Shown: positions 1 through 64,000 of the stretch, in pieces
How positions within the stretch are numbered: the stretch's first letter is position 1
How the letters are laid out: the number at the start of each line of letters is the position of its first letter
Assembly: GCA_961205875.1 (NCBI GenBank)
Contig: OY540821.1
Coordinates: 1,054,001-1,118,000 of the forward strand
DNA from: Sialis fuliginosa
Taxonomy: Eukaryota; Arthropoda; Insecta; Megaloptera; Sialidae
Reading direction: 5' to 3'
Length of the DNA stretch: 64,000 nt
The notes under the pieces: generated by a model
What the model saw: only the letters and a program-made list of their open reading frames with translations
The model's database searches: none
Told to the model about the DNA's origin: nothing
Translations under genes and position numbers: made by a program

Positions 1-970
1 ACCGTACAATTCAAAAATGGCATAATATATAGGCTGCTCCATTTAAAAAAATCTATTATGACTGTATATGTTCTTCTTGAGACACCCTGTATACAATTTT
101 CGTATGTCAAAAAATCCGCAACTAAAAATACTAATCGACGGGTCCGAGCGTTTTTGCACAAAATAAAGAGATCGATTAAATATTATGATTTTAGTAGCCA
201 ACCTCCTTAAACGTGACACATATACACGAGTTTCAAACCGTCTCTTAAAAACCCTACGAACTATGTATTTGAACAACCACTACAATGCAATGTCACTAGA
301 TATGAGATTTTTTCCAAAAAGTATTAAACGACATTATTGCATATGTTATAACGTATTTTTTAAATTCGTAGTTCCGTATTAAAAATAATAAGTATTTGGA
401 TAAAAATATTTATATTTCATAACATATGTTGCTGACTTCTTTTTAAAAAGTATTAACCATCTGATAGAAAATAACACTTGTTTAATATTTTCTCATAATC
501 TTGTAATTGTAATCTACTTTTAATTTAAAAACTGTACATTAAATGTATTATTAATTAATTAAAAAGTAAACAATCAATTTTATTTTTATTTCCTATTAAA
601 TTTTGATATTCTTGTCATATGCGGTCTACTATTGTTTATAACTGACATATCTGCAGTGGCAAAGCTGGGGATGAATTAGACACTTTAATCATTTAACTGC
701 TCATCTAAAGTTTCCAACAAACAGTTACATTATATTTTTAGTATACCTATTATTTACTCTAAAGTCTAAACTAATTGTAAGTCTAAACTCTAAATTAGTA
801 TACATAAAAAAAGTGAGAAAGTTTTATTTGTTGACGTTTATCTCAGAAAGTACTGAACCGATTTGCGTAAAACTTCCACTCCCGAGTAGCATAACATGAG
901 TAATAATGGAGATAAGCAGTAAATAAAAATACGACGCAAACCGAAAAAAATACATATAATGCAATATGCA
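1..970. other. Unassigned AT-rich sequence
   Basis: No gene is visible. Near 82-93 there is a terminus-like string (gacaccctgtata), the reverse complement of the tatacagggtgtc ends seen elsewhere in the window (around 3488, 54176, 55426). A DNA element therefore probably ends here. The open frames at 43-382 show no recognisable protein and overlap each other on opposite strands. Confidence 0.3.
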
Positions 971-978
971 GATAAAAG

Positions 979-1369
979 CAGGGCTTCGAACCGGAACTGA
1001 ACCGAAAACCGGAAAAACCGTTATTTTTTGCCGGAACGAAAACCGGAACAAAACCGAAATAAAAATATCGGTTTTTACGGTTCAGTACATGTTAAAATAC
1101 GAGCGTTAACATGATCTTATTTCCCACTTCAATTGTCGTTCGGACTATCATAAAAGTACCATAAAATATTCTAAATTATGGTAGAAAATTTTTTTTTAAT
1201 ACAAATATATATTTTTTTAATTAATCACTCGGAGCTGAACTGAAAACCGAAAAAACCGGAAAAACCATTATTATTTGCGGAACGAAAACCGGAACCGAAC
1301 CGAAATATATATTTTTTACTCGAACAGGAACGAAAACCGAAACGAAAAAAATAACGGTTCGAAGCCCTG
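979..1369 (+). mobile_element. hAT-type MITE, ACCGGAAC-rich, intact
   Basis: The element is 391 bp and non-coding. It starts CAGGGCTTCGAACCG and ends with the reverse complement, CGGTTCGAAGCCCTG. It is flanked by a perfect 8-bp direct repeat GATAAAAG (971-978 and 1370-1377), the target duplication expected for the hAT superfamily. Both ends are built from degenerate repeats of the type AACCGGAACGAAAACCG, with a less repetitive centre around 1080-1210. Two further copies lie at 26878-27230 and 29897-30286. Confidence 0.85.
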
Positions 1370-1543
1370 GATAAAAGTACCAGATATACATGAAATTATA
1401 TGGTATTTCCACGCAATTTTAATAGTACTTACCTAATTCGATTTGGTGATATCTCGACATCCAGCAGCCAGGCACACCTTAGGTAAAAAATTGACATGGA
1501 CTATCTATATTTTACGTATATATGTAACGAAAACAATATTTTC

Positions 1544-1677
1544 TGTGTTACAATTAGTTGAAGTGTCACTGCTCTAAATTCCATAGTTAATCCTTAGATA
1601 CTAGTACAGAATTAATACCCCATTTGAGAGTGCTTGCTAGCTAGCAAATTTAGCTAGCTCCTTTATAATACCGGACA
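1544..1677 (+). mobile_element. PIF/Harbinger-type MITE, right half
   Basis: This matches the right part of the elements at 17166-17500 and 30300-30631, starting in their middle at the tgtgttacaattag string. It ends in ATACCGGACA followed by TTA, the family's expected TWA target. The left terminal repeat is missing, so it is a truncated copy. Confidence 0.7.
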
Positions 1678-2077
1678 TTAGATAACTATAAAATATTTTG
1701 TCCACCGTTTGTTAAGTGGACTTGGCTTCTGAATATGATTCTAAATGTAAACGGAACTGTACCGTAAAATACACTTTCTGTATACTCAATAAAATGATAA
1801 TACCTACATTCTACATGTTTATGCATTATATGTTATCTCTGTAAAACGTATGTTTTAAAGTTAAAACATACAGTACACGATTTTGAAACTGTGCGATTGT
1901 TCCGACATTTGGGTCAGAATTGAAACGCTTTTTTTTATTCTTTGAATAGAAATGTGTATTATGTCTCGCGCCAAATGCACTGCACTTAACTGCAACGACG
2001 TTGTGCATTTTTATTGCACTTTGTATGCAAAATGCATTTTTGTATATTTTCTCGTTTTACTTTTTTATATATGTAGA

Positions 2078-2933
2078 CTAGCTGGACCCGCGTGGACTAC
2101 GGAATTATTGTTTAGGATCTAAAAAAATATAGTTGAATTAAGTACAAATACGGTTAATTATTATTGCAATAAAAACCAAACAACACTTAAATTACCTACC
2201 TAACAAAAACGAATCAGAAAAAAAAGTAAAAATTATTTTTGTTCTATTATAAATTTAAAAGTAAATTATTGAAAACAAAATAAACAATTGACAATCAAAA
2301 GAATACCGGTCTGTGATCATTCACTCGGCACGCTCCCTCCTTGCCGCACGCCGCGACACGGGTACCTATCGCGCGAATAATATGTTCCCGTATTTATATT
2401 TCACGATATTTTCTAAACTATACGACCAAATTGGATGCTGTAAAGGACAAATTATATCTACATTAAGTACTTATGACGATGAAATATTTTATTTCGATAA
2501 GGATTAATGTTTTGCAGGTCATAAGTCCACGTAAACAGAACCCAAATAACATAAACATAAAAGCAGTCATTGTGGCTTAAATATAAAAGTTAGGCATATG
2601 GTGCCGCGGACTTTATTGTAGATCCTTTGATTCTACACAGTTCTTTAATACATTATTTTGTTCAATATTGAACAGTTTAGGCAGCGTATTGCAAAACAGC
2701 GCGCCCGACGGCAAAATTTTTTCCGACTTGATTTACTATTATCGTCACTGCTTAGTTGTTATGTTACCTAACGTAACAAATATAGCCTATAACCTGGCCA
2801 GAGAATATACCTAGGAATTAAAAAAGAAACCACGTAAATCGGATAAGTGGTTCTCGAGTGATAAGCGCACTAACGGACAGACAGAGAGACGTTGAACTTT
2901 ATATATATTATATTATAATATATATATTAACTA
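2078..2933 (-). mobile_element. Non-autonomous Helitron, minus strand
   Basis: On the minus strand this ends in CTAG followed by T, as Helitron 3' ends do, preceded by the remains of a GC-rich terminal hairpin (cgcgggtccag). The other end carries the family's 5' string (aacgtctctctgtctgtc, read on minus). The body matches the copies at 26556-26877, 52189-52385, 56995-57342 and the split copy 59772-62962. It has no coding capacity; the short frame at 2313-2507 is not conserved between copies. Part of the 3' hairpin is deleted compared with the copy at 59772. Confidence 0.7.
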
Positions 2934-4508
2934 TATAAGCTCCACCCTAGAAAAAGATAACCGATGATGTTTGTCTTAATATTTTTGAATCTGTTGTAAG
3001 CGATTGTGACCTTAAGGGTGGCAGACGACTTCTGAAGCCCATAGTACATATACCTACTATTTCAAATAGAATCATAGATAAATGACTTTGGCATTTATTC
3101 TGCATATTACTAGGTATATGCCATACAGGTAGTAAACATTTCCCATTTAAAAAACTGACAAATTCCTTTCGTTGTAATACATAATAACCTTGGCATCGAC
3201 TTTCATTAATTCCATTTGTGGAATACAATTTAAATGTTTTTATTGATGAAACACCTAGAGCTTTTTGTTGACAGAAACTAAGATTTATTATTTTGTACTT
3301 ATGTCTCCTATAAGTATAATATAATATTTTCAATTTTAAACATATGCAATGTATAATTAATTAATAATTGAACGTAATTTTCATTAATTCATTTTAATTC
3401 ATTTAAAAAAAGGCGTTTTAATGCTTTTATGATCTGAAATAATAATATTTTCTACTAATTAAATATTAACAGGTTTATAATATATATACAGGGTGGTCCG
3501 GTTTGGAATACAGATATTTTAAGAGCTGATTCCTTGGCTCATTGTGATGAAAAGGGGGTCTATCGTCAACACTCTCTGAGCTACAGGATGTTGAAAAAAT
3601 TCCTTCAGAGTAGTACTTACTAACAAAGATTATTTCATAACTTCCAAAGTAACGTAACTAGAGCAATCACAATGAGTCAGTTTCATAGGTAATTAACTAA
3701 CGTATTTTTCAGTATTAGCATTATTGCTAGCCGTGTTTCCAGTTCAGATTTATTGCTTTTCAAAGTCAAAAAATATATTTATTTTTTTGAAAATTTTTAT
3801 GAAAATGAAATTTCCCCCCAACACTCGTGCGAAAAACTGAAATTTTACGCCTTAGTTGCACAATAGTCCAGCCATCGGAAGATTGAGCTAGAAAAAAAAT
3901 TAAAAATATACATCAGTAGGTAAACAACATCCGTTTAAGTTTAAAATTTCATATTTGTAAGTCGCACTGTTTTGGCAGTAGAGCGTGCACAGATACACAT
4001 ATGTCATTGAGATAATCGTCGTACGTGATTCAGGGACACTAAATACGTGTAATTCCGTTAAAATCTCGAGTTTGAATTTTTTTCATTATCACTATACTTT
4101 ATATGTATAAAAAAGTAAAAAACATTTAACAGAAATCATCGAATATTCTGTCATTGCATCATTAAGTCCTTGAGCTATTTAAAAATGCAGGTGTAATTAA
4201 ATATATAGTGTATTATAAATCAGTATGTGTAACATATATTTAATTTTTATCGCAAGTAAATCAGCAAAACAAATTGTGGTGTTTAAGGTTATTAACAAAT
4301 CAATAATAGTAAATATCGATTTGGAATGTCGTGACAAAAACATATGTGTACAGTTCGCGATATACCAAGCGGATTAAAAACATGTCTCCCAGGGGTTATT
4401 TTAAGAAAATTTTACAACTACACATTTTTTTTTTGCTTTGTACTTGTAATTTTTCAACTGGATGATTTTTTGTAGTATATTTATGTTTCAATTGTAATGA
4501 CCTTTTTT
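2934..4508. other. Unassigned, with possible coding relic and repeat terminus
   Basis: From 2950 to 3183 the plus strand reads as a protein-like stretch (…VSDCDLKGGRRLLKP…) interrupted by a TGA near 3088. The opposite strand is open for 128 codons (2947-3333) but looks less protein-like. I recognise neither. At 3487 a tatacagggtggtccgg string resembles the ends of other DNA elements in the window. The rest is AT-rich with no visible gene. Confidence 0.25.
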
Positions 4509-5259
4509 ACTTTCTTATACCATGTATATGAAATATACATTAGTATAGTATAAGTATAGTGAAGCCGATTTTTTTCGAACTCCGGATTTTGACGGAATTA
4601 TCTATTTTGACCTTCCCTGAATCCATTCTGACTATTTTCGCCATGATGTCTGTGTGTCCGTCTGTCTGTCTGTCTGTAAGCGCTGTAACTCAAATACGAC
4701 AAATCGTAGAAGGCTGATATTTTATATTTAAGATTAATTTTTGGCTGGGAAGAAAACGTCCTATTTTTGAAAACGATCTTTCAACCGGATACGGATGTTT
4801 ACCTACGTCGATTTTTTAATTTTTCGAATTACTCTGAAACAGTGCGAAATAGGGAAAAATAGTCAAGTTAAAAAATGTAGGTAATATCTATATCTATAAT
4901 TTATGTTCTATTCAGTTTTTTGTAAAACGAATTTAAAAAAAAAATTTATTATAATTCAAATGGTTCATAACAGAGAAAAAAATGTATGGGAAATAAATTA
5001 TAGATAATTAATACTCGACATTTTTTTCTTATTTCAAAAATAATTCAAAAATCCAAAAATTTACAAGAGTAAACATCCGTTTTCAGTTATAACGTTAAAA
5101 AAATCACATGTTATATAAATATAAAATTATTCATTTTGTTCTTTCTTGTTAGTTTGTTAGAAATGTTTTAATAAACAAAGAATCACGTATACAATTAACT
5201 GTTAGGTTAGGTTAGGTTAGGTATAATAAAGTCCCGTGGTTCCCAAGGTAGATATTTTT
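4509..5259 (+). repeat. Repeat family C, copy 1 (inverted partner at 9696-10445)
   Basis: Non-coding repeat of about 750 bp containing a (GTCT)n run near 4655-4676. Its outer end reads cccgtggttcccaaggtagata. The reverse complement of nearly the whole unit lies at 9696-10445, making a long-range inverted pair with 4.4 kb between the arms. Other pieces are at 16980-17073, 22513-22845, 44092-44515 and 44517-44895. Confidence 0.8.
5202..5221 (+). repeat. (TTAGG)4 interstitial telomere-like run
   Basis: Four perfect TTAGG units, the canonical insect telomere repeat, lie inside family C. The other family C copies have a single ttagg here (…actgttaggattacg…). Local expansion from that seed therefore explains the run better than an old telomere. 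Confidence 0.75.
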
Positions 5260-6828
5260 GTTTTCTACTTGTACTTTTTCAACCAAATGTACCTTTTTTT
5301 AGTATATTGATGTTTTATTGGTTGTAATGACATTTTTTCTTTTTTTTTGTTCTACATTTATAATTTTCAACTACACAAATTGACTTTTACAACTGCACTT
5401 TTCATTTTTAGAATTGCAGAAACAACTACACACTAAAATAACCCCTAATGTCTCTTACTATAAAACTATTCATGGCCAGCACAAGGGATGGGGGGGGGGG
5501 ATTGATAATTATTTTTAAATCCATGAAATGATTTAACGATTTTGGCGGAGAACAATGGTAACACTGCTAGGTAGCGTGAGTCCTATTCTAAGGTAGTAAT
5601 TCTGATCAAAAGTCAATATTAATATTGTACTGTAAATTAAAATTTCAAATTATTTTATAAAATCATTTAGTTGTAGTCTTTTTAAATTAGAGCCGGTCCT
5701 GGGATTTGCGGGGATGTCTGCAAAAATAAATGCGGAGTCGAGAGAAATAAACTTTTGTTTACTCGTTAAAAAAAAAATCTTGAAAAATCTTGTTTCAGCT
5801 TCCTTTAAAAAATATTTTCATTTACATCTTAAAATGTTACAGACCAATAAATTTTTCAAAATTGGAAAAAAAATTGAAAACGTTGGACTCTATTTTCATA
5901 ATGATTTTTGGATTTTTGTCACAATTTTTTTTTCACTGGCAATAAGTTATTGAAGTTTTTAATTAAAATGGTGGTTGTCACTTCATGACGTTTTAAAGCT
6001 TTTAGTGTTTACTCTTCAATTCTTTTAAGCAATTGAAGATTGATCGATTTGTACCGAAGCTCATTACAATAAATGATGGATATTTTTTTATCAAAATTGT
6101 TTTTATCGTTTTCAGTTTCAAAAAATTATTTTAAATATCGCAATTGCTTCCTCGCAACACTGAAGATACGAGAAGCTTTGTGATCGTTTTAAAATGAAAC
6201 GAAAAATTCTTCTTCGATTTCAAAATTTTAAATTGATTATTCTATTTCATTTCAAGACAAACACTTTTCGTTCCGTGTCTGTCTGTCTGTCCCCTGAATC
6301 CTTGTCACACGCATAACTCATGAACCACTGAACCGATATTGTTGAAATTTGGTCAGATGGTTGGGTCTGGCTTGAGGACGGTCCTATTTCAAAATCATCA
6401 AAATCGTTTGTAATGGAGAGGGGTGACATTCCAAAATATTTATTTTTTCAAGAACGACACATGTTACGTGAAAATTTTATAGAATTTTTTTTGTAGAGCA
6501 TTCAATTTTCTGTAAATTAATATAGGTTACATAATATACGTTTGTTATAAAATATTTCCTTACAAAGATTTATCTCAATTTACTTTTAAAAATCATCATT
6601 TGTTTTTTTAAATTGATATTTACTTCAAATTAAATGTCATTTTAACGTTTGCCTAAAAGATTAAGATTAAAATTGTAAAAAATTAAAAATATACGAAAAA
6701 TAATCAGGAAAAAATTTCGAAATAATATTTTTTATTAAAATTGTATAAAAATTAAATGGTTAACCAATTCTAGGCAATTTATTTGAACACATTATTGGTT
6801 TTTATTTAAATTGTTAAATAATTGACTA

Positions 6829-8886
6829 CACTGAACAAAAAAAATATGTTGCCAACTTCGCCGCGAGATTGGCCGTTTTGTAACTGCTTCAACTGAATTT
6901 CAGTTGATTCAACAATACGATGGTTGAAACAAGGTTTTATGTTTTTTGTCAGCCAAAGATAGAGCGGTATTATTATAAAAAAATATGGATTTAAAATAAA
7001 ATCAGTATAACTGAGCGAATTATGTGAGAAATTACTATAAAAAATATTAATTTGAGTCAACATCCAAAAAAATTTTAAAAGAACTGAAGGTAAAATTCAG
7101 ATAAGTTCGTCTTTATGGTTAAGTCAAATAAAAAATAAATTTATGTCAAATTCTTCATCGTCTTCCTCTAAGTTATCTGTGTGGCTGCCGTAGTTTCTCT
7201 GTAAGTTGTGTTAGTCGTGTGATGTTATTGAGCCAATCCTATGGAGACAAACGAGTACCTTATGACTCTAGTCATATAATCACATGTGTTTGTAATAAAT
7301 CAGACCCAGGGCCCAGAATATTTTTGTTGTGAAGGTATTTGTATCAGTTTACGACGTAAAAACTCATTTTAAATCGGTCAGTTGTTAATATGTATGAAAT
7401 CTTCGATAAGTGTAGAAGCCCCTTATTTTCTTTGTGAACAACATTATGAACATTGTGAAGAATGGCTGATAAAGAAACAAGGCAGTATCTCATTAACTGG
7501 GATTTGGAAAATTTGATAGAGAATTTTTACAGTAAGTTATTTTAATCAATTTGAAATTATATTTAATTTTATTATTATATAGTACACTCTAATTTTTACT
7601 TTAACATATTCCTTCCTTTTTATTCAGTAAAATAAGCAATGAAGATTTGTCGGACCTGGTTGACGAAATAATCGAACAATTCCCGAATGAAAAAAATTAG
7701 ACTTACTACGTACCACCTGTCTAGAAGCGATACTCAAAAAGTAATTCGTTGGAGCATGCTCGTGGAAGGCTCTACAACAAGTTCCATAATAAATTACAAC
7801 AATTTCAAATTTCGAAAACTATCAAAATCTTCACCGCATGAGCAGTTTAGTGGTGACGACGCATCATTATTATCTGGTAATATAGTTTTTTGTATAATCT
7901 ATTCAATTGAACACAGTTTCATAAAATTAATACTGAATATTTCAGATGCTGAAGTCAATCAAAGTCTTTCCTGGTTGCAACAATAACAAGATATATTCCA
8001 ATGAACTGATAGTTCATTGGCAAAAAACATCTGTCGCTCGGTTCAAAATATTGACAACAAATAATTACTTTAGGATCATAGGAAATAATTTCTCTGAAAA
8101 CTATTACAATGAATATATTAATTAATAATTAATATTTTAGAAAATATAAGTAATATTCCATATTTTTTATTCATGTAGGATTATATGTAATAATTAAGGT
8201 AGCTATTATATGTATGTATGTATATTCTAAAAGAATTGTAATCATATATTTTATAGGATAATAAAATGATTTATTTTGGTAAATTGTGTGTTTTATAATT
8301 ATTAATCACCATAAATAAAAACATGGAAATTTGACATGATATTTATTGTTATGAAAGAAATTCCATTAAAATAACATAATTGATCATTTGAACAAAATAT
8401 ATAATTTTTAAAATTAATTGTTCAAGCATTTTACTCCAATACATTGAAAATTTACACCGATCCGATACTCTCCTGATACAATTTGTATTACAATTGAGCT
8501 AATCATGAATAAATCTAATAAAATTAAAATTAAGTTTACTGAACTATACCTACATATATGTTCGTTCAAATTTTTTCGTTTTTTGACAAAATATGATATT
8601 TTATTGTTATAACCTCAACCTTTGTTGAAACTAAAACGTTAATACATATATTAATTTAAGTATATATTTCTCTTGATAGACTACAAATTTTTTGTATGAC
8701 TATCGTAAAAATTTGCCACAAAATACATATTGTCAACTCAACTTCACGGCGGGATTAACCGAACATATTTCTCTAAACTCGCCCAGTGGTTGACTCATTC
8801 TTGTAGCGAGCTTCGCCGCATTTAAACTCGCGGCGGGATTGAGTCAACTTCGTTTACATTGATAATATGAATTCTTTTTCTCAGTG
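6829..8886 (+). mobile_element. 2.06-kb DNA transposon with CACTGA ends, 2-bp TA target
   Basis: The ends are inverted: CACTGAACAAAAA on the left and, read inward from the right, CACTGAGAAAAAG. Both sides are flanked by TA. The duplicated target at 9078-9394 lacks the insert, which fixes both boundaries to within one or two bases. Subterminal GC-richer strings caacttcgccgcgagatt (left) and caacttcacggcgggatt (right side, same orientation) add internal structure. It contains a decayed split gene at 7462-8062. No transposase core is visible, so the superfamily is uncertain; a CACTG start with a 2-bp duplication fits CMC-like or Tc/mariner-like elements. Confidence 0.75.
7462..8062 (+). pseudogene. 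Decayed split gene inside the 2.06-kb transposon
   Basis: This is a protein of unknown function that looks transposon-borne and is broken. The start chosen is ATG 7462 (aagaATGG). The first part (MADKETRQYLINWDLENLI…) continues across 7532-7627 into a second acidic stretch (…NEDLSDLVDEIIEQF…, ending at a TAG near 7700). The join has gtaagt on the left and ttattcag on the right, but strict GT-AG removal shifts the frame by one. Beyond it, an alternative frame reads …EHARGRLYNKFHNKLQQF… with TAG codons. A second apparent intron (7877-7945, GT…AG, phase 1) leads to a short exon 7946-7986, after which another frame continues with a W-L-Q-N-N…H-W-x-K-T pattern up to about 8060. The N-terminal part is small and helical-looking, perhaps SAM-like. 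Function is not inferred. Confidence 0.4.
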
Positions 8887-9695
8887 TACCTTTGGTGAAT
8901 TTAGCACGAGGAAGCACTTGGCAGATGTTTTTTTAATTTCCATGTTTCTGTTAAGTATTCAAAAAGAGTCAATTGAATATTCTTGTCATTCGTTTGGTTT
9001 GTTGTTAAAGTAAACGACAAAAACGACAGAGCTATATCCAGGTTACTGGACTTTTGTGCCATGATCACTACGTTAAAATAATCAGGAAAAAATTTCGAAA
9101 TAATATTTTTTATTAAAATTGTATAAAAATTAAATTGTTAACCAATTCTAGGCAATTTATTTGAACACATTATTGGTTTTTATTTAAATTGTTCTATAAA
9201 TTGACTACCTTTGGTGAATTTAGCACGAGGAAGCACTTGGCAGATGTTTTTTTAATTTCCATGTTTCTGTTAAGTATTCAAAAAGAGTCAATTAAATATT
9301 CTTGTCATTCGTTTGGTTTGTTGTTAAAGTAAACGACAAAAAACGACAGCGTATTATCCAGGTTACTGGACTTTTGTGCCATGATCACTACGTTTTTTGA
9401 ATTTAATGCTTTTTGCTAAATCATTTGTATTCTCTTTTTATTTTATCCGCTTCCGTGTTTTTATGTTCTGTTTTAAAGAGTTGTTTCGAGAAAAAGTATT
9501 TTTATATTTATTTCCTATAATTACGTAAATTACGTTAAATAACGTAAGTAAAACAACGAATGTGGGTTTTTCAAAATATGATTATTATCAAATCAAAATT
9601 TTATTATTCTGTAGTTACAGAAAAGTTACAAATAAGGTAGCTAATTACAATGATACATAATACGGCTAATACAAAAAACAAAAATATATATAATA

Positions 9696-10445
9696 AAAAA
9701 TATCTGCCTTGGGAACCACGGGACTTTCTTATACCTAACCTAATCTAACAGTGAATTGTATACGTGATTCTTTGTTTATTAAAACATTTCTAACAAACTA
9801 ACAAGAAAGAACAAAATGAATAATTTTATATGTATTTATATAAGAAGTGATTTTTTTTAACGTAATAACTGAAAACGGATGTTAACTCTTGTAAATTTTT
9901 GGATTTTTAAATTATTTTTGAAATAAGAAAAAAATGTCGAGTATTAATTATCTATAATTTATTTCCCATACATTTTTTTCTCTGTTATGAACCATTTGAA
10001 TTATAATAAATTTTTTTTTTAAATTCGTTTTACAAAAAACTGAATAGAACATAAATTATAGATATAGATATTACCTACATTTTTTAACTTGACTATTTTT
10101 CCCTATTTCGCACTGTTTCAGAGTAATTCGAAAAATTAAAAAATCGACGTAGGTAAACATCCGTATCCGGTTGAAAGATCGTTTTCAAAAATAGGACGTT
10201 TTCTTCCCAGCCAAAAATTAATCTTAAATATAAAATATCAGCCTTCTACGATTTGTCGTATTTGAGTTACAGCGCTTACAGACAGACCGACAGACGGACA
10301 CACAGACATCATGGCGAAAATAGTCAGAATGGATTCAGGGAAGGTCAAAATAGATTATTCCGTCAAAATCCGGAGTTCGAAAAAAATCGGCTTCACTATA
10401 CTTACTTATACTAATGTATATTTCATATACATGGTATAAGAAAGT
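9696..10445 (-). repeat. Repeat family C, copy 2 (inverted partner of 4509-5259)
   Basis: Reverse complement of the unit at 4509-5259 over its whole length, with only scattered differences. It includes the ttgggaaccacgggactttc end and the core of interrupted CAGA/GACA units near 10280. There is no open frame of interest. The TTAGG stretch is less regular here (acctaacctaatctaacag). Confidence 0.8.
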
Positions 10446-11161
10446 AATAATTAAAATTTGTAGTTCAAAAATTCTTCCTGGCTATAAAAAGCCTCCGTTT
10501 TAAGGAAATTTTTTACAGTATTTTTAAATATTATGGATTTTTCTTTTTTCCACTTGTTGTAGTAAAATAAACCAATATTATTACTAAATATACAGGATGG
10601 GGCAATAGTGCGTGGAAGTTCGATAGCTCGTAGACCATAACAGATAAAAAAAATTTCTAATGCAGATGTAAACTGAGGGTAAATGCACATACATAAAAAT
10701 AAACAGGGTGCTACAAAAAAGTGTGGCAAGTTAAGGTAATTTTAGTTAAATGGAATAGCCTTAACACTTTAACACTTCTCTTGGGATGTTTATTCATATC
10801 TAAAATATTAGCCCCATCTGATGTCCGGTTTAGACATAATAATATTTTTTTTCAAAAAAATTGACCTTTACATTACTCCACTTAAAAATTCACCACTTCC
10901 GCGGCCGCAGCTTTGAAGACGAAATTAAATATGGACCTTATTGTAGGAGGTTAGTGGGTGCTTTTGTTTAAATATCTTAGAGCCACCATGTACAGGATGT
11001 TTAAAATTAATTTTCAAATTTTGAGAACTTCAAAGTTATTCTACTCAACTATTTCAAATGGAACACCCTATATATTTTTTAACGATGTTATGTAGAATTA
11101 CATAACGAACATTTTTTGTATGTACATCCTTCTGGTTATTTGTAACCATTTTTGATTTATT
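10446..11161. other. Unassigned repeat-like sequence
   Basis: No gene is seen. The stretch contains several fragments of the acagggtg/acaggatg type (10593, 10705, 10990), which probably mark ends of small DNA elements, and a poly-T-rich background. Confidence 0.25.
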
Positions 11162-11481
11162 GAGAAAAAAGTAAAAATTTAACAATATTTACTAAAAAAA
11201 ATTTTTTTTCAAATAAAATAAAACACCTTGTACAGACTTGTTCATGTTGCCCATAAAAACAGCATGAATTTTTTTCAGCTAGCAAACAGATTATTTTATC
11301 GAACACAAACAACGAAAATAATTTACAACCATATAAGTTCACTAATACGCAGTGTGAAATCGAAACAGAAACATAAAATGCTGTTTTTATGGGCAGCATG
11401 AACATTCTGTACATGGTGTTTTATTTTATTTGAAAAAAAATTTTTTTTAGTAAATATTGTTGAATTTTGTACTTTTTACTC
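11162..11481. repeat. Foldback element with about 105-bp arms
   Basis: The left arm 11162-11266 and right arm 11378-11481 are near-perfect inverted repeats. Each contains the agtaaatattgttga / caaataaaataaaacac type strings and ends toward the centre in cccataaaaacagcat. The 111-bp centre is unique. The minus-strand open frame over it (11157-11414) is a by-product of the arms, not a gene. Confidence 0.75.
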
Positions 11482-12500
11482 ATTTCTTTTCTATTTCGTA
11501 AATAGACAAAGATTATTATTATTATTATTACCTAAAACAACAGTCCAAGATAGAAAGGGGTTACTTTAATCCAGTGGCGTCGCCAGGGGGCGGCGATTCG
11601 CCACGGGTGACAACCAATTTTTTTTAGTGATCCCTTAATTTTGAAGTTTAGTATACAAAAAACAGATTTTTAGAATTGCAAAAGTAGGCATTGCCCCCCC
11701 CCCCCCCCAGGGCTACTATTTATGCACAGTAGTAACTTCTTGGAATGTATTAATTTTCAAATATAACTAAATGTATCTTTATGTTTTTAATTAAGAAACA
11801 CAAGTCAACTGGTGAGTTGCTTAGTAATTTTTTTTTCTAATTTTTATTTTGATTCGTGGAACACAGTTTGAAGACCACTGCTATATAGTATAGTTACAAT
11901 ATCATGGTAGTAATTAGTTTTGAAATATTTTAAAATGGTTTGCATACTTGCTAAAGTTACGTACGATCCATGAGAGATGTCGCCAGATACGAGAACTTTT
12001 GTAATTTAATCTAATTTTATAGTTTTTTACATAATATCATTGAGTAAAGAATAACAAGAGAAACAACGCAATGTATTTTGATGAAACGGGGACGATGTTC
12101 CAAGCTCTAGATGGCAGCACTCAAGCCATCTTACAATCGGAACTTGAACTAACTTATTATCCAAGATACAAAATTATCCGTCCCGTACCCCTCGCTTGAC
12201 AGCACACAAAGCTTAAGCTCCGCCTTTACCCAAACCAGTTTAATATATGTATTACTAGTTTCTGTTCATGTTAATGTAAACATCGAAGCGGCGGGCGGCT
12301 TTAACTATTTCACACATTGTGACTTGTGATTCGTACTATTATTTTATTTTTAACCTTCCGTCGGGTGCGACTGATCTATTTGATACAATTCTAACATGAA
12401 TATGTATTTATATGTAATTGAAAAAGTTATGTTAGTAGTTGGAAAAATTATTGATATAATAAATGTATTATTAAAATTAAAATAATGAACAAACTCTTTT
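11482..12500. other. Mixed repeats; possible hAT-like left end at 11574
   Basis: An (ATT)n run lies at about 11515-11529. At 11574 the string CAGTGGCGTCGCCAGGGGG resembles the left end of the hAT-type MITEs in this window, but I cannot find a matching right end. A segment at 12030-12073 recurs inverted at 15980-16020 (tgagtaaaraataacaagag). The sequence 12090-12340 is relatively GC-rich and shows no recognisable gene. Confidence 0.35.
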
Positions 12501-13455
12501 TTAGGGTTCCGAAGAAACCCTATTAATCTCACTTTGTCGTCCGTCCGTCCGTCATTTTCAGTCAAAGCAAAATATCTCGTTAACTATATAAGCTAATAAC
12601 TTGAAATTTTTACTGAACATGTAAAATAATGCCTTCTAGTAAAATATGTACTTTGTTGAAAAAATAATTTTTCAGGGTTGACGCTAAGGAGAAGTTAGGT
12701 AAACAAAATATTTTTTTTATATCAAGGCATGTGGCACGTTAAAATGTATAACCAAACCAGTGGAATTTTACGCTTTTTCTTATTTTTTTTTAAAATCAAA
12801 AATTGCGCCAGCAGGGAGCTTTAAAGCAAATAAAAAAAAAAAAAACAATTCTATATCAAGACGTATGGGGTATCAAAATGTAATTTCATTAAGTAAAATT
12901 TGACCCTAAAAATAGCGCCAGCAGGAGGCTAAAAGCAGTTTTTAATTTTGCCCTCCCCCCCCCTCTACCTCGGTAACTACTGGTTCAAATAATCTGCAAA
13001 AATTTGGTAACGTGGCTTTAGTGAGACTACCAACGACAAATACTAAAGTCAATAATATCATTTTAAATTTTGGAATAATAGGGACGGGTGTCAGAATTTT
13101 TAATTTTCATATCTAGGCATGTGGGTTATCGAAATATAGATCTCAATTAGTAGAATATGACCATATTTTATTTTTTTTCTAACTCAAAAATGGCGCCTAT
13201 AGGAGACTAAAAGTAATATTTTATTTTGTCCCCCCCCCCCTCTAACTTTGTAACTACTGGCTCAAAAAAACTGAAAAAAAAATTGGTAATGAGGCTGTGG
13301 TGAGACTACCTAAGATAAATACTAAAGTCAACAATATAATTTTAAATTTTGGAATAATAGGGAGGGACGTCATAGAATTTTTTATTTTTATTTTTATTTT
13401 CATATATAGGCATGTGGGGTGTCAAAATATAGATAACAATTAGTAGAATTTATTT
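12501..13455 (+). repeat. Repeat family H, copy 1, with internal tandem units
   Basis: It begins with tttttagggttccgaagaaac and a (CCGT)n run near 12538-12555. It then contains repeated modules of the form aactcaaaaatggcgcc, a poly-C tract, a taactactgg string and an attttggaataatagg string, spaced about 280 bp apart (12904, 13181). Related copies are at 30677-31522, 33706-34660 and 45470-46158. Non-coding. Confidence 0.65.
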
Positions 13456-13995
13456 TTATTTATACTAATATTATAAATGCGAAAGTGTGTCTTATATTCT
13501 GAAGAAGGACATGGGCAACATTGTCTCCCGAAAAAACAACACCTAAAGGATTGCAAGGGGTGGAAAAGTTTGTATGGAAAAAAATTGTTTGGTCATTAAT
13601 ATTTCACCCCCTGTTATTTATTCAGGGTTGTAATTGGTTTCATTCTATCCGGCGGAAAAAATACCACGAGGGTTGGGGTTTTAGAAGGAAAAAAAACACC
13701 TTATCTCACATAGGAATTGAGTTATTTACGATTTTGTATAATGAATGAAAAAAAAGGAATATTTCACCCCCTATTCAAATATGAAGAGTTTTAATTAGTT
13801 TTATTAGAGAAATACTACGGGGTTGAGGATTTTAGAGGTAAAACAACCCCCTATCACGCATATGAGCCGTGATATTTACATTTTTCTATAATGAATAAAA
13901 GGAAACAAATTTAATATTTCACCCCCTTTCATATATGGATAGTTTTAATTTGTTTCATTCGATCGGGTGGGGGGGATACCACTTTTTTGGGTAAC
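13456..13995 (+). repeat. Helitron-like fragment with three ~157-bp tandem units
   Basis: The left part has the tatactaatattataaatgcg string typical of one Helitron 5' end. It is followed by three degenerate tandem units beginning aatatttcaccccc at about 13599, 13759 and 13914. The open frame over 13521-13748 is not conserved between units. No 3' hairpin with CTRR is visible. Confidence 0.5.
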
Positions 13996-14001
13996 GGCTA
14001 T

Positions 14002-14028
14002 TTAACCCATTAAGGACCAAAATAACAA
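14002..14028 (+). repeat. piggyBac-like terminus (TTAA + CCC…)
   Basis: The string TTAACCCATTAAGGACC fits a piggyBac-type end: TTAA target followed by CCC. It lies about 530 bp from the C-terminal coding relic at 14536-14790, which points toward it. The opposite end is not seen. Confidence 0.4.
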
Positions 14029-14535
14029 TTTTTTTCGTCAATCTTTGAGCTCCAAACTCATTAAGAATAATGGAAGTAATATAAATAAAAGTAATGTATT
14101 TTACTAAGTGTGCTCTTTCTATTTCCGGGTTCAAAATTACATTTTTATGGCTCTGAAAAAAAATATGGCGGATTTTAAGTCGAAAAGTATCAAAAAAAAT
14201 TTTATTTTCACTTTTTTTTCGAGTCGAAAGAGTATCAGAATTGAATTGAAACTATGGTCAACGGTGATCGGAGGTATCAGAGTTTAAGAAAACATTTTTT
14301 TTCTCACCTTAAACCATTTTAAACTCACCAAAATGGTAAAAATAATAAAAAAAATTGTAAAATTAAGATTTTTTTTGTATCATGCTTTTATGAGCTACTT
14401 ATAATAAAAGTGAAATTCTATGTTAGATACACTATTACAGTAAATATTTTCACTCATTCCCCGTTTTTAATTCAATATGGTGGGGGTAAAAATTAAAAAA
14501 TCATAATTTTTTTCGGAATTTTTAGTGATAAGACA

Positions 14536-14790
14536 TTATAAACTACATGTTTTATATCTTTCAGTCATATTCAAATTACTGTGTACATTTTGAGGTGCTT
14601 TTTTATTGTGAGTCCCCTTGCCTCTCTCTGATAGCTGACTTATTTTAGTGTTTGTTTTTGAAACGCATCGCAAAATATCGTCACATTCCTTACACAATAT
14701 TCTAGTTCTTATTGGACAATTTGAACAAGCTTTCAATGTTTCAAGCCGAGATTTTACGTGTGGTTTTCGACGTTTCAGCTAATAGAAATC
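14536..14790 (-). pseudogene. piggyBac-like transposase C-terminal fragment
   Basis: The minus strand encodes about 85 residues ending at 14536. They include a cysteine pattern C-x2-C-x7-C-x2-C-x5-C (…ACSNCPIRTRILCKEC…) preceded by a basic stretch. Cysteine-rich C-termini of this kind close piggyBac transposases, where the domain binds DNA or chromatin. The TTAACCC terminus at 14002 supports the assignment. Only the C-terminus remains; the catalytic part is lost, and the gene breaks off shortly before a Helitron-type 5' end at 14830. Alternative: an unrelated small zinc-binding relic. Confidence 0.4.
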
Positions 14791-14829
14791 GTGAAATCTT
14801 TTATTCCAATTTTTTTTCATTGCTTTAAA

Positions 14830-15190
14830 TCCATACTAATATTACATATGCGAAAGTGTGTTTGTCTGTTTTTTTTTACCTTTTCACGACTAAACCGATG
14901 AGCCGATCTTCATGAAATTTGGCTGGAAGATAGCTTGCATCCTGAAGAACGACATATGCTACTTTGTATCCCGAAAAATGTATTAGATAAAAAAATGGGT
15001 GTGTAAAATTTGATCTGTTTATCGATTATCATACAAAAATTTGTATTATCTATATGTATTATTTACCTAACCGAACTTAAAAAATTGTAAATATTTCGGC
15101 TCCTATGAAAGAGAGGGTACTTCCCCATAGTATTTTTCCCGCTGGATCGAATGAAAATAATTACGACTCTCCATACGCGACAGGGGATGC
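14830..15190 (+). mobile_element. Helitron 5' fragment
   Basis: It starts with TC after an A (aaa|TCCATACTAATATTAC). It continues with the usual sequence of this Helitron group, including a taaaccgatgagccgatctt string and a tcctgaagaacgacatatg string. Tandem-unit-like material follows. No 3' CTRR end with hairpin can be placed. Confidence 0.5.
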
Positions 15191-16980
15191 AATATTAAAT
15201 TATTATTTTTTTGTTTTTCTTTATATGTAGAAACATTCCAGCCGTCACGTCGGCTTAAAAAAAGGATTTTTATTTCTTCAAAATATCAAAAAAAAATGTA
15301 CATAAATAATAAAAATTTCGATGATATTTGGTCAAAAGTAATTTTAATAAATAATATTTGAGAAATAAAAACAAAAGAATTTTTAATTTTCATTGAAGAA
15401 GATAAAAAAACTTATTTTGTATATATTATTATATGTAATATGTATCGGTCCACAATCCATATTCTATGTTTAAAGCAATGTAGATACAAAAAACCGCAGA
15501 ACCATATTTTTAGTTTTGATATATTTTTATATTAATTTGAAATGAATAAAACGATCAATCTAATTTTACTTATTATATCATCAGTAATGTAACATCGCTT
15601 CACAAAAAATTTCTTACAACTTATAAAAACCTATTTTAAAGCAAAAATCTATTATATTATTGATAGCAGCAATTATCTCAAATAATTTTAACATTACATA
15701 TTTTTTTTGTTTTATTTAAAAGAAAAAGATAATAAGTAACGAATATTTCTTGCAACGTTCTTGCCGCCTTTGTATCACGTATCAGCCGACTTAAAATAAT
15801 GTAAACAAGACGTTCGTAAATCATTTCAGAAGGGCGGAGCTTAAAATCTGACGATCTAGCAGAGTCGAAAACCAGATATTTCATATGTATAATTAATAAT
15901 TTTTTCAATAGATACCAGCACTTCCTGGGGCTCAAATAGTGCATGGTTCATATATCTACTGCGTTTCAACTCTCCCGTATACGTTGTTTCTCTTGTTATT
16001 TTTTACTCAATGATAATATGCATAATATCATATATTAAACATACTAGTATGTTTAATATATGATAATATATAGACTAATAGAAAATGGACCACGCATCTG
16101 ACTCGAAAATAGAGTCGTGTCAAAAGAAAGAGATAGAAACAGGTTTGGAATATACATGTCCTTTTTTGAAACAGGAGTGTAACTATTTCATTCTTGGCCC
16201 CGAACATTAAAAATATTCATAGATATTTTAATATCTTGTTCTTCCTTTTTCGTAGCTTCGTAATGTAACCTAATATAAAAAATAATAATAATTTTGTTAA
16301 GTAAATCTTGTATGTGCTATTTGTAAATGTAGCAATCCACCTCATCATTTTGTAGCAAACACATGGGTATTGATTTTAAACTATTTATTATTAATATATT
16401 ATATTTAATATTTTTTGGTAGCAAAAATGTTATTTTTCCGGAATATCCGTTCATAATTTTGCAAATTTCTATCAGATCAATGAATGTTTTTTTTTTAATT
16501 TTCTCGATGAAATATGAACCATTATAGTATGTTTATTGTTTATATTATTTACTTTTCTAATAAAAAACTTACTGCACAAAAATCACAAGATAGATATACA
16601 AAAATATATCTGACAGAAATACTACCCTGAACTATAGTAAGCTACCAATCAGATTCTTAGAAAAAGAGATAGATATATTCCAAACTACACTGCATCTCTC
16701 TCTCACCTTTTGAACAGATGTTACACAATTGTGTTAATACAGAATGCACTGTCCTTTCTCGATGTCTATGGTTTTTTATAATTTTTTTCTCCTCAACTTT
16801 AAAAAAAAATTATATGCTTAGAAAAAGCCAAAAATACAAAGAAATTGTTTTAGAATTTCTAAAAAAAAATTAATTATATAAAATTTTTTTGCATGACCAA
16901 AAAGTAAAAAATGACACGAAAAATTCTAAAAAAAAATTGTTGTATTATATGGCTTACTATAAGTACTTTTTATTCTTCGT
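15191..16980. other. Unassigned AT-rich sequence with a perfect palindrome
   Basis: No gene is recognised. The minus-strand open frame 15678-15944 has no known similarity that I can name. A segment at 15980-16020 is the inverse of 12030-12073. A perfect palindrome is at 16026-16065. The stretches agatagatatattccaaac (16660s) and gtttggaatatacatg (16140s) are partly complementary. Confidence 0.3.
16026..16065. repeat. 40-bp perfect palindrome
   Basis: Two 18-base arms (tatcatatattaaacata and its exact complement) flank a self-complementary CTAG centre, so the whole 40 bp is palindromic. Part of the arm (atcatatattaaacatact) recurs at about 57916, suggesting it belongs to a dispersed repeat end. 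Confidence 0.9.
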
Positions 16981-17073
16981 AAATTTCTTAATAAAATATG
17001 AATCACGTATACTATTCACTGTTAGGATTACGTATAAGAAAGTCCCGTGGTTCCCATGACAGATATTTTTATT
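16980..17073 (+). repeat. Family C terminal fragment
   Basis: It matches the outer end of family C (gttaggattacgtataagaa followed by agtcccgtggttccca). Only about 90 bp of the repeat remain. Confidence 0.65.
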
Positions 17074-17165
17074 TTTAAATGTGGAAAAAGGTTATATATA
17101 CTCGTATAATAAATAGACCTCCTTATATTTGTCATCACAAGTTATTACTGTATAAACTTTACTAA

Positions 17166-17500
17166 TGTCCGGTATCATAAAGGACCTAGCAAATTTGCTA
17201 GCTAGCAAGCACTCTCAAATGAGGTATCTAACTTATGTGACAGTTCTTTTGGAGTTTGTTGATGACTTTGACAAGTTTCACGCACGCGTTGTAGTAAGTA
17301 AATACCAACGGTATTAAAACAGTGGTGATGTTATGCAAATTATTTTGTACGGTGAAAGATGCCAACTGTGTTACAATTAGTTGAAGTGTCACTGCTCTAA
17401 ATTCCATAACTAATCCATAGATAATACCCCAGAATTAATACCCCATTTGAAAGTAATTGCTAGCTAGCAAATTTTGTTAGGTCCTTTATGATACCGGACA
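17166..17500 (+). mobile_element. PIF/Harbinger-type MITE, intact (335 bp)
   Basis: Terminal inverted repeats start TGTCCGGTATCATAAAGGAC on both ends, followed by AT-rich strings containing GCTAGCTAGCAA. The flanks are TAA on both sides (17163-17165 and 17501-17503), the TWA duplication of PIF/Harbinger elements. Non-coding interior. Two relatives: 30300-30631 (TTA flanks) and the half copy 1544-1677. Confidence 0.85.
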
Positions 17501-18443
17501 TAACATGACTAAAAACAAAGCTATAAATGGCTACTTGTTGATAAAAATGCAGTTTTGGTGGTATTTTTAAATTAACTTTTTATCTTATTTTTAATCATAA
17601 GTTTATTTTGTGTGATTTGAAGCATCCGTATTAAGTAAAATTCTGCAATACTTTCTTTTTATCGATATTTTTCGAAAACGGTTAAACTTACTTTTCGGTA
17701 TCCGAGTTTTTTGGGAAAGATGGTGACGAATGCTCAATTTTATAAAAATAACCAACAAATAATCTCAATTTTATAAAAAAAATTTTTCTTATATATTCAG
17801 TTAATAGTTCGATCTTTAAAATTTATGGTGCAAGTTATTAAGTTTCTGCTTTATAAAATAAAATAAAATAAAATTTACTGTTGTACCTTACGGATAATAC
17901 GGCCTACCAAATTTAAGATTGTTTTTTTTTATTATTTATTACAATTTATGATCACATATTTTGTTCTAGATTGGTATGTCATTTTTATTTACTAATAGTT
18001 ATATAAAAAAATCATCTGGTTTGAATGCAGCATCGATACTTTATGGATAAAAAAAAATATTAAAATAAAATTATTAATTGTTTATTTATTAGCTGTAATT
18101 AAGCAAACTTTACTTCAAATGTTGATTAAAACATAGTTCCCATACAAAATAACATTATAATTATCTGAAAATGTTTAATTTAGTTAAGTGGCCTTATTAT
18201 ACCACCATAGTTTAATAAGGCCCAAAGTAAATTTTTTTAAGATTTATCAAAAATGAAAAAATCATTTAAGAAATGTCGATTTTCGTACTTCTTTAGATTA
18301 ATAATAAACCAAAATGTATCATTATCATAGCCTTTTTAATATAAAATACTTATTACCCGAAATATAACATTTTTAATTAAGGTGGGCCTTATTTGCCTCC
18401 ATTACCTTATGATAAAATGAGAAGGATTCAATTTTGAAAGAAA
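17501..18443. other. Unassigned AT-rich sequence
   Basis: No gene is seen. There is a short (AAAAT)n run near 17855-17875. A pair of strings, aagtggccttattataccac (18185) and ggtgggccttatttgcctcc (18382), are partial direct repeats. Confidence 0.3.
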
Positions 18444-19249
18444 AAACATCTGCCAAGTAAATGCACAGTGCTTCCTCGTGCTAAATTCACCAAAGGTAAT
18501 TAATTATTCAACAATTTAAATAAAAACCGATAGTGTTTATATAAATTGCCTGGAATTGGTTAACCATTTAATTTTTATACAATTTTACTAAAAAAATATT
18601 AGTTCGAAATTTTTCTTAAAACGCACCTGAATATTTTTTCATATATTTTTAATTGTTTGGAAATTTCAATCTAAATCTAAATTTATGCAAATGTCAAAAT
18701 GACATTTAAAACGTCAAAATGACATTTAATATGTCCAAGCAATATCAATTTAGAAAAACAAAACACAAATTTTTAAAATAAATTGAGATAAATCTTTGTA
18801 AGGGAATATTTTACAACAAACGTTGTAGACCCATATTATAGGAAATTTAATGCTCTACAAAAAATATTCTATAAAATTTTCACGTAACACGTGTCGTTCT
18901 TGAGATATCTTGAAAAAATAAATATTTTGGGGTGTCACCCCTCCCCCTTACATACGATTTTGATGATTTTGAAATGAGACCGTCCTCAAGCCAGGCCTAA
19001 CCATTCGACCAAGTTTCAATAATATCGGTTCCGTGGTTCATGAGTTATGCGTGTGACAAGGATTCAGGGGACAGACGGACGGACGGACGGACGGACACAC
19101 GGACAGACAGACAGACACAGAACGAAAAGTGTTTGTCTTGACATGAAACGGAAAGATAAATTTAAAATTTTGAAATCGGAGAACATTTTTTTATCTCATT
19201 CTAAAACGATCACAAAGCTTCTCGTATCTTCGATATTGCGAGGAAGCAA
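18444..19249 (+). repeat. Repeat family B, full-length-looking copy
   Basis: It runs from aacatctgccaagtaaatgc through two catttaaaacgtcaaaatga-type repeats and a gtgtcacccctccccc string. It then has an extended (GGAC)n/(GACA)n core near 19071-19112 and ends in gcgaggaagcaa. The open frame over the core reads only the microsatellite and is not a gene. Confidence 0.75.
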
Positions 19250-19396
19250 AATGAATGATTGTTTGTATCATTCTTATAGACTCGGAAACTACTGAACAGA
19301 TTTTATTCCGGTTCTCACTAATGGATAGAGTGCTTCGAGGAAGGTTATAGTAGTTTGTGAATATTAACCCGGGTAACACCGGGTCCAATGCGCTAG
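19250..19396 (+). mobile_element. Helitron 3' fragment
   Basis: It ends in CCCGGGTAACACCGGG (a hairpin), then tccaatgcG and CTAG followed by T. This is the same 3' end as the intact element at 31529-32260. The 5' TC end is absent; the fragment abuts family B directly. Confidence 0.6.
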
Positions 19397-20037
19397 TTGT
19401 CTAATAAAATTATATATATCTTCTTGTTTGATATACATTATAATAAAATAAGAAGGATTTACTTTCGAAAAAAAAAACGCGGGCGAAGCCACGGTATAAA
19501 TGCGTTTGCATGACGTAAACACTTTGATTGTAATTCTTTTAAAACGGGATCAACAAATTAAGACAATTGGCCCCGTAAGTGTTGATATGAAGTCATCTAA
19601 TTTACACGATAAGACGACAAAATTTCAAGCGCAGCTCGTAGATTGTACATAATTATATTTGGCTTTCACCAGTTTATTGCATTTAAATATCGTCAATTGT
19701 TTTTGTTTATTGCCAATTTATAGACTGTTGAGCACTTTGTGAACAGAGATTGTTGGGCCGTGGGTTACACTGTAGGTTTTAAATAATTCTTCGAGTTATG
19801 TAACTTTTCAAATAACATAATTAAACACTTTATATAAATTAAAACACTTTTACACAAATATAATTATAAAATGAAGGCATTATTCCTTGAGTCTTAGATT
19901 AGGAAAGACTATGGATACATAACAACCAATGCTAGTCCGTATATGAAAGTGTTACCAAAATTTGTCAGCGGCCATCTTTTTTTAATTGTCAAAACCGCAT
20001 ATTATCCCATAGGCGTCACTTGAAAATTTATAATATG
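19397..20037. other. Unassigned sequence
   Basis: Contains a Helitron-like gcgggcgaagcc string at about 19480. No gene is visible. Confidence 0.25.
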
Positions 20038-20319
20038 CAAATATGCTATGAATTACAATTAAATTTGGTACAGTATGTATGAGAGATGATAGTTCCAAAT
20101 AGACATTTCTCTATTAATCAATTATCACTGAAATACTTTTAAACTCAATATAATACATTTATTATTAATTAATTTTATAATTCAAAACAATTGATATTTA
20201 TTTTAAAATCTGAATGATACGTCAATGATCCGTGGTGAGATTTTTCGTGGTGCGATATGGTAACAACGCTAGGTAATGTGTTATTTGTCCTTTATCTTTC
20301 CTTGTCTAAGGTCAAATTA

Positions 20320-20430
20320 TACTCTATTTTATTTAAGACTGCAGTGGTTGCCAGGGTTTTGACGGTACGAATCGTGCATTTTACCGTCAAAAACCACAGC
20401 AACTACCGCATTCTTAAATGAAATAGAGTA
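20320..20430 (-). mobile_element. 111-bp MITE, TACTC ends, TA target
   Basis: Almost the whole element is an inverted repeat: TACTCTATTTTATTTAAG on one side and its near-complement on the other. TA flanks both sides. A second copy sits at 39674-39784 at the same point of family F in the opposite orientation. Family F at 43446-43490 lacks it, giving the empty site …aaaacTAatttgac…. Confidence 0.75.
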
Positions 20431-20432
20431 TA

Positions 20433-20620
20433 GTTATTCTACGAATGTGTATTATGTTTTTGACATTAGGACATTATTTATACAAAGGTGAGTTTATTTC
20501 TGACAAATCTCATTGAAATTTCTCATACCTATATTAAAAATTATTTAAAAATATATTAAAGAACATGGAAGTCATGTATGGTTCTCCATACCGATATTTT
20601 ATAATCGTAGGTAAGATCGG
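20433..20620 (-). repeat. Repeat family F fragment
   Basis: The minus strand matches 37243-37440 and 43225-43470: ggtatggagaaccatac, tgacttccatgttct, then aatgtcaaaaacataa. Non-coding. Confidence 0.65.
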
Positions 20621-20879
20621 CAAATATGCTTTAAATTACAATTGAATTTAGTATGTATGAGAGATGATAGTTCATTTCTCTGTTAATCAATTATCACTGA
20701 AATACTTTTAAACTCTATATAAAACATTTATTATTAATTAATTTTATAATTCAAAACAATTGATATTTATTTTAAAATCTGAATGATACGTCAATGATCC
20801 GTGGTGCGATTTTTCGTGGTGCGATATGGTAACGACGCTAGGTAATGTGTTATTTGTCCTTTATCTTTCCTTGTCTAAG

Positions 20880-21488
20880 CCTTGAGTAGACTGAATACTA
20901 TGTATATAAGTATTTGAGAGAGAATTTGGGGTGTTACAATGCACTGTGTGAAAATTATTGTTATTAAAACTCAGTTGTTTTGTTTTTATGTTTTCTATGC
21001 AAAACCTACTAAAATTATATTAAAGGGTTAGGCCACTCTAGAGGCCGAAAATTAGACTTTTTTAGAATTTTTTTTCAGAAATACTACAAAATAAATCGAG
21101 ATTCTAATAAAGATTTATTATACATATCAGTGACTGTATACAAAATTTTTTTTGAAGCGATTAATTTCAAAATGGCGGCTGTGCAGCGTTTTTCCGATGA
21201 CGTCTCCGTTTTTTCAGGGTCGGACAAACAGCTCTTGCAATTTTTGAATTATAATAAGCCAATTTTTTATTTTTTTATTTTATATTATAACTGCTATAAA
21301 AGTAAAGTAAGTAAAACTAAGTTTTTTCGATATATTAATTTTTGGCCAAATGGCGCACTTCCAAAGTGGAAAGTGAAAAATTTGCCTAAAAAATCATCAG
21401 ATAATTGTTAATAACAAATGAACTATGCAATATAAAAAAAATCCTACGTACTTCCATAGACAATGTATTTTTCAAGATATATTCAATA
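20880..21488. other. Unassigned, probable transposon 3' region
   Basis: Open frames at 21130-21411 and 21405-21674 have no recognisable protein. The string ggccactctagaggccgaaa (21032) and the aaaatggcggctgtgcagcg string (21169) look like parts of a dispersed element, but no second copy is present in the window. Confidence 0.25.
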
Positions 21489-22020
21489 CTAGCTGCTACC
21501 CGCGGCTTCGCTCGCGTGGATTTCGAAACTAATTATAACCCTCCATACGTGACATGGGCTGAAATATTTAATTTTTCCTTTATTTGTTTTTTATTGATTA
21601 TACAAAATCGTAAATATATGCAAGATAATTATAACCTACAGTATAAAAACATCGAAAAGAGTATCTGTGCCTAGTTTCATTCGAGTGAATACAAAAAAAA
21701 ATGTTTTTCTCATACAAAATTTTTCACCCCCTTGCAACCCCCTTTAAGTGTTTAATTTTGTAAAATGTTAAAATACGTGTTTCATTGTTTGTATTGAAGA
21801 GTATTTATTTTATGTTTCAAGTAAATCTGACCAAAAAATATTTTTTCCATACAAACTTTTACACCCTCTTACCCCATTGAAGGGTTTAATTTTGGAAAAT
21901 GCTGAAGTACGTGTTTCATTGTTTGTATTGAAGAGTATTTATTTTAAGTTTCAAGTAAATTTAATACGTGAATATCGAAAATTGTCATACGTTTTTTTAA
22001 AATTTATTATAATAATAATA
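21489..22020 (-). mobile_element. Helitron, minus strand, with tandem units
   Basis: Read on minus, the 3' end is a GC-rich hairpin (gcgagcgaagccgcgggtag) then CTAG followed by T. Inside are two tandem units of about 137 bp, marked by the string acgtgtttcattgtttgtat (21775 and 21909). The 5' TC end cannot be placed with confidence; the right limit is approximate. Confidence 0.55.
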
Positions 22021-22512
22021 ATAATAATGATCTGGCACGATAGTCTGGATCGACCCTAAAGCCTAATTGTAAAACTATAGAATTTTACAATTAGTACAAT
22101 TAGCAGTAACATTAAACACCTACAAAGGATTAGTGAATTTCTATACATAACCAATATTAGTGGAATTTTCATTGTTATCATAGGTACTTCCGTATTTAGA
22201 GTAGTTGGTCGCGTGAACCTTCACCGATTTCGATGTACACGTGAGCGAAGGTGTACAATACCTGTGTTTTTCTATAAAGATAATAATTAAACGTGCCTTA
22301 TATGTAATTAATATATCATTTAATATCATATAAATAATAATTGTTTTTATCAACTTGTGACATTTTACTTCGACACCTTACCTTGGTCTCTTGTAGAACG
22401 TGTAAACATTGCTATTCCGAGAAGGAAATTAATATTATTATTGTAATTATATCAAAATAATCTGTGCAAATATTAAAATAATAAAATATTAATTGTTTTA
22501 TCAAATATTAGA

Positions 22513-22845
22513 TATAAAATATCTGCCATGGGAGCCACGGGACTTTCTTATACGTAATCCTGGCAGTGTACGTGATTCTTATATTATTAAAACATATTTC
22601 TGACAAACTTATAAAAAATAGAATAAAATGAATGGGACATAAACTATATAGATTATTCTCTACATTATGTATCAAATAATGTTTTAAACGTAATAACTTA
22701 ATCAAAAACGGATGTTTACTCTTGTCAATTTTTGAATTTTCAAATTATTTTTGAAATAAGAAAAAAAATTTCAAGTATGTTATTTTCTATAATTTATTCC
22801 CCATACATATTTTCCAACATTTATGATTTAGTCAGAAATAATTTA
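22513..22845 (-). repeat. Repeat family C fragment
   Basis: Starts aaatatctgccatgggagcc and continues through ttatacgtaatcctggcagt and the aaaacggatgtttactcttg stretch of family C, then breaks off before the CAGA core. Confidence 0.65.
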
Positions 22846-24360
22846 AAACTCTGTTCACTCTCACAACTAATAACAAGTTTAACCGGCCGTTTCCTACATT
22901 AACTTGCCCTAAAAGTATTTTTATTGGATTCTAGAGGTCCTGAAATGTAAATATCCTTCTAAATTGGTAACTTTTTAACTTTCATTAATATTTTTAGAAA
23001 TATGATAATGTAACAATGAAAGGGTTAAATTTTTTTTGTGAAATAGTATATCTTATATAACTGAATTACTATTGTATACTACAGTTAATTTGAGTAAATA
23101 GAAAAAAAATCTTAAATAAATAATTGGGTGGGTGGGAGGTGGGGGTTAGTGATTTCATTTTTTTGAATTTCGACTGTGGCGATTTGAAAGAGTATAAAAA
23201 ATCATGAAAATTATGTATGATAGATTTTTAAAAATCTTCATTAGTTTCAGAGTTATTTGAAATATATGATTATTTTGCACATTTTCATAGGGGTGTTTCA
23301 CCCCGTTAAACCGTTTTACCACAGCTAAGATAATTTTTTTCTTACTTACCCTGACCCCCTCTAACTATATACAAAATTAAAACTCGATCTGAATATGCCA
23401 CTTGAAAAAGTTCCCTTGTTAGTTTAGCAGAGATATAATGAGACCGATAATTGCTTATCGCAGTTAAATAAAAGAGTTCATTGCCTGGTTTTGTACAAAT
23501 ATAGCAAAAGAACTCGAACATTTTGCACATGACGCACTTTTAATGTGAATTTATTTATGCTAGATTTTACAATGTTTTAAATAATTTAAGAAATGTCAAA
23601 TATGTACAAAAGATAAATTATTATTGGATAATATACCGGGTGTTTTTTTAAAGACTTTCCAGCGGATTATTTCTAAATTAACGAATTTTCACAGAAAATG
23701 TATCAAACAAAAGTTTCATGGTTTCGAAGGGGGTTCAATACTGACTATATAGTTGTTATTTTCAATGAAAATAGTTGGTAAATTATTTATATTATATATT
23801 TTATATTATTATATATTTTATTATATATATTTTTTTTATTATATATTTTTATTATATATTTTATATTATTTATTTTATATTATATATTTATATTATATAA
23901 TAATTTAAATAGTTGATTTCAAATTGTGTTCAATCAAACCAGTTTTCTGAAAACGGTGGAGATATGTTATGTAATAAAAATTACAACGTTTTTCTGACAA
24001 AATTATCCAGATATAATACAAAAAAAATTGTTAAAAATTTTCTCTTGATGAAATGACCAAATGGCCCATATAACTGTCAAAGTTGAATCGCAAATTTAAT
24101 TTATCCATCTAGATATGGAATATGAGTACCAGGAATGCTTTCATGAGTATTCTAGATTTTTAGAAAGAGTTTAAGACACTCTAGTACGCAGGTCTTTGAA
24201 AAATCGAAAAAACACGTGTATTTTAATTGGGAAAATCACCCTCCTCTGATAATGACCATTTTCTAAGATAGAGGGCTGAAACTTTTTCCACATTCTTTTT
24301 GAATTATTTGGGGTGCGGCCGGTCAAAATTCGTCCTAACCCCATATAAGGACCACCCTAA
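22846..24360. other. Unassigned, AT satellite and repeat ends
   Basis: No gene is seen. An accgggtgtttttttaaagac string (23637) looks like a DNA element end. From 23788 to 23915 there is an AT-only satellite-like tract of attatatattttat units. The segment 23918-23970 recurs inverted at about 50395-50455 (family K, aaaccagttttctgaaaacg). Confidence 0.35.
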
Positions 24361-24595
24361 TCTCTATACATAAAAATGAATGTGTGTTTGTATGAGACTT
24401 ATAGACTCGGGAATTACTGAACCGATTTCAATGCGGTTTTCATCAATAATTAGATCATTTTTCTGAGCAGTAACGTGGCTATTAATATGATGGGTCCAAT
24501 GCGCTAGTAATGAATAAAAAACAAACAAATTATATTTCACTTCCTATCTTAAAAAAATCATGCAACGCCGGCGAAGCCGCGGGCAGGTCCGCTAG
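24361..24595 (+). mobile_element. Small non-autonomous Helitron, intact ends (235 bp)
   Basis: It starts TCTCTATACATAAAAATGAA after an A. It ends with a GC-rich hairpin (cgaagccgcgggcaggtccg) and CTAG before a T, so the A^T insertion rule is met. A second 3'-like motif, ccaatgcgctagt, lies internally at about 24508. The element may therefore have acquired a new terminator downstream of its old one. Confidence 0.75.
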
Positions 24596-25254
24596 TATTA
24601 TTTATATTATTTATTTAATATAAAATTTTTTAATCGCTTCTTTGTTCATTTGGGTGAACATTTGAAATTTTATGCAAACAAATTTATCTGCATGCCTACC
24701 TTCCCATATGTTGTTGATTTTACACACATCATTGATTTATTAACATTGTACTTATGTGTTTATTTTTAGATACCCATTTAGTCAATGCTGAAATAGTTTT
24801 GTTTTTTTTCTTGACGAATTATTTGTCGGCAGAATCTCTTTTAGTCTGACAGCTCAGTTGTTTTATTTATTTATTTATTTAATGAATATTGACGGGATTG
24901 CAAGAAGAATTGGGAAGTTGCTGATGGGCCGATCATCGCAGGTCTTGACAAATGGAGGGGGGGGCGAGTATAAGGGGTATTGTGTTGTAGTCACATAGGA
25001 TTTGGGTGCACATAAATAAAAATTTTATTAACATTATAGATTTGCAGTTTCTTATAAATACTATGATGTGCTTGTACATTTTTTTTTGTTTGATATTAGT
25101 TTATGGTAATCATATTTTCAGTTTATATTATGTTTATTTAAATCATTTAAAAATTATTTTCTCTGTTTAATGTACTTTTTACTTTTCATGGTTAGGTGCT
25201 TCGTATCAGCTATCGCTGTATTGTTACACTTACAATATGGCGACTCAATTAATC
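24596..25254. other. Unassigned
   Basis: No gene is visible. A ttatttatttattt run is at about 24863, and a relatively GC-rich stretch at 24890-24980 is not recognised. Confidence 0.25.
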
Positions 25255-26087
25255 CAAATAACAAAATGACATTTAAAACGTCAAAATGACATTTAATATG
25301 TCCAAGCAAATATCAATTTAGAAAAACAAAACACGATTTTTTTAAATAAATTGAGATAAATCTTTGTAAGGAACTATTTTACAACAAACGTTGTAGACCC
25401 ATATTATAGGAAATTTAATGCTCTACCAAAAATATTCTATAAATTTTTAACGTAACATGTGTCGTTCTTGAGATATCTTGAAAAAATAAATATTTTGGGA
25501 TATCACCCCTCCCCCTTAGGCGGCTATTACACTATCAAAGAAATATGATAAAATTTCTTTGATCAATGAAATATGACAGTGTAATAAGTCAACTTTTATA
25601 ATATACCTTCATAATATATCTATGATCATTGATCATAGTTAATGACAGTCTCTCATATTTGATCAAAGTTTTTTGACGTCAAAAACAAAATGGCGACTAC
25701 CAAGTTATCACTGACAGTTACAGTTACATAATTGTTAATATATGAATATCAACGAAATCCAGTATTATATGATAATCTTATTGATTATAAAAACCACAAT
25801 ACACGGTTGTAAATTCAAACCTCGATCGAACATCCACGCACTGATATTCAAAAGGCACCAAAAAAGAAGAAAATATCCCTAGATAATATTGAGAAAATAT
25901 TATCAAATATTTTATGTAGTGTAATAAAACAAAATCTCGTATTTTACACACGGAACGAAAAGTGTTTGTCTTGACTTGATGTGAAACGGATAAATCAATT
26001 TAAAATTTTGAAATCGGAGAACATTTTTTTTGTCTCAATCTAAAACGATCACAAAGCTTCTCGTATCAAGATATTGCGAGGAAGCAA
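25255..26087 (+). repeat. Repeat family B, middle replaced by another sequence
   Basis: It has the caaaatgacatttaaaacgt repeats on the left and the cacaaagcttctcgtatc / gcgaggaagcaa end on the right. The family's middle, including the GACA core, is missing. In its place lies 25515-25945, starting ggcggctattacactatcaa and ending near atgtagtgtaataaaac. Those two ends are partly inverted (ttacacta / tagtgtaa), so the filler may itself be a degenerate TIR element. Confidence 0.6.
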
Positions 26088-26360
26088 AAATGTATCGATT
26101 GAATTAAGAAACTCCTCTTTTTTGAAGTCGGTTAAAAATAGTAAATATTGAAAAGTGGCATTTCTACGTTTGGGTTTGAAACGGATTGTACATATATTAA
26201 TATCGATTTAGTTATATTTTTAGAGATTGAATGTTGACATATTACAAAGTATTGTATCAGACACAAGTTTGATCGTTTTTTGAATTAAATATATAAATCT
26301 ATAAATAAATGAATGTACATTTTTGAATCTACCTTGAACTAGCTGAATAATTGGAATAAT

Positions 26361-26536
26361 CAGTGCCGTAGCGAACATAATTGGCGCCCGGGGCACGATA
26401 CCTTTTTGGCGCCCCTGAAAAACATAAAGTAATATAATATATAGAATATCGTCGTCTTGGGGGCCATTTGGCGCCCCTTTGCGAGTAGCACCCGGGGCAT
26501 GATAGACCCCCTTGCTCCCCCCTCGCTACGCCACTG
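26361..26536 (+). mobile_element. hAT-type MITE, 176 bp, intact
   Basis: Ends CAGTGCCGTAGCGA and TCGCTACGCCACTG are inverted repeats. A perfect 8-bp duplication GGAATAAT flanks it (26353-26360 and 26537-26544). The interior contains repeated ggcgccc strings and no coding sequence. Confidence 0.85.
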
Positions 26537-26555
26537 GGAATAATAGGAAATATTG

Positions 26556-26877
26556 TTAAGGATTTTTGAAAAATATAGTTGAATTAATTACAAACACGAT
26601 TAGTTATTATTGTAATAATAACTAATCATTAAACGAATCAGAACAAAAAGTACAAATCATTTTTGTTAGACAACGGCCAAGCCAAGGGAGTCCGAATGAC
26701 GGCCGAGCGCATGCGAATCGTTCCCTCTGCCCCGCTCCTACGCGACATTTCTTCATTAGTTCGCTCGTTATTAATAATATTTTACCGTATATAACTTATT
26801 TAAAGATATTTCCTAAACTATAAGATCAAATTGGATGCTGTAAAGGGCAAATTATATCTACATTAAGTACTTATGAC
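26556..26877 (-). mobile_element. Helitron fragment (same family as 2078-2933)
   Basis: It matches the 3' half of that family in the same orientation (aaaatatagttgaattaa … ctacattaagtacttatga). It breaks off exactly where the MITE at 26878 begins. Confidence 0.65.
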
Positions 26878-27230
26878 CAGGACTTCGAATCGCGGAACTG
26901 AATCGAAAACCGAAAAAACCGTTATTTTTTGCCGGAACGAAAACCGGAACAGAACCGAAATAAAAATATCGGGTTTTACGGTTCAGTACATGTTAAAATA
27001 CGCGCGGTAACATTATCTTATTTCCCACTTAAACTGTCGTTCGGATTATCATACAAGTACCATAAAATGTTTTTTAATGCAAATATTTTTTTTTAATTAA
27101 TCACTCGGAGCTGAACCGAAAAAACTAGAAAAACTGTTATTTTTTTCGGAACGAAAACCGTAACCGAACCGAAATATATTTTTTTACTCGAACCGGAACG
27201 AAAACCGAAACGAAAAAAATAACGGTTCGA
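26878..27230 (+). mobile_element. hAT-type ACCGGAAC MITE, right end truncated
   Basis: Second copy of the element at 979-1369. The left end is CAGGACTTCGAATCG; the right side stops at aacggttcga without the gccctg terminus. It interrupts the Helitron fragment on its left. Confidence 0.75.
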
Positions 27231-27754
27231 ATAAAAAATAATTTTGAGAAGTTGTTTAGTATGTGGATTTCGAAACCTCCATCCCCATGATATTTATTCC
27301 GCCGGATCGAATGAAACTAATTACAACCATTCATAGTTTTATTAATCATACCTCATAAGATCTATCCTGTTAATTATATATTGTTCACCCAAAGGATTTA
27401 TTTATTTTCATAATCCATATCCACTATAATATTATGTTGATATTAGAACTGTCACTTAGCACGCATCAAAACCATCTACAAAATCAAGTATCGTGTGAAA
27501 CCAACACACATTGAAACCACGACAACAATCCAGCGCCAAAACACGCTTGAAAACCAGCATTGAATCTAGCAAATAAACCAGCAGCCCTTTAGGGGTTGTT
27601 TTTTCGGGATTCGAAGTAGCCTATGTCCTTTCTCAGAGTGCATGCTATCTCCCTGTCAAATTTCATCAAGATCGGTTTAGCGGTTTAGCTGTAAGGTAAC
27701 AAACAGACAGAGAGACAGAAAAACACACTTTCGCATTTATAATATTAGTATGGA
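27231..27754 (-). mobile_element. Helitron fragment, minus strand
   Basis: The minus strand starts TCCATACTAATATTATAAAT at 27754, a Helitron 5' end. It runs through the caaattt…aagatcggtttagcgg string to a gtggatttcgaaacc string near 27260, which in the copy at 21489 is close to the 3' end. The hairpin and CTRR are lost. Confidence 0.5.
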
Positions 27755-28691
27755 AGTATGGATTACAACATATTCAGATAAAACAAACAAAAATATTTTA
27801 TATCTATTTTTTATTACCCTGTCCAGTCTACACACCTGACATTTCTATGTCTATGTCGGGTGAGGCCATATAAAAGAAAGACAAAAGAAAAGGAAATAAT
27901 AAGACAACAGCTTTTATCTGACCAGAAATCTGAAATATGATTTTGTACACAAAAACCTACTCATTCTTTGATTCTTTTGTGGTAATGCCGGTATAAACAG
28001 TACAGTATAAACGTTTTTAGGTTTCCGTAGAAAACTAGGAAACCTTATAGTTTCGCCATGTCCGTCCGTCCGTCCTGAAAAATTTAAGCCGATTAAAATG
28101 AAATTTGGTATACGGACGAAGACTGATAACACAAAAACATAAATGATAAGATTTTTGAAAAAAAAATTTTTTGGACCCTCTTTCCATAGACCGAAAAGTG
28201 AAATCACATATTTTTTTCACTTTCCCCATTAAGTGAGGTGTCATTAGATAGGTCTCTTAAAATGAAACAAAAAATGTTATATGACCTTTTGATTTTAACC
28301 CTTCAGTCACGATATATTTGCATTTAAATATCGTTATCAGAGCGTCCCCTCCACCCTTCTACTTTCTAAACTATCGATGCAAAAAATCTAAAAAAAAAGT
28401 TCCCTAGATTTGATTAACGCATTTTTGATCGAAATTTTCGGATAATCTGGACATAACAGGGATGTACTGCAGTTAGATTGTGCTAGAGTCACTTATAGTA
28501 AGATAATTATTTAATTAATAAAATTATTAATTAATAAAAAAAAATATTTTTTATATAATTAACATATTATATTATTTATTTACTTTTATGAATTATGGAG
28601 TTAAGTATTGTTATTGACTTAAGTGTACTTTGGGTTAAGTACATTTTTTGTGCAGAAATACGTACTTATAAAATATACATAAGTATAATTA
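27755..28691. other. Unassigned repeat with CCGT core
   Basis: From 28018 a unit begins taggtttccgtagaaaacta, has (GTCC)n at 28060-28075, then a gccgattaaaatgaaatttg string. It resembles the architecture of families B and H but is not the same sequence. Overlapping open frames on the minus strand (27914-28244) read through this core and are not credible genes. Confidence 0.35.
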
Positions 28692-29375
28692 GCTTCCTCA
28701 CAATATCGAAAATACAAGAAGCTTTGTGATCGTTTTAAAATGAGACCAAAAAAATGTTCTAATTTTAAATTGATTTTTCCGTTTTAAGACAAACACTTTT
28801 CGTTCCGTGTCTATCTGTCTGTCTGTATGAATCCTTGTCACACGAATTACTCATGAACTTGGTTAGATGCTTGAGGATGGTCCTATTTCAAAATTGTGTG
28901 TAAGAGGGAGGGGTGACACCCCAAAATATTTACTTTTCAATATATCTTAAGAACGACACATGTTACGTACAAATATTATATGATCTTTTTTGTAGAGCAT
29001 TCAATTTCCTATAATATAGGTCTACAACGTTTGTTGTAAAATATTCTTTTACAAATATTTATCTCAATTTGCTTTAAAAAATCGTGTTTTTTTTTAAAAT
29101 TATATTTACATTGTCATATTAAATATTATTTTTACGTTTGGATAAATTTAGTTTGTCAAAATATTAAAAATATACGAAAAAATTATCAGGTGCGTCTTAG
29201 AAAAAATTTCGAACTAATATTTGTTAATAAAATTGTATAAATATTAAATGGTTAACCAATGACAGGCAATTTATCTGAACACTTGATCGATTTTTATTTA
29301 AATTGTTCAATAATTAACTACCTTTGTTGAAATTAGTACGAGGAAGCACTGTGCATTTACTCGGCAGATGTTTTT
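28692..29375 (-). repeat. Repeat family B copy
   Basis: Both ends are present (gcttcctcacaatatcgaaa and cactgtgcatttactcggcaga), with a short GTCT core at 28813-28826. Non-coding. Confidence 0.7.
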
Positions 29376-29896
29376 GTACTTGTATAAAGTTTGAAAAAAG
29401 GCCCATTGAATCTATTTTTGAGTCCGTCGCTGTTCATATGAGCATCATGCATTAAGTCGTTATCCAGTTACTGAGTGGGTATGTTAGCAAAGACAGAGAA
29501 AGAAATAATACACGTGTCATTTTCTATAACACGTGCGCATCTTCCAGGAAATTGGGTACTTGAAGTGAACGTGTTTTGTTGTGTTTCCGTCTCTCTCTCT
29601 CTATCTCCATTCCATTTTGTTTATTACCTCTTTAGGGATTTCTCGAGACACGCATTTCTGTTACTGTGATGTGGTTTTTATATGGAATAGGTGTTTTGAT
29701 TGAGCTTTTCGCTGATTGGTTAATATCAGGGCCGTAACTACCACCGGGGCAGCCGGGGCTGTGCCTCGGTGCCCCCTAAAAAGGAAGGTATTTTTTACGA
29801 AATTGAATTAAAAAAGTTTTGAGTTAAACTCATTTTGATTCAACACGGAGAAAATTTTTCAAAAACAAAAACTAAAAAAAAAATAATTGTTTAAAC
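29376..29896. other. Unassigned; possible hAT-like left end at 29729
   Basis: A (CT)n stretch is at about 29590-29603. At 29729 CAGGGCCGTAACTACC starts a GC-rich stretch that looks like a hAT MITE left end, with no right end found. The open frame 29475-29669 is not recognised. Confidence 0.3.
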
Positions 29897-30286
29897 CAGG
29901 GCTTCGAACCGTTATTTTTTTCGTTTCGGTTTTCGTTCCGGTTCGAGTAAAAAAAAATATTTCGGTTCGGTTCCGGTTTTTGTTCCGCAAAAAATAACGG
30001 TTTTTCCGGTTTTTTCGGTTTTCGGTTCAGCTCCGAGTGATTAATTAAAAAAAAATTATTTGTATTAAAAATTTTTTTTTCTACCATAATTTAGAACATT
30101 TTATGGTACTTGTATGATAGTCCGAACGACAATTGAAGTGGGAAATAAGATCATGTTAACGCGCGTATTTTAACATGTACTGAACTGTAAAAACCGATAT
30201 TTTTATTTCGGTTCTGTTCCGGTTTTCGTTCCGGCAAAAAATAACGGTTTTTCCGGTTTTCTGTTCAGTTCCGGTTCGAACTCCTG
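29897..30286 (-). mobile_element. hAT-type ACCGGAAC MITE, inverted copy
   Basis: Full-length relative of 979-1369 in the opposite orientation. It starts CAGGGCTTCGAACCG and ends cggttcgaactcctg. The flanks (gtttaaac / gtttaata) are an imperfect 8-bp duplication. Confidence 0.8.
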
Positions 30287-30299
30287 TTTAATACATTTA

Positions 30300-30631
30300 T
30301 GTCCGGTATCATAAAGGACCTAACAAATTTGTTAGCTAACAAACACTTTCAACTGAGGTATCAAACATATATGACAGTTCTTTTGGAGTTTGTTGATGAC
30401 TTTGACAAGTTTCGCGCACGCGTTGAAGGTAAATACAAACGGTATTAAAACAGTGGTGATGTTATGAAAATTATTTTGTACGGTCAAAGATGCCAACTGT
30501 GTTACAATTAATTGAAGTGTCACTGCTCTAAATTCCATAACTAATCCATAGATACTAGTACAGTATTAATACCCCATATGAATGTAATTGCTAGCTAACA
30601 AATTTTGTTAGGTCCTTTATAATACCGGGCA
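30300..30631 (+). mobile_element. PIF/Harbinger-type MITE, intact (332 bp)
   Basis: TGTCCGGTATCATAAAGGAC on the left and the complement (…ataccgggca) on the right. TTA lies on both sides (30297-30299, 30632-30634). Same family as 17166-17500. Confidence 0.85.
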
Positions 30632-30676
30632 TTATAGAAACATTTTTAGCGCCATTCGCCCAGCTCTAATTTAGAC

Positions 30677-31522
30677 CAAGAGCTGACTGCAAAAAAACTA
30701 GCCTGTCGAGTAACAGGGTAAAATGTCTTTTAAATGTTAGTACCCATAGCGACCATGAGAAAAATTATTTTGTGCCTGGGCGGAACTTGTTCGATTTTCA
30801 GGGTGGGGGGGGGGGGGTAAGGAGCTAAAAGTAGGTAAAAAAAATTATTTTTTTATAATAAGGCATGTGGCATGTTAAAATGAATAACCTAAGCAGTGGA
30901 AATTTACCCTCTTTCTTATTTTTTTAATAATATTAAATAAACATAAAAAATTATTTGATGCCCCTCCCTATTATTCCAAAATTTAAAAAGATAATGTTGA
31001 CTTTAGTGTTTGTAGTTGGTAGTCCCACCAAAGCCTCGTTACCAAATTTTTTTCAGATTTTTTGAACCAGTAGTTACAGAGTTTGAGGGGAGGGGGCAAA
31101 ATAAAATACTGTTTGAAGACCTCTGCTGGCGCCATTTTTGAGTTAGAAATAAATTTAAAAATTGGTCATATTCTACTAATTGAGATCTACATTTTGACAC
31201 CCCACACGCCTTTGTATACCATTTATATTTTTTTATTTTTGAATTTGCTTTAAAGCCCCCTGCAGGCGCCATTTTTGATTTAGACAAAAATAAGAAAGAG
31301 AGTCAATTTCCGCTGCTTTGGTAATACATTTTAACATGCCACATGCCTTGGTATAAAAAAATATTTTTTTATCTAGCTAGCTTTGAGTCTTTAGCGCCCC
31401 CCCCCCCCCCCCCCCCCGAAAAATTAAAAGTTCCACCCAGGCATGTTCGCTATGGGTACTAACATTTAAAATATATTTTACCCTGTTACCCGATAGGCTA
31501 GTTTTTTTGCAGTCAGCTCTTG
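30677..31522 (+). mobile_element. Family H element with long terminal inverted repeats
   Basis: The two ends mirror each other for well over 100 bp: caagagctgactgcaaaaaa…aacagggtaaaat and the complementary right end. Both pass through a tagtacccatagcga string into long G or C homopolymers. The interior contains the aactcaaaaatggcgcc module found in tandem in the other H copies. No clear target duplication and no coding frame; the minus-strand frame 31039-31287 is an artefact of the repeat. Confidence 0.65.
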
Positions 31523-31528
31523 CTCTAA

Positions 31529-32260
31529 TCTATATATATAAAAATGAATGTTCGTTTGTGTGTGGCTTATAGACTCCGAAATTACTGAACCGATTTCAAT
31601 GCGGTTTTCAGCAATCGTTAGATAATTTTTACGAGCAGTATCGTGGCTAATAATATTTTATGAAAATCTAAAATTTAACATCAAAAGATGAAAGGAATCT
31701 TTTGCACAGCGTCTTTTGTTTCTATGATGTCATAGCATAGAACTGTCATTTATAGAAAAACACAGTAGCTATGGAATATAAGATGCTGAAAACAATTACT
31801 ATAGGTATGTGAATGTCAGTTTGAATCATGATACCTACAAATATATATCTTTCCACCATGAGTTTGAATGAAAAAATATGCATTGTACAATATAAATAAA
31901 CGAATTTTTATAAATTACAATAAAGAACTTCCAAGAAAGGTAACCTATTTATTTATTTTTGATTTTCATACAAATTCTAAGATAAGACCTGGTGTTTCCT
32001 GGGAGAAAATATAATTTTACACGATTTTTTCAATAACTACTGAATGGATTTTATTCCGGTTTTCACTAATGGATAGGTTAAGTTTAGGTATATAATTTGT
32101 GGATATTTTGGGTAAATTTTATGAAGTCGGAAAAAAACAATTCGTGGTGAACTGTGTGTTGTTAGCATGTGAGCATGTTGGGTGGGCATGTCGGGTGGGC
32201 ATGATTACTTTATGTTTAATTAAATTAATATCCCCGGGTAACACCGGGCCAATGCGCTAG
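31529..32260 (+). mobile_element. Non-autonomous Helitron, intact ends (732 bp)
   Basis: Starts TCTATATATATAAAAATGAA directly after an A. Ends with the hairpin CCCCGGGTAACACCGGG, then ccaatgcG and CTAG before a T. Related 5' and 3' parts occur at 24361 and 19250-19396. No Rep/helicase coding sequence, so it depends on an autonomous partner elsewhere. Confidence 0.75.
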
Positions 32261-32311
32261 TTCTTCAATATTACAGAATGTTACATATAGTCCAGGAACA
32301 TTAGGTTTTCA

Positions 32312-32661
32312 CTGGGGAAAAATTCGCAATAAGCTGAATTTTTGTATACACCTTCATTTTGTCATTTTTACAGCCCACAAAAGTGCTAACAATTAGTTTT
32401 AAGTAAATATCTCTGTATCTATTGGTTCTATGACTAAAATAGTTATTATCAAATATAAAGTTTAGAAAATTACCTACAATAAAGATCTTACAACTTTTTT
32501 CGTACAAGTAATCGTTTTCGCTTAATAAGAGGGTATTCTAGTCTAAAAATGTGAAAATATAAAAAAAAAATTTGGGATTGTTGGGGACTTTTGGTACCTT
32601 ATTTATAAAGACAAAATGAAGGTGTATACAAAAATTCAGCTTATTGCAAATTTTTCCCCAG
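32312..32661 (+). mobile_element. 350-bp TIR element with ~52-bp near-perfect ends
   Basis: The left end CTGGGGAAAAATTCGCAATA… and right end …TTGCAAATTTTTCCCCAG are inverted repeats over about 52 bp with one mismatch, ending inward at cttcattttgtc. No target duplication is obvious. The interior is AT-rich and non-coding; the minus open frame 32301-32507 is a by-product. Confidence 0.75.
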
Positions 32662-33317
32662 ATACAGTTTTTTTTTTGTTTTAATTTAAATTATTGGTCA
32701 TCGGGCGTAGCCCCTCAGCCAGACTTGAACTGTAGTGTTATATATTATATATATATTTTTTTTCTTGTGTTTATTTTTATTTTTATTTCTGTTGTTATTT
32801 TATGTTTTATTTTTTAAATTTTTTTCCTATTTTTGTTTGTTTATTTTCATTCTATTTGCTTACTACTTAATTAGTATAGACATCACTTGGGATTTTTGGA
32901 TTGATGGATGAGGAGTTTGCTACCGGACCTGTCGGAGCAGGTTTGAAAACGAACAGTACGGTCGGGAATGTGGGTTTACATTAAAGGGTTAACACATTAG
33001 GATTTTTACAACTTAACTCCTATACATATTATCTATATATTCGTTCATAATGTCATATACTGCGATTTCCCAGATACAGTTATTTTTCGTCTAAATGTAC
33101 TGGACTAATAATAATTTTTACCATGAAAGACGTCAAAATTTCATATAATTTTTATTAATAAAATTTTGTATAAATAAAAACAATATAAACAGCCAAGGAT
33201 AGTGAAAGAAAATTTATTTTGTTTGTTTTTTATTTCTATGTTCTGAAAGAAATGGAAGTATTGTAATAATAATAATGTGAAAAACTGTTTTTACGCGAAT
33301 AATTTCAAAATGGCAAC
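32662..33317. other. Unassigned
   Basis: No gene is recognised. A stretch at 32880-32990 (gaggagtttgctaccggacc) is less AT-rich than its surroundings and might be a retroelement relic. A family F end (ctgaaagaaatggaagtatt) is at about 33241-33260. Confidence 0.25.
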
Positions 33318-33714
33318 AAAAATCGTGTGTAAGATGGAGGGGTGATATGCAAAAAAATATACAAAAAAAATTTGTAGTGCATTCAATTTCCTATAAATTA
33401 TTCTACAATGTTTGTTGTAAAATATTCCCTTACAAAGATTTATCTCAATTTAAAAAAAATCGTCATTTGTTATTTTGAATTTCTATTTACTTTGACATAT
33501 TAAATGTCATTTAGACGTTTGTATAGCCGAAAGATTTAAATTTAGATTGAAATTGATAAAAATTAAAAATATATGAAAAAAAAATTAATAGGTTAACCAA
33601 TCGCAGTTCATGACAATACTTTATCGGTGTTTATTTAAATTGTTCAATAATTAACTACCTTTGGTGAATCTAGTATGAGGACGCACTGTGCATTTACTTG
33701 GCAGATGTTTTTTA
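33318..33714 (-). repeat. Repeat family B, partial copy
   Basis: The cgtgtgtaagatggaggggt end is internal to the family and the other end is the usual cttggcagatgtttttt. It runs directly into the family H copy that follows. Confidence 0.65.
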
Positions 33715-34660
33715 GGGTTCCGAAGAAACCTTATTAATCTCACTTTGTCGTCGTTCGTCCGTCTTTTTTACTCAAAGCTAAATATCTCGTAAACTATAAA
33801 AGCTAGAAAGTTGAAATTTTTACTGAACATATAAAATGTGACGCCCTCTAGTACAAATGTATTGAAAAAATATTTTTTTAGGGGGAGCACTAAGGAGCTA
33901 AAGTTAGGTAAAAAAAATAAGACATGTGGCACGTTAAAATGTATAACTAAATAAGCGGAATTTGACCCTTATTCTATTTTTTTTTCTATATCGAAAATGG
34001 TGCATTTAAGAAAAATTAAAAAAAAAAAAAAAAATTGTATACCAAGACGTGTGGGGTATCAAAATGTACATCTCAATTAGTAAAATATGACCAATTTTTT
34101 GTATATTCTTTCTAACTCAAAAATGGCACATGTAGGGGGCTAAAAGCAGTATTTTATTCCCCCCTGCCCCACCTCTAACTCTGTAACTACCGGTTCAAAA
34201 AATCTGAAAAAAAAATTGGTAATGAGGCTTTGGTGGGACTACCAACAACAAATACTAAAGTCAACAATATCATTTTAAATTTTGGAATAATAGGGAGGGT
34301 GTCATGGAATTTTTTATTTTTATTTATATATCTAGGCATGTGTGGTATCAAATGAAAGATCTCAATTAGTAGAATATGACCATATTTTTATTTTTTTTCT
34401 AACTTAAAAATGTCGCCTGTAGGGGACTAAAAGCAGTATTTTATTTTGTCCACCCTACCTCTAGCTCGGTAACTACCGGCTCAAAAAATCTGAAAAAAAT
34501 TTGGTGACGAGGCTTTGGTGGGACTACCAACGACAAATACTAAACTCAACAATATCATTTTAAATTTTGGAATAATAGGGCAAGTGGGGTGTCAAAATAT
34601 AGATCTCAATTAGTAGAACTTGACACTTTTATGTATATATTTTTTTCTAACTCAAAAATG
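33706..34660 (+). repeat. Repeat family H, copy with three tandem modules
   Basis: It begins tttttagggttccgaagaaa with a ccgtc core. Modules beginning aactcaaaaatg(g/t)c recur at 34117, 34402 and 34651, about 250-285 bp apart. Each contains the string ggactaccaac(a/g)acaaatac. Non-coding. Confidence 0.65.
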
Positions 34661-36011
34661 CATGGCTCCAAACATTTTCGGAACACTTATGGCATACATT
34701 CGTGTATTATTTACTTTATTTTATTTATTATTATTAAATGTTTTGTAACTAATTTTTTTTAAACGAATTCCTTTTATACCATTGATTGTTTATCAATAAC
34801 CTGTACGTATGGTGTCTCTCTTAAATAAATTCCACATAACTATTGTCATTGTATATAATTAATAAATAAAATAAAATAACCTTATAAAAAACAGTTATTA
34901 TGACTATATGTCGATAAAATATTTAAATAGACTTCTAGCAAGGGCGAAGTAGCGACGGGGGGAGGGGGGGGGGTTATATGACGAAGTAAGTAAAATACGT
35001 CACCCATTTCCTGGTTCTGTCTTGACATCTTAGAGAGTGTAAAAATTAACATATAAAATACCCGACAAAATGCAACGTTGTAGAAAAAAAAAGTAAAAAT
35101 CTATATTTCGAGTATTGCGAACTGAATACAAAATAACCCCTCGGAAATGCACCCTTACGTGCACATTATACCCCCTAACAAGGGGGCTGAAATATACAGT
35201 ATAGAGTTGCATTTCAATGCATTTTGTTTCTTACATTATTTATACATGTTTCTATCAACAGAGATAGGAAATAGCAATATCGTGTAATATTATCATTACT
35301 TCTCACTTTATTGTTACGATAAAGTATAAGTGGTCAATACTAGAATGAGAGGGATTGTAAATGTCGCATGGATTTTATATTATCTGTCTTTGTTTTCTGG
35401 TTTCGTAATTGTTGTCAAATATTTTGAATCATTTATAATATGGTGTTAGTAAGAGATACATTGCTAGTATTATATGAATAGTGCATATGCTATTTCATGT
35501 TAGTGTAACATTTCAGTTCAATGACAGTTAAACTAAAACGTGCTACGGAACAGGGCTGGTTTTAGTTCAATTTCAAATTATTGTTTTTATTTACAAATAA
35601 TAGAATGTAAAAATTTCGGGTACGGGTGGAAAAAAAAGTATCTTGTTTGGCTACATAGTACTTTGGAGCTACAAATTACATAAACTTAAGAGAGTTCGTT
35701 ATATAGTCTAGTACTATAGTATTTACGTTTTAAAATTTCAAATAATTTTAATTAATAATATTTTTTCAAATATTTAATACAACATATAATTTAAGCACTA
35801 TATTAATTATTGTAATAAAATTTTTTTTAATAAAATTAAATAAATTATAAACAATACCTTAAGGTTTTTTTCTTGGCACAATTCATGGTATTATGTGTAA
35901 TTTTCATATATCAATTTAGATTTTGCAGATAGTAAATTTAAAATTACAGAATTTGCAGCTTTTGATATCTTTGGTGGTGCACACTTATGTTCTTTTTCAA
36001 TATCACCACTT
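34661..36011. other. Unassigned
   Basis: No gene is recognised. A G-rich homopolymer run at about 34957-34974 follows gggcgaagtagcgacgg, which resembles a hAT MITE end. Confidence 0.25.
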
Positions 36012-36378
36012 AAACGTCAAAAATTTATTAGAAAAAGTAATCAAAACTTAAACCAAAAACAGACATTTTTAAGAAATCAAATTTGGTATACAGTATACCG
36101 TGTGGGGGTTGCAAAAATATATACGTAGGTAATACATCACAAAAACTTATCAATAGAATAACACAACATAAATCAGACACAAGATTAAAACCAACATCCA
36201 CAGCATTAGCAGTACATACAAATAGTACAGGACATATTTTTGATAATAAACAAACTAAAATTTTAGATAATGAAAGATATAAAGCTAAACGTTACATTTC
36301 AGAAATGTTACACATAAAAAGAAACAACAACACAATTGACTTAAACTAAAATATACACCTTAACCACAATAAACCAAT

Positions 36379-36427
36379 GTCACTCGACACGTGTTTCGAC
36401 TTCACAAGAAGTCCTCATCAGGAGCCT
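36379..36427 (-). ncRNA. Hammerhead ribozyme motif, minus strand (intact core)
   Basis: Read on minus, ggctc is followed by CTGATGAG, a 6-bp stem with a TTGT loop (GACTTC/GAAGTC), then CGAAAC, a short self-complementary ACACGTGT stem, GTC, and gagtgac. The ctc and gag around the core can pair as stem I. All conserved hammerhead positions I can check (CUGANGA, GAAA, NUH) are present. Stem III is very short, as in PLE and retrozyme ribozymes, which often cleave best as dimers. Confidence 0.7.
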
Positions 36428-36454
36428 AACAGTTCCAGACTGATACAAACTGTT

Positions 36455-36503
36455 AGGCTCCTGATGAGGACTTCTTGTGAAGTCGAAGCACGTGTCGAGT
36501 GAC
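36455..36503 (+). ncRNA. Hammerhead ribozyme motif, plus strand (GAAA changed to GAAG)
   Basis: Same motif in the right arm: CTGATGAG, stem II GACTTC-TTGT-GAAGTC, then CGAAGC in place of CGAAAC, then acgtgtc. The A-to-G change lies in the conserved GAAA, so this copy is expected to be impaired while its inverted partner is not. Confidence 0.65.
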
Positions 36504-36891
36504 ATTGGTTTATTGTGGTTAAGGTGTATATTTTAGTTTAAGTGACTAGAAACCACAGTTTCTCCGTTTTTCCAGTAACACAATTGACAAAAAAACTGAC
36601 ATATCCACATTATCTACTATTTACAAAACAATTTTAAATAATTAATATATTCTGTCGTTAATTTTCTTATTTTAAAATCAGTTTTTTCGTTCCTTAGTAA
36701 CTATTTGAGTTACTAAGAGATTTGTTATTTTTTCAAACTTTTCCGTAGTCACATGAATATTGTTGAGATAACGACATCGTTCTCACATTTTGATCTTTAA
36801 TAATAGGTATATTTTCTGAATTTTTATTTTAAGATATTAATATTTTTCTTTATATTAATTGTATTTAATTGTTATTTATTATATTTTAGCC

Positions 36892-36920
36892 TGATGATGA
36901 TTCTGTGAATCAAAAGCTTG
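36892..36920 (+). ncRNA. Degenerate hammerhead core of the host PLE
   Basis: CTGATGATGATTCTGTGAATC forms the conserved CUGAUGA plus stem II (GATTC/GAATC). It is followed by AAAAGC where GAAA would be needed. It sits just inside the right 31-bp repeat, where PLE pseudo-LTR ribozymes lie. It looks like a decayed ribozyme of a different PLE family from the insertion. Confidence 0.5.
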
Positions 36921-37242
36921 CGCGATTACTTTTTCTAATAAATTTTTGACGTTTAAACAATTAATTTGTGTTTATTTCATATATTAACGTCACTATATTA
37001 TATTTATAAATTAATTATTATATTATATTACATTATTGTTAATATTATATAATAAATAGGGTTGTAGAAAAAGTATTGTGTGTTTGTTAGTCGTGCGAAA
37101 AACTGCTATTTTACACCCTTGTTACACAAATAACTATTTTATGATACTTATATATTTTTTTTTTGTTTTAGGTATGTACCAAATATTATGTCCACGCTGC
37201 CGTACTATTGTAAGTATGTATAGGTATAGTATAGATAACAAA

Positions 37243-37440
37243 CGAGTTGGAAAATACCGATTATACGATTATAAAATATCGGTATGGAGAACCATACGTG
37301 ACTTCCATGTTCTTTAATATATTTTTAAATAATTTTTAATATATGAGAAATTTCAATGGGATTTGTCAGAAATAAACTCACCTTTGTATAAATAATGTCC
37401 TAATGTCAAAAACATAATACACATTCTAGTCCAAGTAAAT
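37243..37440 (+). repeat. Repeat family F fragment
   Basis: Contains aaatatcggtatggagaacc, tgacttccatgttctttaat and aatgtcaaaaacataatac, shared with 20433-20620 and 43225-43470. The open frame 37078-37317 merely overlaps it. Confidence 0.6.
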
Positions 37441-37450
37441 TAGATATTTT

Positions 37451-39624
37451 AGAAGAACAAATTCATAAAGTTTTGATACTTTGTCCACGAACTCTTAGTA
37501 GGGTTTGAAATAAGAGCCCAAAAAGTTCCCACCTAAATCGTGGATGGAACATCCCCTTTCACGTAAAAAACTACCCCCGGAATGAAATTTATTCCAGTTT
37601 TTCCCATTTTGCATCCGAACCACCGTTCGGAGAAAAAAATATTACAGGAATTAAAGATTCTACATAAAATTCTACGTAAAAAATGTCATGTGCACTATTC
37701 GGTTAATTCCCAGCCTACTCTCGCAATCGTTGCTCAAAGTGAAGGGTAGTTTTGGGAACGCAGCGAAAAATCGGCGTAACAATAGTTTTCAACGTACATA
37801 TTTCAAAAACGGCTGATTTTACGTAAAAAATAATTATGATAAAAATTATGGAACTTTATCTTCTCTATGAGATCCATGCACCACGAATTTTTTTCAAACG
37901 TTTTTCATTGACTTTTTTTGCTCTTTTTCACAAACGTACATTTCATATTTTGAGCTCTTTTCCATACAACCCATTGAGTACAGCTTTTAACAAACTTTAA
38001 TTTAGTGGTTTACCCTCGTAAGTCTATTCCACTAAGTTTTGTATATTTTTATTGATTTTATGTTGGCTTCTTGGATTAATTCCTCTTCGGTTGACGAATT
38101 TAGACAACCTTCTCTATGGTAGTTGAAATACAAGGTTAAGCAGCGCAAACCAATTTTAATACAGCCGGATTGTTTCCAGCAACCCACTTGACAGTTCTGG
38201 TTTAAAATTTTGAAGATGTAAGGTAGACATTGTGCCTCTGTAGTGAAAATAAATGATAAAATGTTGTTCGTTTTCATTTTAACCCCATTTTGTAGCACCT
38301 ATGATAACTGTCTGTAAAGATTTAGTTTGGTAAAATACCCAATAGGAATGTTGTTGATAAACTGCATGTATCGATGAGATAAAATTATGGCATATTTCCA
38401 TTGGACAACCAACTTATGAAACGAACTAATTTTTTGTGGATTTAAATATATTTCCTTTCGTGAAACTTTCTATAATATTTTTCTTCCGAACCGTCATTCG
38501 AAGAAAAAAATATAGTAAGAATTAAATATTCTATATAAAATTCTGCGTAAAAAATGTGATATGCTCTATTCGGCTAATCCCCAGCCTACTCTCGCAATTG
38601 AAGCTCAAAGTGAAGGGAAGTTTTGAGAACGAAGCGAAAAATTTGCATAACAAGATTTTTCACCGTAAATATTTTCGTAACGGTGAACTTAACGTAAAAA
38701 ATTATTATTATAAAAATTATAGAACTGAATCTCTTCTATGAGATTCATGAGCTACGATTTTTATTTCAAACGTTTTTCATTGATTTTTTGGCTTTTTTTC
38801 ACAAATGTACATTGTACACTCCATTTTTTTTACAAAATATAATACAATTTAAACAAACGATGCGTCCTTTTGAGATATTGTGAAAAAATACCGATTTTGA
38901 GGTACTATCTTTTTACCTTCCACACGATTTTGATGATTTTTATATGGGATCATCTACTAGTCAGAACCAACAAAGAAAGTTTCATTAAAATCGGTCCAGT
39001 GGTTCTTGAGTTAAGCGTGCGACAAAAATTCAAGGGACAGGCACACATACACATACGCACACACATAGAAACATATTTTACCATATTTTGATGATAATTT
39101 TTACTAAAAAATCATCTTCATGTAAAATAATAGAATGCGCGTTTGTGAAAAAGAGCAAAAAAAATCAATGAAAAACGTTTGAAAAAATTCGTGGTGCATG
39201 GATCTCAAAGAGAAGATAAAGTTCCATAATTTTTATCATAATTATTTTTTACGTAAAATCAGCCGTTTTGGAAATATGTATGTTGAAAACTATTGTTACG
39301 CCGATTTTTCGCTGCGTTCCCAAAACTACCCTTCACTTTGAGCAACGATTGTGAGAGTAGGCTGGGAATTGACCGAATAGTGCACATGACATTTTTTACG
39401 TAGAATTTTATGTAGAATCTTTAATTCCTGTAATATTTTTTTCTCCGAACAGTGGTTCGGATGCAAAATGGGAAAAACTGGAATAAATTTCATTCCGGGG
39501 GTAGTTTTTTACGTGAAAGGGGATGTTCCATCCACGATTTAGGTGGGAACTTTTCGGGCTCTTATTCCGAACCTTACTGAGAGTTTGTGGAGAAAGTATC
39601 AAAACTTTATAATTTTTTTCTTCT
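37451..39624. mobile_element. 2.2-kb foldback element with ~486-bp arms
   Basis: Left arm 37451-37936 and right arm 39139-39624 are near-identical inverted repeats (agaagaac… / …ttcttct ends; inner ends at cgtttgtgaaaaagagc). A third, more diverged copy of the arm lies between them in direct orientation (38470-38810). The centre also holds a family-B-like GACA-core module (38865-39062). A minus-strand frame of 88 codons at 38032-38298 is unrecognised. No target duplication is evident. Confidence 0.75.
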
Positions 39625-39673
39625 ATTTGGCGAATTTTAATCTAAATACCGTGGACTATTCGTAGAATAACTA

Positions 39674-39784
39674 TACTCTATTTCATTTAAGAATGCGGTA
39701 GTTGCTGTGGTTTTTGACGGTAAAATGCACGATTCGTACCGTCAAAACCCTGGCAACCTCTGCATTCTTAAATGAAATAAAGTA
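39674..39784 (+). mobile_element. 111-bp MITE, TACTC ends, TA target
   Basis: Same element and same host position as 20320-20430: flanked by gaataacTA on the left and TAtttga on the right. Nearly the whole length is an inverted repeat. Confidence 0.75.
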
Positions 39785-39786
39785 TA

Positions 39787-40302
39787 TTTGAATTAAGTTG
39801 CATTTGTTTCCAAGGCAACATAAATTTATGACATATTAATTTGTATTTAATATTAAAATTTTGAAGGTGGTTTTTACCCCTTCAATAGCTGTTTAGGCAC
39901 GTACAAATAGTAAATGTCCCTATGGTTCAATTGAACTACAAATGTACCAAGTCTTATCAAAATTAGTGAGATAATACTCGCAACGTTCACTTTTTAGACG
40001 AAAATAGTTACAAAATTTCGAATATATCTAAAACCGCTAATCCGATTAGCACCAAAATCAATAGGTCTGGAGTACTCACTGAGATAAATATTTTCCCCAA
40101 AAAGAATTCACATCGGTACATTTTTACATTAGTTATCATGAACGAAAGAAAATTCTACATCCAGACACACAGACACACGCACAGCCGCCATGCGGAAATT
40201 AACTTTTCTTTAAGTTAGTACATTCAGAATCTGTCATTATCTCGGACACGACTTTTCGATGGTATTACAATACTTCCATTTCTTTCAGAACATGGAAGTA
40301 AA
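39787..40302 (+). repeat. Repeat family F copy
   Basis: Runs from ttgaattaagttgcatttgt through gtttaggcacgtacaaat, a tccgattagcaccaaaatca string and a degenerate gacacac core. It ends in the hairpin-like cttccatttctttcagaacatggaag. It matches 43480-44000 closely. Non-coding. Confidence 0.7.
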
Positions 40303-40458
40303 TAGCAATAAATTTAATCCGGTACTGTTCTACCAATTCGGCTATTAATATCTGTAGAAAAAAACAACATGCGGCCAGCACAAGGTGCGCGCATATACAC
40401 GTCTCTCTCTATGCGTGCACGACGGCCAATGTATGTACCAAACCCTAATATACACAAC

Positions 40459-40468
40459 GCGCATGCGC
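40459..40468. promoter_or_regulatory. NRF-1/Ewg-type palindrome in a GC-rich island
   Basis: GCGCATGCGC, followed by A, is the perfect consensus of the NRF-1 (Drosophila Ewg) binding site. It lies in the most GC-rich stretch nearby (about 40365-40470), 455 bp upstream of the candidate start codon at 40923. This suggests the core promoter of the gene to the right. There is no clear TATA box; a dispersed or Inr-type start is more likely. Confidence 0.45.
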
Positions 40469-40922
40469 AGTTAATACAAACTAGCAATGTTTCGTGAATT
40501 AACTTAGTATACATGACTCAATGTTGGAGTAAATTCGTACTTTATAGTGGGGTTAGGATATTCGTGATTTAAAATAGAACAAAATGTGAATTAAAACATT
40601 GTTTATATTAACCGGTAATAAACATTGTTTGCGATCAATCAATTTGTAATATATTAGTGCCAGTGTGTTTATTTTAACAAGTGCCATTTTGAAGTTTCTT
40701 TTTCGGTTTGTTTCGAATCATATTGTGTTATGTTTGTGTGTGACATTTAAAAGAATTATATAATTTTATGTATGTATGTGATTGTTGCATTTATTAATTA
40801 TTCGTTTATTCTAGTGACAAGTGAGTTTATTATGTAATAAATAATATATTGTGAACAGTATAAAATGTAATAACTTCATGTATTAAAATAGTGTTAATTG
40901 GAAATTTAACACAATAAAGAAA

Positions 40923-41096
40923 ATGGATTCGTGTTTCCCGCCTTTGGCAGCACTGAGTCTGCGGGAAACGCGGAAAACTACGACCGGAAGCGGATGTAAT
41001 ACGAACAGACATAGTACAGATGCATTAGACAGCAAAATTGAAATTTTGCAAGATTTAGATCTGTATTATATTAGGCAAATTGCTCATAATCTCAAG
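40923..41096 (+). CDS. Candidate first coding exon of an unrecognised host gene
   Basis: This 58-codon exon starts at ATG 40923 in a good context (aaagaaaATGG). It begins MDSCFPPLAALSLRETRK, continues with a Thr/Ser/Gly-rich stretch and ends in an amphipathic segment (KIEILQDLDLYYIRQIAHNL) before AAG|gtaata, a phase-0 splice donor. Codon use and composition differ from the surrounding repeats, and the sequence is single-copy in the window. Upstream there is a relatively repeat-poor leader (40500-40922) and a GC-rich island with an NRF-1/Ewg-type site. No second exon can be found to the right, so a long repeat-filled intron is inferred. I do not recognise the protein. The C-terminal segment looks like the start of a helical or coiled region. 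It could still be a chance open frame. Confidence 0.45.
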
Positions 41097-41616
41097 GTAA
41101 TATATATGACACTATTTGCTATTTTTTCCATATATTCTAGGAAATGTTATTTGTTATTTTGATATGTCATCGATTTAACAGAAGATATGATCATTGAATA
41201 ATTTAACCATTCTAGAGCCAATGTCACAATGAGTGGAAAAATTATAAGCATTTTAAAAAATTTCATTTTTTTTTTAAATTTAAGATTGTCGAAATTTTAA
41301 ATAAATAAACCAATAAATTATTTCTTGTATTTTAAAAAACGCGATTTTTATACTCACAATCGCAGTACTGAATACAGAGAGATCTCTTCTAGATAGAAAT
41401 ACTGCCATTTATTATCATTTTAAATTTTAAAGATTTTTGACATTTGAAAAAAATGGAACAATACTTATTAAATTATTTCTTCAAATTTTCAAAACATGAT
41501 TTTTTAGTCAATGTACTCAGTAGTGTTAAATCCAGAGGGGGCACTTTCTCTCGAAATCCCCCTCCCCTTTCGGTTATATATATTATTTAATCCAATACAA
41601 ATCAATATAAAAAATA
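41097..41616 (+). other. Likely start of a long intron
   Basis: Begins with the GTAATATATATG donor. It is AT-rich, with a short degenerate duplication around 41250-41480 (aattatttctt…aaattt) and no further exon that I can recognise. Confidence 0.3.
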
Positions 41617-42090
41617 TTGACAAGTAAATGTACAGTGCTTCCTCGTGCTAAATTCACCAAAGTTAGTTAATTATTTACAATTAAAATAAAAACCGATAAA
41701 AAATATTAGCTCGAATTTTTTTTAAGACGCACCTGATTATTTTTTAATATATTTTTAATTTTTGGACAATTTCAATCTAAATCTAAATTTATGCAAACGT
41801 CAAAATGACATTTAATATGTCCAGGCAAATATCAATTTAAAAAAAAAAAAAACACGATTTGTTAAAGCAAATTGAGATAAATCTTTCTATGGGAATATTT
41901 TACAACAAACATTGTAGACCCATATTATAGGAAATTGAATGATCTACAAAAAAACGTAACATGTATCGTTTTTGAGATATTTTGAAAAAATATATAAATA
42001 TATACAATTTTGAAATCGGAGAACAATTTTTTTGTCTCATTTTAAAACGATCACAAAGCTTCTCGTATCTTCGATATTGCGAGGAAGCAA
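41617..42090 (+). repeat. Repeat family B, internally deleted
   Basis: The outer ends are present (gacaagtaaatgtacagtgc and ttgcgaggaagcaa). The middle with the GACA core is missing. Confidence 0.65.
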
Positions 42091-42096
42091 GTTTGT

Positions 42097-42859
42097 CTAA
42101 GGTAGTGGCACCAGTCTTGGCAAGAACTCCAGTAATGGACAGTTTTTAATTAAATGTACTATATAATAAACATAGGTATTGGAAATGTCAATTTTATTAA
42201 TTCGAAATCCCCCCCCCCCCTACACAAGGAGTAAACACTAGATTTAACCTTGAATGCTCTGTGAATGCATAATATTTGAATCTTGAAATAAGGTACTGGC
42301 ACCAGTTATGGCCGCTATAAGAGCAAGGTTTACTGTTTTTATGATTCTTTTTTGTAATTCTCATGAACTCATATTACTAATAAAACAAGTAACTCTTTAT
42401 TTAATCCATTTAATTACTAAAGTCTGCAAATATACATAGTTTGTTTTTTTAATTTATAGCCTTTTATTTTGTTTATGTTTCTCTTCAGTAATGGATAAAG
42501 TAAAACCAGTAATGGGCACGCAGTGATGGACACTTGCTAATGATTACAAAATGATAAGTACTACGACACAAAAGATATAAATTATATCAAATTTGAAACA
42601 ATGTAAAGCAGTTGCTATGATAATATAATAATTAATAAATAAATTATACTAATAATTAGTTTAAATGTCCACCATTTTGACACCTATTGGTCGATTGTCA
42701 TCAAATCACGCTGTAAGACAGTTAAATGTATATAGATTAATATTCAGAAATGGTAGTAATCAAATATCAACAAATATTTCTAAGTCAGTACATACATTTA
42801 ATTGAAAAATAACCATTACTGGGGTCATATCCATTACTGGTGTCAGTATCTTACTACTG
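42097..42859 (+). mobile_element. TIR-like element with CAGTAATGG repeats
   Basis: The left end taaggtagtggcaccagtct and the right end (complement of cagtagtaagatactgacac) are imperfect inverted repeats. The motif ccagtaatgg or its complement recurs at 42131, 42487, 42509, 42816 and 42833. A second partial copy is at 58070-58260 (taaggtactggcaccagtct). Confidence 0.5.
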
Positions 42860-43224
42860 TAAATTTCAGTTTAATTCTTCTATTTCTGTTGATATTATTG
42901 ACAGAATTCTAGTAAATGCAGTCTTGTTGCATGCTATCTGAAAATAAAGATTTAAATGTACGATACAGGCGAACAGAAAAAACTCATAGATAAAGAATTT
43001 ACAACGTTATCGTGTTTGTTTGTATATTTTTTTGTGGTAAAACTAATCATATTAATTAAATTCCTATATGTATTTTTTTCCTTTTGACATGCAATTTTTT
43101 AATCAAATATGTGTGTAGAAAGAAATAAACCATATATTTTTACAAATTTGAAACTCGATTCAAACTTTATAACATAAACATGAAATCTCGCAAATTAATG
43201 AAAATAGCATGCATTGTACATTCT

Positions 43225-44090
43225 AAAATATCGGTATGGAGAACCATACATGACTTCCATGTTCTATCTATCTTTTTAAATAATTTTTAAATATACATTT
43301 TTTAATTTTAAATATTTTATTTATATAACCTACTACTATGAATATACATATCGTAATACATTAAAAAAACATATATACTTACAACGGTTACAGCTCTTTT
43401 TGCCATTTGTACATAAATATTAGTTTTCTAATGTCAAAAACATAATTCACATTCGTAGAAAAACTAATTTGACAATTTGAATTTAGTTGCATTTGTTTCC
43501 AAGGCAACATGAATTAATGACATATTAGTATTTAAAATTCAAATTTTAAGTGTGTTTTTCATCCCTTTAATGGCTGTTTAGGCACGTACAAATAATAAAT
43601 GTCCCTTAGATTCAATTGAACTGCAAATGTACCAAATCTTATCAAAATTAGTGAGATAATACTCGCAATATTCATTTTTTGACGAAAAAAGTTACAAAAT
43701 TTCGAATATTTCCAAAACCACTTATCCGATTAGCACCAAAATCAATAGGTCTGGAGTACTCACTGAGACAAATATTTTCCCCAAAAATAATTCAGATCGG
43801 TGCATTTTTACAGTAGTTATCGTGAACGAAAAAAAAATCTACATCCTGACAGACAGACACACGCACAGCCGCCATGCGGAAATTAACTTTTCTTTACGTT
43901 TTGAAGTTAGTACAATCAGAATTGGTCATTTTCTCGGACACGATTTTTCGATGGTATTACAATACTTCCATTTCCTTCGGAAGTAAAATGTGTATTATTC
44001 GCATTAGGAATAATAGAATACTAATATTCATAATACAAAGCGAGTTTTATTTCTGACAAATTCCATTAAAAGTTTGTATATACATATTAA
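43225..44090 (+). repeat. Repeat family F, longest copy and MITE empty site
   Basis: Contains the left part (ggtatggagaaccatacatg), a caaaaacataattcacattc stretch, then the uninterrupted cgtagaaaaactaatttgac. This corresponds to the insertion point of the 111-bp MITE in the other copies. It continues through the gtctggagtactcactgag region to the cttccatttccttcggaag end. A gacagacagacac core lies at 43848-43860. Confidence 0.7.
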
Positions 44091-44091
44091 A

Positions 44092-44515
44092 ATATCTGCC
44101 TTGGGAACCACGGGACTTTCTTATACGTAATCCTAACAGTGAATAGTGAACGTGATTCTTATTTTATTAAGACATTTTTGACTGACTAATAAAATAGAAT
44201 AAAATGAATGGGACATAAACTATAGATAATATTATTCTTTATATTATACATCAAATGAATTTTTTTGAACGTAATAACTGAAAACGGATGTTTACTCTTG
44301 TAAATTTTTGAATTTTCGAATTATTTTTGAAATAAGAAAAAAATGTTTTAGATAACAAATGTCGAGTATGTTATTATCTATCATTTATTCCTCTTACATT
44401 TTTTCCCAACATTTATGATTTAGCCAGAAAGAATTTTTTTATGTAATTATTTAACACACACTGTTTATTCTCAGTATTACGTATAAGAAAGTCCCATGAC
44501 ACTCATGGCAGATAT
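44092..44515. mobile_element. Family C element with both inverted ends
   Basis: Starts aaaatatctgccttgggaac and ends with the complement (…agtcccatgacactcatggc agatattt). The terminal inverted repeats are about 60 bp with some mismatches. It shows that family C is a TIR element rather than a LINE fragment. Internally deleted. Confidence 0.6.
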
Positions 44516-44516
44516 T

Positions 44517-44895
44517 TCTCCTCTGTTATGAACCATTTGAATTATAATAAAAAAAAATTTTCTTCAAAAATTACGAAAAAATTAATAGAACATAAATTAT
44601 AGATATTGATATTACCTATAATTTTTAACTTGACCATTTTTCTCTATTTCGCACTGTTTCAGAGTAATTCGAAAAATTCAAAAATCGACGTAGGTAAACA
44701 TCCGTATCCGGTTGAAAGATCGTTTTAAAAAATAAGACGTTTTCTTCCCAGACAAAAATTAATCTTAAATATAAAATTTCATCCTTCTACGATTTGCTGT
44801 ATTTGAGTTACAGCGCTTACAGACCGACAGACAGGCACACAGATATCATGGCGAAAATAGTCAGAATGGATTCAGGGAAGGTCAAAATAGATAAT
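44517..44895 (-). repeat. Family C interior fragment
   Basis: Begins tcctctgttatgaaccattt and runs through cgacgtaggtaaacatccgt and the acagaccgacagacag core to aggtcaaaatagataat. This is the same part as in 9950-10350. Confidence 0.65.
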
Positions 44896-45415
44896 AATAA
44901 TAATAATTTTCTCAATGAAAAATGTACATAATATGCGTTGTAAAAACATAGCGCAGAAAATTAAAATTACATTTAATTAAATGTATTATGCTTGGTTCTG
45001 TTAATAATATGACAGTTTGTTAATGGAGCATTTGATAATATCGGGTGTTAGTGTAGTTATATTCTATTTTAATATGAAGATATAAGTATCAACAATCTCA
45101 TGACGTGTTAATAATTTAATTGAAATAAATTGGTACATATACCATACAGTTTTATTTAAGCTAGTTTCTTTTTTACTACTTTTATTTAGCTACAAAGTGA
45201 GTAACAATGTTTCATTATCTGGTTTTATTATTATCTGTTGTCATTTCCCCTACATCAACAGATATCAACTTGTTTCGGATCACTAAAATGTGCTTGTTAC
45301 ATTTTTATATCTATCGATTTGACATTTGCTTGATTAAATGGATTGAAAAAGAAATTGGTGCACGGAGAAAAATATTTCATAAAAATTACTCAACATTTAA
45401 GCGTCGATTACATTG
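44896..45415. other. Unassigned; short secreted-looking frame
   Basis: A frame at 45207-45416 starts with a hydrophobic segment (MFHYLVLLLSVVISPTS) that could be a signal peptide but has no other recognisable feature. It ends at the hairpin at 45416. The rest is AT-rich. Confidence 0.2.
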
Positions 45416-45463
45416 AGCGAGTTTACAAGCTAACAAGCCAGCTTGTTAGCTTGTAAACTCGCT
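45416..45463. repeat. 48-bp hairpin, 23-bp perfect arms
   Basis: agcgagtttacaagctaaca… and its exact complement are separated by only two bases. No T-run follows, so it is not a terminator. It is probably a MITE terminus or remnant. Confidence 0.85.
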
Positions 45464-45469
45464 AAAGGT

Positions 45470-46158
45470 AAAAAAAAATTTTTTATACCAAGCCATGTGG
45501 CATGTTAAAATGAATAACTAAAGCAGCGGAAGTTTACCCTATTTTTTATTTTTTTAACAATATTAAATAAAAATACAATTTTTTTTGACGCCCCTCCCTA
45601 TTGTTCCAAAATTTAAAAAGATATTGTTGACTTTAGTGTTTGTAGTTGGTAGTCCCACCAAAGCCTCGTTACCAAATTTTTTTCAGATTTTTTGAGTCAG
45701 TAGTTACAGAGTTTGAGGGGAGGGGGCAAAATAAAATACTGTTTGAAGACCCTTTCTGGCGCCATGTTTGAGTTAGAAAAAAAAATAAAAAATTGGTCAT
45801 ATTCTACTAATTGAGATCCACATTTTGACACCCCACACGCCTTGGTATACCATTTTTATTTTTTTATTTTTTTATTTGCTTTAAAGCTCCCTGCAGGCGC
45901 CATTTTTGATTTAGACAAAAATAAGAAAGAAGGTCAATTTCCGCTGCTTTGGTTATACATTTTAACATGCCACATGCCTTGGTATAAAAAAAATATTTTT
46001 ATTTTAAGTCCTTAGCGCCCCCCACCCCCCCTGAAAAATTAACAAATTCCGCCCAGGCACAAAATGATTTTTCTCATATTCGCTATGGGTACTAACATTT
46101 AAAAAATATTTTACCCTGTTACTCGATAGGCTAGTTTTTTTGCAGTCTGCTCTTGCTT
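45470..46158 (+). repeat. Repeat family H, left-truncated copy
   Basis: The right terminal repeat is present (tacccatagcga complement region, ggctagtttttttgcagtct gctcttg), with the internal aagcctcgttaccaaatttt module. The left terminal repeat is absent. Confidence 0.65.
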
Positions 46159-46940
46159 TAATTACTCTGCATCGTAAAAATTAAACGTTGTATTGTATAA
46201 AAAAAACATTAGTTGAGACAAGTCTACTCATCTTTATTCAGTAATGGACAGTATGGACACATATCTCTCTCTTACACACACACACTCTCTCTCCTCACTG
46301 CTTCTATATACAGGTGACCCATTTTAAGTGTACACCTTTAAATGTACTATATTGTAATTTACCATTTGCTTTCTTTTTCTAAAATATTTACTTATAAAAG
46401 CAAACTGAAAACAAGGTACTGACGAGAGTTAACTTGCGTTTATTTCTATACATTGCTAGACTACGTGTTACTAAAATTACTATATGAATAGTAATTATTG
46501 CGTGCATTATACCAATAAAAAATATATTATTAATATAATTAATTTTACTACACAATAGTAGTATTTATTGTATTGTCTTTTAATAAACATTTAAGTATCG
46601 ATAGAAAAGTGTACTAACAATTGAATTGAAATAATTTGTATAGCACTTAACAAATAATTAAACTTAAGATGAATTACTTAGTTGAATAAATCAATCATTT
46701 AAATGATATTTATGAATATAGTAAAAATTGCGTATTATAAAAATTGCAATGGAGATTGTAAAAGTTACTGAATGACAGTATACATGTTAAAACTGATAGT
46801 ATTTTTTGATACAAAATTGAAATTTTTAATTGACAACTGTAATTTTTATTAAATAATCGACTCCATTTTTCTACATGTGTCTAGTAGGTATGTTCGAATT
46901 TCGATAGTTGAATAAATTGTTTATAAGTAGTGAAAAAAAA
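46159..46940. other. Unassigned AT-rich sequence
   Basis: A mixed (CT)n/(CA)n microsatellite is at about 46264-46294. A cagtaatggacagtatggac string (46240) echoes the element at 42097. No gene is seen. Confidence 0.3.
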
Positions 46941-47707
46941 ACATCTGCCAAGTAAATGCACAGTGCTTCCTCGTGCTTAATTCACCAAAGGTAGTTAATT
47001 ATTCAACAATTTATATAAAGACCGATAGTGTTTATATAAATTGTCTGTAATTGATTAACCATTTAATTTTTATACAATTTTACTAAAAAATATTAGCTCG
47101 AATTTTTTCTTAAAACGCACCTGAATATTTTTTCATATCATTTTTAATTTTTTAACAATTTCAATATAAATCTAAATTTATACAAATGACATTTAAAACG
47201 TCAAAATGACATTTAATATATCCAAGCAAAAATGAATTTAGAAAAACAAAACACGAGTTTTTAAAATAAATGAGATAAATCTTTGTAAGGAAATATTTTA
47301 CAACAAACGTTGTAGACCCATATTATAGGAAATTTAATGCATAACATGTGTCGTTCTTGAGATATCTTTAAAAAATAAATATTTTGGGATGTCACCCCTC
47401 CCCCTTACACACGATTTTGATAATTTTGAAATGGGACCGTCCTCAAGCCAGACCCAACCATCCGACCAAGTTTCAATAATATTGGTTCAGTGGTTCATGT
47501 TTTATGCGTGTGACAAGGATTCAGGGGACAGACAGACACACACACGGACGGACGGACGGACAGACAGACAGACACGGAACGAAAAGTGTTTGTTTTGACG
47601 TGAAACGGAAAGATAAATTTAAAAATTTGAAATCAGAGAACATTTTTTTTGTCTCACTCTAAAACGATCACAAAGCTTCTCGTATCTTCAATATTGCGAG
47701 GAAGCAA
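46941..47707 (+). repeat. Repeat family B copy
   Basis: Both ends are present (acatctgccaagtaaatgca, ttgcgaggaagcaa), with an expanded gacagacacacacacggacgg core at 47530-47572. The open frame 47389-47598 reads the core and recurs in other copies because the DNA is shared. Confidence 0.75.
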
Positions 47708-48044
47708 TATACGAAGAAAATAAATTAATTTATTACAAAAATATTTTATAAAGTGATAAAAATAATTAGTGGCAACAGTATTTACATTGACAATAAGTAC
47801 CTGTATTATGGAAACTGAGTCTAGATAATAATAATATGTTAATAGTAAGAGTTTGTGCTATTTTGGAAGCATTGTTTGATATTTATTGACGTATAGGTCA
47901 TCATTTGTATTTAAAATTAATTAATTATTAATATAATATTTAAATTTGACCTAATAAATATTTGAATATATTATTAGACAGAGACGGATAGGGAACATTT
48001 TTTGTCGTGACCACGTATCTTATAACAAATAATATAGGCATCAT

Positions 48045-48335
48045 CATGGGCGCCGGGAGGTGGGTGCAAAAAAGAAAAAAAGAAAAAATTAAGAAATACC
48101 TTTTTTAATTTAAAATATAGGTCAAAAAGTGAGGATCTTTTTTTTTCTTTTTTTGTTGCGTCAGGTTCACTTTAGATAAGGAAAAATAAAAACTGAAAAC
48201 CTTCTTTTTTTTTTTTTAGTCATCCTAGATGGAATACAAGTTTATTAGTATTACAAAATTATTATTATTTTATATATAATTTAATTTTATCTAGATGCAC
48301 CCCCCCCCCTGGAAGAAATTCTGCCGGCGCCCATG
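48045..48335 (+). mobile_element. hAT-type MITE with CATGGGCGCCGG ends, intact
   Basis: Ends CATGGGCGCCGGG and CCGGCGCCCATG are inverted. A perfect 8-bp duplication GGCATCAT flanks it (48037-48044, 48336-48343). It has poly-purine and poly-C tracts inside and no coding sequence. Same end type as 55383-56223. Confidence 0.85.
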
Positions 48336-48851
48336 GGCATCATTTAAAAGATATTGGCCTTTAAGTTGTGCCTTGCAGTCCCGTAGTACTTAACTGTTAA
48401 GCTAATATTGCAAATCACATTTTTCTTATTTTTCACAATAAAAAATGAGAAATATTACAAAATATGAACAATCTATTAATTAAGTACAAACAATTTGAAC
48501 AAAATGTACATTTTACATAAATTATAATAATTTAATTATTTTCATAATATAGGACCCTGGAGAGATTCTAAATAACGTGTCGAAAAATAATTTGGTGTTA
48601 TCTAAATTCAATTTAACTAATGGTAGCTGGTGTGCCATTTTCTCTTTGGTACAACTGATACAGAACATTAATAGACCGAACGAAAAACGTACAAAACTAA
48701 ATTGGAGTAAGTGTAGGTATATAAAAAAATGATCAAAATGTCAGTTATCATTAGGGTGTATCAAAAAAATGAACATTTGCTCTTGTTACGAAATAAGTTA
48801 GTTTATGACCTAAAATAAATCCTCGCCGAAAGATTACTCTGTAGTTCAATT
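48336..48851. other. Unassigned AT-rich sequence
   Basis: No gene or repeat copy that I can assign. Confidence 0.25.
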
Positions 48852-49680
48852 GCTTCCTCGCAATATCGAAGATACGAGAAGCTTTGTGATCGTTTCAGAT
48901 TGAGACAAAAAAAATGTTCTCCGATTTCAAAATTTTAAATTGATTTATCCGTTTCACGTCAAGACAAACAATTCCGTGTCTGTCTGTCTGTGTGTCCGTC
49001 CATCCGTCTGTCCCCTGAATCCTTGTCACACGCATAACTCATGGCCCACTGAACCGATATTTTTGAAACTTGGTCGGGTGGTTGGGTCTGGCTTGAGGAC
49101 GGTCCTATTTCAAAATCATCAAAATCGTGTGTAAGGGGGAGGGGTGACACCCAAAAATATTTATTTTTTCAAGATATCTCAAGAACGACACATGTTAAGT
49201 GAAAATTTTATAGAATATTTTTTGTAGAGCATTAAATTTCCTATAATATGGGTCTACAACGTTTGTTGTAAAATATTCTCAAAGATTTATCTCAATTTAT
49301 TTTAAAAATTCGTGTTTTGTTTTTCTAAATTGATATTTGCTTGGACATATTAAATGTCATTTTGACGTTTTAAATGTCATTTTGAAATTTAAATTTCATT
49401 TTGACGTTTTAAATTTCATTTTGACGTTTGCATAAATTTTAAATTTAGATTGAAATTGTCAAAAAATTAAAAATAAACGAAAACATAATCAGGTGCGTTT
49501 TAAAAAAATTTCGAAGTAATATTTTTTAGTAAAATTGTATAAAAATTAAATGATTAACCGATTCCAGGCAATTTATATAAACATTATCGGTTTTTATTTA
49601 TTACAAATTGTTGAATAATTAACTACCTTTGGTGAATTTAGCACGAGGAAACACTGTGCATTTACTTGGCAGATGTTTTT
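48852..49680 (-). repeat. Repeat family B copy
   Basis: Full-length-looking inverse copy with a tgtctgtctgtctgtgtgtc core and an extra repeat of the aaatttcattttgacgtttt module at 49370-49430. Confidence 0.75.
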
Positions 49681-50530
49681 TTTATTATGTAAGAATGTAT
49701 TTTATTGCTTTTCTTTCAGTAAATTAAATACATTTTTTAATAATATTTTTTCTCATTTTTCTCGATATGTTCGCGCTCTCCATTTAGTTTTATTACGCCC
49801 CCCTAGCTCTAAGACCATTTAACTAAAAAATTAATTATTTTAAAACTTACACTAGGGAAGTTGCGAACAAAAATCACAACACTTTTTTTTGCTATGAAAA
49901 AATGAATACGTATTTATAAATTTCCATTAATAAAATCATAATTATGAATTGGCAAGGTAAATAAATACGTAACAAGCATTAGGTAGAAAGAAACTAGAGA
50001 ACTATTGATTGAAAAACGGGTTTCGGTTAAATAAACATTCTATAGAAAAGTAAATATTAATACCTACTATCCAAATACTTATAGAGGAGAGAAATTGTAT
50101 AACTTGTAGGTCATTTAAAAAGATTCAATAACTCACTATCGAAAAGCTATAAAAGTTCACCGTTCTATGAAATGCTACCGATAAATACCATCCGGAATAT
50201 AAGTACAAAAAAGAAAAGTTATGGTCTCTTCTATACTGAATCATAAAAATAATAACACTAGGCAACAAAAATATACTTTTTTTTTTCCTCGTGAACGAAT
50301 TTATGTGATTCGTATTTCCTTATGCCTCCTATATAGAGATTGGAAACATAGTTTTTCAACTATCACGTAAAAATGCATTTATTGTAATTTTTATTACATA
50401 CATATCTCTACCGTTTTCAGAAAACTGGTTTGATTGAACACAATTTGAAATCAACTATTTGTAACTACCTTTCCAACTATTTTTAAACTATTTGCGACAC
50501 TTTTTATTGCTTCGTTTGCACTAATTACAT
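49681..50530. other. Unassigned; family K fragment at 50395-50455
   Basis: No gene is recognised. The 50395-50455 stretch is the inverse of 23918-23970 (cgttttcagaaaactggttt). Confidence 0.3.
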
Positions 50531-51421
50531 AGGTTTACAAAAAAAAAAGTTTATGAATATTTGACGAGACCATTATCCTTATGTATTTTGACGTCCTGAA
50601 TCCGAATCTGAGGTCCATTGACCTTGGTTAGCTCAGTTTCAAGGTCATTTTAAGGTCAAATTTTTAAAAATCGTTGAATGATTCTGGTAAAAGGTGATAT
50701 ATAGGTTTTTCTGGTCGCTGATTCTAAATTTAACATCCGTTGACTTCTACGAGGTCAGGTTCAAGGTCATTTTAAGATCAAAATTTTATTTTTAAAAAAC
50801 GTTAAATGAATCTGGTAAAAGGTAATATATAAGTTTCTCTGGTCGCTGATTCTGAATTTGTTGTCCGTTGACCTCCGCAAGGTCAGGTTCAAGGTCATTT
50901 CAAGAAAAAGTGGGAAAAATCGCTCGAAACAGTACATATAGGTTTGAACCTGACCTTGTAGAGGTCAACGGACGTCAAATTCAGAATCAGCGACCAGAGA
51001 AACCTAAATATCACCTTTAACCAGATTCATTTAGCGATTTTTAAAAATCGACCTTGAAATAACCTTGAAACTAACATTGTAGGGGTCTACGGACCTTAAA
51101 TTTTAATTCAGCAACCCCGAAAATCTAAATGTACTGTTTTGTCAGAATTTTCGAGCGATTTTTCCTACTTTGACCCTGAAATGACCTTGAACCTGACCTC
51201 GTAGAGGTCAACTGATGTCAAATTTAGAATCAGCGACCAGAAAAACCTATATATCATCTTTTACCAAAATCATTCAACGATTTTTAAAAATTTGACCTTA
51301 AAATGACCTTGAAACTGAGCTAACCAAGGTCAACGGACCTCAGATTCGGATTCAGGACGTCAAAATACATAAGGATACAATGGTCTCGTCAAATATTCAT
51401 AAACTTTTTTTTTGTAAACCT
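50531..51421. repeat. 891-bp inverted repeat built of ~125-bp AGGTCA-rich units
   Basis: The outer ends aggtttacaaaaaaaa and ttttttttgtaaacct, and the next ~120 bp inward, are near-perfect inverted repeats. Inside, direct units of about 122-128 bp (marked by tccattgacc 50614, tccgttgact 50736, tccgttgacc 50864) are mirrored on the right. Each unit carries gaggtcaggttcaaggtcat or its complement. No open frame. TCAAGGTCA or CCAAGGTCA occurs at least seven times on either strand. Confidence 0.8.
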
Positions 51422-52188
51422 GTGTTATTATTCAATCGTAAAAAAAACTATTTTCCGAAAAAAATTCAACTAATAACTATTTCATTGAAAATAACAACTA
51501 TTTTTCCAATCTCTACTCCTATACTGTAGAAACGTAAATAAAACATTACAGTCACGTCACAATTATATGAGAGAAGTATTTTTTTAACATTTACTTTAAT
51601 GCTATTTTTAAAGAAAAATGGATATATTATAAAATTGAGGACAGACCATTTTTATACAAATGCTATTGTAATCCATATGTGCTTTGTAAATTATAGTGTG
51701 CAAACAATATTAAAAATATTGTTAATATAATTTGTGCAATTATCATAATAATGGGTGTTTTACAATAATGTTTTTCACCGCATAAGGTTTTCAAAGTTTA
51801 CATCGATTAACTTTTTTGTCGATTTTTAATTTCGATATCAAACTGTTAAGAAAATAAAAAATACTTTACATTATTTTGCGATTATTTATTTGAGTTAATC
51901 TTTTTGGCTTCTGAATATGTTTGATCTATTTATTCAAAACATTTTTGTTTAGTTCTGGCACCAACATAATTTTTAATTCGATGCTTTTTTTGGCAAAATT
52001 TTCATATTTTCAATAATAAATTGGTGAGCTATACAATATGCAATAAATAAAATGAAGAAGTATTTTAGTTTATACTACGAAAGCCATAAAGTTCAACTAA
52101 AATTTTTTTTAAACTTCAACATCAGATTTTTACATACTTCAACGAAAAATAATCTTATATTTAAAAATTTTTTTTAGATAAATATTAA
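51422..52188. other. Unassigned AT-rich sequence
   Basis: No gene or recognised repeat. Confidence 0.25.
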
Positions 52189-52385
52189 TCCATATATATT
52201 ATAAATCTTAACGTCTCTCTGTCTGTCTGTCCGATAGTGCGCTTATACCACTTATCTGATTTACGTGTTTTTTAAATTCATTTAGGTAACATAAGAAATA
52301 AGCAGTGACGAATCAAGTTGGAAAAAAGTTTGCCGCCAGCGCACTCTTTTGCAGTAAACCGTTAAATATTGAACAATATAATGTA
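52189..52385 (+). mobile_element. Helitron 5' fragment (family of 2078-2933)
   Basis: Starts TCCATATATATTATAAATC after an A and runs through the gtctctctgtctgtctgtcc core and a gcactcttttgcagtaaacc stretch. It then switches abruptly into a family B fragment. Confidence 0.6.
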
Positions 52386-52586
52386 ATTTAGTAAAATTAT
52401 ATAAAAATTAAATGGTCCACCAATTCCAGACTTTCTGGAAAGTCAGGTAAGCCTAAAGTGGTCGGGAAAGTCAGGGAATTTAATAAATTTTTTTTTGGAA
52501 AGTCAGGGAATTTATTATAAATTTTGGAAAGTCAGTGAAGAAAAAAAAAATTACGAGTAAAAAAAAAGATCTTCACATTTTTTTGC

Positions 52587-53299
52587 ACATTCTGGGGGTC
52601 CTTCGATCACTATTTGTCCCCGAGCCTCTAGTGGTCAGGGAATTTTGAATCTGTAGTCAGGGGAAAGTCAGAAAATTTTATTTTCAAAAAACAGACACTC
52701 TGTACAGGCAATTTATCTAAACATTTGGTGAATTTAGCACGAGGAAGCACTGTGCTTTTACGTGGCAGATGTTTTTTTAAACAGTAGAAAATTTGATTTA
52801 TTAATGTTTTATCGTATCACGGTGCTCTGGAAGCCAACTTAAATAAAAAAACGGTCTCAAGTTCGAATCCAATTATTTGTATTTGTTTGTTTATTATGTA
52901 GAGTAAAAAGTTAATAAACAATAAATGCTAAATAAAATTCGCGTTATAATTCTGCATACGGTTTCTTATTTTATGAATTATTGAAAAAGCGCCACGGCGA
53001 TTTTTTGCTTTTTGGTCTTGAAATGTTCCTTAAATACTAAAGAATTGAATTGTACAAAAAAATCAGAGGTAATCAATTTTTTTATTTAAGTTGGTTTCCA
53101 GAGCACCGTGATACGATAAAACATTAATAAATCAAATTTTCTACTGTTTAATAAAACATCTGCCAAGTAAAAGCACAGTGCTTCCTCGTGCTAAATACAC
53201 CAATAAATTGCCTGTACAATGTCTACTGTTTTTTTTAAATAAAATTCCCTGACCACAAGAGGCTCGGGGACAAATAGTAATCGAAGGACCCCAGAATGC
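52587..53299. repeat. ~713-bp inverted repeat containing family B ends
   Basis: The outer arms carry cattctgggggtccttcg and its complement, then a degenerate gaaagtcaggga-rich region. Both arms hold a family B terminus (…gcacgaggaagcactgtgc…tggcagatgttt), then tatcgtatcacggtgctctg. The spacer at about 52850-53078 is single-copy. A B-box-like GTTCGAATCC sits at 52863. The duplication happened after family B had inserted, since both arms carry it. Confidence 0.7.
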
Positions 53300-53389
53300 T
53301 AACAAAATTCGAAACTTAACTAATTATTTTGGGAATTTTATCACCATTATGTATACTAACTAAATTACATTAATATAAGACCTCCTCAC

Positions 53390-53480
53390 CATTGTACAGT
53401 ATTAATAGGATATTGAACCTTTATCCTTTGGCACACACAACTGTTACGCTAACCACCGTGCCAAACGTACGTCTATAATG
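53390..53480 (-). ncRNA. Possible tRNA-derived SINE head
   Basis: On minus, ggcacggtggttagcgtaac resembles a Pol III A box, and ggataaaggttcaatatcc about 35 bases later resembles a B box. No cloverleaf can be completed and there is no CCA-like end. A single weak match to both boxes could be chance. Confidence 0.25.
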
Positions 53481-53699
53481 TACTAAGAAAGACATTCATG
53501 CATACATTCATTATATGTGTTATGAACCCGGTCACATCTGCACTGCAGAAGTTTGTAAAAATTCAATTACATTCTACAAATTCGTTGGGTGGGGCAGGTA
53601 TAATGTATATATGTAGATTATAGTCAATTCGATAAATATATTTGTTCATTTTTTGTAATTTTTGTCTCTCGGGATTTTTACTTCCATGTTACGAAGGAA

Positions 53700-53790
53700 A
53701 TGGAAGTATGTAAGTATGTATGTAATACCGTCGAAAAATCGTGTCCAAGATAATGACAGATTCTGATTGTACTAACTTCAAAACGTAAAG
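53700..53790 (+). repeat. Family F terminal fragment
   Basis: ggaaatggaagtatgtaag then accgtcgaaaaatcgtgtcc and agataatgacagattctgat. It matches the end regions at 40230-40300 and 43910-43985 in inverse orientation. Confidence 0.5.
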
Positions 53791-53791
53791 A

Positions 53792-54058
53792 ATTCCTTTA
53801 ATTATTATTTTTGTATTTTTTGATATTTTAACAACACATACAATCAGAGAAGTACAAATTCAATATTTCAAAATCATAAAAAAGCTATCACAGACAATTT
53901 GGTCTATTCGGGAAGTGTCATTTTTACTGTTCTTAAGTTGGCAATACGTTCTGTGATTCTGACAGCTTTTTATGATTTTGCAATGTCGAATTTGTACTTT
54001 TTTGATTGTATGTGTTGTTAAAATATCAAAAAATACGAAAATAAGAATAAATAAAGGA
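53792..54058. repeat. 267-bp foldback
   Basis: Both arms, about 90 bp each, contain gatattttaacaacacatac and acaaattc…aaaatcataaaaagct. The centre is about 80 bp. The open frame over it is an artefact. Confidence 0.75.
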
Positions 54059-54175
54059 TTTTTTTGTAATTGATATTCTATTATACATTTATAGCATTTG
54101 AATACATCTCCCAAGTGACGTCAATTCCCGCGCCAACGCTGATTGGTCAAGGAGCTCTTGAGACTACCTTGTCTT

Positions 54176-55039
54176 TATACAGGGTGGGGCATTTAAAGTG
54201 TTACAGTTAATTATCTCAGAACCATCGCATATTTGTAAGGGGGTAATCGAATAGTAATATTTTTTTGCTATTTTAATGTGGCCTTTAAGGATATTTTCAG
54301 GTCAACATCATTTTTTTAAATAGGAACCTATAGTTTTTATTTAGTAATCTTATTCTACGTGAAAAAACACGAATCATTCATTGAAAACTTTTTTTTAAAC
54401 AACCCAAGCTTTCCAAGGTATCTAACAAAATAATTCGAGATTTTGAATTTTCAAGAATTTTTTACTCAGAAACCATAAACTTTAGAAAAAAAGTACAAGA
54501 TACCAAAAATGTTTATTTTGGTCTAATGAAACTTGGAGAATTATTCTAGATTTTTTTTTAACATTTCGTACTTTTTTTTGTTTTTGCTAAAATAAAATAA
54601 ATAGAAAAAGTTTTTAAAAGTTTTAAATTTTTTTAAAATAATTCTCCACGCTTTATTAGACCAAAATAAATATTTTGTGTATCCTGTACTTTTTTTCTAA
54701 AGTTTGTGGTTTCTGAGTAAAAAATTCTTGAAAGTTCAAAATCTCGAATTATTTTGTTAGATACCTTGGAAAGCTTGGGTTGTTCAAAAAAAAGTTTTCA
54801 ATTAATGATTCGTGTTTTTTCACGTAGAATAAGATTACTAAATAAAAACTATAGGTTCCTATTTAAAAAAATGATGTTGACCTTCAAATATCCTTGAAGG
54901 CCACGTTAAAATAGCAAATAAATATTACTATTCGATTACCCCCTTACAACCAAACATTTTTTGGTTGAAACATTTTTTTCAAATATCCGATGGTTCTGAG
55001 ATAATCAACTGTAACACTTTAAATGCCCCACCCTGTATA
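54176..55039. mobile_element. 864-bp foldback with TATACAGGGTGGGGC ends
   Basis: Arms of nearly 400 bp end outward in tatacagggtggggcattta and its complement. They match closely up to a short poly-T centre near 54560-54640. Flanks accttgtcttta (left) and accttggtctttg (right) are similar but not identical, so a target duplication is possible but unproven. No coding sequence. Confidence 0.75.
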
Positions 55040-55382
55040 CCTTGGTCTTTGTATACTTTGCCCATTACCCACATAAATTACCGATATATTGCATACCAAA
55101 AACGTGTTTTTGCATAAACTTAAAATTCTTAAATATCCCCATTGATAAATATGAGACATGTATTGATTTGAAATTAGCATTTTCTTGTATATTGACTTGA
55201 CATTTCGTATGTATGTTTAATAAACATGACTCATCGATTGCTCATCAACCTACACTATCGTCTAAAAACTATTTGACTTCACGATAGATCCGTTTGTTTC
55301 ACACGTTAACTGTCTTCATTTTAATACGATATTTGTATGTCATACATTTGTGTTTCTTTAAGAAAATATATACCAAAGTAAT

Positions 55383-56223
55383 CATGGACGCCGGCAGAAT
55401 TTCTTTCAGGGGGGTGCATTTAGATACAGGGTGTCCCAAGACTGCGTCAAAGTTCAATATTTCATTTATAATATCAAATAGAAGAAAACTTTAAATACAA
55501 AAGTTGTCAGGTTAGACAAGCCGCATATTTTAAAAATAGTTACATTTATATAGGGTGTCCCATAAGTGCGTTACAAATCAAAGTTATGTTTTTACAATGT
55601 GTATTTTTTCGATTGATAATCTTAAAGCATTCATTTTTTTGGATATTTTGATACAAGCATGTGTAGGATTATACTGAGCGGTTTAGAAATTATGACCATT
55701 TTTATAAGAAAATTGACATATTTTCAAAACATTGTTATTTTTTTATTACAATAAAAAAAAATTGTTTTCTACTAAAAATAGTTTTGGCATATGCTCTATT
55801 ATTGCGATATTACATCAAACATTTACAAAATTGTATTTTTTGTACAGGGTGTATCAAAACTCTAAACTTAATTTTTTTTCAAAATTTTCAAATGGACACC
55901 CTATATATTTTCACATTTTCGAATTGGGACAACCTGTATATAAAATTAAATTACATGCGAGGATAATTAAAATAATAATAATAATAATTTTGTAATAATA
56001 AACCTGCATTGAAATTAGCATGAATAAAAAAAAAGGTACTCAGTTTTATATTCTGCCCTGCGGCCTAGAAAGTTCAAAAGGTTATACACCTATGACTTAA
56101 AATGTTATTCAAAGAGTGAATTTTAAAATAAAAATTGTATTTCTTAATTTTTTCATGTGTTTTTTCTTTTTTTGCCAGGGGGGTGCAAATGCACCTCCTT
56201 GCACCCCCCACCCGGCGCCCATG
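55383..56223 (+). mobile_element. hAT-type element with CATGG(A/G)CGCCGG ends, carrying nested insert
   Basis: The left end CATGGACGCCGGCAGAATTT and right end …CACCCGGCGCCCATG are inverted. A perfect 8-bp duplication AAAGTAAT flanks it (55375-55382, 56224-56231). Inside, from about 55426 to 55942, is another repeat with ends tacagggtgtcccaag and gggacaacctgtata. Non-autonomous; related to 48045-48335. Confidence 0.85.
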
Positions 56224-56236
56224 AAAGTAATTATTA

Positions 56237-56855
56237 TTAGGTTGTTGCAAAAATAATGCACATTTTTTATTATGAATTTTAAACTTATTTATTCCAAATA
56301 TAATTAAGCTACTTAAGCAAGTTTTTTTATGCATTTCATCAATTTGTTGACAATACCTTTCTGCTGTAATTGTTTCACCAGGATTTAAGAAGTTATAGCG
56401 GATTAATCCCTGTACAGACCACCAAACGGTCACTATTGTCTTCTTTGGATGCAAACTTGACTTTGGAAAGTGTTTAGGAGCTTCAGCTTTATTTAACCAC
56501 TGCCCTGATCGTCTCCTATTGTTATATAAAACCAATTTTTCATCGCACGTTAAATACGTTCCAAAAATGGATCGTTTTTGTTGCGTACAAGAAGCATAGA
56601 ATAAATTTCGTATCGACGATTTTTGTGATTTTCGCTTAATTCGTGTGGCACACATTTATCAAGCTTTTTTGTTTTGCCAATCGTAGTTAAATGCCGTGAA
56701 ATGGTTTCTGGGTCTACTTGTAGCTTTTCTGCAGTTGTATGTGGATTAGCTTCCACTATAGCTTTCAACATGTAGTTTTGGGCGACAACTTTAAAAGAAA
56801 ATAGTACCTAAATCTAGGCATAGGAAAAACGTGCATTATATTTGCAATGACCTAA
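56237..56855 (-). mobile_element. Internally deleted mariner (619 bp) with both TIRs
   Basis: Ends TTAGGTTGTTGCAAAAATAA and, from the other side, TTAGGTCATTGCAAATATAA are inverted repeats like those of the Hsmar1/cecropia group. TA duplications lie at both sides (56235-56236, 56856-56857). The element keeps only about half of a normal 1.3-kb mariner: the coding part is the middle of the transposase. Confidence 0.9.
56318..56771 (-). pseudogene. Mariner transposase fragment, frameshifted
   Basis: The first piece (from 56771) reads MLKAIVEANPHTTAEKLQ…ISRHLTTIGKTKKLDKCVPH, the second helix-turn-helix plus the linker with a WVPHEL-like motif (W changed to C). It ends at …NDPFLERI by a one-base deletion. 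The next frame resumes with …LTCDEKLVLYNNRRR, containing the first catalytic Asp, and …TVWWSVQGLIRYNFLNPGE, up to the QQIDEMHKK segment near 56318. The N-terminal first helix-turn-helix and the second and third catalytic Asp residues (DD34D) are deleted. It cannot be active but keeps TIRs, so it could be mobilised in trans. Closest remembered group: cecropia (Hsmar1). Confidence 0.9.
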
Positions 56856-56994
56856 TAATTAAATTGTTTTATTGATAAACGTTTTTTATATCTTTTTAAT
56901 TTCTGAAAATTCTACTTAGCTACTAAAAAATTTGTTAAGTGCAAGTCCTCTCTTTCGTACTAGTATTCTCACCAGGTCGAAAGAAGTCTCGGTC

Positions 56995-57342
56995 TCTTAA
57001 AAAGTGTATTACAAAATTGTGTAGAATAAAAAGATCTACAATAAAGTCAGTGACACCATATGTCTAACTTTTATATTTAAGCCACAATGACTGCTTTTAT
57101 GTTACAAAGAAAATTTAAAATATTTGGGTTTTGTTTATGTGAACTTATGACCTGCAAAACATTAATCCTTATCGAAATAAATGATTTCATCGTCATAAGT
57201 ACTTAATGTAGATATAATTTGCCCTTTACAGCATCCAATTTGGTCGTATAGTTTAGAAAATGTCGAAATATACATACGGGAACATATTATTCGCGCGATG
57301 ACGACTCGTGTCGCAGCGTACGGCAAGGAGGGAGCGTCTGCA
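56995..57342 (+). mobile_element. Helitron fragment (family of 2078-2933)
   Basis: Plus-oriented middle portion: tatttaagccacaatgactg, acctgcaaaacattaatcct, then cagcatccaatttggtcgta and gcaaggagggagcg. Neither end is present. Confidence 0.65.
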
Positions 57343-58475
57343 TTGAAATTAACACGACTAAAAAAAAAAGTCTTCAGTTTTTATTTTTCCTAATCTAACT
57401 TTATTTATTTAATAAAATTAGGAATTGAAGTTAACGCGACCAAAAAAAAGGTTCTTAGTTTTATATTCTGGCTTGCGGCCCTTAGTAAATTGATTTTATA
57501 ATCGTAAAGAACCCTCCGCGTTGTATATATTTGAAAAGCCCGCATAACAAGATGCGTGTGCGCCTCGTCGCTCACCCGCCAGGTGGCGACCCGTTTTTTC
57601 AAAACCGAGGGTTACATTTGTGACCCATATGGATATTTTTTTCCATACTCAACATATCGCAAAACGTAGGTTTACACCAATTTTGAAGCTAAAATAGCAA
57701 CAACAATGAATTTGACCTTGAAATGCGACTGTTCAAGGTCAATTTTACCACCAAGATTTTTTCACAATTTTTTTCATATTCAGCGCATCAAATTACGTAG
57801 GAAAACACCCACAAAATCGTCGAACTGAATTTTTTACAGTGAACTTTTCGTTACGGACGGGATTGGTCGATATATCGATTGATCGGGCACTCCACTTGAG
57901 AAATGAATTGATTTTATCATATATTAAACATACTGATTTATTTACCGTGTTTAAAATAAAATTTGTATACATTTTCGTAAAAACATTTAACATAAGGTCA
58001 TAAATATAATTTAGTTATGTACAAATGTTTTATTTCTTATCTAATACAAGTATATGTAGATCGCGTATGGTAGTAAGGTACTGGCACCAGTCTTGAACAA
58101 CACCCCAGAGGTGAACATTTTTAAATTAAATGTCATTGTACTAAATTAGAAATATGTGTTGATATTTGATTACTACTATTACTGGATATTAATGGATATA
58201 TATTTAACTGTCTTACAGCGTGATTTAACGACAACTATCAAGGAAAATGTATTTTATTATGTAAATAATTAGTGAAGCGAGTAAATTTAACGATTCTTTA
58301 TTTTATAACTCATTTTGTAATCTTCTTTTTTACTATTTTTACTTAATGACAATCTTGAACCCGAACCCGAGCCTGAACCCTAAAAAAATAACGGATTTTG
58401 AACCCAAATAGTTTGCAACATGTTGAACCATAAATTAATTCCGTTTCGTCCCTGGCTAATATATACTTTTACATA
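57343..58475. other. Unassigned; family fragments
   Basis: At 57420-57490 a stretch (ccaaaaaaaaggttcttagt…tgcggccc) resembles 56020-56060, so both are from one family. A ttgaccttgaaatgcgactg…caaggtcaattt pair is at 57713-57745, and a partial copy of the 42097 element is at 58070-58260. No credible gene; the minus frame 57405-57602 is unrecognised. Confidence 0.3.
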
Positions 58476-59054
58476 TAGGGACAACTGGGGTAAAAGTGAA
58501 ACAAAATACAAATCTTTCATGTTTTTTGACAGTTAACGATACAAATTCATACTTTAATTCTTTCTACTAGATGCGCTTATGAATAACCATTTTAAATACT
58601 GTTTACGTCATTTGAACTGTACGATATAACACGGACTTTAAAAATAAAAAAAACTGTGTTTCATTTTTAACCTCTAATTTGGGAAAAAGTGAAACAGGCC
58701 TCTAATGGAAAATATTTCTCGAAAAATTAAAAGAAAAGCTACTTTGGCAACTTTGATTTATCTTCTTTGTGGCATATCAATGTGAAATTGTAACTTTAAT
58801 TAATATCTGAGCTATACAGAAAGTTATGTGCAAAGAATTAAAATTTAATTCACTCGTTTTGACATCGACTAACAGGGTGAAGGGGTGACACATCACTTAT
58901 TAGGCGATTCATATTTTCAGGTCGCTTTAACAAACCTTTAATGATGATGTCAATTTTTATAATTCTCCTATAAACAAATTAATTTTTTAGTTGCAAGCTT
59001 ATTTCACTTTTATCCCATTTTTTTGGTGTTTCATATTTACCCCACTCGACCCTA
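58476..59054 (+). mobile_element. 579-bp TIR element with TAGGG(A/T)C ends
   Basis: The left end TAGGGACAACTGGGGTAAAA…GTGAAACA and right end TGTTTCATATTTACCCCACTCGACCCTA are inverted with a few mismatches. The interior holds further gggaaaaagtgaaacagg and cttatttcacttttatccca strings, i.e. repeated subterminal motifs. The target duplication is TA or AT at most. Non-coding. Confidence 0.6.
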
Positions 59055-59771
59055 TTCTTAATTTCTAAATATAATTCAACCTCTTCTATACGCACATTAA
59101 AATTTATGATACATTTCTGTATCAATTAGTAATAAATGAATACATTGTTTTAACGATAACTTCATTTCTTTGTATATTTTTTCGTGTTGTTTCATAACTT
59201 TTATAAATGTATCTATTAATAAAAGCAGACATAAAATCGTTAATAAAATATTGTATAAGTGTTATTTATGATTTCTGATTTCCGGATAACATAATTAGAG
59301 CATTTTAACTTTATTGGGGCACATAAAATGTTTGATGATTTATGACTAACTGAAGATAATAATTTTTATAAAATGTGTTATTTAACTATCTATATATAAT
59401 ATTTTAAATTTACATTAGCACTTATCTTGTGTTTACAATTCACTAAAATAAATTTATTACAATTATATTTTTAGTATAAATAAAAAAAATGTGATACGAC
59501 TAAAGGCTAGATGCAGATAGCTTATTTTAAAGATGAAATGAACACTATGCTTAGACATTAATACAGCGTTTCTCAACCTTTAAGTATTTGCGATCCAATT
59601 TTCAATCACAATTCTCATCCCCCCCCCCCCAGCCGCATACAATAATTTTATTAAACCTTCTTTCGAAAAATTTTCCTTTTTTATGAAATCTTGTTTTTAA
59701 TTTAATATTGATTAGTTAATTATTAAATACATTGTGCAGTAAGTACTGATACAATCCTATTTGTAAATATA
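59055..59771. other. Unassigned AT-rich sequence
   Basis: No gene is seen. A C homopolymer run at 59620-59630 may mark another MITE end. Confidence 0.25.
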
Positions 59772-60624
59772 TTAGCTGGGCCCGCGCGGCTTCGCCCGCT
59801 TGGACTACGGAATTATTGTTTAGGATTTTTGAAAAATATAGTTGAATTAAGTACAAACACGATTAATTATTATCGTAATAATAACTAATCAAAACCTAAC
59901 GTACCTAAAAAAAACAAATCAGAACAAAAATTACGTGTTTAAATTTAAAAGTTAATAACACTAGTCGACAAATTCCAAAAAGTTTTTTGCACATGAAATC
60001 GGACCTATATATTATGATAGAGGAGAGTTCAGAGATTTCAGAACCGCTTTCGGATACTCTCCATCACGTCAGATTTTTTTTTAAACTGAATTTTTGAAAA
60101 AAAGTCATTTTGATTATTCAAGTGCTCATACCTTTCCTTACAGAAACCGTTCCTGAATTGATATTTTTGTTTTCCAAACTGCGTTGAAAAGAAGAAGGAT
60201 ATAGCTTTCCAACGCGCCATATAGCAGTCGAATCGATCCATTCGTTCTCGTCCTATGCTTACAACTATGTGCAATTTTATCGAAAAACATGTGTTTTTTT
60301 CACATTTCAACCATTCATTTGTTTTATGAAAAAATATTTATCACATAAAAATGTCCATTTTTATTCATGGATCTCATAGAGGAGTCTTCCTAGAGTATTC
60401 CTGTTTAAATATCCCCTTGTGCGATAAATAGAACCAAAGATATGACAATTAACGTGAGGCAACCGATTTTTGGTTTTTTTCATTTCAATGCATTGTATCA
60501 AGTATTATCAAAAAATTTGTTATAATTACATGTGTAATGTTGTTTTGTGAATATTAATATATCATATTCCAATTGTTTTTCCATTTCAAGCCTTGATAGT
60601 CTGGTGTTGCTGTTAAGTAACGAT

Positions 60625-61390
60625 TTAAAAGTGTTTTTTCGGCCCTTTTCTTTTGTGTAATGCATGAGTGTCTCGGAGCAGTAACCAACAAAACTCTCCA
60701 AGCATTTTGGATACATACAGCCCATTGAAGCGGTCTTCCATGTCGCTTATATCTTGGTGGAAACGTTCACCGTGCTCGTCTGAAAAATCACCTAAATTAT
60801 CTGGGAAAAAAATCAATGTGCGATTTGAGAAAATGCATTTTAAGCATCAAGTTGGATCCAATTGTGTGGCAATTTTTCAACATTGTTTCCACTAGTTGTT
60901 TGTAGTTTGGGCTTCTAACATTACCCAAAAAACCGTGAATAACAGCCTCGAAAGAAGCCCATGCGATTTGTTGTTTGGCAGTTAAAAGAAAGAAATTCTT
61001 CTGAATGTAAAGTTGTTCTTATTTGGGGACCAACGAAAATTCCCTCTTCTGCTTTGAATCTATTAAAGCGAGGAAACATGCCGTCCAAGAAGTCGATGGC
61101 AGCGGTGTTTGTGTTGCCAACTGCTTTGACGAATTGGGTCATCAGCCCAATTTAATGTGTAATGGTGGTAAAATTATTTTATCTTTGGGAACAAGTAGTC
61201 TGGATTTGACACTGAAAACACCTTACGTATACTTCTATAGGGCCATGTTTCTCTCGTCCAATGCTCGTTATGTGATTTACTGTCGTAGAGGCATAAAAAT
61301 CAGTTATGCTTGGTAAAATCGCTCTGTAAGCCCATTAATACGGCTATTATCTTCAAATTTGCGACTATTTGCAAATTGTATTTTTCATAT
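60625..61390 (-). pseudogene. Transposon-borne protein with SDEHGERFHQD core, 5'-truncated and frameshifted
   Basis: I recall this protein family as very common and mostly uncharacterised in arthropod genomes. Reading on minus through the centre into the left arm, the order of blocks is: …NLKIIAVLMGLQ…, a FLCLYDSK block, PPLHIKLGLMTQFVKAVG, KAEEGIFVGPQIRTTLHSEE, AWASFEAVIHGFLGNVRSPN, HFLKSHIDFFPDNLGDFS, DEHGERFHQDISDMEDRF, then a MLGEFCWLLLRD tail and stop at 60625. Several frame changes are needed: near 61230, near 60985, and at the T-run 60805-60812, where one extra T separates …HIDFF from PDNLG. No catalytic motif can be assigned. The N-terminal part is absent. A role as part of a CACTA-like transposase is an inference from the element's ends. 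Confidence 0.7.
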
Positions 61391-61396
61391 AATGTA

Positions 61397-61694
61397 AATG
61401 TTAGAAGCCCAAACTACAAACAACTAGTGGAAACAATGTTGAAAAATTGCCACACAATTGGATCCAACTTGATGCTTAAAATGCATTTTCTCAAATCGCA
61501 CATTGATTTTTTTCCCAGATAATTTAGGTGATTTTTCAGACGAGCACGGTGAACGTTTCCACCAAGATATAAGCGACATGGAAGACCGCTTCAATGGGCT
61601 GTATGTATCCAAAATGCTTGGAGAGTTTTGTTGGTTACTGCTCCGAGACACTCATGCATTACACAAAAGAAAAGGGCCGAAAAAACACTTTTAA
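61397..61694 (+). pseudogene. Inverted duplicate of the SDEHGERFHQD C-terminus
   Basis: Same C-terminal coding stretch in the right arm, from VRSPNYKQLVETML through DEHGERFHQDISDMEDRF to the stop at 61692-61694. It carries the same one-base T-run frameshift (61506-61512) as the left arm, so the break is older than the duplication or was copied by it. It lacks everything upstream of NVRSPN. Confidence 0.75.
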
Positions 61695-62962
61695 ATCGTT
61701 ACTTAACAGCAACACCAGACTATCAAGGCTTGAAATGGAAAAACAATTGGAATATGATATATTAATATTCACAAAACAACATTACACATGTAATTATAAC
61801 AAATTTTTTGATAATACTTGATACAATGCATTGAAATGAAAAAAACCAAAAATCGGTTGCCTCACGTTAATTGTCATATCTTTGGTTCTATTTATCGCAC
61901 AAGGGGATATTTAAACAGGAATACTCTAGGAAGACTCCTCTATGAGATCCATGAATAAAAATGGACATTTTTATGTGATAAATATTTTTTCATAAAACAA
62001 ATGAATGGTTGAAATGTGAAAAAAACACTTGTTTTTCGATAATATTGCACATAGTTGTAAGCATAGGACGAGAACGAATGGATCGATTCGACTGCTATAT
62101 GGCGCGTTGGAAAGCTATATCCTTCTTCTTTTCAACGCAGTTTGGAAAACAAAAATATCAATTCAGGAACGGTTTCTGTAAGGAAAGGTATGAGCACTTG
62201 AATAATCAAAATGACTTTTTTTCAAAAATTCAGTTTAAAAAAAAACCTGACGTGATGGAGAGTATCCGAAAGCGGTTCTGAAATCTCTGAACTCTCCTCT
62301 ATCATAATATATAGGTCCGATTTCATGTGCAAAACCACTGTCGACTAGTGTAATTGAAACAAAATAAACAACTGCCGGCCGAGTGAAGAATCTTCCCTCT
62401 CTCCGCGACACTTCATCATAGTTCGCGCGAATTGCCGCGAATAATTGTATTTATATTTCGTTATTTTCTAAACCAAAAGACCAATTGGATTCTGTAAAGA
62501 GCAAATAATATCTACATTAAGTACTTATGACGATGAAATCATTTATTTCGATAAGGATTAATGTTTTGCAGGTCATAAGTCCACGTAAACTGAACCCAAA
62601 TATTTGTAATTTTCTTTGTAACATAAAAACAGTCATTGTGGCTTAAATATAAAAGTAAGATATATGGTATCGCGGACTTTATTTTAGATCTTTTGACTCT
62701 ACACAATTCTTTATTACATTATTTTGTTCAATATTGAACGGTTTAGGCAGCGTATTGCAAAAGAGCGCACTGGCGGCTAATTTTTACTATTATCGTCACT
62801 GCTTATTCCTTATGTTACCTAACATAACAAAATATATCCTAAAACCTGGCTAGAGAATATATATATAATTTTAAAAAAAACACGTAAATTGAGTAATATA
62901 AGCGCACTAACGGACCGACAGACAGACAGAAAGACGTTGAACTTTATATAATATATTAAGGA

Positions 62963-64000
62963 TTAAGGATAATATGTGACAAAATGTAATTTTTTCTTTA
63001 AATACATATGAGTTAAATTTATTGAAAGTATTTTGAACTGATGTTTTCTTAAAAGATACCTACGTTTTTTAAGAACACTGAATATTTCAAGGGGGGTTAT
63101 GACCCCCCCCCCCATTTCTACGCCACTGATAGAGGCTCATAATAAAACTACCTCTGATGAATCATAAGTACCTTTATAATATACTTCAAGCACCATTAAA
63201 CTCAATTGACTGACACATTATCAAAAAAAAAACTTTTTGAAAATTTTGAAAAAAAAAATTATTTTCCAAAACTATACATTTTTGGAAGATAATATTTGGT
63301 CAGGTTGATAGTTAAATGAAATAATCAACCAGATCTATGCAAAGGTTTTGCATGCTATAGCCTTTTCCTGTGATATTTGTCCACAGCCCTTGCTACGATG
63401 TTCAACAGATAAACTAAAGTTAAACGAGTAAGTTACAATTAACATTGAATTATATAGACACAGACACATGGGCTGTAAATTTTAATGAGACCATTGCAAC
63501 GTTTCTGATCGGAATATATTATGAGATATGGCCTTAGGGAAATTAGTGAATTGCCACGCTAGGTTCTGTCGCTAACAATATAAGTTATACATGTTTCAGC
63601 TAAACTAAATTATAGTTTGGTTAAATATGCGTTGCTGGGAACATAATTCGATCAGTTCTGGGATAAATAATAATAATATTAATTAGTTTGGTTATAATAG
63701 GGATAGATATGATCAGTGACGTATTTACGTTAAGGGCCGCCCTGGGCAAAAAAAAAATGCCGCCCCTTTACCAAGGGAAAATATAATTTATTTTTGAAAG
63801 TCAGAATTCCTATATGAACAGAAAAGTGATAATTTTTACAAATAATGGAAAATATAATATAAATTAAAAACTGATGACTTTTTTTTTTTGATCACGCCGA
63901 TTGAAATTTCTAATTTTATGAACTAAAAAGTTTGGAAGATAGGGAAATAAAAATTTTCTAATTACAACAAAAAAATTTGGTTTCTGCTAAAAATAGTTTT
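62963..64000. other. Unassigned; MITE ends at 63128 and 63715
   Basis: …ctacgccactg ending at 63128, next to a C homopolymer, looks like the right end of a hAT-type MITE, but its left end is not found. At 63715 cagtgacgtatttacgttaa, followed by gggccgccctgggc, starts another such element that runs past the window edge or is truncated. No gene is seen. Confidence 0.3.

Follow-up and report, generated by a model that had tools for sequence, protein, structure and literature searches.

Palindromic insertions in the Sialis fuliginosa genome that may arise by two-ended priming on the leader of a Penelope-like element

The analysed stretch of DNA (hereafter, the window) comprises 64,000 nucleotides of contig OY540821.1 from Sialis fuliginosa (positions 1,054,001 to 1,118,000). 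It contains an old copy of a Penelope-like element (PLE) of the group that we call family A, and a 236-bp insert lies at the GIY-YIG-coding end of this copy. The positions of all features are given in Table 1. As the sequence-only reading of the window had stated, the insert is bracketed by a perfect 12-bp direct repeat (AACACAATTGAC), and when the flanks are joined with one copy of this repeat the GIY-YIG frame runs for 18 more codons to a stop. With Pfam, the end of the host ORF scored 22.3 bits for GIY-YIG, slightly under the cut-off of 22.6, and a related target sequence is present once in family-A paralogues (for example, in L052-L055). The layout of the insert, 94 (arm) + 13 (spacer) + 94 (arm) + 35 (tail) = 236 bp, was also confirmed. 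The two arms are identical at 93 of 94 positions. The sole mismatch, noticed earlier and verified here, is GAAA in the left arm (minus strand) versus GAAG in the right arm (plus strand). The 13-nt "spacer" is present, but it is really the continuation of the left arm, in which TGTATCAGTCTGG reads on into AACTGTT; TGTATCAGTCTGG was found too in the right arm of another copy (L011). We infer that the left arm was reverse-transcribed from an RNA leader, with the tail-less start site (TTAAAC..) at one end and the 5' region of the RNA (..CCAGACTGATACA) at the other. The tail contains a small AGAAAC-CACA-GUUUCU hairpin (z -0.85, not significant), and it resembles the PLE "tail" described in PMC11167929 and PMC3846280.

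Table 1 Features of the 236-bp insert and its host element (positions in the window)
Feature	Position	Strand	Basis
Target-site duplication, left copy (AACACAATTGAC)	36329..36340	.	Direct reading; target-site duplication scores across copies
Left arm including the 13-nt "spacer"	36341..36447 (arm proper 36341-36434, spacer 36435-36447)	-	
Hammerhead-like motif, core intact (CTGATGA..GAAACACGTGTC)	36386..36421	-	Pattern match; Rfam Hammerhead_1 17.7 bits, gathering score 34
Right arm, same leader; RNA 5' end about 13 nt shorter than in the left arm	36448..36541	+	
Hammerhead-like motif, GAAA changed to GAAG in this copy only	36461..36496	+	Pattern match and copy alignment
35-nt tail, between two inferred reverse-transcription start sites	36542..36576	+	
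Target-site duplication, right copy	36577..36588	.	Direct reading
Host, an old PLE copy of family A; inverted ends of 33 bp at 36010-36042/36924-36956	36010..37004	+	
GIY-YIG ORF end of the host family-A copy	36041-36340	+	
Degenerate hammerhead of the host family-A copy	near 36891-36925		

A hammerhead ribozyme had been proposed in each arm. Both arms do match the hammerhead pattern, and the same pattern had no match in 100 shuffles of the window. In the covariance-model check, the Rfam type I hammerhead model lists the minus-strand arm alone, at 17.7 bits and below its gathering score of 34, and no match in the Rfam scan of the window attains the gathering score of its model. The term hammerhead is therefore used here at the level of the motif. 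Because GAAG is absent from all other copies among the 43 aligned, it is a private change of the window copy. Family A possesses a similar motif in which the stem II letters differ (CTGACGATGATTC..GAATCGAAA). Degenerate hammerhead-like stretches were also seen slightly ahead of the ORF in family B (L078, about 610-660) and in family C (L083, 342). Outside this genome, the pattern had no match in IMG/VR, and matches were observed in three bacterial contigs (L080, L081 and L082). The Rfam matches of miRNA type and other types, all below gathering scores, were set aside; they come from the near-perfect hairpin. In 2014, Cervera and de la Pena reportedly described minimal PLE hammerheads that are short, with a palindromic stem III and the type I order, like the motifs observed here. 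To our knowledge, no palindromic pair was described among them.

Across the 20 contigs (392 Mb) of this genome, at least 40 further near-full-length copies of the palindrome are present; this count is a lower bound, since 40 of 1960 candidates were scored. From 39 loci that contain these copies and from the window, we aligned 43 copies in all, a number that includes the window copy and two partial ones from the flanks; another partial copy, short and located in L038, was excluded. In the whole genome, the tail has 232 exact occurrences and the reversed control has none. Target-site duplications with a score of at least 10 were found in 40 of the 43 copies and all 40 are different, as compared with 0.08% of 2522 shuffled (re-paired) flank pairs. 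The commonest length is 12 bp (15 of 43 copies). Scores below 10 were obtained for three copies: L009b, with a 9-bp repeat, and L038 and L042, in which none was usable. The idea that all copies might share the same flanks clearly fails, and the insertions are independent. At L009, two adjacent palindromes have an identical left flank (AAATTCTGATTG), which would be explained by local duplication or by nested insertion.

The arms, centres and tails were then compared copy by copy. Within a copy, arm divergence was 0.029, versus 0.042 when the right arms were re-dealt among copies, and none of 10,000 permutations was as low (41 copies). Variants that define subfamilies are mirrored: those at arm-alignment columns 60, 74, 83 (T) and 83 (A) occur in both arms in 6/6, 2/2, 18/19 and 4/4 copies, respectively. 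Singleton variants behave differently, with 2 of 72 in both arms and 70 in one arm. For the 22 variants common to at least two copies, 34 of 81 instances were mirrored; the unmirrored instances fall in columns at the edges of the arms or in a short insertion, or they are recurrent changes (mostly G to A) that affect one arm at a time. To judge from these sequences, a single-arm RNA appears to have been copied separately into each of the two arms, which were paired anew when the insertion was made.

The centres of the palindromes comprise 35 distinct strings in 41 copies; an initial count of 36 strings in 42 copies included one empty string, which was an anchor artefact. When point differences were merged by eye, about 23 joint types remained in the 41 copies, and the commonest, CCAG-A/T-CTGG, accounts for about 13 of 41 copies including those with point changes. 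The variety of the centres is thus below the string count. In the alignment, the tail was found at the right end only and at the left end of no aligned copy. We also compared how far the two arms reach towards the RNA 5' end, using a score that tolerates gaps and mismatches. The tail-less arm was longer by at least 5 nt in 6 of 41 copies and the tailed arm in 8, and the two were about equal in 27. It should be mentioned that a stricter score, misled by single point changes, had counted the tail-less arm as longer in 10 of 41 copies; four of these vanished on rescoring. In two more copies (L026b and L045b), the tailed arm is grossly truncated and the tail-less arm reaches CCAGACT. These two were excluded from the arm statistics and from the reach and centre counts. 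In some copies each arm contains sequence that is missing from the other; therefore, barring later loss of bases, neither arm was copied from the other. Later deletions could in part explain the six longer tail-less arms together with L026b and L045b. A search that ignored the tail returned 40 places, of which 37 were already known; the three new places have the tail (L086), its first bases only (L085) or no tail (L084).

The leader extended by upstream bases (GTATCAGTCTGG...) has 103 exact matches in the genome, of which 100 are listed; these were compared with all 150 scored GIY-YIG matches (150 of 160 candidates) and with 100 listed of the 232 tails. At 21 of the 100 listed leader sites, a same-strand GIY-YIG match lies at most 1 kb upstream, versus 0.017 sites expected from random placement (with an estimated size for contig C3). 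None of the 100 listed sites has one downstream, which served as the control. As five of the 21 sites belong to a single tandem array, the number of independent sites is 17. The distance from GIY-YIG to leader is 153-289 nt, and it is exactly 263 nt in 8 of the 21. At the other 79 listed sites, no listed GIY-YIG match lies upstream. On the opposite strand, GIY-YIG matches occur within 1.5 kb of leaders in six cases, as expected from head-to-head copies. All 15 opposed leader pairs are head-to-head, with starts 44 to 2174 bp apart. An example of a head-to-head arrangement is C5:28208300-28210300, where both arms have a GIY-YIG match. The GIY-YIG matches are often weak and mostly below the Pfam cut-off, and it is their constant position that provides the evidence. 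Because of this constant upstream placement and the head-to-head pairs, the arm is most likely the pseudo-LTR (pLTR) end of a coding PLE, which we call family D and recognise by its GIY-YIG matches. The 236-bp palindromes look like the shortest product of family D, in which both cDNAs would end close to the 5' end of the RNA. An exact extended leader was found within 2.5 kb of 12 of the first 100 listed tails (232 in total), although exact matching undercounts. Loci of the other families were also searched for the leader: among 29 other family-A loci there was no strong match, the single strong one being the window itself (L048); the best match in the family-B stretch L078 was 19 nt (E 0.005), which is not strong; and in L083, a stretch of family C, the best match is unconvincing (71% over 56 nt, E 0.011). 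A five-copy tandem array (G000:C10:3224088-3253587, period 7.37 kb) has a leader and a GIY-YIG match per unit, and it was considered as a parent and rejected. The unit that was read has the tail-less leader end followed by unrelated DNA, and we therefore regard the array as a duplicated locus.

These results alter the earlier proposal of a non-autonomous, PLE-mobilised element built of an inverted ribozyme pair. The retro-inserted unit with its target-site duplication stands, and the machinery is apparently of the PLE type. In contrast, the inverted pair does not look inherited as such, and because the RNA is most likely the pLTR or leader of a coding PLE, a stand-alone non-autonomous element is unproven.

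Other PLE families in the genome were compared for the same features. In family A, 15 insertions have both arms visible; in 14 of them the two arms begin at different sites, which are about 30 nt apart, and in the remaining one both arms begin at the downstream site. Target-site duplications are clear in several family-A insertions, among them L049 and L054 (13 bp each) and L057 (14 bp). Two have none according to the script, and some sit in simple repeats. For neighbours in opposed orientation within 4.5 kb, the numbers of head-to-head and tail-to-tail pairs were 11:0 in family A, 3:1 in family B and 18:1 in family C (sum 32:2), and 47:2 when the leader pairs (15:0) were added. This sample consisted of 86 of 150 places in one listing, from which low-identity and many partial places were dropped, and of all 131 family-C places. 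Family B has a few head-to-head pairs and one tail-to-tail pair. The rule of one tail per insertion is drawn from family A and the palindromes. In family C, there are arrays in which minus copies come first and plus copies after. Two of these arrays have a period of about 3.56 kb: G000:C10:985400-1019150 (6 minus, 4 plus) and C7:62613-89355 (5 minus, 3 plus). Such long head-to-head arrays may have been copied from RNA templates that were multimeric or circular.

We consider it probable that a coding family-D PLE gave rise to the insert, as a leader-only insertion made by two-ended target-primed reverse transcription. The copies themselves display independent insertions, two start sites about 35 nt apart, separately ended arms in some copies and many different joints. 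The remaining steps would be as follows. As judged from the DNA, the RNA would start near TCAGT at the palindrome centre, which we take to be an insect initiator-like motif. The PLE endonuclease would make a 12-nt staggered cut that leaves two 3' ends. Each of these would prime reverse transcription within the leader, the upstream site being used by one end and the downstream site by the other, and both cDNAs would run off at approximately the 5' end of the RNA. The 3' ends of the two cDNAs would then anneal at short self-complementary stretches, such as the CCAG/CTGG of the commonest joint, or be end-joined, and a palindrome would result. The hammerhead would ride along as a part of the leader; it might process the RNA, though its action is nowhere required. 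This model fits the in vitro work on a lizard PLE, the Poseidon element of Anolis carolinensis, in which both target strands are cleaved and extended from two internal start sites that bound the tail (PMC11167929). It departs from the self-priming reading of rotifer PLEs (PMC3846280).

According to that self-priming reading, one cDNA folds back at its 3' end and primes its own copy, so that a head-to-head palindrome is formed. It was offered for palindromes at inverted junctions in rotifer PLEs, where the template is antisense (PMC3846280), and the short, partly self-complementary centres and the arms of about equal 5' reach in 27 of 41 copies would agree with it here. However, a copied arm cannot exceed its template, and yet the tailed arm has about 35 nt extra, while the tail-less arm, barring later losses from its partner, has extra 5' sequence in six of the 41 copies as well as in L026b and L045b. 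Moreover, self-priming predicts tails at both ends or ragged left ends, whereas the observed start is near-constant. We therefore regard self-priming as improbable. The palindromes might instead be a stand-alone non-autonomous retroelement, that is, their own source genes, with outward leaders transcribed from the centre and the PLE protein supplied in trans. Several mirrored subfamilies suggest several sources, and an exact extended leader is near only 12 of the first 100 listed of the 232 exact tails, even if this is an undercount. On the other hand, transcription of the palindromes is an assumption, and the GIY-YIG-linked leaders exist and could suffice as sources. Although this possibility is compatible with two-ended priming, we think it rather unlikely.

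Long inverted arms and a target-site duplication are also features of a foldback or MITE-type DNA transposon, which might carry a hammerhead-like motif by chance, and other inverted repeats occur frequently at the loci as well as in the window. Such a transposon should have symmetric inverted ends and an inherited interior. In contrast, the palindromes have a tail at one end, 35 centre strings in 41 copies and arms of which one may be truncated without the other, and GIY-YIG matches lie upstream of the leader; we judge a DNA transposon to be extremely improbable. A retrozyme copied via circular RNA would account for the type I-like hammerhead, and the unit size is within the 170-400 nt given for animal retrozymes (PMC7229834). 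These non-LTR retrozymes share with the insert a short hammerhead-bearing unit, a target-site duplication and suspected mobilisation by PLEs. They are, however, direct tandem repeats that give circular RNA, while the window insert is an inverted pair with a variable centre and the aligned copies are palindromes with no tandem direct repeats. Because the hammerheads are inverted, each strand has a single sense hammerhead and, unlike that of tandem retrozymes, the transcript cannot release a unit-length monomer. Thus, a retrozyme is very unlikely. Two-ended priming on the family-D leader may be extended to a broader proposal, which we offer as speculative and doubtful: leader palindromes would be the mobile unit, with two divergent central promoters, and the PLE protein would capture the tailed-arm RNA, so that one arm is inherited and the other is rebuilt at each jump; two-ended insertion with one cDNA per start site would be general for PLEs.

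The window insert possesses the marks of a PLE insertion, namely a 12-bp target-site duplication, a 35-nt tail on one inverted pLTR and a leader linked to GIY-YIG. The target-site duplications of the rotifer examples are 8-10 bp (PMC3846280). In the case of Adineta vaga Penelope, the same report describes head-to-head inverted pLTRs, short target-site duplications, junction palindromes and solo pLTRs, several of the latter without association to other Penelope sequences or target-site duplications. There, a 31-bp tail is optional on one inverted pLTR, in comparison with the 35-nt tail on one arm of the window insert. The paper favours self-priming. In S. fuliginosa, the large set of leader-only palindromes permits copy-by-copy tests. 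Poseidon shares with the insert the two start sites that bound the tail and an AC-rich stem-loop, and its hammerhead lies at the pLTR-ORF junction (PMC11167929). That work was performed in vitro with one protein, and it is not known to report palindromes inserted in a genome or a single tail for each insertion. Our literature search, with subscription literature largely outside its range, found no account of leader-only palindromic PLE families.

The route of PLE insertion is still described as an open question (PMC11167929). Many short insertions such as those analysed here let the start sites, the stagger of the cut, the RNA 5' end and the joining step be deduced from DNA sequence. They favour two cDNAs, each primed independently, rather than self-priming, and two-ended priming offers a reason for the inverted pLTRs with one tail in PLE copies.

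Elsewhere in the window, further long inverted repeats are present at 50663-51338, 52732-53196, 53813-54036, 54287-54895 and 60850-61469. Their arms are about 65-259 bp and 88-100% alike, and there are some shorter and weaker ones; they are perhaps of foldback or MITE type. In addition, an ORF at 56074-56655 on the minus strand is, by its appearance, presumably a fragment of a mariner-type transposase.
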